From: Clostridioides difficile | Lineage (GTDB): Bacteria; Bacillota; Clostridia; Peptostreptococcales; Peptostreptococcaceae | Direction: 5' to 3' | DNA: 58,436 nucleotides | Assembly (NCBI RefSeq): GCF_900243075.1 | Contig: NZ_OEZH01000130.1 | Coordinates: forward strand, 1 to 58,436 | In this document: piece by piece, positions 1 through 58,436 of the stretch | Layout of the letters: each line of letters begins with the position of its first letter | Position numbering within the stretch: the first letter of the stretch is position 1 | The notes under the pieces: model-generated | Seen by the model: the letters and a program-made list of their open reading frames with translations, nothing else | Told to the model about the DNA's origin: nothing | Databases searched by the model: none | Translations under genes and position numbers: made by a program

Positions 1-45
1 AAAGGTGCTAGAGGTCCTCAAGCAGAAAATATAACTATATTATAA
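1..45 (+). CDS. Cold-shock protein, C-terminal end only
   Basis: The window opens inside a reading frame that gives KGARGPQAENITIL and a TAA stop. The RGPQA-N-T ending is the typical C-terminus of bacterial CspA/CspB cold-shock proteins, small single-domain RNA chaperones of about 65 residues. Only 14 codons are visible, so the RNP motifs cannot be checked. A terminator follows directly, which fits a monocistronic csp gene. Confidence 0.7.
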   Translation, partial: KGARGPQAENITIL

Positions 46-62
46 TATATAGATTTTTCGGG

Positions 63-88
63 AAAGACTCTTTTTAGGGTCTTTTTTT
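63..88 (+). terminator. Rho-independent terminator of the cold-shock gene
   Basis: AAAGAC pairs with GTCTTT around a short T-rich loop and is followed by a run of T. It lies 18 bases after the stop codon. Confidence 0.75.
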
Positions 89-90
89 AT

Positions 91-132
91 TGTTAATACT
101 TCTTCTGTTATCCAATATTCATACTTTGCCAT
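91..132 (-). pseudogene. Short remnant resembling the start of a phage terminase small subunit
   Basis: Read on the minus strand from an ATG at 132, the first codons give MAKYEYWITEEVLT, then the frame runs into the csp terminator and stops. A start of the MAKYE-WLTEEGL kind is what I remember for phage small-terminase or HTH proteins in Firmicutes. Only 14 residues support this, so it is a weak call, noted because two other decayed mobile-element fragments lie within 1.2 kb. Confidence 0.25.
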
Positions 133-167
133 ATCAGCATCTCATTTTGCTTGTTTTAGGAATAAAA

Positions 168-191
168 AAAGAGCACTTTCTAGTGCCCTTT
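168..191 (-). terminator. Terminator of the 188-residue membrane protein gene
   Basis: On the minus strand AAGGGCACT and AGTGCTCTT pair around a 3-nt loop and run into seven T. The hairpin starts at the stop codon of the gene ending at 190. Confidence 0.75.
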
Positions 192-756
192 AATATACTT
201 TTATTGGTATTCTAAATTCTTTTGTTTCCATGTTATCAGCTGATAATACTACCTCTATATAAGCTTCTTTTTTAAGTACAACACAATTTTTAAAATTAAA
301 TTGCTCTATTCTAAAATTTATTCCTTTATGAATTGTCATATTATCTTTTGGGTGCCATCTAAGCTCACTATTTATTTGTTCAAAGTTATTATTTTCTCCA
401 ATATCTACTTCCATATTAATAAATTTTAAACTTAATACAGGGCTTTTGGCAACAATCGCACTTTCATTTTCTATTACAAAATCAACTAAGTTATTACTAT
501 GAATTTTAGTATAAATATCAGATTTATCATCTATGATATTTAAATCAAGTCTGATATACCCATTACCATTTTCATAATAATCACCAGCCATATTATTCTC
601 ATTATTTCTTCTATATTTTAATATCAATTTAGCTTTTTTATTAGATTCCATAAAAGCTATAATTGATATAATTAAGGCTGCTATTGCTGCAAATGATGCA
701 ATTAAAGAAATTAGATTTACATAGTTACCAATAAATTCATTAAAATGATTGAGCAT
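190..756 (-). CDS. Hypothetical protein with one N-terminal membrane segment
   Basis: The 188-residue product has one strongly hydrophobic segment at about residues 13-36 (LISLIASFAAIAALIISIIA), then a short basic stretch (KKAKLILKYRR). A hydrophilic domain of about 140 residues follows with alternating strand-like segments. I do not recognise a family. The membrane segment followed by positive charge suggests an N-out, C-in anchor with the domain in the cytoplasm, but this is inference. It has its own terminator and an SD-like AAGGAGAAA before the ATG. It stands between decayed mobile-element fragments, so it may be accessory cargo. Confidence 0.7.
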   Translation of the reverse strand: MLNHFNEFIGNYVNLISLIASFAAIAALIISIIAFMESNKKAKLILKYRRNNENNMAGDYYENGNGYIRLDLNIIDDKSDIYTKIHSNNLVDFVIENESAIVAKSPVLSLKFINMEVDIGENNNFEQINSELRWHPKDNMTIHKGINFRIEQFNFKNCVVLKKEAYIEVVLSADNMETKEFRIPIKVY

Positions 757-878
757 ATCTTTTTCTCCTTAAAAACATTACTTTATCTTATTACAATTGT
801 ATAATATTTTGTCCATGTATCTTTAATTTATTACACAAACTTATTATATAAAAAAAGACCATCTATCAAGATGATTCT

Positions 879-1019
879 CTAAACTAAGTATCTATGTTTT
901 TGTTTATACTCTGTAACAGCATCATTTCATGCTTCTTGCTCTCTTATTCCTTTTTCTCTAGCAATTCTTTGTGCTATTTTTCTAACTAATTCAGCACTTT
1001 TTAATATTCCTATACTAAT
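879..1019 (-). pseudogene. Decayed small gene fragment with an internal stop
   Basis: The minus strand has a coding-like frame of about 46 codons interrupted by one TGA at 927-929. On either side are KSAELVRKIAQRIAREKG and NDAVTEYKQKHRYLV. The amphipathic, charged composition and the clean continuation across a stop where Trp (TGG) would fit suggest a former gene hit by one base change. No good start or SD is seen. I do not know the family. Confidence 0.35.
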
Positions 1020-1245
1020 CACTTCCTTATCTCTACTCTACATTATACCATATAATAAACAATAAAGCTAATTTTTAATCAAAAGGTTCTAAGATTAGTT
1101 TAAATCATTTCTATTAGTTCTTTAATCTTTTTATATGCTTCTTTTGTAACTCATAGTGATATTGATATGGCAATAGTAAATAAAGATTTGAATATTTATT
1201 TCAATACTTTTAAAAAATGGTACAAATATAAAACATATTTAATAA

Positions 1246-1350
1246 CGATTAGGTCACAGTAAAATAGCTACAACAATGAATACTTACTCTCATATAACAC
1301 ATAAAATAGAAATTTAAACAGAAAATATTTTAGAAGGTATTAGAATATAA
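1246..1350 (+). pseudogene. Tail of a tyrosine recombinase (integrase remnant)
   Basis: The plus strand encodes RLGHSKIATTMNTYSHI, the last active-site box of phage and ICE tyrosine recombinases: the LGH histidine and the nucleophile Tyr in NTYSH. The frame stops at 1315-1317, then continues with TENILEGIRI to a second stop. Upstream codons contain stops and no HxxR box, so only the tail is left. The intact-looking counterpart in the recombinase at 8515-9632 is RLGHADIKITMNRYSHL, so two different recombinases have been present. Confidence 0.6.
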
Positions 1351-1394
1351 TTTGCCACCGATTTTATAATATGATGTCAAATCGGTGGCAAATT
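1349..1394. repeat. Perfect 16-bp inverted repeat
   Basis: Arm AATTTGCCACCGATTT at 1349-1364 is exactly complementary to 1379-1394, with a 14-nt loop. It lies between the recombinase remnant and the MerR stop codon. It could terminate the MerR transcript, although the T-run is poor, or be a site of the lost element. The arm is GC-richer than its surroundings. Confidence 0.7.
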
Positions 1395-1438
1395 CATAAT
1401 TTTTTATACTATTTATCATCTAATTCGTTGAAATTTAT

Positions 1439-2248
1439 CTATTTAGTTACAGGAACTTGAATTTCAGTTACAAACTCCTCTACAATTCCAGTCTCATGTA
1501 TATCTATCTTGTATATTTCTATAGGGTCAGCAATTATTTTATAATTATTTTCTTCTATAAATTTAAATACCTTTTCCATATATATCTTATTATTAGAATT
1601 ACTTCCAGTGTAATTTAAAGTTACATAATATCCTTCATCAAAAACTATATTATATACTTTCTCATTGTTTTCTAAAAAGCAAAACACAGATTTAAACTCA
1701 TTAAATATACCTTTATTAATTGCTTCAGTAGAAAAGGCAGAACCAATATTGTTGTTTCCAAGTATATTAAATCTATCTTCATATTCTTTTTGAAGTTTTT
1801 GAATTAAAAAATCAAAGTCTTCATCCCTTTTTATATCAGCATTTAATTCTAAAGCTTTTCTTTTTTCTATATATACAACCTCTATCTCATCTATTTTTGT
1901 ATTTTGAGTTACACTTTCAATTGAACTTAATCTTTTTATAATATTTTCCTTATGGCTTATAAGTTCATATATTTTTTTATCAATTAAATCAAGTTCCTCA
2001 TTCAAAATATTTTTAGTAGACTCTATACTTCTGTCATCTAGGTATTCTTTTATTTTTTTCATTGGAAAATTCAAGCTTCTAAATTCTTTTATTAAATTGA
2101 GTTTCCATATGTCTGATATATTATACATTCTATATCCATTTTTATCTCTAACTGGCTTTAAAATACCAATTTCTTCATAATACATTAATGAATCTCTACC
2201 TATTCCATATATTTTAGATATCTCTCCTATTTTATAGTAATCTTTCAT
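1439..2248 (-). CDS. MerR-family regulator with effector-binding domain
   Basis: The 269-residue protein starts with a MerR winged helix (YKIGEISKIYGI, then DSLMYYEEIGILKP and GYRMY). A dimerisation helix follows at about residues 75-110 and a C-terminal GyrI/BmrR-like ligand-binding domain from about residue 120. Members with this layout bind lipophilic or cationic compounds and distort a 19-bp-spaced promoter to activate exporters. No exporter lies next to it; the next gene is a divergent diguanylate cyclase 600 bp away. A 9-bp inverted repeat at 2318-2349 is a possible binding site. Ligand and targets cannot be read from the sequence. Confidence 0.85.
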   Translation of the reverse strand: MKDYYKIGEISKIYGIGRDSLMYYEEIGILKPVRDKNGYRMYNISDIWKLNLIKEFRSLNFPMKKIKEYLDDRSIESTKNILNEELDLIDKKIYELISHKENIIKRLSSIESVTQNTKIDEIEVVYIEKRKALELNADIKRDEDFDFLIQKLQKEYEDRFNILGNNNIGSAFSTEAINKGIFNEFKSVFCFLENNEKVYNIVFDEGYYVTLNYTGSNSNNKIYMEKVFKFIEENNYKIIADPIEIYKIDIHETGIVEEFVTEIQVPVTK

Positions 2249-2317
2249 TTATATAATAAAATCCTCCATAATACTATTTTTATTTTAAAATCAACATCAT
2301 TATTCTCTATAACTATA

Positions 2318-2349
2318 GTTTTAGAATATACTAAAAAACCTTCTAAAAC
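2318..2349. promoter_or_regulatory. Inverted repeat upstream of the MerR gene
   Basis: GTTTTAGAA at 2318-2326 is repeated inverted at 2341-2349 with a 14-nt gap. It is 70 bp upstream of the MerR start and could be its operator. No clear 19-bp-spaced promoter is seen around it. Confidence 0.35.
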
Positions 2350-2593
2350 AATGATACAAAAATAAACTTTCTACAATTAACCATTAAAATATATTTATTT
2401 ATATATTATAATATATAAGTATAATATTGCTAAATTTTTTATGTATTCTCACAATATCCAATTATATTTAGTAAAAAATAATCCTTATCATAAAACTTTA
2501 AACTAGATTTTAGAGTTTAAAAAAGATAATACAAGTTATTGATAAATTCTGCTTATATTATAATTAGCAGGAGATTAATTTATTGTCATATTT

Positions 2594-2752
2594 TCTAGCG
2601 AAGTTGGCAAAAACTATGTTTATTCGCAACTAGAAACCGTAAAAAAAATTTAAAAGTATATTATTTAATATAAGTATTTTACATTATAAATATGTATTTA
2701 TATAAGATATCAGCATTAAAAGCTGAAGCATGTATTGTTTCAGTTCTTTTTC
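2594..2752 (+). promoter_or_regulatory. Structured leader with terminator upstream of the diguanylate cyclase
   Basis: Bases 2594-2634 can fold (TCTA with TAGA, and GCGAA with TTCGC or GTTG with CAAC). They hold GGCAAA and CGCAA boxes loosely like those of c-di-GMP-I (GEMM) aptamers. Further on, a hairpin at 2710-2726 (TCAGC/GCTGA) overlaps and would exclude an 8-bp terminator stem at 2723-2743, which is followed by TTCTTTTTC. That is the layout of a transcription-attenuating leader. The aptamer identity is uncertain because the usual GEMM stems are not clear. A TATAAT-like element near 2820 could instead drive the gene from below the terminator. Confidence 0.4.
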
Positions 2753-2864
2753 GTTAAAATTAACCTATTTAATAAAAATATCATAGTTCAACAAAGTTTT
2801 TAATTTAAATATATTAATGTATAATATAATTAAGATATAATAACAAAAAGAGAGGAGGAATATC

Positions 2865-4598
2865 ATGAGCATACTCATAAAAAAAGCACCCAAATTAGCA
2901 AAACATATTATAACAAGTTTTTATATAAATAGAGATATTGATGAAGTATTAAAGTACCTTTCACAAGATGTCACATGGATTGGCCCAGGAGAACAGGAAT
3001 TTCTCACTTCCTTTAATGAAATTAAAAATTATTTTTATGCAGGTCAAGATGAAATTCCTTCCTGTGATATAAGTAATGACATATTTGAAATTGTAAGTGA
3101 ATATGAAAATAGATGTATGGTATTAGGAAAATATACTGTTCGTACTAAAGAAAATGAGCAAATGATTTTAGAGGCAAATCAGCGTTGTACATTTGAGATA
3201 ATTGAAGATAGAGAAAAATTATTAGTAAAACACATGCATATATCAAACCCTTATGGTGAAATGCAACTTGATGAATACTTTCCTACTAAAATTGGAACAC
3301 AAAGTTATGATTATCTACAAAGATTACTAAAGGAAAAAACAGAAGTTATCGAGATGATTACGAATAATATTAATGGTGGATTAAAAGGTAGCAATGATGA
3401 TGATACATACTCGTTTTTCTATGTTAATGAAGGATTGCCCAAAATATTAGGATATACATATGATGAGTTCATGGAAATGAGTGGTGGTTCAGCAGTAGGT
3501 GCTGTATATCCACCAGATTTACCTAAAGCACTGGAAGACTGTGAACGATGCTTTGCAAAGGGACCTACATATTCATCTGAATATAGAATACGAAAAAAAG
3601 ATGGAACATTAATGTGGGTATTAGATTCTGGCATGAAATCATTAAATAGTGATGGCATAGTAAAAATTAATAGTATTATTACTGACATCACTCAACTAAA
3701 AAACATAGAATCTGAACTAAAATTAGAGAGGGAACGATATCGTATTGCTTTACAAAATATTACAGACATAATGTTTGAATATGATATTGAAAATGACAAC
3801 TTTATAAAGTATCAACGTGTAGAAATTGATAAAAAAATTGAATTAGAAAATTTTGAAACAAAAAATTATTCTAAAATGCTAGAATCTGGAAAAATCATTC
3901 ACCTTGATGATATTGGAAAATTATTAGAAATACTTCGTGGAAATCTTCGAGAAACAATTGAGATACGACAGCTAAATTCATTAACTAAGGATGAATGGAG
4001 ATGGATTCGTGTTCAATGTTCTGTTATCTATGATAGTGACCACAATCCTATCAAAACAATAGGTGTTTTAAAAGATATAACTGAAGATAAATCTAAATTA
4101 GAAAGCTTAATTAATCAAGCTCAACGCGACCCACTAACGCAATTATATAATCAAAGGGTCTCACAAAATTTTATCCAAGAGTACCTATGCAGTTCTAAAC
4201 CCAAAAATAATGATGCTCTATTAGTTATTGATATTGATGATTTTAAAACTGTAAATGATACTTTTGGACATTTAGAGGGAAATGATGTTTTAGTTGCTGT
4301 ATCAAAAGTACTGTTACATAACACACAGGATAAAGATATAGTTGCTCGCATTGGTGGAGATGAATTTATGATATTTATAAAATCACTAACAAAAGATTTA
4401 ATAATAAAAACCACTAATGATATTTTAAATGATGCAAGTAAAATAAGAATAAAAGATAAACACAAAATAACATTAAGCATTGGTGTTGCTTTTGCTAGTG
4501 ATTCAACTAAATTGTATAAAGATTTATTTTCTAAAGCTGATAAAGCTCTGTATTTATCAAAAGCACATGGTAAAAATTGTTATAGTATATGCGAATAA
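2865..4598 (+). CDS. Diguanylate cyclase with SnoaL-like and PAS domains
   Basis: The 577-residue cytoplasmic protein makes c-di-GMP from two GTP. Residues 10-130 look like a SnoaL/NTF2 fold, about 185-280 are a PAS_3 domain (ending TDITQLK), about 290-410 a second PAS (ending KDITEDKS), and 415-577 a GGDEF domain. The active-site loop GGDEF is at residues 497-501 (ARIGGDEFMIF), and IDIDDFKTVND is intact, so it should be active. The allosteric RxxD I-site position reads QDKD, so product inhibition is probably weakened. There is no membrane segment. SD AGAGGAGG lies 8 bases before the ATG. The leader before it may be c-di-GMP-responsive. Confidence 0.9.
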   Translation: MSILIKKAPKLAKHIITSFYINRDIDEVLKYLSQDVTWIGPGEQEFLTSFNEIKNYFYAGQDEIPSCDISNDIFEIVSEYENRCMVLGKYTVRTKENEQMILEANQRCTFEIIEDREKLLVKHMHISNPYGEMQLDEYFPTKIGTQSYDYLQRLLKEKTEVIEMITNNINGGLKGSNDDDTYSFFYVNEGLPKILGYTYDEFMEMSGGSAVGAVYPPDLPKALEDCERCFAKGPTYSSEYRIRKKDGTLMWVLDSGMKSLNSDGIVKINSIITDITQLKNIESELKLERERYRIALQNITDIMFEYDIENDNFIKYQRVEIDKKIELENFETKNYSKMLESGKIIHLDDIGKLLEILRGNLRETIEIRQLNSLTKDEWRWIRVQCSVIYDSDHNPIKTIGVLKDITEDKSKLESLINQAQRDPLTQLYNQRVSQNFIQEYLCSSKPKNNDALLVIDIDDFKTVNDTFGHLEGNDVLVAVSKVLLHNTQDKDIVARIGGDEFMIFIKSLTKDLIIKTTNDILNDASKIRIKDKHKITLSIGVAFASDSTKLYKDLFSKADKALYLSKAHGKNCYSICE

Positions 4599-4611
4599 TA
4601 AAGCTGCTTAT

Positions 4612-4761
4612 ATGGATAAGAATGAACCTTTAAACTCAAGTTCAGAGTTTGACAATCAAAGTAGTGTTACTGTTGAAGCTAATCTTATAACTGGTCAATT
4701 AGTTACTAGAGAAAATTTAGACAAGATATTTATTGATACCGCTCATTTTTCTAAAAAATAA
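4612..4761 (+). pseudogene. Short coding-like remnant after the cyclase
   Basis: An ATG at 4612 opens 49 codons, starting MDKNEPLNSSSEFDNQ and ending DTAHFSKK. The composition is that of a real protein, and the frame extends upstream without stops into the end of the cyclase gene in another frame. There is no SD. It looks like the C-terminal part of a lost gene joined here. I do not recognise the family. Confidence 0.3.
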
Positions 4762-4795
4762 GCTTATGTAAAAAATTAACCTTTATGTATTAAAG

Positions 4796-4839
4796 ATACT
4801 AATGATAAACATGTTGTTATAAGCATTTATCATTAGTAT
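4796..4839. terminator. 14-bp inverted repeat, probable terminator
   Basis: ATACTAATGATAAA at 4796-4809 pairs perfectly with 4826-4839 around a 16-nt loop. It lies between the cyclase region and the CRISPR array. The T-run after it is weak. Confidence 0.45.
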
Positions 4840-4866
4840 GTTACATCTTAAAACAAAATAATAATT

Positions 4867-4918
4867 TATCTATATAAAAAAGTGGTTTGTTGACAGGGTT
4901 CACTTTTTTATATAGATA
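4867..4918. terminator. Bidirectional terminator at the distal end of the CRISPR array
   Basis: Perfect 18-bp arms (4867-4884 and 4901-4918) surround a 16-nt loop. They end in A6 on one side and T6 on the other, so it can stop transcripts from both directions. It lies 28 bp past the degenerate last CRISPR repeat and would end the crRNA precursor made from the minus strand. Confidence 0.75.
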
Positions 4919-4945
4919 CATAGTTTAAATATGAATACATGTTTT

Positions 4946-5298
4946 ATTCTATACATTTTAGTTAATATAAAACAGAGGGCAATACATTAACTAACACATG
5001 CAAAGATATATTTACATACCACATAGTTAATATAAAACTAACATAGACACAAACACAAGCGTTTATATAAAGTCATTTACATACCACATAGTTAATATAA
5101 AACGCAGAAATAATTAAATCTACAATAGATTTAGCTATAATTTACATACCACATAGTTAATATAAAACTGAAACATTAAATAAAATCTATTCTTTGTTTA
5201 TAAAATTTACATACCACATAGTTAATATAAAACATGCACTTAAAAGAGGATTATTTAGTTCTTTTCTCACTTTACATACCACATAGTTAATATAAAAC
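4946..5298 (-). CRISPR. CRISPR array, six repeats and five 37-nt spacers, C. difficile I-B type repeat
   Basis: Five identical 28-nt repeats start at 5011, 5076, 5141, 5206 and 5271, exactly 65 bp apart. On the minus strand they begin GTTTTATATTAACTATG and end TGGTATGTAAA. In four of the five the next base is also constant, so the true unit may be 29 nt. A sixth copy at 4946-4973 keeps the first half and has about eight changes in the second, typical of a terminal repeat. This polarity puts the leader on the right (5299 onward) and transcription on the minus strand. No cas gene is in the window, so it must rely on Cas proteins encoded elsewhere. Spacer targets could not be checked. Confidence 0.97.
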
Positions 5299-5480
5299 CC
5301 CAAAATAAACTAAGTATTTTCAATACTTACATATATACAACTCTCTCAAATTTGCAGTGAACCATGAGTAGTGCAATTGATAACACTTATCATACACTCT
5401 CAATACCTTATATTTCAATGTTTAAACCATACTTTATCAAAAATACCGCTCACTGCAAAACTATTTATATTTTTATTATA
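5299..5480 (-). promoter_or_regulatory. CRISPR leader with promoter and long-range stem
   Basis: The AT-rich stretch next to the first repeat is the expected leader. On the minus strand a TATAAT box (5475-5480) would start RNA near 5468. Directly after that start lies TTTGCAGTGA, whose complement recurs at 5351-5360, so the leader RNA could close an 89-nt loop on itself. A smaller hairpin (GATAA/TTATC, about 5379-5391) lies inside. No good -35 box is seen. A 40-codon frame at 5366-5488 lacks an SD and is not called. Confidence 0.55.
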
Positions 5481-5730
5481 TCATAAATATATTATTTTTA
5501 AATATTTCTACCCATTTGTAGCTTAGCAAAAATAAATTTAGTTTTTCATGTAAATATATAGAAAGCATTTATAAAGTCTTATATACTTAAATTATTATAT
5601 TATTTAAAGATATTAACAATAAAAACCTAAAGCAAGAATTGTAATACAAGATAAAATATTTTCTAAATAGTATTGATTTATCACTAAAACAACAATTAAA
5701 TTAATATAAAAATAGAGGTGATTAGATATA

Positions 5731-6558
5731 ATGAATAATTATAATTCTATAAGTAACTTACAAATTGGAAAAACATATTCTAATGATGAAATAAAAGAAA
5801 TATTTAAATGTTCTCCTCAAGGTGGTATGAGAAAATCAAATACTACAAAGACTCTAGTTATATTCTCTGATCATACAAAAAGTATATATGATGATATCTG
5901 GTATGATGATACATTAATATACACTGGTATGGGAAAGAAGGGTGATCAGGTATTAAAAGGTAATCAAAATATAACACTTTATGAGAGCGAAACTAATGGA
6001 ATAAAAGTTCATTTATTTGAAACTTTTGTCTCAACTAAACATATTTATAAAGGACTTGTTAAACTGTCAGGTACACCTTTTATAGGTGAGCAAGAAGATG
6101 TTGATGGAATAAATAGAAAAGTATGGTTATTTCCTTTGAAATTAATAAATAATATACCTATAGAGAAAAATCTATTAGAGTATAATAAAACTCTTAAATC
6201 TAAAAAAGCTAGAAAAATGACTCAATTAGAACTAAAAGACAAGATAAAAAATAAAACAAAACCATCTACAAGAACTGTTATATCAAAAACATATGTAAGA
6301 GATGAGTTAGTTTCTCAATATGCAAAAAATAGAGCAAATGGAATTTGTGATCTATGTGGTTCTAATGCTCCCTTTAATGATTCTCATGGTAACCCATACT
6401 TAGAATGTCACCATATTAAGTGGCTTTCTGATGGTGGCGAAGATAGTTTATATAATACTGTTGCACTTTGTCCTAATTGTCATAAAAAAATGCATATATG
6501 TAATTTAGATGAAGATATACATAAGTTATTAAATAAAATTAAAAATTATGAAAGGTAA
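5731..6558 (+). CDS. McrA-like HNH endonuclease with SRA/PUA-like reader domain
   Basis: The 275-residue protein has an N-terminal domain with YTGMGKKGDQ and NGIKVHLFE, as in the SRA/PUA-like readers of modified DNA in type IV restriction enzymes. Its C-terminal HNH domain has zinc cysteines C206, C209, C247 and C250 and a catalytic HH pair at 227-228 with H251 (CHHIKW, CPNCHKKMH). All key residues are present. Such enzymes cut DNA bearing modified cytosine or phosphorothioate; the exact mark is unknown. SD AGAGGTGATT lies before the ATG. It stands alone between a CRISPR array and an orphan CRISPR repeat, so a phage-defence role is likely. Confidence 0.85.
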   Translation: MNNYNSISNLQIGKTYSNDEIKEIFKCSPQGGMRKSNTTKTLVIFSDHTKSIYDDIWYDDTLIYTGMGKKGDQVLKGNQNITLYESETNGIKVHLFETFVSTKHIYKGLVKLSGTPFIGEQEDVDGINRKVWLFPLKLINNIPIEKNLLEYNKTLKSKKARKMTQLELKDKIKNKTKPSTRTVISKTYVRDELVSQYAKNRANGICDLCGSNAPFNDSHGNPYLECHHIKWLSDGGEDSLYNTVALCPNCHKKMHICNLDEDIHKLLNKIKNYER

Positions 6559-6570
6559 ATCATTAAATTA

Positions 6571-6621
6571 AATAAATATAGAAATAGACTAGTATTTAGC
6601 TAGTCTATTTCTATATTTATT
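6571..6621. terminator. Bidirectional terminator after the HNH gene
   Basis: Perfect 22-bp arms (6571-6592 and 6600-6621) enclose a 7-nt loop, 12 bp after the HNH stop. This is the longest perfect stem with a short loop in the window. Confidence 0.8.
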
Positions 6622-6687
6622 TACAAGATAAACAAAATCAGTTCCATCATCTTCTCCAGAATAAGTAAACCAATAGTAATTATGATA
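6613..6687 (-). pseudogene. Coding-like fragment beside the orphan CRISPR repeat
   Basis: On the minus strand, directly after the orphan repeat, 24 codons read YHNYYWFTYSGEDDGTDF then VYLVNK before running into the HNH terminator. The aromatic, acidic composition is protein-like and there is no start. It may be the tail of a surface-protein gene. I do not recognise it. Confidence 0.25.
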
Positions 6688-6688
6688 C

Positions 6689-6716
6689 TTTACATACCAC
6701 ATAGTTAATATAAAAT
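6689..6716 (-). repeat. Orphan CRISPR repeat
   Basis: A single copy of the array repeat lies 1.4 kb from the array in the same orientation. It matches 27 of 28 bases and differs only at the first base of the crRNA-sense repeat. No second copy lies at a 65-bp distance on either side. It and the array flank the HNH gene as direct repeats. Confidence 0.9.
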
Positions 6717-6747
6717 TTGAAAATATAATAATATTATATAGATTAAG

Positions 6748-8301
6748 TTACTTAATTATTTCAAAAGTATTTATAACATAATCAGCAGCAACTTCTCTCA
6801 TTTTTCCGATTTCATTTAACATAGCTTCATCATTTAAAGCATCTACAGATGGGTCACCCCCTAAATCACAACAGAACACTTTATCTTTAGATGTTCCAAT
6901 ATAAGTATATCCATTTAGTCTAAAGCTCTCTTCATCATAATCATTTTTATCAAATGTTTCTATACACAAAGCATCATCGTAACATTTTCCATTTTTATAA
7001 TAATTAAAACTTATATCTCCATCTTTATACTCATTAATTTTATATTTTCCTTCCCAACTTTTAGGTATTCGTAAACTAAATCCATACTTACTATTTTTAT
7101 AAATTGTATCTGAATTGTTAAAACTATATAATTTTTCAAAAGGCATACCACCCGAAAATCCACCATTTATATCGTTGTAAGTATAAAACCAAAGTTTATT
7201 TTTATTTTCTAATTTTATAAGGTGTTGTAAGTCTCCATCTGGATAATGAACATTAATTTTAACACTCTTATTTTTTTCATCTATTGATATTATATCGTAA
7301 CTATTTCCATCAATTGTATTATTAGTTATACCAAAATTAAAATCCTCATAAGAATCTTTATCATACCAAACCCCTAAAATATCTCTTAATAAAGCATTTG
7401 TTATATTTAAACATTCTTGAAGTGCATTTGAATCTACGATTCCTATTGATGTTATCCTAGTTGCATCTTTTAAATTTTCTTTATTACTTCCAATATCCAC
7501 TAGCACAATAGGATTATTTTTAGCCATTGTAGAACCAACAAGTGCATACACTAAATCTGTTCCACTTGCTATGTAAAATTCTTTTGCTCCACTATAGAAC
7601 TTATTTACTATCTTCTTATTAGTATCATATCTATCTTTACCGCCCAATCGAGTTGAATTAGTATCATTTACTAAGTTATCACTAATTGATGAAATACCAC
7701 CTATTACATAACTTTCTATTCCAGTAGTATTAAATGATACACTATTCCCATCAGTTAATACTATAGGGGCTTTATCTCTAACAGCTACAGAAGCAATACT
7801 CATTGCATCTGGTTCACCTTTGAAAGCATTAGTTAATATTACCTTATTTACTTCATTAATAGAATTTATTTCTTTTGCTACATTATAACTTGTCTTAATC
7901 CTATCACTACCTTGAAGCCTTTTAGTCTCTATTCCTTTATCTTTTAGAAAAGTTTCTGTTGCTTTATCAATAGAACTTTCTCCACCTATTATGTATACCT
8001 TTTTAGCTTTTTCTACTCTTTTAAGAGTCGCATTAGGTATATTATTTTTCTTAGTTAAAAGAATTGGTGCATTTGTTGCTCCTGCAAGTCCACTTGCACT
8101 TAGCCCATCAGCCATTGTACTATCTGCATTTATAAGTATTGCAGTAGTATAACTTTGTTTGTCAGCTATGATACCAGCAGTTTCGTATTTATCTGCTCCT
8201 TGAATTTTATCAATTTTATCAAGTGCATTAGCTGATATAGGAAAACCAGCAACAAACATTGACATGGCTAACCCTAGTGATAATAATTTCTTTAATTTCA
8301 C
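6748..8301 (-). CDS. Cell-wall protein of the Cwp family, three CWB2 repeats
   Basis: The 518-residue precursor has a signal peptide (KLKKLLSLGLAMSMFVAG, cleavage near SANA). Three CWB2 (PF04122) repeats follow to about residue 300, with the marks DKYETAG, VYIIGGESS, RLQGSDRI, YVIGGISS and RLGGKDRY. The third repeat has lost the IGG signature (SIGIVDS). CWB2 repeats anchor proteins to the C. difficile wall by binding polymer PSII. The C-terminal 200 residues form an unrecognised domain. I chose the GTG at 8301 because AGGGGGAGA precedes it by 5-6 bases; an upstream ATG at 8337 has no SD. The gene sits inside the accessory island. Confidence 0.88.
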   Translation of the reverse strand: MKLKKLLSLGLAMSMFVAGFPISANALDKIDKIQGADKYETAGIIADKQSYTTAILINADSTMADGLSASGLAGATNAPILLTKKNNIPNATLKRVEKAKKVYIIGGESSIDKATETFLKDKGIETKRLQGSDRIKTSYNVAKEINSINEVNKVILTNAFKGEPDAMSIASVAVRDKAPIVLTDGNSVSFNTTGIESYVIGGISSISDNLVNDTNSTRLGGKDRYDTNKKIVNKFYSGAKEFYIASGTDLVYALVGSTMAKNNPIVLVDIGSNKENLKDATRITSIGIVDSNALQECLNITNALLRDILGVWYDKDSYEDFNFGITNNTIDGNSYDIISIDEKNKSVKINVHYPDGDLQHLIKLENKNKLWFYTYNDINGGFSGGMPFEKLYSFNNSDTIYKNSKYGFSLRIPKSWEGKYKINEYKDGDISFNYYKNGKCYDDALCIETFDKNDYDEESFRLNGYTYIGTSKDKVFCCDLGGDPSVDALNDEAMLNEIGKMREVAADYVINTFEIIK

Positions 8302-8397
8302 AATATCTCCCCCTTTTATATATGAAATACCATACATCTTAATAATTCTACATTAAATTTTCTTTTCCTCCTTTAACGATATTTATCTTCCTGTTAA

Positions 8398-8426
8398 TTT
8401 AAGTGTATACAAATACGTGTTATAAT
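8398..8426 (+). promoter_or_regulatory. Extended -10 promoter of the recombinase
   Basis: TGTTATAAT (8418-8426) gives a consensus TATAAT with a TG extension. The -35 at 17 bp (TTTAAG) is poor. RNA would start about 80 bp before the recombinase ATG, leaving room for the hairpin at 8464. Confidence 0.5.
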
Positions 8427-8463
8427 GTAACTGTAAAGAATTAAAAAGATAATGACATAATTA

Positions 8464-8486
8464 GAGCAGTCCAACTGTTCTTTTAT
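8464..8486 (+). terminator. Small terminator-like hairpin in the recombinase leader
   Basis: GAGCAGT pairs with ACTGTTC (one G-U) around a CCA loop and is followed by TTTTAT. It lies between the promoter and the recombinase start and could dampen its transcription. Confidence 0.4.
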
Positions 8487-8514
8487 AAAACTAACTTATA
8501 AAGGGAGTGTACAT

Positions 8515-9632
8515 ATGAATATCAAATCAGCTTTTATAAGAAAAAGAGGGGGGGAATTTCATGTATATGTGGAATATGTGGAAGAAGAAACTGGCAAAAA
8601 GAAACAAAAAAGTTATGGGAGCTACGAAAGGAAAAAGGATGCTGAAAAACATTTAATTGAAATAAAGTCTACTATAAACAATAATAAGTTTGTTGCTCCA
8701 AGTGATGTAACACTTGTAGAAAGATGTTACAGATATATAAGAGATAGAGAATGTAGTTTTTCTCCTAATACTGTTAGAAATAGAAAAAACATGATTAAAA
8801 ATCAAATTGAAGTTTTCTTTAAAGATATGAAATTAATAGATATAACTCCTTCTATTTTACAGTCTTATATAAATAGCATATACAATGAGCACATGTTAAA
8901 TTCAGCAAAAAACCAAGTCGGTTTTATAAAATCAGTATTGAAAGAATCTTATAGATTAAAAGAAATATCAGAAAATATTTGTGATTTTGTTACAACCCCA
9001 AGCAAAAAAATAATTCAACTTCTAATTTTTATACAAAACAGGAAGCTCAATTATTATTAGAAAAATCAAAAAATACTCCTATAGGTATACCAATTTTTTT
9101 GATGCTAACTCTTGGATTACGTTTTGGTGAAGCTGTATCACTTAGATGGTCAGATGTAGACCTTGATAAAAAAATCATACATGTAAATCAAACATTAGTT
9201 TATGTAGACAATAAAATAATCTTCAAAGACCCTAAAACCCCTAAATCCAAAAGAAAATTATTTGCTCCTGATGAACTTATAAGTTTACTTAAAGAGGAAA
9301 AATTAAAACAAAATAAGTTAAAATTACAGGGTATATTGAAAAATGAATTCGATTTGATATGCTTAAATAAAAGATTCAACCCGTGGGTTCAACCAACTTT
9401 TGTTGCTCCTTTTAAAAAACTATTAAGAGATAATAATCTTAGAGATATAAAAGTACATGAATTAAGACATACAAATGCAACTTTGATGTTACTTTCAGGT
9501 ACTAACATAAAAGCTATTTCTGAAAGATTAGGACATGCAGATATAAAAATAACTATGAATAGATATTCTCACTTATTAGATGAAATGGACAAAGAAGCAT
9601 CTGAAAATATAAGCAAAATACTATTCAAATAA
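8515..9632 (+). pseudogene. Tyrosine recombinase (integrase) split by one frameshift
   Basis: Two frames together make one phage/ICE integrase of about 372 residues. The first (8515-9060) has an AP2-like arm-binding domain and the SAM-like core-binding domain. The second continues as NNSTSNFYTKQEAQLLL from about 9011 in the next frame. The break is a run of seven A at 9004-9010; eight would restore the frame. The catalytic set is complete in the second part: LGLRFGEA, HELRH, LGHAD and NRYSH. It may be a dead gene, a sequencing error or slippage-dependent expression. An ATG inside the second part (9099) could at most give the catalytic domain. Confidence 0.85.
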
Positions 9633-9634
9633 TG

Positions 9635-9690
9635 GTCAGTTTTATGTCAGTTAAAGTACTTTTTTTCCTATTTGTCAGTTAAATGTCAGT
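9635..9690 (+). repeat. Four GTCAGT repeats in two pairs, probable recombinase arm sites
   Basis: GTCAGT occurs at 9635, 9646, 9674 and 9685. Members of each pair are 11 bp apart, one helical turn, and the pairs are 39 bp apart. They start right after the recombinase stop codon, the usual place of attP/attL arm-type sites. The AP2-like N-domain is the expected reader. No matching core duplication was found in the window. Confidence 0.55.
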
Positions 9691-9771
9691 AATATATATA
9701 ATAGGATATACTTATAAAATGTTTGAAATCACTATTATTTAATAAAATTTATAATTATTTACTATTTGCTG

Positions 9772-9800
9772 TTGACATTGGTATTATACCATAGTTTATC
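9772..9800 (+). promoter_or_regulatory. Promoter with dyad operator before the MATE gene
   Basis: TTGACA (9772-9777) is followed at 17 bp by a weak -10, TTTATC. The 13-bp dyad TGGTATTATACCA (9779-9791) fills the spacer, a typical repressor position. The binding protein is not known. Confidence 0.4.
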
Positions 9801-9873
9801 ATTTATATTATAAATAAAATTATTAATTAATAGTTTCGTAATTTTATAATAGATTTACAAGGAGTGATAATAA

Positions 9874-11229
9874 ATGGATACAAAAATATCTATAAATGAA
9901 AACATGAGTCTAGGTAAAAGGTTTTTTAAATACCTAGCACCATCTGTAGTTGCAATGTGGGTTTTCTCACTATACACAATGGTTGATGGAATATTTGTAA
10001 GTAAAGGAGTTGGAGAATTAGCTTTAGCTGCTGTCAATATATCAATGCCTTTTATTAATTTTATATTTGCAGTTTCTCTGTTATTTTCAACTGGTGCATC
10101 CACTATAATTGCAATTTATCTAGGCAAGAAAGATATTAAGTCTGCAAATGAAGTCTTTTCATTTAACTTAGTGTCAATAATTATATTATCAATAATTATA
10201 TTAGCTATAACTTTTTTTAATTTAGATAAATTAGCACTATTTTTAGGAGCTACAGAATCTACAATTGGCATGGTTAAAGATTATTTAAGAATAATAATAT
10301 TTTTTAATGGCTTCTTTATAGTATCTTACTCTTTAGAAGTTATAATAAAAACTGATGGCTTCCCAATATTAGCTACTGTTGGTGTAATAATATCTGCTCT
10401 TACAAACATCCTACTTGATTACTTATTTGTAATTAAATTTGGATGGGGTGTAAAAGGTGCTGGTATTGCAACTGGTTTGTCTCAAGTCTTTTCTACCATT
10501 TTCTTCTTAATACACTTTTTAAGAAAAAACTCTACTTTAAATTTTTCAAAATTTAGAGTTGATTTCAAGACACTTAGAAAAATTGTATTTATAGGTTTTC
10601 CTGATTCAACGACTGAGTTAAGTTGTGGTATAGTTGTCTTACTTTTTAATTTGAGTCTTACTAAATATATTGGAGAAAATGCTCTTATTTATTATAGTGT
10701 CATAAATTATATAAATACACTAGTACTTATGACTATGATGGGTATAACTCAAGGTATGCAACCACTTACTAGTTATTATTATGGTGCAGGAAACATAGAT
10801 AATGTAAAAAAATTATTAAAGATGGGTATAAAAGCCACAATAATAGCATCAATTGCTGTATTTGCAATTTGTATGGCTTTTTCAGGACCAATAGTTTCGT
10901 TATTTATACATCCAGAAGAAACAATACTATTCAATGAAGGAATTCGTGTATTTAAAATATTCTCTATATCTTTCTTACTGGTGGGAATTAATGTAATAAT
11001 TTCTGGATTCTTTGTTTCAGTAGAAAAACCATCAATTTCTACTGTTATATCTCTTGGCAGAGGACTCGTAATAGTTGTCTTAAGTCTAATTTCAATGATA
11101 CTAATATTTGGTGGTCAAGGAATATGGATGACTACTATTGTTTCCGAATTTATATGTCTTATTTTGTCAATAGTTTTTCTAAAAAAGAATTTTTCTACAT
11201 TAGACTCTAATCTAAATAAGGTTGCTTAG
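9874..11229 (+). CDS. MATE-family efflux transporter
   Basis: The 451-residue protein has about 12 membrane segments in two similar halves, as in NorM/DinF-type MATE exporters that expel drugs or metabolites with Na+ or H+. Typical marks are the first-helix stretch PSVVAMWVFSLYTMVDGIFV, the second-half equivalent GFPDSTTELSCG, and GITQGMQPLTSYYYGAG. Length is normal for the family. SD AAGGAGTG is 8 bases before the ATG. It is transcribed alone from a promoter containing a dyad and ends at a strong terminator. The substrate cannot be deduced. Confidence 0.9.
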   Translation: MDTKISINENMSLGKRFFKYLAPSVVAMWVFSLYTMVDGIFVSKGVGELALAAVNISMPFINFIFAVSLLFSTGASTIIAIYLGKKDIKSANEVFSFNLVSIIILSIIILAITFFNLDKLALFLGATESTIGMVKDYLRIIIFFNGFFIVSYSLEVIIKTDGFPILATVGVIISALTNILLDYLFVIKFGWGVKGAGIATGLSQVFSTIFFLIHFLRKNSTLNFSKFRVDFKTLRKIVFIGFPDSTTELSCGIVVLLFNLSLTKYIGENALIYYSVINYINTLVLMTMMGITQGMQPLTSYYYGAGNIDNVKKLLKMGIKATIIASIAVFAICMAFSGPIVSLFIHPEETILFNEGIRVFKIFSISFLLVGINVIISGFFVSVEKPSISTVISLGRGLVIVVLSLISMILIFGGQGIWMTTIVSEFICLILSIVFLKKNFSTLDSNLNKVA

Positions 11230-11265
11230 ATAGTAGAAGTAATAGTACGTAAAATATATAAATAA

Positions 11266-11335
11266 AAAATACCTATTATACAATCTTGCAAATAGTAGAC
11301 CTTTGCAAAAACTAGGATTATATAATAGGTATTTT
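11266..11335. terminator. Bidirectional terminator between convergent genes
   Basis: AAAATACCTATTATA (11266-11280) pairs exactly with 11321-11335. A smaller TTGCAAA-type hairpin lies in the loop. It serves the MATE gene and the convergent ATPase gene. Confidence 0.75.
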
Positions 11336-11345
11336 ATTTATGTAA

Positions 11346-11996
11346 TTATTTTATTTCTAAATATCCATAGCCATTTTTTATTAAAGTTCCTTTTACTTCA
11401 TATTCTACAGGTTTTTTAAATATTGGACCATCCACCACAAATGTATGATATTCTCCATGCTCTCCACATGGGTCTGCACCTGCATCTTTTATCTTTTTCA
11501 CAAGTTCTCTAGTCAACTTTTCCCCTAAGAATTCCTCTCCTAGATGCTTTAAGTTTACTTTTGTTACAACACTACAAAATCCACTGTCTATAAATTCATA
11601 TACTAAGTTCTCTCTACTCTCTTGCCATAATGGTAAATTTACCTTCATACCAACTGCATCACATCTATCAGTATCCCATTTTCTATGACTTTCTATGTCT
11701 ATATCTCCATATGCACATATTGTTGCTCCCATGTTTTTAGCTTTTATTAAAGCTCTCTCAAAACTCTCTTCATATCCTTCTACTCCACATTCAGCAACTA
11801 ATAAAGGTAATCCTATATTGCTACTTACTTGTTTAAGCATATTATATTCTAAATTATGTGTCCATGATTTTCCATGTTCTTCACTTATAGTTGTCAAGAG
11901 TGCCACAGGCTTATATCCTTTTTTCAACATTCGATTTAATGCTAATATACTATCCTTACCACCACTAAATGACATTACAAATTTTTCATCAGCCAA
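11346..11996 (-). CDS. Dph6-like ATP pyrophosphatase (adenine nucleotide alpha-hydrolase family)
   Basis: The PP-loop SFSGGKDSILALNRML lies at the N-terminus. GEHGEYHTFVVDGPIF near the end is the signature of the diphthine-ammonia ligase (Dph6) ATP-binding family. Bacteria lack diphthamide, so bacterial members probably activate some other carboxylate or carbonyl; the true reaction is unknown. I favour the TTG at 11996 (216 residues), which follows GAGGTG by 6 bases; a GTG at 12014 would add six residues. Convergent with the MATE gene. Confidence 0.8.
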   Translation of the reverse strand: MADEKFVMSFSGGKDSILALNRMLKKGYKPVALLTTISEEHGKSWTHNLEYNMLKQVSSNIGLPLLVAECGVEGYEESFERALIKAKNMGATICAYGDIDIESHRKWDTDRCDAVGMKVNLPLWQESRENLVYEFIDSGFCSVVTKVNLKHLGEEFLGEKLTRELVKKIKDAGADPCGEHGEYHTFVVDGPIFKKPVEYEVKGTLIKNGYGYLEIK

Positions 11997-12085
11997 TTCT
12001 AACACCTCTTTCACCTAACTTTGTTTTATTACTATAATTATACCAAACTTCTGAGTTATATAGCAAATTATACTGCTTTAAATGG

Positions 12086-12514
12086 TTAATTTACTATAAA
12101 GAATGTCCCTAATATTAAAAGTATAACCCCTATGTATTTGTATAAATGCATTGTTTCTTGTCCCAAAATCACGCTATCAATAAAAAAACCAACTAGAACT
12201 TGAGATACAAGTGTTAGTATAAGTGTATTTGATACTCCTAAATTTGGAATTGCTTTTACTGTAAAATATATTATTAGCCCACCAAATACACCTCCTAGCA
12301 ATAGCTTATAATTAAAACCATTTATAGACACTAAATACTTTAAGTCCCCTGTAACTGTTATACTTACCAAAAAAAATATTGCTCCTACAGCTAAACTTAT
12401 AAAGGTGGCTACTAGTGCTGTTGTACTTTTCCCTAGCTCTCCATTTATAAAAGCTTCAAGAGCAGTAGACCCACCTGCTAATAATGCAAATATTATTGCC
12501 CATAATTTTGTCAT
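12086..12514 (-). CDS. DMT-family transporter of the YdcZ (DUF606) type
   Basis: The 142-residue, four-helix membrane protein (LWAIIFALLAGGSTALEAFI, FGGLIIYFTVKAIPNLG, TLVSQVLVGFFIDSV) matches the short YdcZ/DUF606 group of small exporters, which probably act as dimers. ATG at 12514 follows AGGAGG by 7-8 bases; the TTG two codons earlier is too close. The substrate is unknown. It is probably transcribed alone, since 90 bp separate it from the downstream ATPase. Confidence 0.8.
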   Translation of the reverse strand: MTKLWAIIFALLAGGSTALEAFINGELGKSTTALVATFISLAVGAIFFLVSITVTGDLKYLVSINGFNYKLLLGGVFGGLIIYFTVKAIPNLGVSNTLILTLVSQVLVGFFIDSVILGQETMHLYKYIGVILLILGTFFIVN

Positions 12515-12610
12515 GGACAAACCTCCTCCTATATAATTCTATTAATAGAAGTTTATGATACAACCTATTAATTAATTACTAAGTATAGTTTAATTTTTAT
12601 ACACTGTGAC

Positions 12611-12639
12611 TTTATTTGGATATGAATTTCTGTTATAAT
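12611..12639 (+). promoter_or_regulatory. Promoter of the DUF308 gene
   Basis: TTTATT, 17 bp, then TGTTATAAT (extended -10, TATAAT at 12634-12639). RNA starts near 12646, which rules out a start codon at 12616 and supports the ATG at 12667. Confidence 0.6.
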
Positions 12640-12666
12640 TGTTCTATTGATTTTGGAGGTGATTTT

Positions 12667-13215
12667 ATGTACACAAATTTTAATATCGATTTTAATAACT
12701 TTAATAAAAAAGAAAATGCTACTAAATTTATGCTAATGGGAGTATTGCTTGTTATATTAGGATTATTGTGCCTTACATTTAAGACATTAGGTATAAGATT
12801 GATTTCTTGGACTTTTGGTATTGCACTTTTATTCTTTGCATACTTAAACCTTAAGAATATCAACGAACTAAAAAGATATGCAACTAAAGAAGAAATCAAA
12901 CCCTCCACTAATGTCCAATGGATTCTAATAATTGTATGTATATTACTTTTTGTATTTCCTCAAAAAATACAAAGCATATTTTCATTATTTTTAGGATTTT
13001 ATTTAATCTTTAATCAACTAGTGACACTTGTAAATAGTAAGAATAATCCTTACTCTAAATTTACAACTTGGAATATAATTAAGACTTTATTTGGTATATG
13101 CCTTATATTATCTCCTCTTTTTCTATCTAGATTTATAGTATCGATAATGTCCTTTTTTATAATATTATTTGGACTAGTTCTATTCTTCTCTGGAAATAAT
13201 GCAAGAAAATATTAA
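12667..13215 (+). CDS. DUF308 (HdeD-like) membrane protein
   Basis: The 182-residue protein has six hydrophobic segments in close pairs (FMLMGVLLVILGLLCLTF, SWTFGIALLFFAYL, WILIIVCILLFVF, SIFSLFLGFYLIFNQLV and two at the C-terminus). This is the repeat pattern of DUF308/HdeD proteins. Molecular function is unknown; E. coli HdeD is linked to acid resistance. GGAGGTG lies 5 bases before the ATG. The terminator arm overlaps its last codons. Confidence 0.75.
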   Translation: MYTNFNIDFNNFNKKENATKFMLMGVLLVILGLLCLTFKTLGIRLISWTFGIALLFFAYLNLKNINELKRYATKEEIKPSTNVQWILIIVCILLFVFPQKIQSIFSLFLGFYLIFNQLVTLVNSKNNPYSKFTTWNIIKTLFGICLILSPLFLSRFIVSIMSFFIILFGLVLFFSGNNARKY

Positions 13216-13238
13216 ATATTTTCTTGCATTATTTTTAT
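13198..13238 (+). terminator. Terminator overlapping the end of the DUF308 gene
   Basis: AATGCAAGAAAATATT (13198-13213) pairs with 13215-13230 and is followed by ATTTTTAT. The left arm lies inside the coding region. Confidence 0.75.
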
Positions 13239-13255
13239 ATTACTTAAAATAGAAT

Positions 13256-13284
13256 TTGTTTAAGTTATCTATTTATGGTAATAT
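13256..13284 (+). promoter_or_regulatory. Promoter of the radical SAM gene
   Basis: TTGTTT and TAATAT are separated by 17 bp, about 50 bp before the start codon. Confidence 0.45.
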
Positions 13285-13334
13285 GTTTTTTGTACAAGTT
13301 CAGTGTACAATTTTATTAGAAATAGGTGATTACT

Positions 13335-14270
13335 TTGGATAAATTTAAATATGCTTTTGATAATAAAAGATATCATACTTGGAATTACTATCTTAGAAAT
13401 ACTTTTGGAGAAAAAGTTTTTAAGGTATCTATAAATGCAGGATTTACTTGCCCAAACATTGATGGAAGTCTTGGTTATGGCGGATGCACCTATTGTAGTA
13501 AAGAAGGCTCAGGTGACTTTGCTGGAAATCCTAAAGACAATCTTATTAGTCAATTTTATAATATAAGAGAAATGATGTTAAAAAAATGGCCCCATGCAAA
13601 ATATATTGGCTACTTTCAAGCCTATACAAATACGTATGCTCCCCTTGAAGTTTTAAAAGAAAAATATGAGACTATATTAGAGCTTGAGGATGTCATAGGT
13701 CTTTCAATATCTACAAGACCCGACTGTTTGCCAGATGATGTTGTAGAATACTTATCTGAACTAAATAAAAGAACTAACTTATGGGTTGAACTTGGACTTC
13801 AAACAATTCATGATTCCACATCTAAAATTATAAATAGAGGTCATGATTATAAAACATTTGTTGAAGGTGTTGAAAAATTAAAGTCTAAAAATATAAAGGT
13901 TGTTGTACACATTATAAATGGTCTTCCTGGTGAAGATTATAATATGATGATGAAAACAGCAAAGGCAGTTGGTAAAATGGGTGTAGATGGTATAAAAATC
14001 CATCTATTGCATGTTATAAAAGATACTCCTATGGAAAAGATGTTACAAAATGGTATGTTAACTCTTATGGAACAAGATGAATATATCAATCTTGTCTGTG
14101 ACCAATTAGAAATACTTCCTGAAACTATGATAATCCATAGACTTACTGGTGATGGTAAAAGAGATGAACTAGTTGGTCCTATATGGAGCCTAAAAAAATG
14201 GGAGATTTTAAATCAAATTGATGATACTTTGAAAGCTCGAAATTCTTATCAAGGTTGTAAGTTTGTTTAA
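13335..14270 (+). CDS. Radical SAM protein, TIGR01212 (YtqA) family
   Basis: The protein (311 residues) has an Elp3-like radical SAM core. The 4Fe-4S cluster cysteines are in FTCPNIDGSLGYGGCTYC, the long spacing special to the TIGR01212/YtqA/YhcC group. Further marks are YFQAYTNTYAP, WVELGLQTIHD and KIHLLHVIKDTP. The physiological substrate of this group is not established; RNA modification is often suspected. I prefer the TTG at 13335 (AGGTGA 5 bases before) over GTG at 13326, which overlaps the SD. It is monocistronic with its own promoter and terminator. Confidence 0.88.
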   Translation: MDKFKYAFDNKRYHTWNYYLRNTFGEKVFKVSINAGFTCPNIDGSLGYGGCTYCSKEGSGDFAGNPKDNLISQFYNIREMMLKKWPHAKYIGYFQAYTNTYAPLEVLKEKYETILELEDVIGLSISTRPDCLPDDVVEYLSELNKRTNLWVELGLQTIHDSTSKIINRGHDYKTFVEGVEKLKSKNIKVVVHIINGLPGEDYNMMMKTAKAVGKMGVDGIKIHLLHVIKDTPMEKMLQNGMLTLMEQDEYINLVCDQLEILPETMIIHRLTGDGKRDELVGPIWSLKKWEILNQIDDTLKARNSYQGCKFV

Positions 14271-14311
14271 TACTAAATAATTATTACAGATAAAACAATA
14301 TCTATAAAATA

Positions 14312-14359
14312 ATAGCTATAGAAAGAGTTATATAAATATAATGCTTTCTATAGCTATTT
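14312..14359. terminator. Terminator after the radical SAM gene
   Basis: AATAGCTATAGAAAG (14312-14326) pairs exactly with 14345-14359 around an 18-nt loop. Confidence 0.65.
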
Positions 14360-14404
14360 AGTATTTGTAAAACAAAATATTAATTTATACAATATATAAT
14401 AAAA

Positions 14405-14454
14405 AATAGATAATCTAAATTATATATACTTATATTTTGTTTGCATTATCTATT
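14405..14454 (-). terminator. 10-bp inverted repeat, possible terminator of the EamA gene
   Basis: AATAGATAAT (14405-14414) pairs with 14445-14454 with a 30-nt loop and reads into T-rich DNA on the minus strand. It is 110 bp past the EamA stop. Confidence 0.35.
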
Positions 14455-14563
14455 CTATTCTGTAAACTTTATAGAAAGCTATTTTCTAATATAAAGATGG
14501 TTTGGTATGCTTTTTGTCAGACTCTAAAATATTTACCAATAAATACTTTTTAAGCACCTAATT

Positions 14564-15508
14564 CTAAATACTTTCTGTTTTCTCAATCTGCTTTATCTTG
14601 TTGGATTTATAAAACATTCTTATTCCATCATAAGAAAGATTAAGTGCTACTACTGCTGATATTAACATCAACATCACTCCAAATAACTTCCATAGGGAAA
14701 AACTTTCTCCTAATATGGTACAACCAATTATTACAGAACCGACCAACTCTACCGATGCTACAACGCCTGCCACAGATAACTCTACCCCTTTAGATATCCC
14801 TGCTGCATAAAAAATATATGCAAGTGCAGCTGGTACAATACCTAACATTAACATACAAAATAAAATATTTAAATCTTTAGCATAATTCAATATCTCCCAA
14901 GGTCTAGCAGAAGGAATCATAAATATAGCTCCAAATAAGAAACTGTATACTAGTATTGTTGAACTTGAAAATTCTTTTAAGGCATTTTTACTAATAGTTG
15001 GCATAAGTGCATAGGCTATTGCTGATAATATCCCAAGTAAAAGTCCAAAAACACTTAAACTTTGAAAATCCAAACTTCCGCCAGTCACTGCCATAATAGC
15101 ACCAATAAAACAAAAGATAAGTGAAAGTATTTTACTTCTGGTAATACTCTCTTTATAACAGACTTTTGAAAATACTGCTAAAAATAATGGTGAAGTGTAT
15201 AGTAAAACTGCTGCTACTGATACACCCACAGTATCAATCGCTTTAAAATAACATAAATTAAACATAGCTTGACATATAATACCTATTATTATCGAATATA
15301 TGATTCCCTTTTTACTTATTTTTAAGATTTGTGGTGTTCTTATAAATGAATACACTCCCAAAACTATAAATCCAAAAAATAACCTTGTAAATGCTACTTG
15401 TTCTGATGTCAATCCATTTCCCATTAAAAACTTTCCAAATAATCCAAGTGTAGCCCACAATAACCCTGCTGTTGCTATAAATACATACCCTTTACTTTTT
15501 TCTCCCAT
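14564..15508 (-). CDS. EamA/DMT-family exporter under a sigma-54 promoter
   Basis: The 314-residue protein has ten membrane segments in two EamA repeats (FIATAGLLWATLGLFGKFLM at the start; VAGVVASVELVGSVIIGCTI in the second half). Family members export amino acids or other small metabolites. A sigma-54 promoter lies 50 bp upstream, and the divergent neighbour at 15829 is a sigma-54 activator with a PAS sensor. The exporter is therefore probably its target, and the substrate may relate to the signal it senses. SD GAGGGGA precedes the ATG. A basic tail (KSNKIKQIEKTE) ends the protein. Confidence 0.88.
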   Translation of the reverse strand: MGEKSKGYVFIATAGLLWATLGLFGKFLMGNGLTSEQVAFTRLFFGFIVLGVYSFIRTPQILKISKKGIIYSIIIGIICQAMFNLCYFKAIDTVGVSVAAVLLYTSPLFLAVFSKVCYKESITRSKILSLIFCFIGAIMAVTGGSLDFQSLSVFGLLLGILSAIAYALMPTISKNALKEFSSSTILVYSFLFGAIFMIPSARPWEILNYAKDLNILFCMLMLGIVPAALAYIFYAAGISKGVELSVAGVVASVELVGSVIIGCTILGESFSLWKLFGVMLMLISAVVALNLSYDGIRMFYKSNKIKQIEKTESI

Positions 15509-15557
15509 TTTAAATTCCCCTCTAATTTTATTTAGTTAATTTACACTATTTTATTAA

Positions 15558-15572
15558 GCAAAAATTATGCCA
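15558..15572 (-). promoter_or_regulatory. Sigma-54 promoter of the EamA exporter
   Basis: On the minus strand TGGCATAATTTTTGC matches the -24/-12 consensus TGGCAC-N5-TTGC with exact GG to GC spacing. The only change is T for C in the -24 box. RNA would start near 15547, about 40 bases before the ATG at 15508. Confidence 0.75.
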
Positions 15573-15693
15573 TTTTAATCCAATATATATCGACATTAAA
15601 ACCCTAGTCTTTTCAACAATACTAATAAAATTTCAATTTTTTCATATTTATTTTTAACTTACTTTAAGTTGATTTAGACTTGTTTAAATTGTA

Positions 15694-15717
15694 AAATAAG
15701 TTATATGTAACTTATTT
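15694..15717. promoter_or_regulatory. Palindromic enhancer site between exporter and activator
   Basis: AAATAAGTTA and its exact complement flank TATG. It lies about 135 bp upstream of the sigma-54 promoter, the usual enhancer distance for a Fis-type activator HTH. Related half sites (AACTTA, TAAGTT) occur at 15657-15671. Confidence 0.5.
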
Positions 15718-15828
15718 AAAGTTAAAATAGACAAAAATTTATATTATATAAATTTAAAATTTTAAGTACATTCAATTAATTGAACTTATTTTAATATATC
15801 ACTAAAAATTTAGGAGGAAAACATAAAA

Positions 15829-17271
15829 ATGGATTTAAATTTAGAATTAGATTTGGAATTTTACAAAAAAATATTAGAAGCTTCCCATGACGAAATATGT
15901 GCATCTGATAATAAAGGAATAATAATATATTGTAATAAAGCATTTGAAGAAAATTATGGTCTAAAAAAAGAAGATATTTTGGGAAAAAATGTTTCTTTCT
16001 TAGAGGAATCTGGATATTCAACAAAAAGCCCCATACCAGTTGTATTAAAAACAGAGTCTAAATTTTCACTAGAACAAGATACCCAAACAGGAAAAAAACT
16101 CATCATAACTGCTACTCCTGTATTTGATGAAAATGGAAACTTAGAATACACTGTTGAGAACTGTAGAGATATAACTGAACTTAATAATATAAAAAATAAA
16201 CTTGAAGACACAAAAAAACAAGTAAAAAAATATAAATCTGAAGTAGAAACACTATATAGAACTGCTCTTAGGATTGAAGACACTGTAATTATGGATGGAA
16301 TAGTGATGAGACCCATCATAAATACAGTAAACCATGTTTCTAAAACGGATGTAAGTGTACTTTTGTTAGGAGAGTCTGGAACAGGAAAAAGTTCGCTTGC
16401 TAGATATATACACCACAATAGTAATAGAGCTAATGGTCCATTTATAACCATAAATTGTGCAACTATATCTCCACAACTTCTTGAATCCGAACTTTTTGGA
16501 TATACTTCAGGTGCTTTTACAGGTGCAAGTACTAAAGGTAAAGTTGGTCTTGTAGAATTAGCTGATGGGGGAACTCTTTTTCTGGATGAAATAGGAGATA
16601 TACCACAAAATCTACAGGCAAAATTTTTGCAATTAATACAAGATAGAACTTTTACTCCAGTTGGAAGTTTAAAAAACAAAAAAGTCGACATAAGGATTAT
16701 ATCTGCGACAAATGCTGATTTAGTTTCAAAAGTAAAAGAAAAAAAGTTTAGAGAAGATTTATATTATAGATTAAATGTTATAGAAATAAAATTGCCTCCT
16801 CTTAGAGAAAGAAGGGATAATCTAGTAGAAATTATAAAATATTATTTTAATAGGTACTCAAGTGACTTCAATCTAAATAAAACTATTTCCAAAGAAGCTA
16901 TAGATATTATTGCAAATTATAGATTCCCAGGTAATATAAGAGAATTACAGAATATAATTCAAAAAATCTTACTTACTTGCACAGATAATCATATAACAAT
17001 AGATGATTTACCAAACATTCTTACAAAAAATATACATATTACCAATGATGAAAATAAAGTACATATAACCCAACTTAATAAAGTTACTATATCTGACTCA
17101 AAATCTATTGATTGCAAAAATAAAAATTTTGATACCTTAATTATGGAGTACGAAAAAAATATAATTTTGGATGCTTATGAAAAATTTGGTAGTTCTTATA
17201 AAGTAGCCAAACACCTTGAAATTTCTCAATCTAAAGCTAGTAGGTTAATTAGAAAGTATACTAATACTTAA
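15829..17271 (+). CDS. Sigma-54-dependent transcriptional activator with PAS sensor
   Basis: The 480-residue protein has an N-terminal PAS (residues 10-120, ASDNKGIIIYCNKAFEENYG), a short coiled coil, an AAA+ domain and a Fis-type HTH at the C-terminus (SYKVAKHLEISQSKASRLI). Walker A is GESGTGKSS, the sigma-54 contact loop reads GAFTGA, and Walker B is GGTLFLDEIGD, so it should be competent. It probably binds the palindrome at 15694 and drives the divergent exporter. No response-regulator receiver is present; the PAS domain is the likely signal input. The ligand is unknown. SD TAGGAGGAAA precedes the ATG. Confidence 0.92.
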   Translation: MDLNLELDLEFYKKILEASHDEICASDNKGIIIYCNKAFEENYGLKKEDILGKNVSFLEESGYSTKSPIPVVLKTESKFSLEQDTQTGKKLIITATPVFDENGNLEYTVENCRDITELNNIKNKLEDTKKQVKKYKSEVETLYRTALRIEDTVIMDGIVMRPIINTVNHVSKTDVSVLLLGESGTGKSSLARYIHHNSNRANGPFITINCATISPQLLESELFGYTSGAFTGASTKGKVGLVELADGGTLFLDEIGDIPQNLQAKFLQLIQDRTFTPVGSLKNKKVDIRIISATNADLVSKVKEKKFREDLYYRLNVIEIKLPPLRERRDNLVEIIKYYFNRYSSDFNLNKTISKEAIDIIANYRFPGNIRELQNIIQKILLTCTDNHITIDDLPNILTKNIHITNDENKVHITQLNKVTISDSKSIDCKNKNFDTLIMEYEKNIILDAYEKFGSSYKVAKHLEISQSKASRLIRKYTNT

Positions 17272-17470
17272 TTTAAAATTTGATAAATAAAAACTTAACA
17301 CTATTTACATATTGTAAATTCGGCCATTTACTGGTATTATGAATATGGTTGAAATTATTTAAATAAATGTGATTGACTTAGTTTCATATATTTACCATTA
17401 AACTTTTATCATAAATATCATATCATAATAATATATTTAATAAGTCTAACAAACTATACGAGGTGTAAAT

Positions 17471-18055
17471 ATGTTAATGAATACCCATTTTATTATGGCA
17501 AAATCAATACTTGATAATATAGATGAAAATAAAACATTCTTTATAAGCGAAAAAAATTTTATATATGGTAATATAAAGCCAGATGCTTTTTCTAAATATA
17601 AATTAAAAAAACATTATTTAGATGAGTCATTTAATATGATTGTTTCTAAGATAAACTATCTGTGCAGTCTTAATATAGATAGTCTTTCTAAATACTTTTC
17701 AGTAAGTAGACTTAGTCAAGAACTAGGAGTCATATGCCATTTTTTATGTGATTTTTTCTGTGTAGCTCACAGTGAACGCTGGGAATTTAAACATAGTCTA
17801 AATAAACATGTCACTTATGAAAGAGAACTTGGAGCATTTGCAAAGGATGTTGATTTATCTAAAATTAAAGGTGGTACTATAAATAATAGCTTTGAAAAGT
17901 TTTTTACTAAACTTTATAGTGACTACAAAAAGAAAACTGATTATATGAATGATTTAAAATTTTCAGCTTATACTTGTAATAGTGTCATAAATTATATACT
18001 TGACTCTATTTTATCTAATACAATAAAATCATATCATATAGCAAATTGCGGCTAA
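17471..18055 (+). CDS. Zinc-dependent phospholipase C-like protein
   Basis: The 194-residue protein starts MLMNTHFIMAKSILDNI and has FIYGNIKPDAF and ELGVICHFLCDFFCVAHSERWEF. This is the histidine/aspartate pattern of the zinc-dependent phospholipase C family (PF00882), which holds three zinc ions through His and Asp. There is no signal peptide, so unlike secreted toxins such as alpha-toxin it is probably cytoplasmic and its substrate is unknown. Related short proteins are common in clostridia. ATG follows GAGGTG by 5 bases. It is monocistronic. Confidence 0.8.
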   Translation: MLMNTHFIMAKSILDNIDENKTFFISEKNFIYGNIKPDAFSKYKLKKHYLDESFNMIVSKINYLCSLNIDSLSKYFSVSRLSQELGVICHFLCDFFCVAHSERWEFKHSLNKHVTYERELGAFAKDVDLSKIKGGTINNSFEKFFTKLYSDYKKKTDYMNDLKFSAYTCNSVINYILDSILSNTIKSYHIANCG

Positions 18056-18092
18056 CTTAAGAATTTTTAAACTTATAATTGAGTATAATCAG

Positions 18093-18150
18093 AATGACTG
18101 CTCTATAGAATATAAAATATAATTTTATATTTCTTTGGAACAGTCATTTT
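18093..18150. terminator. Bidirectional terminator between convergent genes
   Basis: AATGACTG (18093-18100) pairs with CAGTCATT (18141-18148). The interior also folds (AATATAAAATATAATTTTAT). It separates the phospholipase-like gene from the HAD gene. Confidence 0.65.
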
Positions 18151-18156
18151 TTATAT

Positions 18157-18936
18157 TTAACTATTTATCTTCATTATAACATCTATGGCACTTTTTACAC
18201 TGTCTACTATATAATTTGCACTTTGTTTTACATCCTCTCTTGCCTTAGACATTGCAAAACTGTATTTAAATCCTTCTAACATACAAATATCATTTGGAGA
18301 ATCCCCAATAGTAGCAACTTCATCTGGACTTACATTTAAAGTTTTTATTACATGTTCTATACTTCCTCTTTTTGATACACTTTTAGGAACTATATTTAAG
18401 GTATATGTCCCAGAAAAATATATTTCTAACACTTCACTAAACTCACTTTTTAGATACAACTCTATTCTAGATAACTCCTCCAAATTTTCAGAACATACCC
18501 CTATATTTCCTATAAGATTATCAAAGCTACTTCTTTTCTCAAAATCAGGGTCCACTATGAAATCACTAGAATAGTGTCTAAAAGCAGTTGTATCACTACC
18601 CACAATTACATCACCCTTATATTTAAAGTATAATTGTGCATCACTTGACTCAAATCTATCAATAACTTTTTTCACTAAGCTATCATCTATGGTTCTTTTA
18701 AAAATTACATTATAGTTTTTATCATGTATGAATGAACCATTTTCACATATATAATATCCATTCATATCTAAATTATCTTTGATAATATTACGAGCTTGTT
18801 TAAATATTCTACCTGTAGCAACATTAAACTGCACTCCCTTTTTTTCTACTTCTTCAATTGCTGATATATCCTCTTTTGTTATAGTTCCATTTTCATATAA
18901 AGTTCCATCTAAATCACAAAATATATGTTTTATCAT
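18157..18936 (-). CDS. HAD-superfamily phosphatase, Cof type
   Basis: The 259-residue protein has the HAD nucleophile motif FCDLDGTLYENG at its N-terminus, the Cof cap domain in the middle and the loop IGDSPNDICMLEGF for Mg2+ near the end. Cof-type enzymes dephosphorylate sugar phosphates, flavin or pyridoxal phosphate; the substrate cannot be told. The gene is 71 bp after cinA on the same strand and may be cotranscribed with it. Confidence 0.88.
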   Translation of the reverse strand: MIKHIFCDLDGTLYENGTITKEDISAIEEVEKKGVQFNVATGRIFKQARNIIKDNLDMNGYYICENGSFIHDKNYNVIFKRTIDDSLVKKVIDRFESSDAQLYFKYKGDVIVGSDTTAFRHYSSDFIVDPDFEKRSSFDNLIGNIGVCSENLEELSRIELYLKSEFSEVLEIYFSGTYTLNIVPKSVSKRGSIEHVIKTLNVSPDEVATIGDSPNDICMLEGFKYSFAMSKAREDVKQSANYIVDSVKSAIDVIMKINS

Positions 18937-19007
18937 AAATTAAAAGCCCTCCAAAAATGATTTTATATTTATACTAATGCTTTAAATATATCCAATATCA
19001 TAATAAC

Positions 19008-20264
19008 TTAAAGCTTTTCTAATTGTATTCTTAATTCATTAAGTAAATCTCTAGTAGCTCTTAATCTTATCTTTCTTCTATCTCCATTAAATATATTTTT
19101 CTTTACTATTGTTTTTCCATTTATATATATTGCAGTATAAACTAATCCCACAGGCTTTTCCTGAGTTCCTCCGCCAGGTCCAGCTACTCCAGTTGTAGAT
19201 ATGCCTATATTAGCTTTAAGTCCTTTAGCAACGCCCTCAGCCATTTCTATTGCTGTTTGTTCACTTACTGCCCCAAACTCTTCCAAGGTTTCTCTTTTTA
19301 CTCCTAATCTTTTCATTTTAGCTTCATTAGAATATGTTACACAACCTTCAAGAAATACAGAAGATATTCCTGGATAGTTTATAAGGGATGAAGAAACCAA
19401 GCCTCCAGTACAAGATTCAGCTACTGCTATTGTTAGATTTTTTTCTACTAGAAGTTTAGAAACAGCATCTTCTAATACAGTCTCGCCTTCAGATACTGAA
19501 ATATCTCCTTCAGTATATACATATTTGCCAACTCTATTTTTTATTTTTTCTTCTACTGGTTTTATTAATTTAAAAGCTTCTTTTTCATTTTCAGCTTTTG
19601 CAGTTATTCTTATTGTAACTTCTAATTCCTTTGCATACAAAGCAACTGTTGGATTGGTTTGTTCATTAATTATATCGATAATTTCTAATTCTAGATTTGA
19701 CTCTCCTATTCCATATAATCTTAAAGTTTTAGATACTAGCATTTCATTTGTGAATTGTTGTAAGTAAGGTTTGACACTCTCATTGAACATAGCTTTCATT
19801 TCTCTTGGAGGTCCAGGTAATACTATTATAAATTTATCATCTTTCTTTAAAATTGCTCCTGGAGCTGTACCATTATTATTTTTTAGTACTACAGCATCTT
19901 TTGGAAAGTATACTTGTTTCATATTGTTTTCGGCCATTTTTTTTCCTGTTTTAATAAAGAAAGATTCTAAAACTTCTAATGATGGCTTATGCAATTCTAG
20001 CTTCTGACCAAAGTATTCTGCAGCAGTTTCTTTTGTCATATCATCACCAGTTGGTCCAAGACCACCTGTAGTAATTACTAAATCACTTCTCTTTAAACTT
20101 TCATCAAAACATTCTAAAAGCCTTTGTTTGTTATCTCCAACTGTACTCTGATGGTATACTTCTATTCCCAATGCTGCAAGTTCTTTAGCTAAAAATTGAG
20201 AATTTGTATTTACTATATCTCCTAATAATATTTCTGTTCCTACACTTATTATTTCAGCTTTCAA
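19008..20264 (-). CDS. cinA: CinA, competence/damage-inducible protein
   Basis: The full-length 418-residue protein has an N-terminal molybdopterin-binding-like domain (TTGGLGPTGDDMTKE) and a C-terminal CinA deamidase domain (AVAESCTGGLVSSSL, GISTTGVAGPGGG). In other bacteria the C-domain is nicotinamide-nucleotide amidohydrolase (PncC) and the N-domain is ADP-ribose pyrophosphatase, so a role in pyridine-nucleotide salvage is likely. SD AAGGAGTGATAAATTTT precedes the ATG. A 16-bp palindrome lies 28 bp upstream. The HAD gene follows. Confidence 0.93.
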   Translation of the reverse strand: MKAEIISVGTEILLGDIVNTNSQFLAKELAALGIEVYHQSTVGDNKQRLLECFDESLKRSDLVITTGGLGPTGDDMTKETAAEYFGQKLELHKPSLEVLESFFIKTGKKMAENNMKQVYFPKDAVVLKNNNGTAPGAILKKDDKFIIVLPGPPREMKAMFNESVKPYLQQFTNEMLVSKTLRLYGIGESNLELEIIDIINEQTNPTVALYAKELEVTIRITAKAENEKEAFKLIKPVEEKIKNRVGKYVYTEGDISVSEGETVLEDAVSKLLVEKNLTIAVAESCTGGLVSSSLINYPGISSVFLEGCVTYSNEAKMKRLGVKRETLEEFGAVSEQTAIEMAEGVAKGLKANIGISTTGVAGPGGGTQEKPVGLVYTAIYINGKTIVKKNIFNGDRRKIRLRATRDLLNELRIQLEKL

Positions 20265-20291
20265 AATTTATCACTCCTTGATTTATAGTCA

Positions 20292-20307
20292 TTAAGACTA
20301 GTCTTAA
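20292..20307. promoter_or_regulatory. Perfect 16-bp palindrome upstream of cinA
   Basis: TTAAGACTAGTCTTAA has no central gap and lies 28 bp before the cinA start. It is a good operator candidate for a small dimeric repressor. It does not look like a LexA site. Confidence 0.45.
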
Positions 20308-20521
20308 GTTCATAACAATAATTTTAGCAAAAATAATAGCATAAATAAAGTTAAAAAAACATTTAAATATTTCTTTAAACTAAATTATTGCTCTAAAACC
20401 ACACATAATATAAACTTCATATATAGTGGTACTTTCATCATCAACTGTTAATTCATATAATTAAGTATGTAAACAAAAAATTTACTTTAAAATAATAAAA
20501 ATCAAAATAGGAGTGTATAAT

Positions 20522-21421
20522 ATGAAAATAGCAGTTATAATGGGTGGAATATCATCAGAAAGAGAAGTTTCTTTAAATTCAGGAAAAGAGATATATAACA
20601 ATCTTGATAAAAATAAATACGACGTTGTAAAAGTAATAATAGATGATAAAAAAGATATATTTACAAAGATACCAGAAGATATAGATTTTGCAATACTTGC
20701 TCTACATGGAAAGTTTGGTGAAGATGGATGTATCCAATCAATACTTGAGACTATGGATATACCATATTCTGGATGTGGACCTCTTTGCAGTGGAATGTGT
20801 ATGGATAAAAATATAACTAAAAAAATGCTTAGAGATTCAAATCTACCTACTGCTCCATGGGCTTTGGTAAAATCAGTTGATGAAATAGACTATAATGAAA
20901 TAGATAACATAGGCTATCCAGTATTTATAAAACCAAATTCAGGAGGTTCTAGTGTAGCCACATTCTTTATTCATTCTAAAGATGAAGTTGAAGAAGCAGT
21001 TCGCAAAGGTCTGGAAGTTGATGAATTTGTAATGATTGAAAAATATATACCAGGTGGAGAATATACTTCATTCATACTAAATGGAGAAGTATTCCCTACA
21101 ATATCCATAAAATCTGATTCAGGCTTCTTTGATTATGAAGCTAAATACTCAGTTGAAAAAGGAGCAAAAGAAGAAGTTGTTTATTTAGATGAAGAACTTC
21201 AAAAAAGAGTAAATGAAATTTCTGAGACTTGTTGGAAAATTTTTAATTGCAAAGCATATGTAAGAGTTGATATGATTATAAGTGAAGGTATTCCATATGT
21301 TCTTGAACTAAATACCCTTCCTGGCATGACTCAAACTAGTTTAATTCCTAGAAGTGCTGCTGCTAGAGGTATTAAGTATAGTGAGCTATTAGATAAACTT
21401 ATAGAATACTCTTTAAATTAG
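20522..21421 (+). CDS. ddl: D-alanine--D-alanine ligase
   Basis: The 299-residue ATP-grasp enzyme joins two D-Ala for peptidoglycan. Marks: MGGISSEREVSLNSG, HGKFGEDGCIQ, YSGCGPLCSGMCMDK, KPNSGGSSVA and LELNTLPGMTQTSLIPRSA. All ATP- and D-Ala-binding boxes are present, and the length fits DdlB-like enzymes. ATG at 20522 lies 8 bases after GGAG; a GTG at 20513 overlaps the SD. A PLP-type GntR regulator and a VanY-like carboxypeptidase follow on the same strand, a D-alanine-related setting. Confidence 0.93.
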   Translation: MKIAVIMGGISSEREVSLNSGKEIYNNLDKNKYDVVKVIIDDKKDIFTKIPEDIDFAILALHGKFGEDGCIQSILETMDIPYSGCGPLCSGMCMDKNITKKMLRDSNLPTAPWALVKSVDEIDYNEIDNIGYPVFIKPNSGGSSVATFFIHSKDEVEEAVRKGLEVDEFVMIEKYIPGGEYTSFILNGEVFPTISIKSDSGFFDYEAKYSVEKGAKEEVVYLDEELQKRVNEISETCWKIFNCKAYVRVDMIISEGIPYVLELNTLPGMTQTSLIPRSAAARGIKYSELLDKLIEYSLN

Positions 21422-21444
21422 ATGAAATAATTTGAGGTGGTAAT

Positions 21445-22893
21445 TTGATATTTTCAAATCTAAAATTAAATGATAATGAACCAATTTATATACAAATTAA
21501 AAATTATATAAGTGATATGATATCAAAAGGATTAATTCCAGACAATAGTAAGCTCCCTTCTACAAGGGAGCTTAGTCAGCTTTTGCAAGTTAGCCGAAAT
21601 TCTGTAGTTTCAACTTATGAAGAATTAAAATCAGAAGGCTTAATCTACTCTATTTCAGGAAAGGGTACATTTGTTAAATCAAAGAATAAATCTTCAAACA
21701 CTACATGGTCATTAAACTGGGACTGTTTAGAGAATACATACTCTAAAAAAGCTAATGAATTGGATATTATAAAAAGTGAGATTCCTTGGAATTCTGACCT
21801 AATTTCTTTTAAAAGTATTTCTCCAGCTGGAGATTTATTCGATATGGAAGAATTCAAAAAATCCTTTTTAAACAGAATATCACTAGAGGGTCACAAATTA
21901 CTCAATTATGGATACGCACAAGGTTATAAACCCCTTATTAACTATTTACTAGAATATATGACAAACAAGGGTGTTGATATAAGTAATAAAGATATACTAA
22001 TCACAAATGGCTTCACAGAAGGCTTTGATATTATCATGTCGTCTTTTACCCAAGAAAAAGATTATATAATATGTGAAAATCCTACTCATAATACTGCTAT
22101 AAAAATTATGAAATCGCACAATCTTAATATTTTAGGTGTAGATATACATGAAGATGGTTTAGACTTCAATATTCTAGAGGAGCGTCTAATTAAGTACAAA
22201 AATAAAATAAAGTTTGCATATATTACACCCTCTTATCACAATCCTACAGGAATTGTAATGACTCCTGAAAATAGATACAAATTCTATAATCTTATGAAAA
22301 AATATAACATAGCAATTATAGAAGATGGATTTAATGAAGAATTGCTCTACAATAGTTCTCATATATTTCCTATTTGTTCTCTTGATAATATGAATAACGC
22401 TGTTGTATACATTGGTAGCTTTTCAAAAATTTTATTTCCTGGAATGAGAATTGGATGGATATTTGCAGATAAAAAAGTAATAGATAAATTGGAAAGTGTG
22501 AAAAGATGTAGAAACATACATGTATCTTTTTTGGACCAAGGAATTCTATTTGATTACTTAAGTAATGGAGGTTTTGAAAAGTACGTCAAAAAAATACGTA
22601 AGTTCTATGGAGATAAATTTAACTTTGCATATGAATGTATAAAAAAATATATAAAAACAGAATACATCTTGGGTGATGGTGGTTTGCATATATTTATAAA
22701 ACTAAAAAATATAGATACTAGAACTCTATTAGAAAAATGTTATGAAAAAAATGTTATATTTATGCCTGGAGATTTATTTTTTACAGATAACTCTGGTTCT
22801 GACACTTTAAGACTTGGATTTTCTAGATTGTCTTTTAAAGACATTGAAATTGGTATAAAAATAATTGGAGAAACTATAGATGAAATGTCCTAG
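21445..22893 (+). CDS. MocR/PdxR-type GntR regulator with aminotransferase domain
   Basis: The 482-residue protein fuses an N-terminal GntR winged helix (residues 10-75: SKLPSTRELSQLLQVSRNSV) to a class I aminotransferase-like domain. The PLP lysine is in YIGSFSKILFPGMRIGW and the active-site loop is YITPSYHNPTG. MocR proteins sense PLP and often an amino acid; known targets include vitamin B6 genes and D-Ala or GABA genes. It starts with TTG at 21445, 4 bases after GAGGTGG and only 23 bp after ddl, so the pair is probably cotranscribed. That makes a D-alanine link plausible but unproved. Confidence 0.9.
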   Translation: MIFSNLKLNDNEPIYIQIKNYISDMISKGLIPDNSKLPSTRELSQLLQVSRNSVVSTYEELKSEGLIYSISGKGTFVKSKNKSSNTTWSLNWDCLENTYSKKANELDIIKSEIPWNSDLISFKSISPAGDLFDMEEFKKSFLNRISLEGHKLLNYGYAQGYKPLINYLLEYMTNKGVDISNKDILITNGFTEGFDIIMSSFTQEKDYIICENPTHNTAIKIMKSHNLNILGVDIHEDGLDFNILEERLIKYKNKIKFAYITPSYHNPTGIVMTPENRYKFYNLMKKYNIAIIEDGFNEELLYNSSHIFPICSLDNMNNAVVYIGSFSKILFPGMRIGWIFADKKVIDKLESVKRCRNIHVSFLDQGILFDYLSNGGFEKYVKKIRKFYGDKFNFAYECIKKYIKTEYILGDGGLHIFIKLKNIDTRTLLEKCYEKNVIFMPGDLFFTDNSGSDTLRLGFSRLSFKDIEIGIKIIGETIDEMS

Positions 22894-22975
22894 GTTAACT
22901 AAATATTGTTAGCCTAGTTTATTTTTATGAGGTATAATATATATAGTTTATATGAATCTAACACTGGGGGATAAT

Positions 22976-23758
22976 ATGAGTAAAAAGTCAAAACGAAAAA
23001 AGATTAATAAATTAAAACTAACAATTGTAATAACTATATTATTTCTTGCCTTATTATCTATATATGAGATACTTTTCTCTAATCCCAACAAAAAAGATAA
23101 TATAAAAAGTCAAGAAACTATGCAAAATAAAAATAATACAACAGAGGCTTCTAAAAGTAATCAAAACTCTAATAAAAAGAAGGAAGATAAGAATATTAAG
23201 CCTACTTTTTCATATTCTTCAATACCAGATAATATAAAAAATAAAATGATTGGTAAATCTATGCCTTCTGATGAACCGATAAGCTTTGATAGCCTATCTT
23301 ACTTAAAACTTACATACTATGGATTTGATAAAAAAACTCATCAAGGAGAAATGATAGTAAACAGTGAACTGGCTCCAGAAGTTGTGGATATTTTTAAAGA
23401 ATTGTATGAAAAAAAATATCCAATTGAAAAAATCAAACTAATAGATGATTATGATGCTGTAGATGAAAAATCTATGTCTGATAATAATACCTCATCATTT
23501 TGTTATAGAACTATAGCTGGTACAAATGTCGTTTCAAACCATGGTAAAGGATGTGCTATAGACATAAATCCATTACAGAACCCTCAAGTTTCTGGAGATA
23601 ATATTAGCCCTAAAGTAAGCACAGTCTATGCTGATAGGTCTACTGTAAAATTTGGAATGATAAAAAAAGGTGATGATTGTTATAATGCTTTTGTAAGCAG
23701 AGGTTGGAGTTGGGGTGGATATTGGAAAAACCCAGACTACCAACATTTTGAAAAATAA
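22976..23758 (+). CDS. VanY-like M15 D-alanyl-D-alanine carboxypeptidase
   Basis: The 260-residue protein has one N-terminal membrane anchor (residues 14-33), a Lys/Asn-rich linker and an extracytoplasmic M15 peptidase domain. Zinc and catalytic marks are SNHGKGCAIDINP (HxxGxAxD) and WGWSWGG-type ending YWKNPDYQHFEK (final His ligand). Such enzymes trim peptidoglycan stem peptides or degrade cell-wall peptides. ATG at 22976 follows GGGGG by 5 bases. The ABC-F gene starts 25 bp downstream, so the two are probably cotranscribed. Confidence 0.88.
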   Translation: MSKKSKRKKINKLKLTIVITILFLALLSIYEILFSNPNKKDNIKSQETMQNKNNTTEASKSNQNSNKKKEDKNIKPTFSYSSIPDNIKNKMIGKSMPSDEPISFDSLSYLKLTYYGFDKKTHQGEMIVNSELAPEVVDIFKELYEKKYPIEKIKLIDDYDAVDEKSMSDNNTSSFCYRTIAGTNVVSNHGKGCAIDINPLQNPQVSGDNISPKVSTVYADRSTVKFGMIKKGDDCYNAFVSRGWSWGGYWKNPDYQHFEK

Positions 23759-23783
23759 TAGATTAGAAATAAAGGTGAATTAT

Positions 23784-25703
23784 ATGAATTTAATGACATT
23801 GGAAAATATAAGTAAAAGTTATTCTGAAAAAAAATTACTTGAAAACATATCCCTTGGAATAAATGAAGGGGAAAAAATAGGACTTATTGGTGTAAATGGT
23901 ACTGGTAAATCTACTTTGCTTAAAATTATTGCAGGAGTTGAAGAAAGCGAAACTGGTAATATAACAAAAACTAATGGTGTTAGAATAGAATATCTACCTC
24001 AAAACCCAACTTACAATGAAAATTCTACTGTACTTGAACAAGTGTTTAATGGAACTTCAGAAGAATTAAAGCTACTTGGTGAATATCAAGAACTTCTAGA
24101 AAAACTTAATTCAAACTTTACAGAGGAATTAAATAAAAAACTATTATTAATACAAGAAAAAATAGATGCCTTAAATCTTTGGGATTTAGAAAGTGAAGCT
24201 AAATCAGTACTTACAAAACTTGGTATAAATGACTTTAATCAAAAAATAGTAGAACTTTCTGGTGGTCAAAGAAAGAGAGTCTCTTTGGCATCAGCTCTTA
24301 TTACACCTTGTGAGTTTTTGATACTAGATGAGCCTACGAACCATCTAGATAATGATACTATAGATTGGCTTGAAGAATACCTTAATTCAAGAAAAGGTTC
24401 ATTGCTTATGATAACTCATGATAGATATTTTTTAGACCGTGTTACAAATAGAATTATTGAACTGGATAAGGGTAGATTATTTAGTTATGATGGTAATTAT
24501 TCAATATTTTTAGAAAAAAAAATGGAAAGACTTACATTAGAGGCAAGTATTGAAGATAAAAGGCAAAATTTAATTAGAACAGAGCTTGCTTGGGTTAGAC
24601 GAGGAGCTCAAGCTCGTAGTACCAAACAAAAAGCTCGTTTACAAAGATTTGATGAACTCATAAATAGAGACTCTTTCAAACCTGATGAAAATCTCGATAT
24701 ATCTGTTGCATCAAGTAGACTTGGAAATAAAATAATAGAAATACACAATGTATCCAAATCATTTGACGGAAATACTGTTATAGATAATTTAGAATATACT
24801 TTAGCTCGTACAGATAGAATTGGTATAATAGGCAAAAATGGTATGGGTAAATCAACCCTTATAAACATACTCAATGGAGAAATAGAACCTGATAGTGGAT
24901 ATATTTCAATTGGAGAAACGGTTAAAATAGGTTGTTTTTCTCAAGATGACTCTCATATGAATATCGACATGAGAGCCATAGACTATGTAAAAGAAGCTAG
25001 TGACTATATAGAAACTTCAGATGGTACTAGGATTACAGCTTCTCAGATGTGTGAAAGATTCCTTTTTAATGGTACTATGCAGTATACTTTGATAGGTAAA
25101 TTATCTGGTGGCGAAAGAAGAAGACTGCACCTTCTTAGAATCCTTATGACAGCTCCTAATGTACTTCTTTTAGATGAGCCTACAAATGACTTAGATATTG
25201 AAACACTTAAAATATTAGAAGAATATCTCGATGAATTTAGAGGTGTAGTAATTACAGTATCACATGATAGATACTTCTTAGACAGAATTTGTAATAAAAT
25301 ATTTGCATATGAAGGAAATGGAAAAATTCATATCTATACAGGTAATTACAGTGATTATCTTATTTATAGAGAGGTTCAAGGAATTGAGTTTGAAGAATCT
25401 AAAAGGGAATCAGTTAAAAAAGATGACTCTACTATCTCAAAAAAAGAAAAACCTAAAAATGATAAAAAGCTTAAGTTTTCATATAATGAACAAAGGGAAT
25501 TTGAAAATATTGACTCCGACATAGAAAAACTTGAATCTAAAATTTCAACACTTGATGAAAGTACTTCAAAATTTGCAACTGACTTTACTAAACTTCAAGA
25601 AATTTTAGATGAGAAATCTAGACTAGAAAAAGAACTTGAGTATAAATATGAAAGATGGGAATATTTAAATAATCTAGCTGATGAAATAGCTAATAATAAA
25701 TGA
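23784..25703 (+). CDS. ABC-F family ATPase
   Basis: The 639-residue protein has two ABC domains and no membrane segments. Walker A motifs are GVNGTGKST and GKNGMGKST, signatures LSGGQRKRVSLA and LSGGERRRLHLL, Walker B LILDEPTNHLD and LLLDEPTNDLD. The linker between them carries the basic ABC-F stretch (RTELAWVRRGAQARSTKQKA), and the C-terminus is a coiled coil (FENIDSDIEKLESKIS). This is the Uup/YdiF layout of ribosome-acting ABC-F proteins, which relieve stalled translation or confer antibiotic resistance. Subfamily is not certain. ATG at 23784 follows AAAGGTGA by 5 bases. Confidence 0.92.
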   Translation: MNLMTLENISKSYSEKKLLENISLGINEGEKIGLIGVNGTGKSTLLKIIAGVEESETGNITKTNGVRIEYLPQNPTYNENSTVLEQVFNGTSEELKLLGEYQELLEKLNSNFTEELNKKLLLIQEKIDALNLWDLESEAKSVLTKLGINDFNQKIVELSGGQRKRVSLASALITPCEFLILDEPTNHLDNDTIDWLEEYLNSRKGSLLMITHDRYFLDRVTNRIIELDKGRLFSYDGNYSIFLEKKMERLTLEASIEDKRQNLIRTELAWVRRGAQARSTKQKARLQRFDELINRDSFKPDENLDISVASSRLGNKIIEIHNVSKSFDGNTVIDNLEYTLARTDRIGIIGKNGMGKSTLINILNGEIEPDSGYISIGETVKIGCFSQDDSHMNIDMRAIDYVKEASDYIETSDGTRITASQMCERFLFNGTMQYTLIGKLSGGERRRLHLLRILMTAPNVLLLDEPTNDLDIETLKILEEYLDEFRGVVITVSHDRYFLDRICNKIFAYEGNGKIHIYTGNYSDYLIYREVQGIEFEESKRESVKKDDSTISKKEKPKNDKKLKFSYNEQREFENIDSDIEKLESKISTLDESTSKFATDFTKLQEILDEKSRLEKELEYKYERWEYLNNLADEIANNK

Positions 25704-25769
25704 TATTAAAGTAATCTTAAGTTTAATAAGTTTTACTTTAAATCTATACTTTATAAATATTTTATAAGG

Positions 25770-25816
25770 GAGTGTCTCAAAATGAACTTTTTAGTTTGTG
25801 AGACACTCTTTTTTAT
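25770..25816 (+). terminator. Terminator of the ABC-F transcript
   Basis: GAGTGTCTCA (25770-25779) pairs with TGAGACACTC (25799-25808), followed by TTTTTTAT. The GTGTCTCA core is also part of the hairpin family at 25854 and 41321. Confidence 0.8.
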
Positions 25817-25853
25817 ATGAAATCAAATATATTTTTATCATTTCAACAATGAA

Positions 25854-25890
25854 AAAGAGGCTTATCTCTCTATTTTGAGACAGCCTCTTT
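25854..25890 (-). terminator. Terminator of the OPT-PqqD operon, hairpin repeat family
   Basis: On the minus strand AAAGAGGCT and AGCCTCTTT pair, then TT and T-rich DNA follow. Almost the same hairpin, including the GTCTCAAA loop, occurs at 41321-41356 after ridA. Confidence 0.7.
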
Positions 25891-25955
25891 TATGATTTTT
25901 ATAATTATCTTCTAATTTATATAATCTGATATACCTATAATAATTTTTATTATAT

Positions 25956-26303
25956 CTATATATCCAGTCTTTCAATATAGTGACAATTAACTTCAATATG
26001 ATTTAAAAAAACTAACAGTCTTTCATAAAGTGGATGAGATTCTTCTCCGTATTTAGCTTCTAAGTTCTCACCTATTTCTCTAACAGTCTTTTGACCATCG
26101 ATTTGTAAAAACACAAAACTAGAATATTCATCTAGCTCTATTTTTTTATATTTAGGTATTCTAGCTTTTAATTTTCTAAAAAACCTTTGAATCCTATGGT
26201 CCTGTTTTTCAAGAATAGTTACAATACTATTCTCATCTACTTCATATTCAAGCTCATTAGCAATTTTAAATACGATATCTAAAACATCATTACTCTTGCT
26301 CAT
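25956..26303 (-). CDS. PqqD-like protein overlapping the OPT transporter gene
   Basis: The 115-residue protein has a PqqD-type domain: IPKYKKIELDEYSSFVFLQIDGQKTVREIGENLEAKYG is split by me into a strand pair (KKIELDEYSSFVFLQIDG) and a winged helix (TVREIGENL). PqqD domains normally bind leader peptides for radical SAM maturases. None is nearby here. Its ATG lies inside the last codons of the OPT gene with a 14-bp overlap and no SD of its own, so it is probably made by translational coupling. The function is unknown; a role in handling peptides brought in by the transporter is a guess. Confidence 0.75.
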   Translation of the reverse strand: MSKSNDVLDIVFKIANELEYEVDENSIVTILEKQDHRIQRFFRKLKARIPKYKKIELDEYSSFVFLQIDGQKTVREIGENLEAKYGEESHPLYERLLVFLNHIEVNCHYIERLDI

Positions 26304-28218
26304 TATTTTTTACTTTAGATAAAATAATAGGTAAAGCTGTAAGTACAACTAAAACTACTAATAAAGCAATTGCCATTGAGTTTGTTGCAGCAAATCCACT
26401 TGGTACTTTTGGAGTTATAACTCCAGTTACTTGTAATATTATACCTATTAAACCAATGATAGAACCACCAGCAACAAGACCAGAAGATAAACTTATACCA
26501 TTAGAAACTTTAACTTCTTTTTCTTTTTCAGTTTTAGATACTAATTCAACAAATAAACGAATTAATGCTCCAACTAATATTATAGAAGTAGTTGCGATTG
26601 GTAAATAGAATCCTATAGCTATAGTCATTATTGGTAATTTTAGTGCATATAAAACAATTGCCATAAATACTCCAACAATAATCATAACCCAAGGTAAACT
26701 ACCTGACATAATACCAGAAGTTAATGTTGACATTAAATTTGCTTGTGGTAATGCAAATTGTACATTATCACCAGTTGCTCTAAGTTGGTCAGAAAGTAAT
26801 AAAATTACTCCTACAACAACTATAACACCAACTATACTTGCAATTGTAAAGTAACGTTGCATTTCGTTTTTGCTACCACCAATAATATAAGTTACTTTTT
26901 GAGATTGAGTATAACCTCCAGCTATCGCAATAGCAACAACTATAAATGAACCAAATAAAAGTAATGATTTATTGGCTTCTAAATCAGTCCAGCCCATTAT
27001 AACAAATACTAATGTTACAATAACTAGAGAAGCTATAGTCATACCAGAAACTGGAAGATTTGATGTTCCTATTGTTCCTGTTAAACGACCAGCTACTATG
27101 ACAAATAATAAAGATAATAAAAGAGATATGATAGCTCCAATAATTGCCATAACAATATTACCAGAAATTAAGAATGCTGCTAAAAATCCAACAACTACTC
27201 CACCTAATAAAAGTATCATTTGTATAGATGAACCTTCTTCTCCTTCTCCAGAACTTGATTTAGCTTTAAGTGTTTCTTTTATAGAAGCGATTATAGTTGG
27301 TATAAGTTTTATTGCACCAATAATACCTCCACAAAGCATCATACCAGCACCTATATATTTTACATAACTACTAGATATAGCTCCAACATCCATTTGGTTA
27401 AGAGGCATCGCTGGATTATTCCATACCATAGCTCCATCTTTAGCCATATCTGTAAAATATCCTATTAAAGGCGCGATACCAAAGTTTGATAAAATACTTC
27501 CTGCAAACATTGTTAAAGAAACTTCAAGCCCTACTATAAATCCAATTCCTAAAAGTAGAGGATTTACTTCAATATCAAATTTCCATTTGTAGAATTTGCT
27601 TCCTACAAGACTCATTACATTGTTTGCTACATTTAAGAATGAACCAGTTAATACAGTAATAAATCCACTTATTACAAATCCAATTCCCATGTACTTAATT
27701 GAATCTCCACCAGCCTCTGAAGCAACAAGTGTCTCAGATATAGCCATTGATTCTGGGTACATAAGTTTACCATGTTCTTCAACTATTAGATAGTTATGAA
27801 CTATAGCAGCAACTCCTATACCAAATAAAACTCCACCAACTCCAACAGCTAAGCCTTCTAAAAATGTAATTTGGCTTCCAATTAATATAACTGCTGGTAA
27901 TACGAAAATAAATCCACTTGCAACAGATTCTCCACCACTTGACATACCTTGGATTAAATTCTTACCAAGAATACCCTTTTGACGAGCAAATGCTCCAACA
28001 AAAGCAGAACCTATTATAGCTCCTGGAATACCTGCGGCAACTGTAAGACCAGCTTTCATTCCAGAGTAAGTTGTAGATGCGGCAAAAATGGCAGCTAAAA
28101 TAATACCGATAATCAGTACAGCTACATTTCCACCGGTTCTGGACTTATCTGTGATGTATGGAACGTAATCTTTTCCACTAACTTCACCATAAGCACCCTT
28201 AGGTAATTTTTTGTTCAT
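26290..28218 (-). CDS. OPT-family oligopeptide transporter
   Basis: The 642-residue membrane protein has about 14-16 hydrophobic segments. Family marks are AASTTYSGMKAGLTVAAGIP, GFIVGLEVSLTMFAG and the YPESMAISETLVASEAGGD stretch. The OPT (oligopeptide/YSL) family takes up peptides or metal chelates by proton coupling; bacterial members of this size mostly carry peptides. ATG at 28218 follows AAGGGGTGA by 9 bases. The PqqD-like gene overlaps its end, which is the one thing unusual here. Confidence 0.9.
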   Translation of the reverse strand: MNKKLPKGAYGEVSGKDYVPYITDKSRTGGNVAVLIIGIILAAIFAASTTYSGMKAGLTVAAGIPGAIIGSAFVGAFARQKGILGKNLIQGMSSGGESVASGFIFVLPAVILIGSQITFLEGLAVGVGGVLFGIGVAAIVHNYLIVEEHGKLMYPESMAISETLVASEAGGDSIKYMGIGFVISGFITVLTGSFLNVANNVMSLVGSKFYKWKFDIEVNPLLLGIGFIVGLEVSLTMFAGSILSNFGIAPLIGYFTDMAKDGAMVWNNPAMPLNQMDVGAISSSYVKYIGAGMMLCGGIIGAIKLIPTIIASIKETLKAKSSSGEGEEGSSIQMILLLGGVVVGFLAAFLISGNIVMAIIGAIISLLLSLLFVIVAGRLTGTIGTSNLPVSGMTIASLVIVTLVFVIMGWTDLEANKSLLLFGSFIVVAIAIAGGYTQSQKVTYIIGGSKNEMQRYFTIASIVGVIVVVGVILLLSDQLRATGDNVQFALPQANLMSTLTSGIMSGSLPWVMIIVGVFMAIVLYALKLPIMTIAIGFYLPIATTSIILVGALIRLFVELVSKTEKEKEVKVSNGISLSSGLVAGGSIIGLIGIILQVTGVITPKVPSGFAATNSMAIALLVVLVVLTALPIILSKVKNNEQE

Positions 28219-28575
28219 AAAATTTTCACCCCTTTTCAATTTGTATATATTATAACATATATACATATAAAACTTAACTTTTTATTATTTTACAAATATC
28301 GAGTCAAAACTACTAAAATTTAACCCTATATTATTAATTTCTACTTTTAGATATTTTTATGCTAATTTTCTTTTTATTTTTCAATTCTACTAAAAATTAT
28401 TAATATGTAAAATAAAAAATTTTTTTAATGTAAAATTAATTTTGTTAAAAAAGCACTTTAAAACACGGAAAAGTATAAAAAATACAATAATCATTCTTAT
28501 AAATAAATTTTCATCACAGTAAAAATATACAGAAAATTCTTGTTTTTATGTCAATTGATTTTTTCATAAAAATAT
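28219..28575. other. Gene-free stretch upstream of the OPT gene
   Basis: About 360 bp of very AT-rich DNA. I see no open frame of note and no confident promoter or structured RNA. It must contain the OPT promoter. Confidence 0.5.
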
Positions 28576-28622
28576 GTGTCATAAAGAAATGTCTGAAATC
28601 ACTTTATGACACCCTGTCATAA
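28576..28622 (-). terminator. Two overlapping hairpins after the NRPS-like gene
   Basis: GTGTCATAAAG (28576-28586) pairs with 28602-28612. The second arm can instead pair as TTATGACA with TGTCATAA (28615-28622). Only one can form at a time. On the minus strand the larger stem runs into ATATTTTTAT and is the probable terminator. Confidence 0.55.
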
Positions 28623-28629
28623 TAAAAAA

Positions 28630-30819
28630 TCACTCTGGCAGTGCTTTTTTATTTACTTTTCCGATTGGTGTAACTGGTATTTTATCTATCCTCATTATTA
28701 TTGTTGGAATCATATATGGAGGTAGATGCTCATTTAAATATTCTCTAATAGTTCTTTCATTTATCTTATCGCTATCCTCATCATCAATCACATAATATGC
28801 ACATATATACATATCACCCTCATCATTTGTCCTTGATATACAAACAACACTTTTAATTTCTGCAATATTGTTTATTATATTTTCAATCTCATATAGCTCT
28901 ATTCTAAACTCATCAATTTTTACTTGATTGTCCATCCTTCCAATATAATCTAAATTTCCATCATCTAGCCATCTTACTAAATCACCAGTTCTATACATTA
29001 ATTTATTATGTTCACAAGTTTTGTAAGGATTCGCTACAAATACTTGCTCTGTTAACCCTTTTTTATTTAAATACCCTCTTGATATTTGAATTCCTGATAG
29101 GCATAGCTCTCCTGGAACTCCAATTGGACATAGTTTATTCTTTTTATCTAATACATATGCATAAGTATTAAATATAGGTTTTCCTATTGGTATTTTTCCA
29201 TATTCTCTGTCCACATAAAAAGAAGTCGATACAGCAGTAAATTCTGTTGGCCCATACTCATTATATAGCTCATAATTACGCCTTCTGTATCCTTTTAATC
29301 TTTCTCCTCCAGTCTGTACAACTCTAAGTGAACTATTGTTGCAATTTTGTATAAACAGTCTTGCGAATGCTGTTGGTAATGCTAGTATAGTTATATCATT
29401 TTCCTCACAATATTCATTTACTGTATATTCATCAAATTTAGCTTCTTCAGGCATAATATTTATTGATGCTCCTATAAGCAAATAAGGGAATAGTTGTTTC
29501 ATTACAGCATCAAAACTGAAACTTAAGTATATACCACATATATCATCTTCTGTAGCACTTATATATTTTACACTGTAATAACACATATTTACTAAGCTCT
29601 TATGCTCTATAGCTATAGTCTTTGGTCTACCAGTTGAACCTGATGTGGATATAGTATATGCACAATTTGATGGTGTTATTTTTTCAGTTAATTCATGTCC
29701 AATCTTAAACATATCCTCATCATTTATATCAAGTACTATTGTGTTTTCATTTATAACTTTACTTCTGAGTTCATCTGTAGTTATTACTACTTTTGCGTTA
29801 CTATCTTCAAGAAGGTAATTCAGTCTTTCCTCTGGATTGCTCGTGTCTATTGGAAAAAAAGCTCCCCCTGATTTCATAATCCCTAAAGCTGTAATAATTA
29901 TATTAATATCTCTTGGTAACATTACAGCTACTATATCTTCGCTTTGTACTCCTATATGATTTAAATAACCTGCAAGTTTATCAGTTAATTCATCCAATTC
30001 TTTATATGTTAAATTCCTATTTTCATCTCTAGCAGCTACATTACTAGGTGTTACTTTAGCTTGTTCCCTAAATAAATCAATATAGCTTTTATCATATGGA
30101 ACTTCATATTGATTATCATTAAAATCTTCTAATAATACTTTTTCTTCTTTCTTACATACAAATTCTAAATCTTCTATTAAAATATCGTTATCTTCTATTA
30201 TTTGTTCTACTATATAGTCAAACTGATTTAGAATTCTTCTAATAGTCTCTCTTTTATATATAGATGGTTTATACTTTATTTTTATTTTAAGTGCTCTCTT
30301 AGTATATACTATTACAGATAAATCATATCCTTTTTTTTCTATGTCATAATCATATGATAAATCAAAACTTTTAGCTATAAATATTGTATTTATAAGTTTA
30401 GTATTCAGATGATTTTTATTCTCTATATCTGATAATAAATAATATCCATATTCTAAAGACCTACTCCATTGTCTTTTTAGCTTCCTTACAACATCTACAA
30501 ATTTTTCACTTTGTCTAACCTTAACTCTTATTGGAATTATATTCATTGTTTTACCAAAAACTACATCATCTGCATATATGTACTTTTGAAGTATAAGACC
30601 ATATATAGTTTCTATGATAGAGTTTATGCCAATATTATTCATTTTAGAATACTGAATTAATCTTTCATGTTTCTCAATATTCATCTTAAAAACCTCATCT
30701 ACTACTTCATCAGAACAATCTTTATAAAAAAAATCATTTGGAATTTTTGCTATATTCGTATAATCATCTAACAAATCCATCCAATAATTCATAGCTCGTT
30801 CTAAATTAACTTCATACAT
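28630..30819 (-). CDS. NRPS fragment: half condensation domain plus adenylation domain, no carrier
   Basis: Residues 1-225 match the C-terminal half of a condensation domain (DDVVFGKTMNIIPIRVKV), but the N-terminal half with the catalytic HHxxxDG is absent. Residues 235-729 are a complete adenylation domain: STSGSTGRPKT (A3), YNEYGPTEF (A5), YRTGDLVRW (A7), GRMDNQVKIDEFRIELYEIE (A8) and PIGKVNKKALPE (A10, with its Lys). The protein ends right after A10 with no thiolation domain. An SD (AAGGGGGA) and a hairpin leader suggest it is expressed. From the pocket alignment D235 and K239 hint at a polar substrate, but I do not assign it. Confidence 0.85.
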   Translation of the reverse strand: MYEVNLERAMNYWMDLLDDYTNIAKIPNDFFYKDCSDEVVDEVFKMNIEKHERLIQYSKMNNIGINSIIETIYGLILQKYIYADDVVFGKTMNIIPIRVKVRQSEKFVDVVRKLKRQWSRSLEYGYYLLSDIENKNHLNTKLINTIFIAKSFDLSYDYDIEKKGYDLSVIVYTKRALKIKIKYKPSIYKRETIRRILNQFDYIVEQIIEDNDILIEDLEFVCKKEEKVLLEDFNDNQYEVPYDKSYIDLFREQAKVTPSNVAARDENRNLTYKELDELTDKLAGYLNHIGVQSEDIVAVMLPRDINIIITALGIMKSGGAFFPIDTSNPEERLNYLLEDSNAKVVITTDELRSKVINENTIVLDINDEDMFKIGHELTEKITPSNCAYTISTSGSTGRPKTIAIEHKSLVNMCYYSVKYISATEDDICGIYLSFSFDAVMKQLFPYLLIGASINIMPEEAKFDEYTVNEYCEENDITILALPTAFARLFIQNCNNSSLRVVQTGGERLKGYRRRNYELYNEYGPTEFTAVSTSFYVDREYGKIPIGKPIFNTYAYVLDKKNKLCPIGVPGELCLSGIQISRGYLNKKGLTEQVFVANPYKTCEHNKLMYRTGDLVRWLDDGNLDYIGRMDNQVKIDEFRIELYEIENIINNIAEIKSVVCISRTNDEGDMYICAYYVIDDEDSDKINERTIREYLNEHLPPYMIPTIIMRIDKIPVTPIGKVNKKALPE

Positions 30820-30906
30820 ATCAAAATTCCCCCTTACTACTAAGTCTATAGAAAAAATTCTTTTGGAATTTTATTTTTCGCAATATATAAATATATTAAT
30901 AATACA

Positions 30907-30937
30907 TATGCAAGCTCTAACAATATGAGCTTGCATA
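30907..30937. repeat. 11-bp inverted repeat upstream of the NRPS-like gene
   Basis: TATGCAAGCTC (30907-30917) pairs with 30927-30937 around TAACAATAT. It lies 88 bp upstream of the NRPS-like start within a 335-bp gene-free stretch that otherwise shows only AT-rich DNA. It could be an operator or leader hairpin. Confidence 0.45.
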
Positions 30938-31153
30938 AAATTATATCTATTATTATGACTACTAAATTCGTAATATTTACAATGTTTAAAATATATTATA
31001 ACACATATATGATTTTATTTTTCTACATTTATATAATATATAAATTACAAATAGTTATTTAATTAATATATAACAATACCTTTTGGAATATGATATATTA
31101 TATTAATTAAAATTTTATAAGATAAGTTATATTTACAGAAAGGAGACATATAA

Positions 31154-31885
31154 ATGAATATTTATGCTCATAGAGGGTTTAGTGGAAAATATCCAGAAAA
31201 CACTATTCTAGCTTTTAAAAAATGTTTAGATATGGATATATATGGAATAGAACTTGATGTTCACAGGACTAAGGACGGAAAAATTGTAGTTATTCATGAC
31301 GAAAAAGTTGATAGAACTTTTAATGGACATGGCTTTATAAAGGACTTGACTTTAAGAAAACTAAAGACTCTAAACTCATCTTTTGAAGGGTATCAAAATA
31401 ATAAAGAATGTAAAATTCCAACTTTAGAAGAAGTATTAATTTTAATTTCGCCTACAGACCTTATTTTAAATATAGAACTAAAAACTGACAAGGTAAACTA
31501 TCCTAATATAGAAAAAGATGTTTTAGAGCTTATTTTAAGGTACAATATGAAAAATAGAGTTATTATATCTAGTTTCAATAGTAATAGTTTAAAAAACTTT
31601 CATAAATTAGACCCTAGTGTAAAAACAGGATTATTATGTTATTTCCCTATAAACAATGTAGTAAATTTTGCTAAATTTCTAGGTAATAGTTACCTTCATC
31701 CACCTCTAGTTTTAGTAAATGAATCCCTAATTGAACTTTGTCACAAAAATCTACTTGGCGTCAATGTATATACTGTAAATGAAGAGGACGATATACTACA
31801 CTGTATAAAACTCAATGTAGATGGTATTTTTACTAACTATCCAGATATAGCTTCAAATCTTTTACAATCAAAACAATATAGCTAG
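31154..31885 (+). CDS. Glycerophosphodiester phosphodiesterase
   Basis: The 243-residue TIM-barrel enzyme has the GDPD signatures AHRGFSGKYPENT (catalytic His), ELDVHRTKDGKIVVIHDE (metal and second His) and DGIFTNYPD at the end. It releases glycerol-3-phosphate and an alcohol from glycerophosphodiesters. There is no signal peptide or membrane segment, so it is cytoplasmic (UgpQ-like). SD AAAGGAGAC is 8 bases before the ATG. glpK lies 20 kb away and is not an operon partner. Confidence 0.9.
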   Translation: MNIYAHRGFSGKYPENTILAFKKCLDMDIYGIELDVHRTKDGKIVVIHDEKVDRTFNGHGFIKDLTLRKLKTLNSSFEGYQNNKECKIPTLEEVLILISPTDLILNIELKTDKVNYPNIEKDVLELILRYNMKNRVIISSFNSNSLKNFHKLDPSVKTGLLCYFPINNVVNFAKFLGNSYLHPPLVLVNESLIELCHKNLLGVNVYTVNEEDDILHCIKLNVDGIFTNYPDIASNLLQSKQYS

Positions 31886-31906
31886 CTACACAATAATTTG
31901 TACTCC

Positions 31907-31935
31907 TTGACTTTTATATAATTAATATGTACAAT
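31907..31935 (+). promoter_or_regulatory. Promoter of the isochorismatase-family gene
   Basis: TTGACT, 17 bp, TACAAT. RNA would start near 31942, about 23 bases before the ATG. Confidence 0.65.
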
Positions 31936-31964
31936 TTTATTAAATTTAGCTTGGAGGTATAACT

Positions 31965-32600
31965 ATGGATAACTTATTAAATGAACTTGAAGCTTTAAAA
32001 AATAATTTAGATAATCTACCAATAGAAAAAATAGAAAATTATGATTTGGCTAAGACTGCTTTATTTATAATTGATGTTAACAATGGTTTTGCAAAAAAAG
32101 GTGCATTATACTCTCCCAGAATAGAGTCTTTAATAAAACCAATCGAAATGTTTGCAAAAAAAATATCAAATAAATTAAATAGAGTAATAGCATTTACTGA
32201 TTCTCACACTCCTAAATCTATAGAACTTTTGAGTTATCCTGTTCACTGTTTGGAAAATGATGTAGAAAGTGAATTGGTTGATGAGCTTAAATCAATAGAA
32301 AACTTAAAAATTCTTCCTAAAAATTCTACTAATGGATTTTTTGCATTAGAAAATTTAGATTTTGATGATATAGACAATATAATTATAGTTGGAGATTGTA
32401 CAGACATCTGTATATATCAATTTGCAATAACTCTAAAATCCTATTTTAATCAACATAATATTGAAAAAAATATAGTTGTACCTATGAATTTAGTAGATAC
32501 TTATGATATTTCTAATGTTCATCCTGCTGAGATTTTAAACTTAGTATTCTTTAATAGTATGATTCAAAATGGCGTTAAGGTATTAAAAGAAATTCATTAA
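31965..32600 (+). CDS. Isochorismatase-family cysteine hydrolase
   Basis: The 211-residue protein has the family triad: Asp in LFIIDVNNGF, Lys in ILPKNSTNGF and Cys in VGDCTDICIYQFA. The arrangement is close to nicotinamidase-like members (FTDSHTPKSIELLSYPVHC would supply the metal site). It may hydrolyse nicotinamide or a related amide, but the substrate is not certain. It starts 5 bases after GGAGGTA and has its own promoter. Confidence 0.85.
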   Translation: MDNLLNELEALKNNLDNLPIEKIENYDLAKTALFIIDVNNGFAKKGALYSPRIESLIKPIEMFAKKISNKLNRVIAFTDSHTPKSIELLSYPVHCLENDVESELVDELKSIENLKILPKNSTNGFFALENLDFDDIDNIIIVGDCTDICIYQFAITLKSYFNQHNIEKNIVVPMNLVDTYDISNVHPAEILNLVFFNSMIQNGVKVLKEIH

Positions 32601-32747
32601 TACTCCAATATTTTATATTCTATATAATATAATTATCAAATAACCTATTTTTAATATAACTAAAATAGAAAAAGACAGTAACAAATAGTTTTAATGAGGA
32701 TATTAAAATTTACAAATGTTATTTATTACAACTAATCTTTATAATAT

Positions 32748-32813
32748 AAAAATCGCAATTTATATATTCCTTATACGGTTTTGTAAGGAATAATAAATTG
32801 CGATTTTTATTTT
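32748..32813. terminator. Strong bidirectional terminator
   Basis: AAAAATCGCAATTTA (32748-32762) pairs with 32794-32808. Inside, TTCCTTA pairs with TAAGGAA. It separates the isochorismatase-family gene from the convergent gene at 32861. Confidence 0.8.
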
Positions 32814-32860
32814 TAAGTTATACTACTAATCAATACTGCTTCAGTAGTTAAATCCATCTT

Positions 32861-33454
32861 TTAATAGTCATATTTATTTGTAGTTTCACACATTACTACC
32901 TTTATTTTTTTGTTAAACATATTCTTATATTCTAATAAAAACTCATTTAGTTCTGAGTCCATAAGATTTATTTTTTTATCACTACAAAGCATTATCTTTT
33001 CTTGGTCAATTATCACATTAATATCATTCAAATCATTTTTTATAAATGTTGTTATGCAACTCTTTGGTTGAATTTTTTCACCATATTTCTCATAAAATCC
33101 TGCACTCTTTTTGAATGATTCTAAATCTTCTGTAGATACTTTGCTGGAAGCACTATTACTCATAAAACCTGCTGCAGAAGGGTCGATTCCAAAACTTCTA
33201 AGTTGTTTTTCTACTTCTTCGGTATCCATGCCATATCTCTCCATAAATTGCTTTTGTATTTTCATAAATTTTTCTTGAGATATATTGTTATCCCTCATAT
33301 AATCAAATATTTTTCTTGAAAACTCAGCCATAGACATCTTCCCATCCATAACAGAAAAATATAAGTTATATATATATTGCTCAAATTTATCTACATCAGA
33401 ATCTTTAACTTTGTTCTTTAGTTCGTTAAAGTCTATTATTCTATCATCAGACAT
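32861..33454 (-). CDS. Clostridial hypothetical protein, DUF3867-like
   Basis: The 197-residue soluble protein is largely helical in its first half (DFNELKNKVKDSDVDKFEQY, MSMAEFSRKIFDYMRDNN, FMERYGMDTEEVEKQL). A mixed strand domain follows. It resembles the clostridial DUF3867 family from memory, which has no known function. No catalytic motif, signal or membrane segment is seen. It lies 70 bp after the LD-carboxypeptidase gene on the same strand and may share its transcript. Confidence 0.65.
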   Translation of the reverse strand: MSDDRIIDFNELKNKVKDSDVDKFEQYIYNLYFSVMDGKMSMAEFSRKIFDYMRDNNISQEKFMKIQKQFMERYGMDTEEVEKQLRSFGIDPSAAGFMSNSASSKVSTEDLESFKKSAGFYEKYGEKIQPKSCITTFIKNDLNDINVIIDQEKIMLCSDKKINLMDSELNEFLLEYKNMFNKKIKVVMCETTNKYDY

Positions 33455-33524
33455 TCTTCATCCTCCTAGCTAAATTTTTACTTGTATAAGATTATACCAT
33501 ATTTCTGTTATATTTATATACACA

Positions 33525-34388
33525 CTATTTTTTTAATTTAACCATTTTTTCTGTAGCATTTAATTCACACATTCTACCCAAAGGAATAGTCACCATTGGA
33601 ATACAATGTCCAGATTGAAGATTATATATAGCAGGCTTATTGACCTTTTTGGCAAACTCCATTAGTAGTTCTATTAAATCTTTTTCTTCAATACAATCCT
33701 TAAAATCTCCAAAAATTATACCACTACATTCATCAAGTTTTCCTGAAGAATATAGTTGGGTTAACATTCTATCTAGTTTATATTGAGATTCTCCAATTTC
33801 CTCGATAAATAAAATTTTATCTTTTGCATCTATTTCATATTTAGTTCCCATTGTAGCAATTATTAAGGATAAATTTCCTCCCATTATTATTCCCTCTGCT
33901 TTACCTTCACATACAGTATAAATTTTTTCTTCTTTTGGGTTTTCTAAATAGAGTTCATCTTTAAATTCCAAAGCATCTATTAGAGATTTATAGGTAAACT
34001 CATCCCATTTAGCTACATTTGCTGCCATTATTCCATGATATGTTAAAAGACCACAATTTTTATAGAAAGCTAGGTTTAGTCCTGTTATATCAGAAAAACC
34101 TATAAATGGTTTTGGATTTTGCTTTATTATCTCATAATTTATTTTGTCCAATATCCTTGTTGTGCCATAACCTCCTCTTAAACACATAATCATGTCTACG
34201 TCTTTATCTAAAAACATATCTTCTATATCTCTTGCTCTAATATCATCATTACCAGCTAAATAACCTTTATAATTTAAACTGCAACTTTCAGAAAATTTAA
34301 CTTCATAACCATAATTCTCTAAATTAAACTTTATTTCCTCCAAACTCGTATTTCTTAATGGCCCAGATGGCGCAATTATTCCTAACAT
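33525..34388 (-). CDS. LD-carboxypeptidase (S66, LdcA/MccF family)
   Basis: The 287-residue protein has the S66 nucleophile serine in PFIGFSDITGL, the preceding LRGGYGTTRILD and the His of SGHCIPMVTIPLG; the catalytic Glu is in the GNLSLI-to-FIEEIGE part. Such enzymes cut L,D bonds in murein tripeptide-D-Ala recycling products or hydrolyse microcin C-type peptides. There is no signal peptide, so it acts in the cytoplasm. SD AAGAGGTG precedes the ATG. It fits the peptide/cell-wall theme of the window. Confidence 0.88.
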   Translation of the reverse strand: MLGIIAPSGPLRNTSLEEIKFNLENYGYEVKFSESCSLNYKGYLAGNDDIRARDIEDMFLDKDVDMIMCLRGGYGTTRILDKINYEIIKQNPKPFIGFSDITGLNLAFYKNCGLLTYHGIMAANVAKWDEFTYKSLIDALEFKDELYLENPKEEKIYTVCEGKAEGIIMGGNLSLIIATMGTKYEIDAKDKILFIEEIGESQYKLDRMLTQLYSSGKLDECSGIIFGDFKDCIEEKDLIELLMEFAKKVNKPAIYNLQSGHCIPMVTIPLGRMCELNATEKMVKLKK

Positions 34389-34560
34389 TTAAACACCTCT
34401 TATTCTAAAATGATATATTCTTATCCATGCTAAGTATCTCTACTATAATTATAAGATATTTTATTTGCACTTGATACAGAATAATGATTTATATAGAATA
34501 ATATAATTAATGAAGAAAAATAAATTTTTAATATAGTTTAATATAGTTAGGATGTGTTTT

Positions 34561-35730
34561 ATGATTAATATAAAAACTCTTTGTTATGAGATAAATGATT
34601 GGGTTATAAATATAAGGAGGGATTTACATAAGACTCCAGAACTTGGGTTAGAAGAATTTCAAACTAAGAAAAAAATTATCAAATATTTAAGTGAAATAGG
34701 TATAAGTTACATTGAATATAAAAATCATACAGGAATAACTGCATATATAAATGTAAATCCAAATTTAGAAACAGTTGCAATAAGAGCTGATATAGATGCC
34801 TTACCTATAACAGAAGAACTTAATTCTTATTATAAATCCATTAATCTTGGTAAAATGCATGCATGTGGTCATGATGCACATACTGCTATTTTACTTGGTG
34901 CTTGTAATATACTATTTAAATTAAAGAATTATCTAAATGTAAACGTAAAATTCTTTTTCCAACCTGCTGAAGAAACTATTGGTGGCGCTCAACTTATGAT
35001 AGAAGATGGATGTCTTGAAAATCCAGATGTAAAATATATATTTGGTCTTCATGTAAATCCTAACATTGATAAAAATCTAATTGAATTAAAATACAACACT
35101 TTAAATGCTTCCACTGACACACTTCGATTAACTGTACATGGTTCAAAATGTCATGGAGCTTATCCACATCAAGGTATTGATGCTATAGTTATATCTGCTC
35201 ATATCATAACAGCTCTACAAACAATCGTTAGTCGCAACACAAACCCTACTGATTCTGTGGTTATTTCTCTAGGAAAAATTGAAGGTGGAATCAAAGAAAA
35301 TATAGTTTGTGATAAGGTCATTATAAAAGGCACCTTGAGAACTTTAACTCAAGAAACTAGAGAGTTTTCAAAAAAACGAATTAGAGAAATTTGTGATTTT
35401 ACTTGTAAAACATTTGGAGGAAGTGTTTCGGTTGAAATTGAGGAGGGTTATCCAGCCCTTATCAATTCAAACAGTCTAGTAGATTATGTTAAGCAAAATG
35501 CTGTAGAATTGCTTGGAGAGGAAAATATTCTTATTAAAGATGTACCTACTCTTGGTGCTGAAGACTTTTCATATTTTCTAAGGTACTGTGAAGGAGCTTT
35601 TTACCATCTTGGTTGTGCAAATCGAGAAAAAAATATTGTTTCTCCTCTGCACACCTCTACTTTTGATATTGATGAAGATTGTCTTATTACTGGTGTTATG
35701 CTTCATGTAAAAAATGTATTATCATTTTAA
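34561..35730 (+). CDS. M20 amidohydrolase (hippurate/IAA-amino-acid hydrolase type)
   Basis: The 389-residue metallopeptidase-like protein has M20D marks: RADIDALPI, MHACGHDAHTAILLG, FQPAEETIGGAQLMI and GAEDFSYF. The family removes acyl or acetyl groups from N-acyl amino acids. The ATG at 34561 is preferred because AGGATG lies 6 bases before it; the ATG at 34552 lies inside this SD. Its specificity is not readable. The divergent neighbour is the LD-carboxypeptidase. Confidence 0.9.
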   Translation: MINIKTLCYEINDWVINIRRDLHKTPELGLEEFQTKKKIIKYLSEIGISYIEYKNHTGITAYINVNPNLETVAIRADIDALPITEELNSYYKSINLGKMHACGHDAHTAILLGACNILFKLKNYLNVNVKFFFQPAEETIGGAQLMIEDGCLENPDVKYIFGLHVNPNIDKNLIELKYNTLNASTDTLRLTVHGSKCHGAYPHQGIDAIVISAHIITALQTIVSRNTNPTDSVVISLGKIEGGIKENIVCDKVIIKGTLRTLTQETREFSKKRIREICDFTCKTFGGSVSVEIEEGYPALINSNSLVDYVKQNAVELLGEENILIKDVPTLGAEDFSYFLRYCEGAFYHLGCANREKNIVSPLHTSTFDIDEDCLITGVMLHVKNVLSF

Positions 35731-35832
35731 TTGTTAATATTTTTATCTATTATTTTTTATATTGACCCTCACATGGTGTCACGCTGTACTATAAAATTAC
35801 AAAAGACAAACCAAATAATTGGAGGTAATATT

Positions 35833-36309
35833 ATGAAAGAAATATTAGTAAATCCTATAGGTAAAATATGTATTCAAGGTGAAGAAGTATTTATTAAATT
35901 AAACAAAAAATACATACCTGCATTAAATGAACTCGATAACTTTAGCCATTTAAATGTATTTTGGTGGGCTGATGGGTTCGATAATCCTGAACTAAGAAGT
36001 ATTTTAGAAACTCCAAAACCTTATAAAAATGGACCAAATGTTATAGGAATATTTGCAACAAGGTCACCTATTAGACCAAATCCAATAGCATTGACTACCG
36101 TACAAATCATCAATATAGACCATGAAAATGGTATAATAAAAATACCATATATTGATGCTAATGATAATAGTCCTGTTATTGACTTAAAACCATATACTCC
36201 AAGCGTTGATAGGGTTGAAAATCCATCAGTTCCTAAATGGTGTAGTCACTGGCCTAAAAGTGTAGAAAAATCAGGAGAATTTGATTGGGAAAATGAATTT
36301 GAGTTTTAA
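35833..36309 (+). CDS. TrmO/TsaA family tRNA methyltransferase
   Basis: The 158-residue protein is a single TsaA-like beta-barrel domain with SHLNVFWWADG, ATRSPIRPNPIALT and YTPSVD, the SAM- and tRNA-binding marks. E. coli TrmO adds the methyl group of m6t6A37 in tRNA-Thr. The short form lacks the C-terminal extension of the E. coli protein. ATG at 35833 follows GGAGGTA by 5 bases; frames farther upstream have no SD. It lies 103 bp after the M20 gene. Confidence 0.8.
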   Translation: MKEILVNPIGKICIQGEEVFIKLNKKYIPALNELDNFSHLNVFWWADGFDNPELRSILETPKPYKNGPNVIGIFATRSPIRPNPIALTTVQIINIDHENGIIKIPYIDANDNSPVIDLKPYTPSVDRVENPSVPKWCSHWPKSVEKSGEFDWENEFEF

Positions 36310-36381
36310 ACTATTTTTCTTTGCTTTCATGGGCTTGTTTTAAAAATAAAAAGTATAACTAAAATAATATATTTAAGTTTT

Positions 36382-36445
36382 GAGAGTTATTCAGCAACTA
36401 TAGAGTGTGCTTTAGCATATTAAGTATAGTTGCTAAATAACTCTC
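36382..36445. terminator. 21-bp stem terminator after the TrmO-like gene
   Basis: Arms 36382-36402 and 36425-36445 pair with one mismatch around a 22-nt loop, followed on the plus strand by TATTTTCTTCTTTTT. Confidence 0.75.
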
Positions 36446-36944
36446 TATTTTCTTCTTTTTATTGATTTATACAAATAAGTGCAATAGATTCTGTAAACAA
36501 TCTAATTTAATCAAAACTTAACCATAAGAAACACCTTCTTTTTTCATTCATTTCAAGTATTTATAGTAATTTTAGATGTTCTAAGTGATATTGGTATCAA
36601 CAAATTATTATAATATATCCTTAATAAATTAAATTTTTCTTCTACTCTACTATTTTATAATAATTAATTTAACTTAAAAATAATACCTAACTATTTTAAC
36701 TATGTTAAACTAGTAAATGTAACCACTTATATGTTACAATTTTATATAAATATTATATATAAAAAATTAGATAAATAGATGACACCTAGTGTTATATTTT
36801 TTAATACCAATTTAGTTATTTTTCAGTTACAGATTTAATAATAATTAATAGTAAGACATAATATTTTTATGCCCTCTATTGATTATGTATTATTTCCTGT
36901 TATCTGTTATTATCATTAATAATAAACGTAAGGGGGTATATATT
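36446..36944. other. Gene-free stretch upstream of the D-aminopeptidase gene
   Basis: About 500 bp of AT-rich DNA with no convincing frame. It must hold the promoter of the peptidase gene. I see no clear -35/-10 pair and no stable RNA fold. Confidence 0.5.
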
Positions 36945-37739
36945 ATGAAATTGTATTTAAGTGCTGATATAGAAGGGACTTGTGGTATTGTAAATTGGGA
37001 TGAAACAAAACTTGAATGTGAATTTTCACAACACTACAGAACACAGATGAGTAAAGAAATAGCAGCTGCATGTGATGGAGCTACTCAATCTGGTATGCAT
37101 GAGATACTCGTCAAAGATGCACATGATAGTGGTAGAAATATTAATCCAAATATTCTACCTGAAAATGTTAAAATACTTAGAGGATGGACTAAAGACCCAC
37201 TAGTTATGATGGCTGGAATTGATGAAAGCTTTGATGCATGTATATTCACTGGTTATCATTCTGGAGCTACTTGTAATGGTAATCCTCTTTCTCATACCAT
37301 GGATATTGATTATGACTATTTTAAAATAAATGATGAAATAGCATCTGAATTTACTATAAATGCTTATATTGCTGCATACTATAATATCCCTGTAGCATTT
37401 TTAAGTGGAGATGAAATGCTTTGTGAGAGTGCAAAAAAATTAAATCCAAATATAGTCACTGTGCCTGTGTCAAATGGAATTGGAAATGGTTCAATTTCAA
37501 TACATCCAAATCTTGCACTAAAAAAAATAGAGAAGGGTGTTAAAAAGTCTTTATCTGGAGATTTATCTAGACATTTAATAAAATTACCAGATAAATTTAA
37601 AATAGAAATAAAATTTAGAGAACATTACAAAGCTTTTAAAGCATCTTTTTACCCAAATATGAAGAAAATAGATTCTCAAACAATACTATTTGAAACAGAA
37701 GACTATTATGAGTTTTTAAGAATGTTATTATTTATATAA
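36945..37739 (+). CDS. M55 D-aminopeptidase (DppA-like)
   Basis: The 264-residue enzyme begins MKLYLSADIEGTCGI, with the zinc Asp/Glu pair in DIEGT, then KDAHDSGRNI and FTGYHSGAT with the His ligands. B. subtilis DppA releases D-Ala from D-amino-acid peptides. SD AAGGGGG precedes the ATG; the upstream frame from 36879 has no SD. The YrvL-like gene follows after 9 bp, so both are probably on one transcript. Confidence 0.9.
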   Translation: MKLYLSADIEGTCGIVNWDETKLECEFSQHYRTQMSKEIAAACDGATQSGMHEILVKDAHDSGRNINPNILPENVKILRGWTKDPLVMMAGIDESFDACIFTGYHSGATCNGNPLSHTMDIDYDYFKINDEIASEFTINAYIAAYYNIPVAFLSGDEMLCESAKKLNPNIVTVPVSNGIGNGSISIHPNLALKKIEKGVKKSLSGDLSRHLIKLPDKFKIEIKFREHYKAFKASFYPNMKKIDSQTILFETEDYYEFLRMLLFI

Positions 37740-37748
37740 ATTAAGGAG

Positions 37749-38192
37749 TTGATTAAGATAAGTAATAAAAGAAGAATTCCTTTAGGCGAATTTATTTCTG
37801 TATTTTTATTTTTTGCTGTTTTTTTTGGTATAACTTTTTGTATTTTCACGGTTATAGGAATTGGCTTCTTATCATTCTTAGGATTTGAATATAAATCTCT
37901 TGGAGCTGTACTAATTTTCTTTTTAATATATTTTTGTATAACTACTCCAATTGATTTTCTATGCACTACTATTTTAGATATATTCAGATATGTAAACAAA
38001 TTACCATACTCAATATATAAAATTTGCGAATTTATAATTGATTTTATACTAACTTTTCTAGCTATGAACATAATTGATACATTTATGGATTCAGTAATGA
38101 TTCCTCTAAGTACAGAAATCTTATTTGCTTTACTTTCTTATCTTTTATCCGAATGTATGGATTTTTTTGATAGGGATAAGAAAAAACCTTAA
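37749..38192 (+). CDS. YrvL-family membrane protein
   Basis: The roughly 147-residue protein has four membrane segments (FISVFLFFAVFFGITFCIF, SLGAVLIFFLIYFCITTPI, FIIDFILTFLAMNIIDTFMD and a short last one). It resembles YrvL, a B. subtilis regulator linked to lipoteichoic-acid synthesis. The start is unclear: TTG at 37749 directly abuts the SD AAGGAG, leaving no spacing. ATT at 37752 or ATA at 37758 would give better spacing but are rare start codons. It follows the D-aminopeptidase by 9 bp. Confidence 0.7.
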   Translation: MIKISNKRRIPLGEFISVFLFFAVFFGITFCIFTVIGIGFLSFLGFEYKSLGAVLIFFLIYFCITTPIDFLCTTILDIFRYVNKLPYSIYKICEFIIDFILTFLAMNIIDTFMDSVMIPLSTEILFALLSYLLSECMDFFDRDKKKP

Positions 38193-38194
38193 AA

Positions 38195-38258
38195 AAAGAT
38201 AGATTTTTTAATAGAACACATCTTTTGTATTTCTATTACCTAATCTATCTTTATTTTA
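38195..38258. terminator. Terminator between convergent genes
   Basis: AAAGATAGATT (38195-38205) pairs with 38242-38252, with a second small ATAGAA/TTCTAT pair inside, followed by ATTTTATTT. Confidence 0.7.
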
Positions 38259-38277
38259 TTTAACAAGTTTTTCTTAA

Positions 38278-39564
38278 TTAAAATATAGTTTCTTCTATCT
38301 CTCTAGTCATTTGTTTGGCATTATCAAAAAATTCTTCTATATATACTACCTCATCACTAACTCTTGCATATTCAGCTGCAAATGCCATTACATGACTTTG
38401 TATCGCTTCTTTTGCTGCTACTTTACCTTTCTCTAGTTCTTTACTAGAAACTAATTTAATAAATTCAGCTATAAGATTTCTATCGTATTCTTCTACCCTG
38501 TTCTGTTGATTTGATGGACTTATAACTATCTCTTCATTTTTTCCAAATTCTTTAATCCTTATTTCATTTTTATTTAAGTCTCCACCAACTTCACCATGAC
38601 TAAACATCAACTTTATAGTTCTTCCATTTTCTTTAGTAAATGCACATAAATTAAAAGTGGCTGTCACTCCATTTTCAAACTGTAATATATTTACCATATT
38701 ATCTACAACATTATTATCACATCTATAAACACATCTTCCATATGGGCTTGTCTTAAGTATATTTAATAGATTCTCTTTAGTTGGATTTATATGAACAGCT
38801 CTATTTATACTTCTATCTTTTTCTAGATAAATTCTCTTTGCTGAATATGGGCATTTTTTTTCGACTAAACACTGAAGACAATTTTGTGCCATCTCTCCAC
38901 TAGCATTTTGGTTATTAAGATGCTTTAAACTTCCAAATGCAGATATTTTTTTACATCTACTTCCTACTAAATATAATAAAATATCCATATCATGACAGCT
39001 TTTAGCTAAAATTAAAGGGCTTGTTTCATTGCTATTTCTCCAATTCCCTCTAGTAAAGCTATGTGCAAAATGCCAATATCCTATATTTTCATTGTACTGT
39101 ATACTAACAAGTTCTCCTAACTTTTTACTTTCTACAATCTCTTTTAACTTATTATAAAATGGAGAATATCTAAGTACATGACAAATCATAAAAATCTTAT
39201 CTTTATACTTATCACACAAATCATTTATATGTACCAAACCATCCAAACTGTTAGACATTGGCTTTTCTAATAATATGTGATAACCTTTTTCAAGAGCTAG
39301 TTTTGCTACATCATAATGTCTATCATCATTTGTAGCTATTATTACTGCATCTGCCATCTTGTCCTGTTTAAAAAAGTCTTCTAAAGTTTCAAATACATTT
39401 TTACTATCTAGGTTATATTTTTGTGTAAATAGTTCTCGTCTTCCTTTTTTAGGTTCTGCTACAGCAACTATTTCACATACATCAGAATTTTCATAAATAT
39501 ATGGAGCATATGCATATGTTCCTCTATTACCTGCTCCAATCACAGCAACTTTCACTTTTTCCAT
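38278..39564 (-). CDS. Gfo/Idh/MocA-family oxidoreductase
   Basis: The 428-residue protein has an N-terminal Rossmann fold (VAVIGAGNRGTYAYAPYI) and the family motif HILLEKPMSN, then a C-terminal substrate domain with SCHDMDILLYLVG. The inner cysteines (CLQCLVEKKCPYS, YGRCVYRCDN) occur in a subgroup of larger members. The family oxidises sugars or polyols with NAD(P); here the substrate is unknown. It stands alone with SD AAAGGGGATAAA before its ATG. Confidence 0.88.
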   Translation of the reverse strand: MEKVKVAVIGAGNRGTYAYAPYIYENSDVCEIVAVAEPKKGRRELFTQKYNLDSKNVFETLEDFFKQDKMADAVIIATNDDRHYDVAKLALEKGYHILLEKPMSNSLDGLVHINDLCDKYKDKIFMICHVLRYSPFYNKLKEIVESKKLGELVSIQYNENIGYWHFAHSFTRGNWRNSNETSPLILAKSCHDMDILLYLVGSRCKKISAFGSLKHLNNQNASGEMAQNCLQCLVEKKCPYSAKRIYLEKDRSINRAVHINPTKENLLNILKTSPYGRCVYRCDNNVVDNMVNILQFENGVTATFNLCAFTKENGRTIKLMFSHGEVGGDLNKNEIRIKEFGKNEEIVISPSNQQNRVEEYDRNLIAEFIKLVSSKELEKGKVAAKEAIQSHVMAFAAEYARVSDEVVYIEEFFDNAKQMTREIEETIF

Positions 39565-39774
39565 ACTTTAATTTATCCCCTTTATATTATTTATACTACT
39601 CTATTATAGTCTATTTTTATAGACATTTGGATATTTTTAATAAAAGAAACAGCAGTTATAATTTTTCAGTTTTAACTGCTGTTATAAGTCAATATATCAA
39701 ACATTTTAACTCAATTTTCTTTAATACAAAGACTTAAATATTCAATATAAATTATAAGAACACTTTTATCTAGC

Positions 39775-40665
39775 TTACTTCTTCTTTTCTTTATCTAATT
39801 TATCTAATTTCTTATTGTATAAAAACATATAAAAAGCTGCTGAAAATACTATTAAATATCCAACAACACTTAACATATCTGGATAAACATTGAATAAGAA
39901 TATACTTAAAATTGCTGAAAAGATTATATTACTATAGTCAAATATAGAAATTTCCTTAGCAGGTGCATACTTATATGCTAAAGTTATTCCAAATTGACCT
40001 AGACTTGCAAATACTCCACCTAGTAATAGATATATAAGTTGCATAAGAGTCATTGGTTCGTATACTGCAAAAGCAATTGGTCCTACAGTAATTAATGAAA
40101 AAACTGAAAAGAAAAATACGATTGTGTAGTAATCTTCTCTATCTCCAAGAACTCTTAAACAAGTATATGCCATTGCTGCAAATACAGCTCCTGCAATTCC
40201 TCCAAGATATGGAATTACTTCTACACTAAATGTTGGTTTTATTATGAATAAAGCTCCTATAAATGCAATTATAATAGCTCCTATCTGCTTTACATTTATT
40301 TTTTCTTTTAGAGCAATTGCACAAAATATAACTACAAGGAATGGACTCATTTTATTTAGCATGTTTGCATCTGAAAGCATCAACCTGTCAATTGCATAAT
40401 AGTTAAATATTACTCCTAGAGTTCCAAATATTGACCTATATAAAAGTACTTTTAAATTTTCTTTTTTACCAGTTAGACTACCTTTGTGTTTTATGATAAG
40501 CCAAAAAGCTATTACAGCTGATACTAGATTTCTAAAGAACACTTTTTGAAAACTTGGTAAATCTCCAGCTAGTTTTACAAATGCAGACATCATTGCAAAG
40601 CCAAGAGCTGATGCTATTATAAACATTATACCCTTTATTCTATTTGATTTGATTGTACTACTCAT
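39775..40665 (-). CDS. EamA/DMT-family transporter
   Basis: The 296-residue protein has ten membrane segments in two EamA repeats (GIMFIIASALGFAMMSAFVK; GGIAGAVFAAMAYTCLRVLG). The QKVFFRNLVSA stretch is typical of this subgroup. The C-terminus is lysine-rich (KKLDKLDKEKKK). It is likely to export a metabolite; the substrate is not known. SD AGAGGT precedes the ATG. It is not a close copy of the sigma-54-controlled EamA protein at 14564. Confidence 0.87.
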   Translation of the reverse strand: MSSTIKSNRIKGIMFIIASALGFAMMSAFVKLAGDLPSFQKVFFRNLVSAVIAFWLIIKHKGSLTGKKENLKVLLYRSIFGTLGVIFNYYAIDRLMLSDANMLNKMSPFLVVIFCAIALKEKINVKQIGAIIIAFIGALFIIKPTFSVEVIPYLGGIAGAVFAAMAYTCLRVLGDREDYYTIVFFFSVFSLITVGPIAFAVYEPMTLMQLIYLLLGGVFASLGQFGITLAYKYAPAKEISIFDYSNIIFSAILSIFLFNVYPDMLSVVGYLIVFSAAFYMFLYNKKLDKLDKEKKK

Positions 40666-40962
40666 ATTTACCTCTTTTCTATATAAATATATAAAGCTGT
40701 ATTTATTAATTAAAGACTTAGACTTTATACATTAAATAATAATTATCTAAATATTCCAATTTATACTATAATTAAAAGTGTAAATTATGTCAAGTAACTA
40801 ATAAATCTTTTCAATTAATAACAATAATAATTATAGTTAAAAAGTTATATGTTTTTATGGATTATTATCAGAATATATAATATAATTTTATATAGTATAG
40901 ACTTTTTTTAATTTATTATTTAGATTTTTAATAGATTTTTTAATTATGGAGGTATTTAAAAT

Positions 40963-41307
40963 ATGGAAATAAAAAGATATGAAGGAACTGGAAGAATGAG
41001 TAGAGCTGTAGTTCATAACAATACAGTTTATTTATGTGGACAAACTCATGCTGAAGGCGGAATAATTGAACAAACTACTGAAGTTTTAGCTAAAATAGAA
41101 GATTTATTGAACAAATACGGTTCAGATAAACAACACTTACTATCTGTTACTATTTATTTAAGAGATATGAAAGATTTTGAAGCTATGAACTCTGTTTGGG
41201 ATGCTTGGGTTGAAAAAGGATTTGAGCCTGCTAGAGCTTGTGTTGAAGCTAGACTTGCTAGAGAACATTTATTAGTTGAAATGAGCGTTGTTGCAGCTAC
41301 AAAATAA
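40963..41307 (+). CDS. RidA-family protein
   Basis: The 114-residue protein is a single YjgF/RidA domain: [28 protein letters not shown] and [11 protein letters not shown] with the Arg that contacts substrate in deaminating members. RidA enzymes hydrolyse reactive enamine/imine intermediates. The N-terminal extension is short and it belongs to the archetype-like group II form by look. SD GGAGGTA is 8 bases before the ATG. It is monocistronic, with a 297-bp gene-free stretch upstream in which I see nothing else. Confidence 0.88.
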
Positions 41308-41320
41308 TGAGGCTAAAGAA

Positions 41321-41356
41321 TAAGAGGCTGTCTCAAATATAGAGATAAGCCTCTTA
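41321..41356. terminator. Terminator of ridA-like gene, hairpin repeat family
   Basis: TAAGAGGCT (41321-41329) pairs with AGCCTCTTA (41348-41356). Stem and loop match the hairpin at 25854-25890 in the opposite orientation, so this is an interspersed hairpin sequence. Confidence 0.7.
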
Positions 41357-41371
41357 TTAATACATATAAAC

Positions 41372-43468
41372 TTATTTATTTTCTATTGGCAATATTAATC
41401 TAGATGGATATTTACCTCCATGATAAATTGTATTCTTTGCTTCTATATACTCAGTACTATTGTAACCATCTGTTGTGTTACTATTTTGGAAAATAAAGTT
41501 TTTAGCACTAGATGTTATGTCTAGTCTAATTTTATGACCAACTTTAAATGTATTTGATATTTTTGAGGTTATAATCGTAAACTTATAAATCTCTCCTTCT
41601 TCCATAAACTCTGACTTATAAAAACCATTTCTAAATCTAGCACTAAGTATACCGTCAGCTAATTTAATTGAATTTCCATCTAAATCTACATCCATAATTT
41701 TTATAACCCAGTCAGTATCTCTGGCAGAACTTGATGCAAAGAACTCTAACTTTATATCACCTGTTATAGTAAATTCTTCGCTAAAAACATCTGATGTATA
41801 ACACAACATGTCACTTCTTTTTTCCAAATCCTTGTAGTTGTTTGGGACACCAACTTCATTTTCTGACATATCAATTAGTTGTATTGATGGGTCTTTTGGA
41901 TTATATATATAACTATCACACTTTTCTTCTAAAGCCCTATCAAATACTAATTTTCCATTTCCCAAAGATGTATTAGCATCTCCATCACTCATTAGATACA
42001 TACTTTTATCAATTTTTTTTGTTATTGGCCAATTTGCTTCTGTCTTCCACTCATTAGAACCTACAGAGTAATACTCTATCGAAGCAGTCTTATCTATATT
42101 ATTTTCTATACCTTTTAAATATTTATCGAACCATAATAGATAATTATAATCCAAATCATATCTTAATGAATTATTTCCCAAAGAAATACCATTTATATCT
42201 CTTAAAGTATTTGAATTGTGCATCCATGGACCTAGAATAGCCTTTCTCTTTCCTTTTTCATAATCCTTTATAACATCTAAGGCCTCTGTCGTTCCCATAC
42301 CATTATCATCATACCACCCAGATATAACCAACGCAGGTACATTTATTTTTTCTTTTTGTAGATGCCAATCCATCATATCCCAGTATTCATCTTTTTCTAC
42401 TCTCTTTAGCCATTCTTCCAGAAATTCAATTCTATATCCAAGAGCTTCAACAGGTATATTCTCTATTGGTCTTATATTTAAAACATCATCCCAGTCATTT
42501 CTTACCATTTTACTTCTATCAACTTTATTTCTTGATACCATAAATGCCCATGCAAGCATACCAGAGACAAAAGCTCCTCCTTTTCTTGGTATATCAATAA
42601 AAGGGCTTCCTGATGTTACTATACTAACCAAAGCCTTAAGATGCTTGTTACTTGAAGATGCAGCTGCCCATTGAACATAACCAAGATATGATGCTCCAAG
42701 CATTCCAACTATTCCATCTGACCAATCTTGTGATACTATCCAATTTATAGTACTATCTCCATCTTCTTTCTCATGAATCATAGGTTCCCACTTACCTTCT
42801 GATTCATTTCTTCCCCTAACATCCTGTATTACAACAACATATCCTCTTTGTACATATTTATAATATATTTCTTTATCATTTTCTTTTCCATATGGGGTCC
42901 TCATAAGTATTGTTGGTGCTTTTTTAGTAGAATCTACAAAATTAGGAAGATATACATCTGTAGAAAGTCTTATTCCATCTTTCATATCAATCATATAATT
43001 TCCAACAAATTTTATAGAATATATCTCCTCGTTTTTATGAGTTTTCTTCCATTCTTTTAATATAGTATAATCCTCATATCCATCCATAATTAATATAGTA
43101 CAAGTTTCTCTAGACAAACAGATAAAACCGACTATTTTATTATCCACAACAATTATATCTAGTGGAAACTTTTTATTTCTTTGAACCCATATGTATTCAT
43201 TAAGCTTAGAGTATGTTTCTCCCAATTTATTTATAACTCTGTCTTTATCTGTGTTCACTAAACTTTCAGTATATACATCAAAGTTATCAAATAAAAATTT
43301 TAAATCTATTTTTGTAAGATTTAAATAGTATGTATTTTCTTCTGTATCTATTTGTTTTAAGCTTTCTATTTTATTTGTAAAAGGATTCAATTTTTCAAGT
43401 AACAAATTATCATCAAAGATTACATTTCCACTATATAATCCAGATATATATAACTTAAATTTTGCCAA
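41372..43468 (-). CDS. CocE/NonD-family hydrolase (X-Pro dipeptidyl-peptidase-like)
   Basis: The 698-residue protein has an alpha/beta-hydrolase with nucleophile in GMLGASYLGYVQW, Asp in ISGWYDDNGM and His in LGPWMHN, followed by the C-terminal jelly-roll domain of S15/CocE enzymes (DWVIKIMDVDLDG). An extra N-terminal region of about 150 residues precedes the hydrolase. It starts with TTG, 6 bases after GGAGGTG. It is the last gene of a three-gene unit with a DUF819 permease and a dipeptide epimerase, which suggests a peptide substrate. There is no signal peptide. Confidence 0.87.
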   Translation of the reverse strand: MAKFKLYISGLYSGNVIFDDNLLLEKLNPFTNKIESLKQIDTEENTYYLNLTKIDLKFLFDNFDVYTESLVNTDKDRVINKLGETYSKLNEYIWVQRNKKFPLDIIVVDNKIVGFICLSRETCTILIMDGYEDYTILKEWKKTHKNEEIYSIKFVGNYMIDMKDGIRLSTDVYLPNFVDSTKKAPTILMRTPYGKENDKEIYYKYVQRGYVVVIQDVRGRNESEGKWEPMIHEKEDGDSTINWIVSQDWSDGIVGMLGASYLGYVQWAAASSSNKHLKALVSIVTSGSPFIDIPRKGGAFVSGMLAWAFMVSRNKVDRSKMVRNDWDDVLNIRPIENIPVEALGYRIEFLEEWLKRVEKDEYWDMMDWHLQKEKINVPALVISGWYDDNGMGTTEALDVIKDYEKGKRKAILGPWMHNSNTLRDINGISLGNNSLRYDLDYNYLLWFDKYLKGIENNIDKTASIEYYSVGSNEWKTEANWPITKKIDKSMYLMSDGDANTSLGNGKLVFDRALEEKCDSYIYNPKDPSIQLIDMSENEVGVPNNYKDLEKRSDMLCYTSDVFSEEFTITGDIKLEFFASSSARDTDWVIKIMDVDLDGNSIKLADGILSARFRNGFYKSEFMEEGEIYKFTIITSKISNTFKVGHKIRLDITSSAKNFIFQNSNTTDGYNSTEYIEAKNTIYHGGKYPSRLILPIENK

Positions 43469-43480
43469 TTAAAGCACCTC

Positions 43481-44641
43481 CTATAATCCTATAGCCATCT
43501 TTATTGCATATGCCACTGAGATACCTGCATAATTTCCTAATACTCCACCAATTACTCCCATGACGACTGCTACACTTACAAGTGAATTCCATTTTGCAGA
43601 AGCAGCTACTAAAGCTGACGTAGGACCATCAGCAATTGCTCCTACTATAGAAAGTATTACATATTGATACTTTATCTTTAAAAGTCTAGTTATACATAAA
43701 TGGAAAACAAATGAAGCAAAAATTATACTAAAACAGTAAAGTGTTATGGTAAAAGTTGAGCCTAAAAACTCTTTTATATCTACTGAAAAACCTATAGTAC
43801 ATAAAAAGAATAATGCAACAAATAATCCTAAATCTAAATTTCCCTTTAATTTCTTTACTGGCTTTAATTGAGCAATTATAATTGAAATTGTTGTGACTAA
43901 AAGAATTCTTGCTGCACTACTAAAACTTGAATTAAAATATCCAGCAAGTATTGTTGCAACCTCTGTAACAACAAAACCTATAGCCAACATCCAAGCAATA
44001 TCTTTAATACTCCATTCTTTTGACTCCATAAATTCTTCATTCTTACAATCCTCTAATTCCGATTCTTCTACATGATATGGCCAAAGTTTTTTAAACTTCT
44101 TTGAATTTTTTAGTATAGCTGGTAGAGCAAACATAAATATCAATGTTGGTACTCCAATTACATAATCTGCTGCATTTGCAGCAGCAAGAGTCTGTCTACT
44201 TACATTAAGACCTGTTCCAATGGCTGTAAGATTAGCACTTCCTCCAGTATATGTACCCACAAACATTCCAGCAACTTTCCAACCTTCTGATATTTTTTCT
44301 GCAAATACTAGTCCAAATAAAAATGCCATAATACTTACAGTTATTACTGCTACAAAAATTGCAATCAAGGGTTCTCTTGATAACTTTGTCATTTCTTTTA
44401 AATCAACACTCATCAGCATTATAGTCATAGAAACTGGAATAGCATATGTAGAAATAGTTCCATATAACTCAGTACTTACTGGTACTACTTTTAAGTTTGA
44501 AAGTATTATTCCCATTATGATTATTGTAAGTGCTGGTCCTAAGCTTTTAATGGCTTTGTATCTTTGTAAGTAAAAACCTAATGCAATCATTGATGTCATT
44601 ACAGCAAGTATACTACCTGGATTTGAAAAAAGTGTATTCAT
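43481..44641 (-). CDS. DUF819-family membrane protein
   Basis: The 386-residue protein has about ten membrane segments, with GMFVGTYTGGSANLTAIGTGL and its later counterpart SIVGAIADGPTSALVAASAKW as the family marks. DUF819 (YjcL-like) proteins are uncharacterised permeases. It lies 12 bp before the CocE-type gene and 18 bp after the epimerase gene, so it may carry the dipeptide these enzymes process. That role is inference. Confidence 0.82.
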   Translation of the reverse strand: MNTLFSNPGSILAVMTSMIALGFYLQRYKAIKSLGPALTIIIMGIILSNLKVVPVSTELYGTISTYAIPVSMTIMLMSVDLKEMTKLSREPLIAIFVAVITVSIMAFLFGLVFAEKISEGWKVAGMFVGTYTGGSANLTAIGTGLNVSRQTLAAANAADYVIGVPTLIFMFALPAILKNSKKFKKLWPYHVEESELEDCKNEEFMESKEWSIKDIAWMLAIGFVVTEVATILAGYFNSSFSSAARILLVTTISIIIAQLKPVKKLKGNLDLGLFVALFFLCTIGFSVDIKEFLGSTFTITLYCFSIIFASFVFHLCITRLLKIKYQYVILSIVGAIADGPTSALVAASAKWNSLVSVAVVMGVIGGVLGNYAGISVAYAIKMAIGL

Positions 44642-44659
44642 ATTTAACCTCCAATTTTA

Positions 44660-45727
44660 TCATAAGTTTACTTCTACTCCTAAACCTGGTTTATTGACAA
44701 GATTCATAATATCTCCATCCATTACAAATCCTCCAGATATACTTTTTGATTCTTCACAAAACATAAAACTATCAAGGTCAGCTTCTGTTATATTCTTTTT
44801 AGATGCTATTAAATTTGCTGCTGCTGTTATACCAATTCTCGTTTCTAGCATACACCCTAACATACAATTTACTCCACTTGCTTCAGCTATGTTATTGATT
44901 TTTATAGCAGGATATATTCCTCCTGATTTCATCAGCTTAATATTAAATGTATCGACTGCATTCTTTTTTATAGCTTTAATTGCATCTATTGGTGAATGTA
45001 ATGATTCATCTATCATAATCTTTGTGTTACTCTTATTTCTTATATAAGCAGTACCATCTAAGTCCCAATGTGGAAGTGCTTGTTCAATTGCATCAACACC
45101 AAATTCTTCTAACCTTTTGATAGTATTTATACTACTATTTACATTCCATCCTTGATTTGCATCAATTCTAATTCTTATACTCTCTCCAACAGCCTCTCTA
45201 ATTAGCTTTACAGCCTCAATATCATCTTTAGGATTTATACCTGCTTTAAGCTTCAATATCCTAAATCCTTCTTTAACTCTTTCTAAAGCTTCTATTGCCA
45301 TTTTTTCTGGTTTATCTATACTTATAGTAATATCGGTTTGAACTTTATTATCAAATCCTCCAAGAACTTTATAAAGAGGTACATTCATAATTTTACCCTT
45401 AATATCATATAAAGCCATGTCAATAGCCGCTTTTGCAGAAGTATTACCTATAATAATTCCATCCATAATTGTATGTATAGTTTCAATATCTAGTGGGTCT
45501 TTCCCTATTAGCTCTTTTTTAAACATAAGTAATACTGAAAGTACATTATCTAAAACTTCACCTGTGACTGCTGCAAGAGGTGCTGCTTCACCAAATCCAC
45601 AACACCCTTCATCTGTTTCAACTTTTAAAATTATACTTTCTCCATATTCAATTACTCCAAATGAAACTACTACAGGTTTTTTTAATTTAATTCTCAGCTT
45701 TTCAAATTTGATATCTGTTATCTTCAT
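44660..45727 (-). CDS. Dipeptide epimerase (enolase superfamily)
   Basis: The 355-residue protein has the muconate-lactonising/dipeptide-epimerase layout. The catalytic lysines are in FRILKLKAG (KxK) and FNIKLMKSGG, the metal ligands in IRIDANQGW, EQALP and MIDESLHSP, and the DxD-like end in LDSFMFCEE. The best-known activity is L-Ala-D/L-Glu epimerisation in murein peptide recycling. It is the first gene of the unit with the DUF819 protein and the CocE-type hydrolase. SD AAGGAGGG precedes the ATG. Confidence 0.85.
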   Translation of the reverse strand: MKITDIKFEKLRIKLKKPVVVSFGVIEYGESIILKVETDEGCCGFGEAAPLAAVTGEVLDNVLSVLLMFKKELIGKDPLDIETIHTIMDGIIIGNTSAKAAIDMALYDIKGKIMNVPLYKVLGGFDNKVQTDITISIDKPEKMAIEALERVKEGFRILKLKAGINPKDDIEAVKLIREAVGESIRIRIDANQGWNVNSSINTIKRLEEFGVDAIEQALPHWDLDGTAYIRNKSNTKIMIDESLHSPIDAIKAIKKNAVDTFNIKLMKSGGIYPAIKINNIAEASGVNCMLGCMLETRIGITAAANLIASKKNITEADLDSFMFCEESKSISGGFVMDGDIMNLVNKPGLGVEVNL

Positions 45728-45966
45728 ATTACCCTCCTTATTTTTTGAAGTTATAATTCAATTTTTAAAATTTTATACTTAAAATTATATTATTACTTCA
45801 ATATATATGTCAAGCTAATTTACTGAAAATTTATTATTTTCTAAAATATGCTGTAATAATATTATTCCACTTAATACTCCTTCACTAAATTCTTTTTTGC
45901 TATCATTTTCTTTGTATTAATTCAGCAATAATTTATTTTCATAGGCTTTTATTTGCATTTAATTAA

Positions 45967-46010
45967 TTTTAATTATCAAAATCTTAATTAATTTTTAATT
46001 GTCAAAATCT
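45967..46010 (+). repeat. Two 18-bp direct repeats upstream of the XRE-cupin promoter
   Basis: TTTTAATTATCAAAATCT (45967-45984) recurs at 45993-46010 with one base changed (A to G). The copies are 26 bp apart and end 15 bp before the -35 box. They could bind a regulator of either divergent unit. Confidence 0.55.
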
Positions 46011-46024
46011 ACTATGTATTCTTA

Positions 46025-46071
46025 TTGCCACTACTTCTATGTTATGCTATAATTACTTTGTTTTAAGCGAA
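46025..46071 (+). promoter_or_regulatory. Promoter and probable operator of the XRE-cupin gene
   Basis: TTGCCA (46025-46030), 17 bp, TATAAT (46048-46053) is a strong promoter. The motif TTTTAAGCGAA starts at 46061, right at the expected RNA start, a repressor position. The same 11 bases occur on the minus strand at 50910-50920 upstream of pxpA. Confidence 0.65.
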
Positions 46072-46105
46072 TATTTTATATTAATTTTATTATTTGGAGG
46101 TTCTT

Positions 46106-46672
46106 ATGCTAGGTGAAAAGATGAGAAATATAAGAAAAAGCAAGAAAAAAACATTAAGTGATGTTTCCAAATTGACAGATTTATCTATAAGTTATATCTC
46201 TCAAATAGAAAGAGATGCTATTGAACCATCCTTGTCTTCATTGAGAAAAATTGCTGAAGTTTTAGACACTCCTTTATATATGTTTATGGATGATAACAAT
46301 ACTGATGATTTAGTCATTAGAAAAGAAGATAGAGTTATGATGAAATTTCCAAAAAGTGAAATGTTTTACGAGATAGTATCTCCAATGCCTACATCTGAAT
46401 TTACACCTTCAATTTTATTTGTAGAATTTGAACTTAAACCAGAAAGTGAAGATGCTAAAGATTATATCTATCATGCATCAGAGGAAATCATGGTAGTAAC
46501 GAGTGGTATGGTTGATATTTGTATGGGTGAAAAGGTAGTAAGATTAAATCCAGGTGACTCAACATTTATAAAATCTAATGTACCACATAAAATCATCAAT
46601 CCAAGTAAAGATACAATAGCTCGTGGATATGGAGTTATATCACCTCCAATTTGGCCAATAAAATCTAAATAA
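46106..46672 (+). CDS. XRE-family regulator with C-terminal cupin domain
   Basis: The 188-residue protein has an N-terminal HTH_3 (MRNIRKSKKKTLSDVSKLTD, ISYISQIERD) and a C-terminal cupin (residues 110-180, ASEEIMVVTSGMVDI and GDSTFIKSNVPHKI). This is the PuuR/SinR-cupin type that senses small metabolites. ATG at 46106 follows GGAGG by 6 bases. The motif at its own promoter is repeated before the 5-oxoprolinase operon, so it probably represses itself and that operon. It may also act on the divergent epimerase unit. The ligand is unknown; 5-oxoproline or glutamate are guesses. Confidence 0.87.
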   Translation: MLGEKMRNIRKSKKKTLSDVSKLTDLSISYISQIERDAIEPSLSSLRKIAEVLDTPLYMFMDDNNTDDLVIRKEDRVMMKFPKSEMFYEIVSPMPTSEFTPSILFVEFELKPESEDAKDYIYHASEEIMVVTSGMVDICMGEKVVRLNPGDSTFIKSNVPHKIINPSKDTIARGYGVISPPIWPIKSK

Positions 46673-46780
46673 GATTTATATAACATATCTACTTTTTATA
46701 GATACTAAAAAAGATTTAAATATCACTTTTATTTTAAATTGAAGTATTTATTTAAATTTAATATATTTACTCAAACTAAA

Positions 46781-46839
46781 AAATAGCTATTTGACTAATC
46801 TAAACCATTTTAATTATGGTAAATAGTAAATAGCTATTT
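46781..46839. terminator. Bidirectional terminator between XRE-cupin and pxpC
   Basis: AAATAGCTATTT occurs at 46781-46792 and again at 46828-46839 and is self-complementary, so the copies pair with each other. Confidence 0.55.
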
Positions 46840-46888
46840 GTAAGTTATATTTTAAATTTTAATAAAGATTGTATCTATTAATCTTAAA

Positions 46889-47875
46889 TTAAACTGCTAT
46901 ATCGCTTAATACCTTTGCTTTGACAATTCTTATATTCTTCATACTCTTATAAATATCTTGAATCTTATCTTCTTGTTCTCTCAACAATTTATGTGCTTCA
47001 TATATATCTACAAATTCAAATTTTACTACATCATTTGGCTTTGCTTGTGCTAACTTATACAAATCTACACTTATAACATTCCCTATCTTAGTATAACCAC
47101 CACTAGTCTGTCTATCTGATAACATTATAATAGGTTTTCCATGCCCAGGTACTTGTATAGCTCCATAAGAAATACCGTCAGATATAATATCTGCTCCATT
47201 AAGGTGCTTTATACTCTCTCCATCTAGTCTACAGCCCATTCTATCTATTTCATTTGTAACTTTGTATTCATTTGATAAAAATTTTTCTACTTCATCTTTA
47301 GAAAAAGCATCAAATTGAGGTCCTTTTACAATTCTTAGTATGATTTCTGAACTATAAGTTGGAATATATTTTGAATTTAATTTTTTATTTATTGTAAAAT
47401 CTTTTTCCTGAATAAAAGTATTTATATAATCACCCTTTTTAAGTGCTCTACCTTCAAACCCACCAATTTTGGCTCTTGTATAAGTTGACTTGCTTCCCAT
47501 TGCAAGTGGGACATCTATTCCACCAGCTATTGACACATATGCTCTAGCACCTGATTTCACACCTCTAAATGATAATACATCACCTGGATTTATTTGATAT
47601 GACCTCCAGTTTTGAATCTCTTTTCCATTTATTCTAGCTCCTAAATCTCCACCAGTTACTGCTATTTGCGTATATTCATCAAATGTAATTGTAGGGCCTA
47701 ACATTAAAACTTCTAAAGAAGCCTCATCTTCAGAATTTCCAACCAATATATTTCCTACTCTATGTGCATACTCATCCATTGCCCCACATCCAGATACACC
47801 ATATTGTCCATATCCAACTCTACCTCTGTCTTGTATTAATGTTTGGAAACCTCCTAATTCAACTTTGAATCCCAT
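46889..47875 (-). CDS. pxpC: 5-oxoprolinase subunit C (biotin-dependent carboxyltransferase family)
   Basis: The 328-residue protein has the PxpC/KipA marks GGFQTLIQDRGRVGYGQYGV, ARAYVSIAGGIDVP and LSDRQTSGGYTKIGNVI. With PxpA and PxpB it hydrolyses 5-oxo-L-proline to glutamate using ATP. ATG at 47875 lies 7-8 bases after GGGAGTG; a GTG at 47884 sits in the SD. It is the last gene of the unit, 29 bp after pxpB. Confidence 0.92.
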   Translation of the reverse strand: MGFKVELGGFQTLIQDRGRVGYGQYGVSGCGAMDEYAHRVGNILVGNSEDEASLEVLMLGPTITFDEYTQIAVTGGDLGARINGKEIQNWRSYQINPGDVLSFRGVKSGARAYVSIAGGIDVPLAMGSKSTYTRAKIGGFEGRALKKGDYINTFIQEKDFTINKKLNSKYIPTYSSEIILRIVKGPQFDAFSKDEVEKFLSNEYKVTNEIDRMGCRLDGESIKHLNGADIISDGISYGAIQVPGHGKPIIMLSDRQTSGGYTKIGNVISVDLYKLAQAKPNDVVKFEFVDIYEAHKLLREQEDKIQDIYKSMKNIRIVKAKVLSDIAV

Positions 47876-47904
47876 ATATACCACTCCCTGTACTATAACG
47901 ATAT

Positions 47905-48600
47905 TTAAATATTTAAGTTATTTTTTTCGATTTCTATAAATTCATCTAATGTTATTGGAACAAATTTTATAAAATCTCCAGCTCTAAGTAAAATCTGTTC
48001 CTCTCTATTTTCATCATATAATTTTAAAGGTGTCCTACCAATTATTTGCCATCCACCAGGACTATCGATAGGATATACACCAGTCTGAGAACCTGCTATT
48101 CCAACACTTCCACCATAGATTTTAGTTCTTGGCACCTCTAATCTAGGGGTAGCTATTCTTTCATCCATACCTCCTAGGTATGGAAATCCAGGAGTAAATC
48201 CTAACATATATATCAAGTACTCTCTACTTGTGTGTATTTTTATAACCTCATCTACAGTAAGATTATTATGTCTGGCAACATTTTTAATATCTATACCAAA
48301 AACCTCATCATAGCATACTGGAATCTCATGTGTTTTAGGTTTTGGTAATACTATACTTTCCAAATTATCTTCTATTTTTTTCAGACTCTCAATCAAACTA
48401 TCAAAATCTATTTTCAATGGATTATAGCTTATCATAAGTGACCTATACGTTGGCACCATTTCTGTTACAATCCCTTTAAGATTTGATATTTCTATTGCTC
48501 TCATAAATGAAATTACTTTTTTGTTTATATCTTCTGATATCTCATTTCCAAATTCAGCAACCACTGCCTTATCTCCTGATAGCAAATATCTAGTTTCCAT
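47905..48600 (-). CDS. pxpB: 5-oxoprolinase subunit B
   Basis: The 231-residue protein matches PxpB/KipI: YLLSGDKAVVAEFGNEI at the start, YMLGFTPGFPYLGGMDERI and SVGIAGSQTGVYPIDSPGGW in the second half. It pairs with PxpC to form the ATP-using part of 5-oxoprolinase; in B. subtilis the homologue KipI also inhibits the kinase KinA. ATG at 48600 follows AGAGGTGAC. It starts 19 bp after the transporter gene. Confidence 0.92.
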   Translation of the reverse strand: METRYLLSGDKAVVAEFGNEISEDINKKVISFMRAIEISNLKGIVTEMVPTYRSLMISYNPLKIDFDSLIESLKKIEDNLESIVLPKPKTHEIPVCYDEVFGIDIKNVARHNNLTVDEVIKIHTSREYLIYMLGFTPGFPYLGGMDERIATPRLEVPRTKIYGGSVGIAGSQTGVYPIDSPGGWQIIGRTPLKLYDENREEQILLRAGDFIKFVPITLDEFIEIEKNNLNI

Positions 48601-48619
48601 AAATGTCACCTCTTTTAAA

Positions 48620-49840
48620 TTAAGCAAATAAAGCACCTAAACTACCAAGAGAAGTTATTCCTGTATAGGCAGATATTAAAACTACTATTAATCCAAATAT
48701 TAAAAGCCATGTAGGATGTTTGTAATCTCCAACAATATCTTTTCTTTTAGAAGCTATAAGCATAATTCCTAATGTGATTGGAAGTATCAATCCATTTAAA
48801 GCCCCTGCTAAAATTAATAAAGTCGCTGGCTTTCCTATAAATGCCATTATAAGTGTTGATATTGCTATAAATGCTATTATAAAATATTTTTCATATTTCT
48901 CTATAAAAGGATTTAGTGTCTTTAAGAAAGAAACTGATGTATAAGCAGCTCCTATAACTGATGTAATTGCAGCAGACCATAATACAAGCCCAAAGAATTT
49001 ATATCCTATTGCTCCTGCGCTAAATTTAAAAGCTGAAGCAGCTGGGTTTTCTGGGTCAAGTTGAAGACCTTTTGAAACTACTGCTAATATTGCTAAAAAT
49101 AGAAGAACTCTCATCATTGTTGCAACTAATATCCCTAAAAAAGAAGATTTAGTTATTTCTTTTATATTTTCTTCTCCTGTTATTCCACCATCTATTAATC
49201 TATGTCCTCCAGCAAAAGTTATATAACCTCCAACACTTCCTCCAAGTAGAGTTATTATTGGGAATATCAATCCTTTTGGGTTTTCTGGTTTTACCATTCT
49301 AAAAACTGCATCTCCAATAGGAGGATGATTTGATATTGCTACATATCCAACTATAATTATCATACCTAATGCTAAAAACTTAGTTATCTTATCTACTAGA
49401 GAATTTGAATTTTTTGACATAAATACAAATATCGCTATCAACCCACTTAATATAGTTCCTAATGTCATATTCATATTAAACATTACATTCATACCAAGTG
49501 CAGCTCCACCAACATTTCCTATATTAAAAGCTAATCCTCCAAGAGCTACTAAAAAAGCTACTAAATAGCCTAATCCAGGTATTATTTTATTTGCTATATC
49601 TTGACCTCTAAGTCCTGATACACCAATTACTCTCCATACATTTACTTGAGCTCCTATAAAAAGAATTGTTGTAATTAAAATTACAAATGAAAAACTCGGT
49701 CCAAAATCTTGAGTAAATTGTGCTGTCTGAGTTAAAAACCCTGGGCCAATTGCTGATGTTGCCATTATAAATGCTGCTCCTATAAGTGCTCCAACATCCT
49801 TTTTATTTTTTGTTTTATCAGTAATATTTTTTGTACTCAT
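48620..49840 (-). CDS. NRAMP-like transporter of the YcsG type without metal motifs
   Basis: The 406-residue protein has eleven or so membrane segments and NRAMP similarity (SAIGPGFLTQTAQFTQDFG in helix 1). The metal-binding DPGN of helix 1 reads GPGF, and the helix-6 Met/His site reads ITFAGGHR, so the usual metal ligands are missing. Gene order pxpA-this-pxpB-pxpC matches B. subtilis ycsF-ycsG-...-kipI-kipA. It therefore probably carries 5-oxoproline or another organic substrate; that is inference. SD GGGAGAGA precedes the ATG. Confidence 0.85.
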   Translation of the reverse strand: MSTKNITDKTKNKKDVGALIGAAFIMATSAIGPGFLTQTAQFTQDFGPSFSFVILITTILFIGAQVNVWRVIGVSGLRGQDIANKIIPGLGYLVAFLVALGGLAFNIGNVGGAALGMNVMFNMNMTLGTILSGLIAIFVFMSKNSNSLVDKITKFLALGMIIIVGYVAISNHPPIGDAVFRMVKPENPKGLIFPIITLLGGSVGGYITFAGGHRLIDGGITGEENIKEITKSSFLGILVATMMRVLLFLAILAVVSKGLQLDPENPAASAFKFSAGAIGYKFFGLVLWSAAITSVIGAAYTSVSFLKTLNPFIEKYEKYFIIAFIAISTLIMAFIGKPATLLILAGALNGLILPITLGIMLIASKRKDIVGDYKHPTWLLIFGLIVVLISAYTGITSLGSLGALFA

Positions 49841-49868
49841 ATTTTATCTCTCCCTCATATTATCAGTT

Positions 49869-50660
49869 TTATACTGTGTTCTCTGATGAACAAACTTCCA
49901 TATTTTCTAATGGACAAACTTCTATATTTTCTAATTCAAAACGCTTTCTTATTTCTTTAACAAACTCTATTGCTTTTGGATTATCCCCATGTACACATAT
50001 AGAGTCTGCTTTTATATTTATAACTTCACCTGTTAAAGTTTCTACAGTTCCTTCTTTTACCATCTTAACAACCCTATCTATTGCGTGTTTTGTATCGTGT
50101 ATAACTGCCCCATCTACACTTCTTGGAACTAAAAAACCATTATTATCATAAGCTCTATCTGCAAATACTTCATTTGCAAATTTAAGCCCAATCTCTTTAG
50201 CTGAATTTATCATTTCACTATTATATAGACCTAACAGTATAATATCCTTATTGACTTCATATATAGCTTCACAAATACCCATAGCCAACTCTTTATCTTT
50301 AGCTGCCATATTGTATAAGGCTCCATGTGGTTTTACATGTTGTATGTTACATCCATTTGAATTTGCAAATGCCATTAAAGCTCCTAATTGATATTTTGTA
50401 TAATCTTTAGCTTCTTGCCTAGTTATTTTCATCTCACGCCTTCCAAATCCTATTAAATCTAGAAAACCTGGATGTGCTCCTATTTTCACTCCATTTTTTT
50501 TGGCAAGTTGAACTGTTTTTTCCATATGACTAGGGTCACCTGCATGAAACCCACAAGCTATGTTAGCTGATGAAATATATTTTAAAACCTCTTCATCTAA
50601 ACCAATTTTATATGTTCCAAAACTTTCTCCTAAATCACTATTTAAATCTACTTTATACAA
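49869..50660 (-). CDS. pxpA: 5-oxoprolinase subunit A (LamB/YcsF family)
   Basis: The 263-residue protein begins [17 protein letters not shown], the YcsF signature, with [28 protein letters not shown] and ICVHGDNP. PxpA does the lactam-opening chemistry with PxpBC. It is the first gene of the four-gene operon. The start is TTG at 50660, 6 bases after GGGAGGTC. The last residues ([21 protein letters not shown]) hold a small internal repeat. Confidence 0.92.
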
Positions 50661-50909
50661 TTTATGACCTCCCTTACTAACATTTTGATAGAATAAGTAG
50701 TTTTAATTCTTAAATTTTGTTTATTTTATATATTGCATGAAATATTTTATTACTTGTATTCAATTTTATTTTTGCAACTATTTTATTGCATTTAATTAAT
50801 ATAATTTTACCATTTAAGGGATATCTTTGCAATTATTTTAATTAAACATTCATTTGTATTTCTTTTTCAAAAAATGCTTTTACCATTTTTTAGTTAATAA
50901 TTAATTATT

Positions 50910-50920
50910 TTCGCTTAAAA
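50910..50920 (-). promoter_or_regulatory. Second copy of the TTTTAAGCGAA motif, upstream of pxpA
   Basis: An exact 11-base copy of the motif at the XRE-cupin RNA start lies 250 bp upstream of pxpA on the pxpA strand, flanked by ATT/TATT-rich DNA as in the first copy. Confidence 0.5.
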
Positions 50921-51142
50921 TAAGGGCTTTAGCCTTCATTTTTAAAGTGTTTTTCATTTTTAATCACTTTATATGCAAGACAGAATCATTTTTCTTCATT
51001 CATCTGTTTGTTTCATCTATATAATTATCATTCTTTGTATGTAAAATATCTTTATATTTTTATAAGTAATTCTTTATATAGTTTTAAGTATGATAAAATC
51101 GTGTATACTAAATGCAATTTAAAATATTATTTTAAAACATGC

Positions 51143-51162
51143 ACAATATTTGTACATATTGT
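51143..51162. promoter_or_regulatory. Dyad upstream of the BusR-like regulator
   Basis: ACAATAT and ATATTGT flank TTGTAC, 84 bp before the start codon. A GntR-type autoregulatory operator is likely. Confidence 0.45.
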
Positions 51163-51245
51163 AGACATCTAAACCTATAAATTATACAATAGTATTGTTA
51201 AGATTATATATTTTTTAACATAAATTTTGTATTGGGGGAAAAACA

Positions 51246-51875
51246 ATGGATAAAAACTATACGATGCCAATATACCAAAAAATAGCATTGGATATTGCAA
51301 ATAAAATATACACGGGCGAAATACAAGAGGATTCAGTATTATTTGGACGCTCTGTTTTGGCTGGTAAATACAATGTATCTCCAGAAACGATAAGAAGAGC
51401 TGTAAAAATTTTAGAGGACATTGGCGTTGTTAAAAGCATAAAGGGTAAAGGTGTTATTGTACTATCTCCAGACAAAGCTTCTTCTTTTATAAAAAAATAT
51501 AGAGATATTACAAATATATCATCATATAAATCAACACTTTATAATTTAATAGATACTAAATCTAATTTAGAAAATGAAATATTAGATACTATAAATAAAA
51601 TTTTAGACTATTCTAACAGACTTGAAATAATCAATCCTTTAGTGCCCGTTCAGTTCACAATAAATTCTAATTGTAAATATGTTGGTCAAACAGCTGCACA
51701 AACTAAGTTTTGGCAAAATACAGGTGCTACAATAGTTGCAATTAAAAGAGGTGAAGAACTTATAATATCTCCTGGACCGTATATTGAATTTTTAGAGGGA
51801 GATATTCTCTTAGTTGTTGGAGACAAACATATTTACAACTCTATACCAATGTTTTTATATGAAAATGAAAAATAA
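51246..51875 (+). CDS. GntR-type regulator with RCK_C (TrkA-C) domain, BusR-like
   Basis: The 209-residue protein has a GntR winged helix (residues 5-75, LAGKYNVSPETIRRAVKIL), a helical linker (about 85-125) and a TrkA-C/RCK_C domain (about 128-205, NTGATIVAIKRGEELIISPG, FLEGDILLVVGD). Length and order match BusR, the c-di-AMP-responsive repressor of osmolyte uptake in lactic acid bacteria. Sensing c-di-AMP is therefore likely but not shown. Its targets are not next to it; glpK is convergent and the pxp operon divergent. SD GGGGGAAA is weakly spaced before the ATG. Confidence 0.85.
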   Translation: MDKNYTMPIYQKIALDIANKIYTGEIQEDSVLFGRSVLAGKYNVSPETIRRAVKILEDIGVVKSIKGKGVIVLSPDKASSFIKKYRDITNISSYKSTLYNLIDTKSNLENEILDTINKILDYSNRLEIINPLVPVQFTINSNCKYVGQTAAQTKFWQNTGATIVAIKRGEELIISPGPYIEFLEGDILLVVGDKHIYNSIPMFLYENEK

Positions 51876-51922
51876 ATTATACTATTTAGTATGATTGTAT
51901 AAAAATTTAGAATGAATAACAA

Positions 51923-51957
51923 AAAAAGAGCTTCATATTTTACATAAAGCTCTTTTT
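51923..51957. terminator. Bidirectional terminator between the BusR-like gene and glpK
   Basis: AAAAAGAGCTT (51923-51933) pairs exactly with 51947-51957, with A- and T-runs on the two sides. Confidence 0.8.
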
Positions 51958-51988
51958 AAATTCAAATAAATTTGACTTTGATTAATTT

Positions 51989-53533
<1,545 letters not shown>

Positions 53534-53679
53534 TTAATTTATTAAAAAGAAAAATCTAATATTACATATTTCAGTAAATAATTATACTTAAATACAAATC
53601 TAATAGATTAGATATTTATAGTAAGACACTTATCTTCTATCATATCTATATAATAATATTATACATTATAGCTTGCATA

Positions 53680-53708
53680 TTGATTAATAAATTTTAAAGG
53701 CGTATAAT
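53680..53708 (+). promoter_or_regulatory. Promoter of the TetR-MFS operon
   Basis: TTGATT, exactly 17 bp, TATAAT (53703-53708). RNA starts near 53715, about 35 bp before the TetR ATG. Confidence 0.7.
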
Positions 53709-53748
53709 AAACAGTGTTCATAATAATTTTAATAAAAGAGGTGGTAAT

Positions 53749-54291
53749 ATGCCAAAGATTTTAGAAAATGTAAAAGAAGATATACTAAAAGTGTCTCGAG
53801 ATATGATTTTAGAAGAAGACTACTCGAATATTAGTATAAGAAAAATAGCTCAAAGATGTGGTATAAGTGCAGGTACAGTATATAATTACTTTGATTCAAA
53901 ACAAGAAATAATAGAATACATCACAAAATCTGAATGGGATTTATTGATAAGGCGAATTGAATACTCCAATAAAAATACTGAAGATTACATTGAAAAACTA
54001 AGTATTATTTTCACAGAAATAAGAAATTTTATAAACAAAGTTCATAATGTCCAATACAATGATTTTTTGAATACTTTTGAGACAGAGCGATTTTTTGAAA
54101 TAAAAAAACACAAGGATGACTTTCATGAGCAACTTTCAAGTAAAGTATATGAAGCTTTAGAGAAAGAGAAATTTTTTAATAATGATAAATTAGTATGCAA
54201 TATTATAATAAAAATGTTTTTTTCATATTCAACATACCTTCATATAGAATTTGAAGATTTAAAACCCTATATTGAAAAATTAATACATTAA
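53749..54291 (+). CDS. TetR-family regulator
   Basis: The 180-residue protein has the TetR HTH at residues 8-55 (DYSNISIRKIAQRCGISAGT, YNYFDSKQEIIEYI), followed by a helical ligand domain with no recognised subtype. It probably represses the operon it shares with the MFS exporter, whose start is 14 bp downstream. A promoter with TATAAT lies 35 bp upstream; I did not find a clean palindrome there. SD AGAGGTGG precedes the ATG. Confidence 0.88.
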   Translation: MPKILENVKEDILKVSRDMILEEDYSNISIRKIAQRCGISAGTVYNYFDSKQEIIEYITKSEWDLLIRRIEYSNKNTEDYIEKLSIIFTEIRNFINKVHNVQYNDFLNTFETERFFEIKKHKDDFHEQLSSKVYEALEKEKFFNNDKLVCNIIIKMFFSYSTYLHIEFEDLKPYIEKLIH

Positions 54292-54304
54292 GGTGGTGTT
54301 TACC

Positions 54305-56797
54305 TTGAATTCTAATACTAGTATTCAGAACAAGGACAGTAATCCAAAAATATTTTTAGTACTTACACTTTATCTCTTAGGTATATTTATGGGAGCTATT
54401 GATACCGGAATAGTATCACCAGCAAGAACAATTATACAAAATAGCCTTGGAGTAAATGAAAAAACAGGAATTTGGATGATTACCATATATACATTAACAT
54501 ATGCATCTGTAATTCCTATTTCTGGAAAATTAGCAGATAAAATAGGAAGAAAATATGTGTATCTCGTTAGCATATTTCTATTTGGTAGTGGTTCATTAAT
54601 ATGTGGATTATCATCACTATTTTCTAATTTTCATATTTTACTAATAGGTCGTGTTATTCAGGCAATTGGTGGTGGTGGAATTATGCCAATTGCTACAGCA
54701 GAATTTGGAACTACCTTCCCAGAAAATAAAAGAGGCATGGCTTTAGGTTTAGTTGGAGCAACATATGGTATTGCCAATATTTTAGGTTCAAGTATTGGTA
54801 GCACAATTCTAAGTATATTTGGAACTGAAAATTGGAAGTGGCTATTTTTTGTAAACCTTCCAATCTGTTTAATCATACTTATTGGTGGAGTTTTCTGTAT
54901 TAAAAACAATAAGTCTGAATCTACAAAAAAAATAGATAAGCTTGGTACACTAATGTTGATATGTATAATCGTATCACTATTGTATGGTCTTATGAATATA
55001 GACTTTTTTAACTTTACAAATTCTATACAAGATATATCAGTTTATCCTTACCTATTGACATTTATTATACTTATACCTATTTTCATATTTATTGAAAATA
55101 AAGCTAAAGACCCTATTTTAAGCTTTGAATATTTTTTAAATCCAAGAATACTGATAGTACTTATTTTGTCTTTAATTGTTGGTATTGGAATGATGGGTAT
55201 GGTATTCGTTCCACAGTATGCTGAAAATGCATTAAAGATAAATGCTGGTTCTGGAGGATATTTTGTCGCTATATTAGGATTATTTGCAGGTGTTGCTGCT
55301 CCTTTAAGTGGAAGACTTATTGATAAATTTGGCGCAAAGAAAATACTATTACTAGGATTTTCTGTATCTATGATAGGTTCTCTTTATCTAGTTTTAATTG
55401 CCCTAAAAACTAATACAGTATTTAGTGTATGTGTAAGTCTAATATTTATGGGATTGGGAATGGGATTTACTATGGGAACCCCTCTAAACTATATGATGTT
55501 ATCAAATACAAGATTAGAAGAATCTAATTCAGCACTTGCAACCTTGTCTCTGATACGCTCAATTGGTACTTCAATTTCTCCAGCTATAATGATTGGATTT
55601 ATAGCACATGCAGGATTATCTGTACAAGATAATATTATGGACTTAGTTGGAAAGCCATCAACGCCTAAAATAGTTCAACTTGAAGAACTTGAAAATATGA
55701 TAAATGATTTAAAATCAGACCCTGAAATGGCAAAGAATTTAAAAAATGTTTCTATCCCAAATATGAACGATACTTCAAATATCAATATGGATATGACAGG
55801 TGGCAAACTTCCAAAATACTTACTGGATAAAGTTCAAACAGCAGATACAACAAACATTACCAATATTACAAAGGAAATATCAACAACAATGTTTGATGAA
55901 AAAGTTCCATCTGTAATTACTAAAATACAGACAAATGTGCAAAAGGGAATTGATGGAACACAAAGCGGAATAAATGGTATTGAAGAAGGTGAAAATAAAC
56001 TAAATGGTGGTATTAAAGGAATTCAAACTGGTATTGACAATATGATAAAAGCTAGAAGTGGTATTAATCAAGGAATAGCTGGTGTAAAAAAAGGTATTGA
56101 TGGTGTTAACAAAGGTATAAAAGGCATGGAACAAGGTCTTGCAAAGCAAGATAAAGCTATAAATGAATTGACAACTGCTTATAATAAAATACCTACTATA
56201 GAAAGTACTACTACTGACAATGAAAATAACTCAAATACCCAAGAACAAAATAATGACAGTAATTCTGATTCAGATAACAATAAGAATAATTCTACAAAAA
56301 ATAAAAATAATAACTCTGGTGATACTAAACCAAATTTAAATGAACAAAAAGAAAGTTTAAATGCTCAAATACAGCAACTAAAAAAAGCAAGAGCTGAATT
56401 AAATACAAAGTTACAAAAAAATAAAGCTCAAAAGAAACAATTGAATAAAAAACTAAGAACAATGGAATCTCAAAGGAAAGAACTACAAAGTAAGTTAAAC
56501 GATTCTATAAAGAAAAAGAACGATATGGAAAAAAGCCTTGATACAATGCAACAGCAAAAAAAATCGCTTCAAGCAGTTTTAGCAAAGACACAAGAGGTAA
56601 AAACTGAAATACCAAAGGCTTTTGATAAATCAAAATTGGATTATATAAATTCCATAGAAAATAATAGAACAAAAATAGAAAATACACTACAATCTACTCT
56701 AAACTCTGGATTTAAACAGATGTATATAACAGTATTCTGTGTAAATCTACTGGCATTTATAATATTATTGTTCTATAAAGAAAACAAGACTAGATAA
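54305..56797 (+). CDS. DHA2-type MFS transporter with a large heptad-repeat insertion before the last helix
   Basis: The 830-residue protein has 13 membrane segments in residues 15-440 (motif A is GKLADKIGRKYV; DHA2 helix-5 region ATYGIANILGSSIGS), then about 365 hydrophilic residues, then one last helix (ITVFCVNLLAFIILLFY). By DHA2 topology the insertion is outside the membrane. It has glycine-spaced heptads (GIDGTQSGINGIEEG, GVKKGIDGVNKGIKGMEQG), an Asn/Ser-rich hinge and a long coiled coil (KKARAELNTKLQKNKAQKKQ). Such repeats recall YhgE/Pip proteins. TTG at 54305 follows AGGTGGTG by 6 bases. The substrate is unknown. Confidence 0.88.
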   Translation: MNSNTSIQNKDSNPKIFLVLTLYLLGIFMGAIDTGIVSPARTIIQNSLGVNEKTGIWMITIYTLTYASVIPISGKLADKIGRKYVYLVSIFLFGSGSLICGLSSLFSNFHILLIGRVIQAIGGGGIMPIATAEFGTTFPENKRGMALGLVGATYGIANILGSSIGSTILSIFGTENWKWLFFVNLPICLIILIGGVFCIKNNKSESTKKIDKLGTLMLICIIVSLLYGLMNIDFFNFTNSIQDISVYPYLLTFIILIPIFIFIENKAKDPILSFEYFLNPRILIVLILSLIVGIGMMGMVFVPQYAENALKINAGSGGYFVAILGLFAGVAAPLSGRLIDKFGAKKILLLGFSVSMIGSLYLVLIALKTNTVFSVCVSLIFMGLGMGFTMGTPLNYMMLSNTRLEESNSALATLSLIRSIGTSISPAIMIGFIAHAGLSVQDNIMDLVGKPSTPKIVQLEELENMINDLKSDPEMAKNLKNVSIPNMNDTSNINMDMTGGKLPKYLLDKVQTADTTNITNITKEISTTMFDEKVPSVITKIQTNVQKGIDGTQSGINGIEEGENKLNGGIKGIQTGIDNMIKARSGINQGIAGVKKGIDGVNKGIKGMEQGLAKQDKAINELTTAYNKIPTIESTTTDNENNSNTQEQNNDSNSDSDNNKNNSTKNKNNNSGDTKPNLNEQKESLNAQIQQLKKARAELNTKLQKNKAQKKQLNKKLRTMESQRKELQSKLNDSIKKKNDMEKSLDTMQQQKKSLQAVLAKTQEVKTEIPKAFDKSKLDYINSIENNRTKIENTLQSTLNSGFKQMYITVFCVNLLAFIILLFYKENKTR

Positions 56798-56806
56798 AAG
56801 AGTGTT

Positions 56807-56913
56807 ATAGTATTATATTGTAAATTTATCTTATATCTTAAATATTTTGTTTTGAATATTAAATGTATAAAACTTTTTATAATTGATTAATATAAACTAC
56901 AATATAATACTAT
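56807..56913. repeat. 107-bp segment bounded by perfect 16-bp inverted repeats
   Basis: ATAGTATTATATTGTA at 56807-56822 is exactly inverted at 56898-56913. It starts 10 bp after the MFS stop. The interior is AT-rich without a frame. It could be a small mobile-element relic or a long terminator fold. Confidence 0.5.
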
Positions 56914-57111
56914 TTCTCTCTTAATACTTTTCATTTTATAATCAATCAAACAACAATCTTAGCTTATCAAAATAAATTTATAAAATCTATTCATAAACTC
57001 TTTCACCTTTTATTGCAATTACACTATCTAAATATATATAAATCAAAATAAACCACATATTTTCAACTATAATATGTTAAAATCATATTATGAGCATATT
57101 AATTTAAGTAA

Positions 57112-57190
57112 AATGTCATTTAGACTTTAATTTAATAATTTTTATATCATAAATTTCGGTATTTTTAATTTTAAATGTCATTTGGACATT
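57112..57190. promoter_or_regulatory. Two operator-like copies before the XRE gene
   Basis: AATGTC-ATTTG-GACATT at 57174-57190 is a perfect dyad. A near copy AATGTCATTTAGACTT lies at 57112-57127, 62 bp upstream. Both precede the XRE gene at 57218, so autoregulation is likely. Confidence 0.6.
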
Positions 57191-57217
57191 ATTTATAAAA
57201 AGAAAGGAGTGTATTTT

Positions 57218-57616
57218 GTGGATACTTTAGGAAAAAGAATTGCTTATTTGAGAAACTCCAAAAAACTTACCCAGCGCAAACTTATGGATATTTTAAAATT
57301 TGAAAATTTAGGTAAGTATGAAACTGGAGATAGAAAACCTAATTGCGATATACTAATGTCAATAGCTGATTATTTTAATGTTACGACTGACTGGCTTCTA
57401 TATGGTAAAGAAAAAGTAAACTCCAATAATAGTGTAAAAGAAGATAAGGAAGACTACCTACATATTACTGATAATGAAATGACGATATTGAATCTATACA
57501 GACAATTAAATGAACGTGATAAAATAAAAATAGAAGGAATACTTGAACTTAAGATATCTGAATATAAAGACTTAAAAAAGCATTCCTCCAATAATAATGA
57601 AGATAAAATGGTTTAA
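57218..57616 (+). CDS. XRE-family regulator
   Basis: The 132-residue protein has an N-terminal HTH_3 (LGKRIAYLRNSKKLTQRKLM, then KYETGDRKPNCDILMSIADY) and a C-terminal helical tail of about 50 residues ending in acidic/Asn-rich sequence. It resembles repressors of prophages and integrated elements as well as Rgg/SinR-like host regulators. GTG at 57218 follows AAGGAGTG by 6 bases; the upstream ATG at 57182 has no SD and lies inside the operator. Two dyads upstream suggest self-control. Confidence 0.85.
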   Translation: MDTLGKRIAYLRNSKKLTQRKLMDILKFENLGKYETGDRKPNCDILMSIADYFNVTTDWLLYGKEKVNSNNSVKEDKEDYLHITDNEMTILNLYRQLNERDKIKIEGILELKISEYKDLKKHSSNNNEDKMV

Positions 57617-57677
57617 ATGTACATAATTTGATACGATTTTACATCATCTATTAACCTTCTTTTTTTTGTAGTATATT

Positions 57678-57769
57678 ACTAAAATATGGATATTAGGTTA
57701 TTTAAAAACAAGTATAGTCTAATTTCAGGCACATTTATAATATTTAGATTATCTTATCCATATTTTAGT
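57678..57769. repeat. 92-bp segment bounded by perfect 15-bp inverted repeats
   Basis: ACTAAAATATGGATA (57678-57692) is inverted at 57755-57769. The arms contain the 9-mer TATCCATAT that recurs at 58366-58374. A 71-codon frame overlapping it has no SD and is not called. Confidence 0.55.
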
Positions 57770-57833
57770 TTGCATATTTTTAAAAATATAGTACATTTCT
57801 ATGTATCATTTATGTTCCTAAGAAATGCACTAT

Positions 57834-58043
57834 TCATGTTTTTAATTCCTCTAGCATCTTTCTATATACAATTGTACATCCTTTGTAATTCCCCTCTTTA
57901 AGAAGGCTTGAACATGTACTAGAGTACTTAGTTAAAATATTCAATCTCTCCATATTTAAACTTTTTATACCATTGAGAGCTGTAATAAAATCATCAATTG
58001 CTCTACAGCACTCTATAACTCCATCTGAATCTAATTTACACAC
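57834..58043 (-). CDS. Small hypothetical protein
   Basis: The 69-residue protein (MCKLDSDGVIECCRAIDDF..., ending YRKMLEELKT) is soluble, acidic and helical with four cysteines. GTG at 58043 follows AGGTGA by 8 bases; a GTG at 58055 overlaps the SD. It starts 31 bp after the small XRE gene on the same strand, so the two form a unit. I do not recognise the family. Pairing with an HTH gene recalls small prophage or toxin-antitoxin units but there is no toxin signature. Confidence 0.6.
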   Translation of the reverse strand: MCKLDSDGVIECCRAIDDFITALNGIKSLNMERLNILTKYSSTCSSLLKEGNYKGCTIVYRKMLEELKT

Positions 58044-58074
58044 AAGAATATTCACCTACTTTATATACTATTTA

Positions 58075-58284
58075 TTAATCATCTTCTGAATATTCTATAT
58101 TAAGCAATTGATAAATTGATGATTTATATTTTTTACCTGTTCTTCTTCCATTTAAAATAGCTGACAAATAGTTTTCATTAACACCTATTTTCTTCGCTAA
58201 TTCTCTTTGAGTCATATTTAATTCAATAAGCCTTTGCTTGACTTGTACTCCTAAAAAAGGTATCCATTTTTTTCGAGCATCCAT
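58075..58284 (-). CDS. Small XRE-family HTH protein
   Basis: The 69-residue protein is almost only an HTH_3 domain: KQRLIELNMTQRELAKKIGV and NYLSAILNGRRTGKKYKSSI. Short Cro-like proteins of this kind are common in prophages and integrated elements. SD AAAGGAAG is 8 bases before the ATG. A dyad of ATATGG/CCATAT lies 69 bp upstream and the related 9-mer lies beyond the end of the two-gene unit. Confidence 0.8.
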   Translation of the reverse strand: MDARKKWIPFLGVQVKQRLIELNMTQRELAKKIGVNENYLSAILNGRRTGKKYKSSIYQLLNIEYSEDD

Positions 58285-58352
58285 TTATCAACTTCCTTTC
58301 TAAGTAATTTATATTTACTTTTATATTTTAGTCTACACACCTGCTACTCAAA

Positions 58353-58374
58353 ATATGGTCAAATATATCCATAT
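58353..58374. promoter_or_regulatory. ATATGG/CCATAT dyad upstream of the small XRE gene
   Basis: ATATGG (58353-58358) and CCATAT (58369-58374) are 10 bp apart. The right half, TATCCATAT, equals the arm core of the inverted repeat at 57678-57769. It is a probable binding site for the small XRE protein. Confidence 0.45.
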
Positions 58375-58436
58375 CGAGATTTTTCCTTCTTCATTGAACC
58401 TCGCCTTGCCTAAGCTACTACGATTTGGTATAGTTC

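Follow-up and report, generated by a model that had tools for sequence, protein, structure and literature searches.

Spacers can recombine with their own targets. Such events have been reported by Watson 2018 and Varble 2019, as summarised in an excerpt of PMC8616872. Viruses also carry CRISPR pieces of their own: virus-borne mini-CRISPR arrays hold one or two spacers without cas genes and have their targets in a related virus, near the position of the mini-array (Medvedeva 2019, PMC6858448), and candidates for RNA anti-CRISPRs made of solitary repeat units (Racr) are widespread in viruses (PMC10651486). In Clostridioides difficile, type I toxin-antitoxin modules stand beside arrays (Maikova 2018, via PMC6079278), CCA is a confirmed PAM (PMC8406132), and the cell-wall protein CwpV mediates superinfection exclusion (PMC10481535). 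The open-licence literature yielded nothing on integrase-linked C. difficile arrays, natural C. difficile mini-arrays or the gene pair described here.

Here we describe a locus on a C. difficile contig (NZ_OEZH01000130.1) of 58,436 nucleotides, which we call the window. We propose that the leader of an array opens onto a variable cargo slot, which ends in a now-broken tyrosine integrase. In the window the slot holds a lone SRA-HNH (type IV-like) endonuclease gene, convergent with a gene for a CWB2 cell-wall protein (cwp). A solitary CRISPR repeat between the two would be a cwp-linked remnant of spacer-target recombination. We give this explanation an even chance. The features are:

2865..4598, plus strand: PAS-GGDEF gene (Pfam PAS_3/GGDEF), the conserved chromosomal left flank, where other genomes of the genus also have homologues
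4945..5298, minus strand: CRISPR array, five 29-nt repeats plus a decayed end repeat, five 36-nt spacers
5299..5519, minus strand: CRISPR leader, by homology to other Clostridioides leaders
5520..5730, no strand: very AT-rich stretch (17% GC)
5731..6558, plus strand: predicted SRA-HNH modification-dependent endonuclease, 275 aa (SRA about 5-146, HNH about 187-274)
6569..6623, no strand: terminator-like hairpin where the HNH gene and the old cwp' tail converge
6612..6687, minus strand: cwp' remnant, the C-terminal end of a prophage-type cwp gene (97% over 76 bp)
6652..6687, minus strand: 36 nt adjoining the repeat, identical to a cwp' stretch with CCA 5' of it
6688..6716, minus strand: solitary CRISPR repeat, sense to cwp and 31 bp beyond its stop codon
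6748..8337, minus strand: cwp, the gene for a cell-wall protein that has CWB2 repeats and whose C-terminal domain is variable
8515..9632, plus strand: tyrosine integrase gene, by its sequence, the frame broken into two ORFs

The array has repeats starting at 5010, 5075, 5140, 5205 and 5270, all five of which match the Rfam CRISPR-DR14 model, and a decayed terminal repeat at 4945-4973. Regular repeats and spacers, a leader and one spacer against mobile elements characterise it as a CRISPR array. The preliminary description was right that it ends at 5298, that the HNH reading frame follows on its leader side, and that a repeat comes after the gene. By its repeat we take the array to be type I-B, in line with the C. 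difficile literature. Spacer 5 is identical to the phages phiC2 and phiCD27 (36/36, antirepressor gene) and nearly so to CD1801 (35/36); spacers 1-3 have no match in the same phage collection, and neither has the interval 5500-6720.

The orientation of repeats and leader assigns the crRNA to the minus strand; hence the leader lies to the right of the array. Homologous leader regions occur in 8/8 genus genomes searched. Leader and crRNA strand were both missing from the preliminary description, which had considered that the array might once have been longer. Because of the leader, the array cannot once have extended through the HNH gene. The solitary repeat also belongs to a different variant. 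Beyond the leader, the AT-rich stretch loses its homology to the leader-integrase intergenic region of another locus (L070) by about 5549. Tandem arrays of the same orientation, separated by 0.25-1.6 kb of other sequence, exist in three other genomes (L186 in G002, L181 in G005, L203 in G004), with at least two of the arrays having a leader of their own.

The endonuclease gene has an open, uninterrupted frame. Its HNH domain scores 36.7 bits in Pfam (cutoff 21.4), and C206, C209, H227, H228, N249, C250, H251 and H255 are invariant across 33 sequences. These are presumably the catalytic and zinc residues. Residues 5-146 have the SRA fold. A nuclease domain and a modified-base sensor fold, found by domain and fold comparison, bear out the earlier call of a modified-DNA HNH endonuclease. 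The label "McrA-like" is correct for the nuclease domain, which shares 48% identity with EcoKMcrA (88 residues aligned); the alignment of 6ghc is confined to 187-274. It is wrong for the sensor, which is an SRA domain instead of the McrA-type N-terminal specificity domain, described in an excerpt of PMC6212794 as a new fold distinct from SRA. The closest known enzymes are the SRA-HNH modification-dependent endonucleases TagI, ScoA3IV and TbiR51I, and the sequence similarity to TagI is in the HNH part only. ScoMcrA likewise combines SRA and HNH, but it has a sulfur-binding domain for which the window enzyme leaves no room. Judging by these domains, the SRA part would read modified cytosines, the HNH part would cut, and the enzyme probably cuts chemically modified phage DNA.

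An SRA-HNH enzyme could thus deal with modified DNA and leave unmodified phage DNA to CRISPR. The preliminary description held that the pairing would make functional sense. On such a view the HNH gene would have come in as a unit, either at the array or between repeats, and selection would keep it as a CRISPR partner. The gene does stand between an array and a direct repeat, and the two defences are complementary in principle. However, the leader separates array and gene, no repeat was found between leader and HNH gene, and none of 86 loci with homologues of the gene (4.5 to 12.8 kb each) has an array nearby. The array detector used for this count requires three exact 20-mers at 50-90 nt spacing and misses decayed or very short arrays. 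The gene is also absent from 7/7 other genus genomes. We therefore reject a recurrent HNH-CRISPR pair. The partnership of CRISPR and a type IV enzyme is ordinary here: the enzyme family is widespread, and no array was seen beside the relatives examined. Insertion as a unit, against which a related locus described below also speaks, is highly improbable. Deletion of the HNH gene by recombination between the repeats is possible. No close relative of the HNH protein exists in the collections searched. Because the best one reaches only 54%, we infer rather than observe a phage origin of the gene. It sits in a patchwork of phage-type genes between array and integrase, and no phage structural genes were found between the GGDEF gene and the integrase in the stretch read.

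The solitary repeat, in the same orientation as the array, is real. It agrees with the consensus at 27/29 positions and, as described earlier, with the leader-proximal repeat at 27/28. Its Rfam CRISPR-DR14 score of 42.6 bits is just below the gathering score of 45. The next best repeat-like place in the window reaches 20/29, and the best match in 20 random first-order Markov windows is at most 22. Ergo we reject chance as its origin. Across the whole genome (187 contigs) there are 57 matches with up to two mismatches, with 0 in the control; all but the solitary repeat lie within runs of repeats. Read in crRNA sense, it starts with A and ends with G; four of the five good repeats of the adjacent array are G..T and one is G..G. 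The variant is that of other arrays, for example one in the same genome (C82, L205). Neither a second repeat near the solitary one nor a leader match at 6717-6747 was found.

What the repeat belongs to can be seen in a viral contig from IMG/VR (L233). It aligns to window positions 6689-9631 (2.9 kb, 85%), starting at the second base of the solitary repeat, and the C-terminal part of cwp agrees at 98.7%. In the 8.9 kb of this 21.7-kb contig that were examined there are one repeat, no array and no gene for the HNH protein, which is also missing from L334, an extract covering more of the same contig. For the preliminary description, an orphan repeat without HNH gene or array would have made the linkage chance; L233 holds such a repeat within its 8.9 kb. 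The same cwp and repeat thus occur together without the gene that the repeats were thought to frame as a unit, which is a further point against its insertion between them. From these alignments the solitary repeat belongs with the 3' end of cwp and not to a frame of the HNH gene. In L233 two genes occupy the place of HNH (3032-6406); one of them ends in a domain that, to our eyes, looks like the GIY-YIG type.

Other cwp variants, too, have leaderless mini-arrays close to their 3' ends (L068, L074). Leaderless pairs of repeats around a single spacer are also seen in L184 (G003:C52, 2464-4307), between a leader and an integrase-like gene (38%, protein). Hence stray repeats on the leader side recur.

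Could the repeat itself have a function? As a phage-type solitary repeat unit it might act as Racr, occupying Cas from the 3' UTR of cwp. Its position and strand fit, since it is solitary, intergenic and sense to cwp, and it has been retained beside the same cwp in L233. But the copy in L233 has 3 mismatches, the cwp loci L068 and L074 carry more than one repeat, with spacers, and promoter-like sites in the region (27) are not in excess over the shuffle mean (34.1). We consider such a role improbable. To us the repeat looks like a recombination scar.

On its other side the repeat is joined to the cwp' remnant. The cwp' match was found in G002, G004 and two IMG/VR contigs. Since one of these contigs (L229) comes from the G002 strain (100% identity over 6.4 kb), the match has three independent sources, not four. 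At two of the cwp' loci (L071/L229 and L230) the gene sits between what we take to be repressor-like genes and an integrase, and a hairpin like that at 6569-6623 also follows cwp' in L071 and L072. The 36 nt at 6652-6687 are identical in all sources (36/36), each with CCA directly 5' on the crRNA-sense strand. On the cwp' sense strand CCN occupies 16/1588 positions in L071 and 23/1558 in L230 (4% on the other L071 strand). Because CCN is so rare there, a coincidental PAM has a probability of the order of 1%.

The 36 nt are not simply a spacer, because the homology to cwp' runs past them and on through the terminator; compared with L071, about 70 nt are deleted. The 76-bp remnant as one long spacer was rejected, there being no closing repeat. 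An intact repeat-spacer-repeat with the 36-nt spacer was not found in the sequences searched. A former spacer that recombined with its target would explain why the edge is exact, why a PAM is present and why the homology continues.

Against a former spacer speaks L233, where this repeat edge is fused to another tail, which we call cwp'' (36/36 in L335, 34/36 in L291, match about 47 nt). Its homologues have CAA (L335) and GCA (L291) at the PAM position, not CCN, so that one of the two repeat-edge junctions compared has a PAM. Both triplets are one base from CCA (L291 1666-1701, L335 near 11207-11236); PAM escape and chance are possible reasons.

The junctions may also result from plain gene replacement. 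A cwp cassette with a decayed 3' mini-array would have taken the place of the greater part of an older cwp', its left break would have fallen at the repeat edge by chance, there would have been no spacer, and the cwp' tail would be a leftover. In favour of this are the leaderless mini-arrays in L068 and L074 (repeat, spacer, decayed end repeat), and L233 has a similar junction without a CCN PAM. Against it, two different tails meet the repeat precisely at its edge, and the window junction has CCA although CCN is rare. We regard replacement, including its chance break, as somewhat improbable though well worth considering.

Under spacer-target recombination, the explanation we prefer, the solitary repeat would be a leaderless CRISPR remnant at the cwp 3' end, and the adjoining 36 nt would once have been a spacer directed at cwp', a competing gene of prophage type. 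When this spacer recombined with its target, the repeat would have become joined to the cwp' tail and its terminator, with the HNH gene beyond. A second exchange in the conserved CWB2 half would have brought the present C-terminal domain of cwp. The joined product would not be self-targeted, because the PAM is gone.

The locus is a mosaic. We tabulated the nearest relatives in 150-bp windows and found that they change abruptly. The leader is common to many loci and 5600-6500 is almost without match. The C-terminal part of cwp is 97-99% identical to L233, and the CWB2 half mostly 85-95% to several loci. L233 is again closest at 8000-8450 (96-99%), and from 8600 on the integrase is 93-99% identical to L243 and 90-97% to L069. 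This mosaic supports repeated homologous exchange between integrase-linked cwp loci.

We searched the leader side of 27 Clostridioides leader loci, the window locus among them, within 5 kb or to the contig end. The integrase or a fragment of it, on the same strand, was found by DNA similarity at 11/27. The other 16 have none by this search, some of them on short contigs. On the trailer side it was found at 0/27 loci within 4 kb or to the contig end. Contig ends shorten several flanks, for example to 222 bp on the leader side of L205 and to 4 bp at the trailer of L185. One conserved array type, kept outside the 27, accounts for seven more loci, which have an integrase on neither side (total 11/34). 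Two loci whose contigs end inside the leader (L070, L037) carry an integrase too and are outside the count. The leader directly adjoins the integrase start in L070, L179 and L192, which we take as the cargo-free form. Relatives of the broken integrase with a longer open frame are present in L070 and L243.

At the chromosomal site of the window, the common right flank holds an integrase or fragment in 8/8 genomes. An array is present in 2/8 and a leader trace in a third (L082); L207 covered about 2.5 kb only. Directly after the integrase lies a transporter-like gene (9874-11229), and this right flank is common to 8 genus genomes. The gene is presumably a multidrug transporter of the MATE type. 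The cargo of the slot varies: the window has HNH and cwp, L068 has cwp and a mini-array, and both L069 and L197 have other sequence. We assume that the L068 slot also holds a toxin-antitoxin-like region, and that L068 and L069 resemble the type I toxin-antitoxin arrangement.

We infer mobility from this pattern alone, without claiming it for the present, because neither integrase att sites nor a clean empty site appeared at the three sites searched. At one of these, about 470 bp in G006 correspond to about 4.5 kb in G000, part of which is found about 0.5 Mb off in both G004 and G006. The genome comparison covered one genome per species.

The pattern suggests a candidate explanation for some of the scattered Clostridioides arrays: many are integrase-linked, on the leader side only, with changing cargo between. 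A single slot that combines cwp and CRISPR with a type IV-like enzyme would fit a theme of phage exclusion. A wider idea, unlikely in our estimation, is that leaderless repeat-spacer units on cwp 3' ends guide allele replacement at prophage-type cargo slots. If so, spacers would target the cwp alleles of competing phages, and recombination would swap the C-terminal domain and erase the PAM. The one integrase-linked slot would then combine three superinfection-exclusion devices, namely HNH, cwp and array. Because the window has a natural junction with a PAM, strain collections can be used to test for spacer-target recombination.

How does the locus compare with the known systems? Like the toxin-antitoxin modules excerpted in PMC6079278, the module at this array is small and lies beside it, but it is a lone endonuclease. 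Virus-borne mini-arrays (PMC6858448) differ from the leaderless Clostridioides cases, and the window has a single repeat without a closing one: in place of a leader and repeat-spacer-repeat on a viral genome there is a remnant only. The 36/36 match to cwp' with its CCA may correspond to a spacer against a related virus near the equivalent place, though homology passes the 36 nt. As in the recombination between phages and CRISPR loci of Varble 2019 (PMC8616872, in part), a junction at the spacer would join locus and target, here deduced from one natural junction. Overall, the locus is a new arrangement of known parts, in which one junction may record spacer-target recombination.
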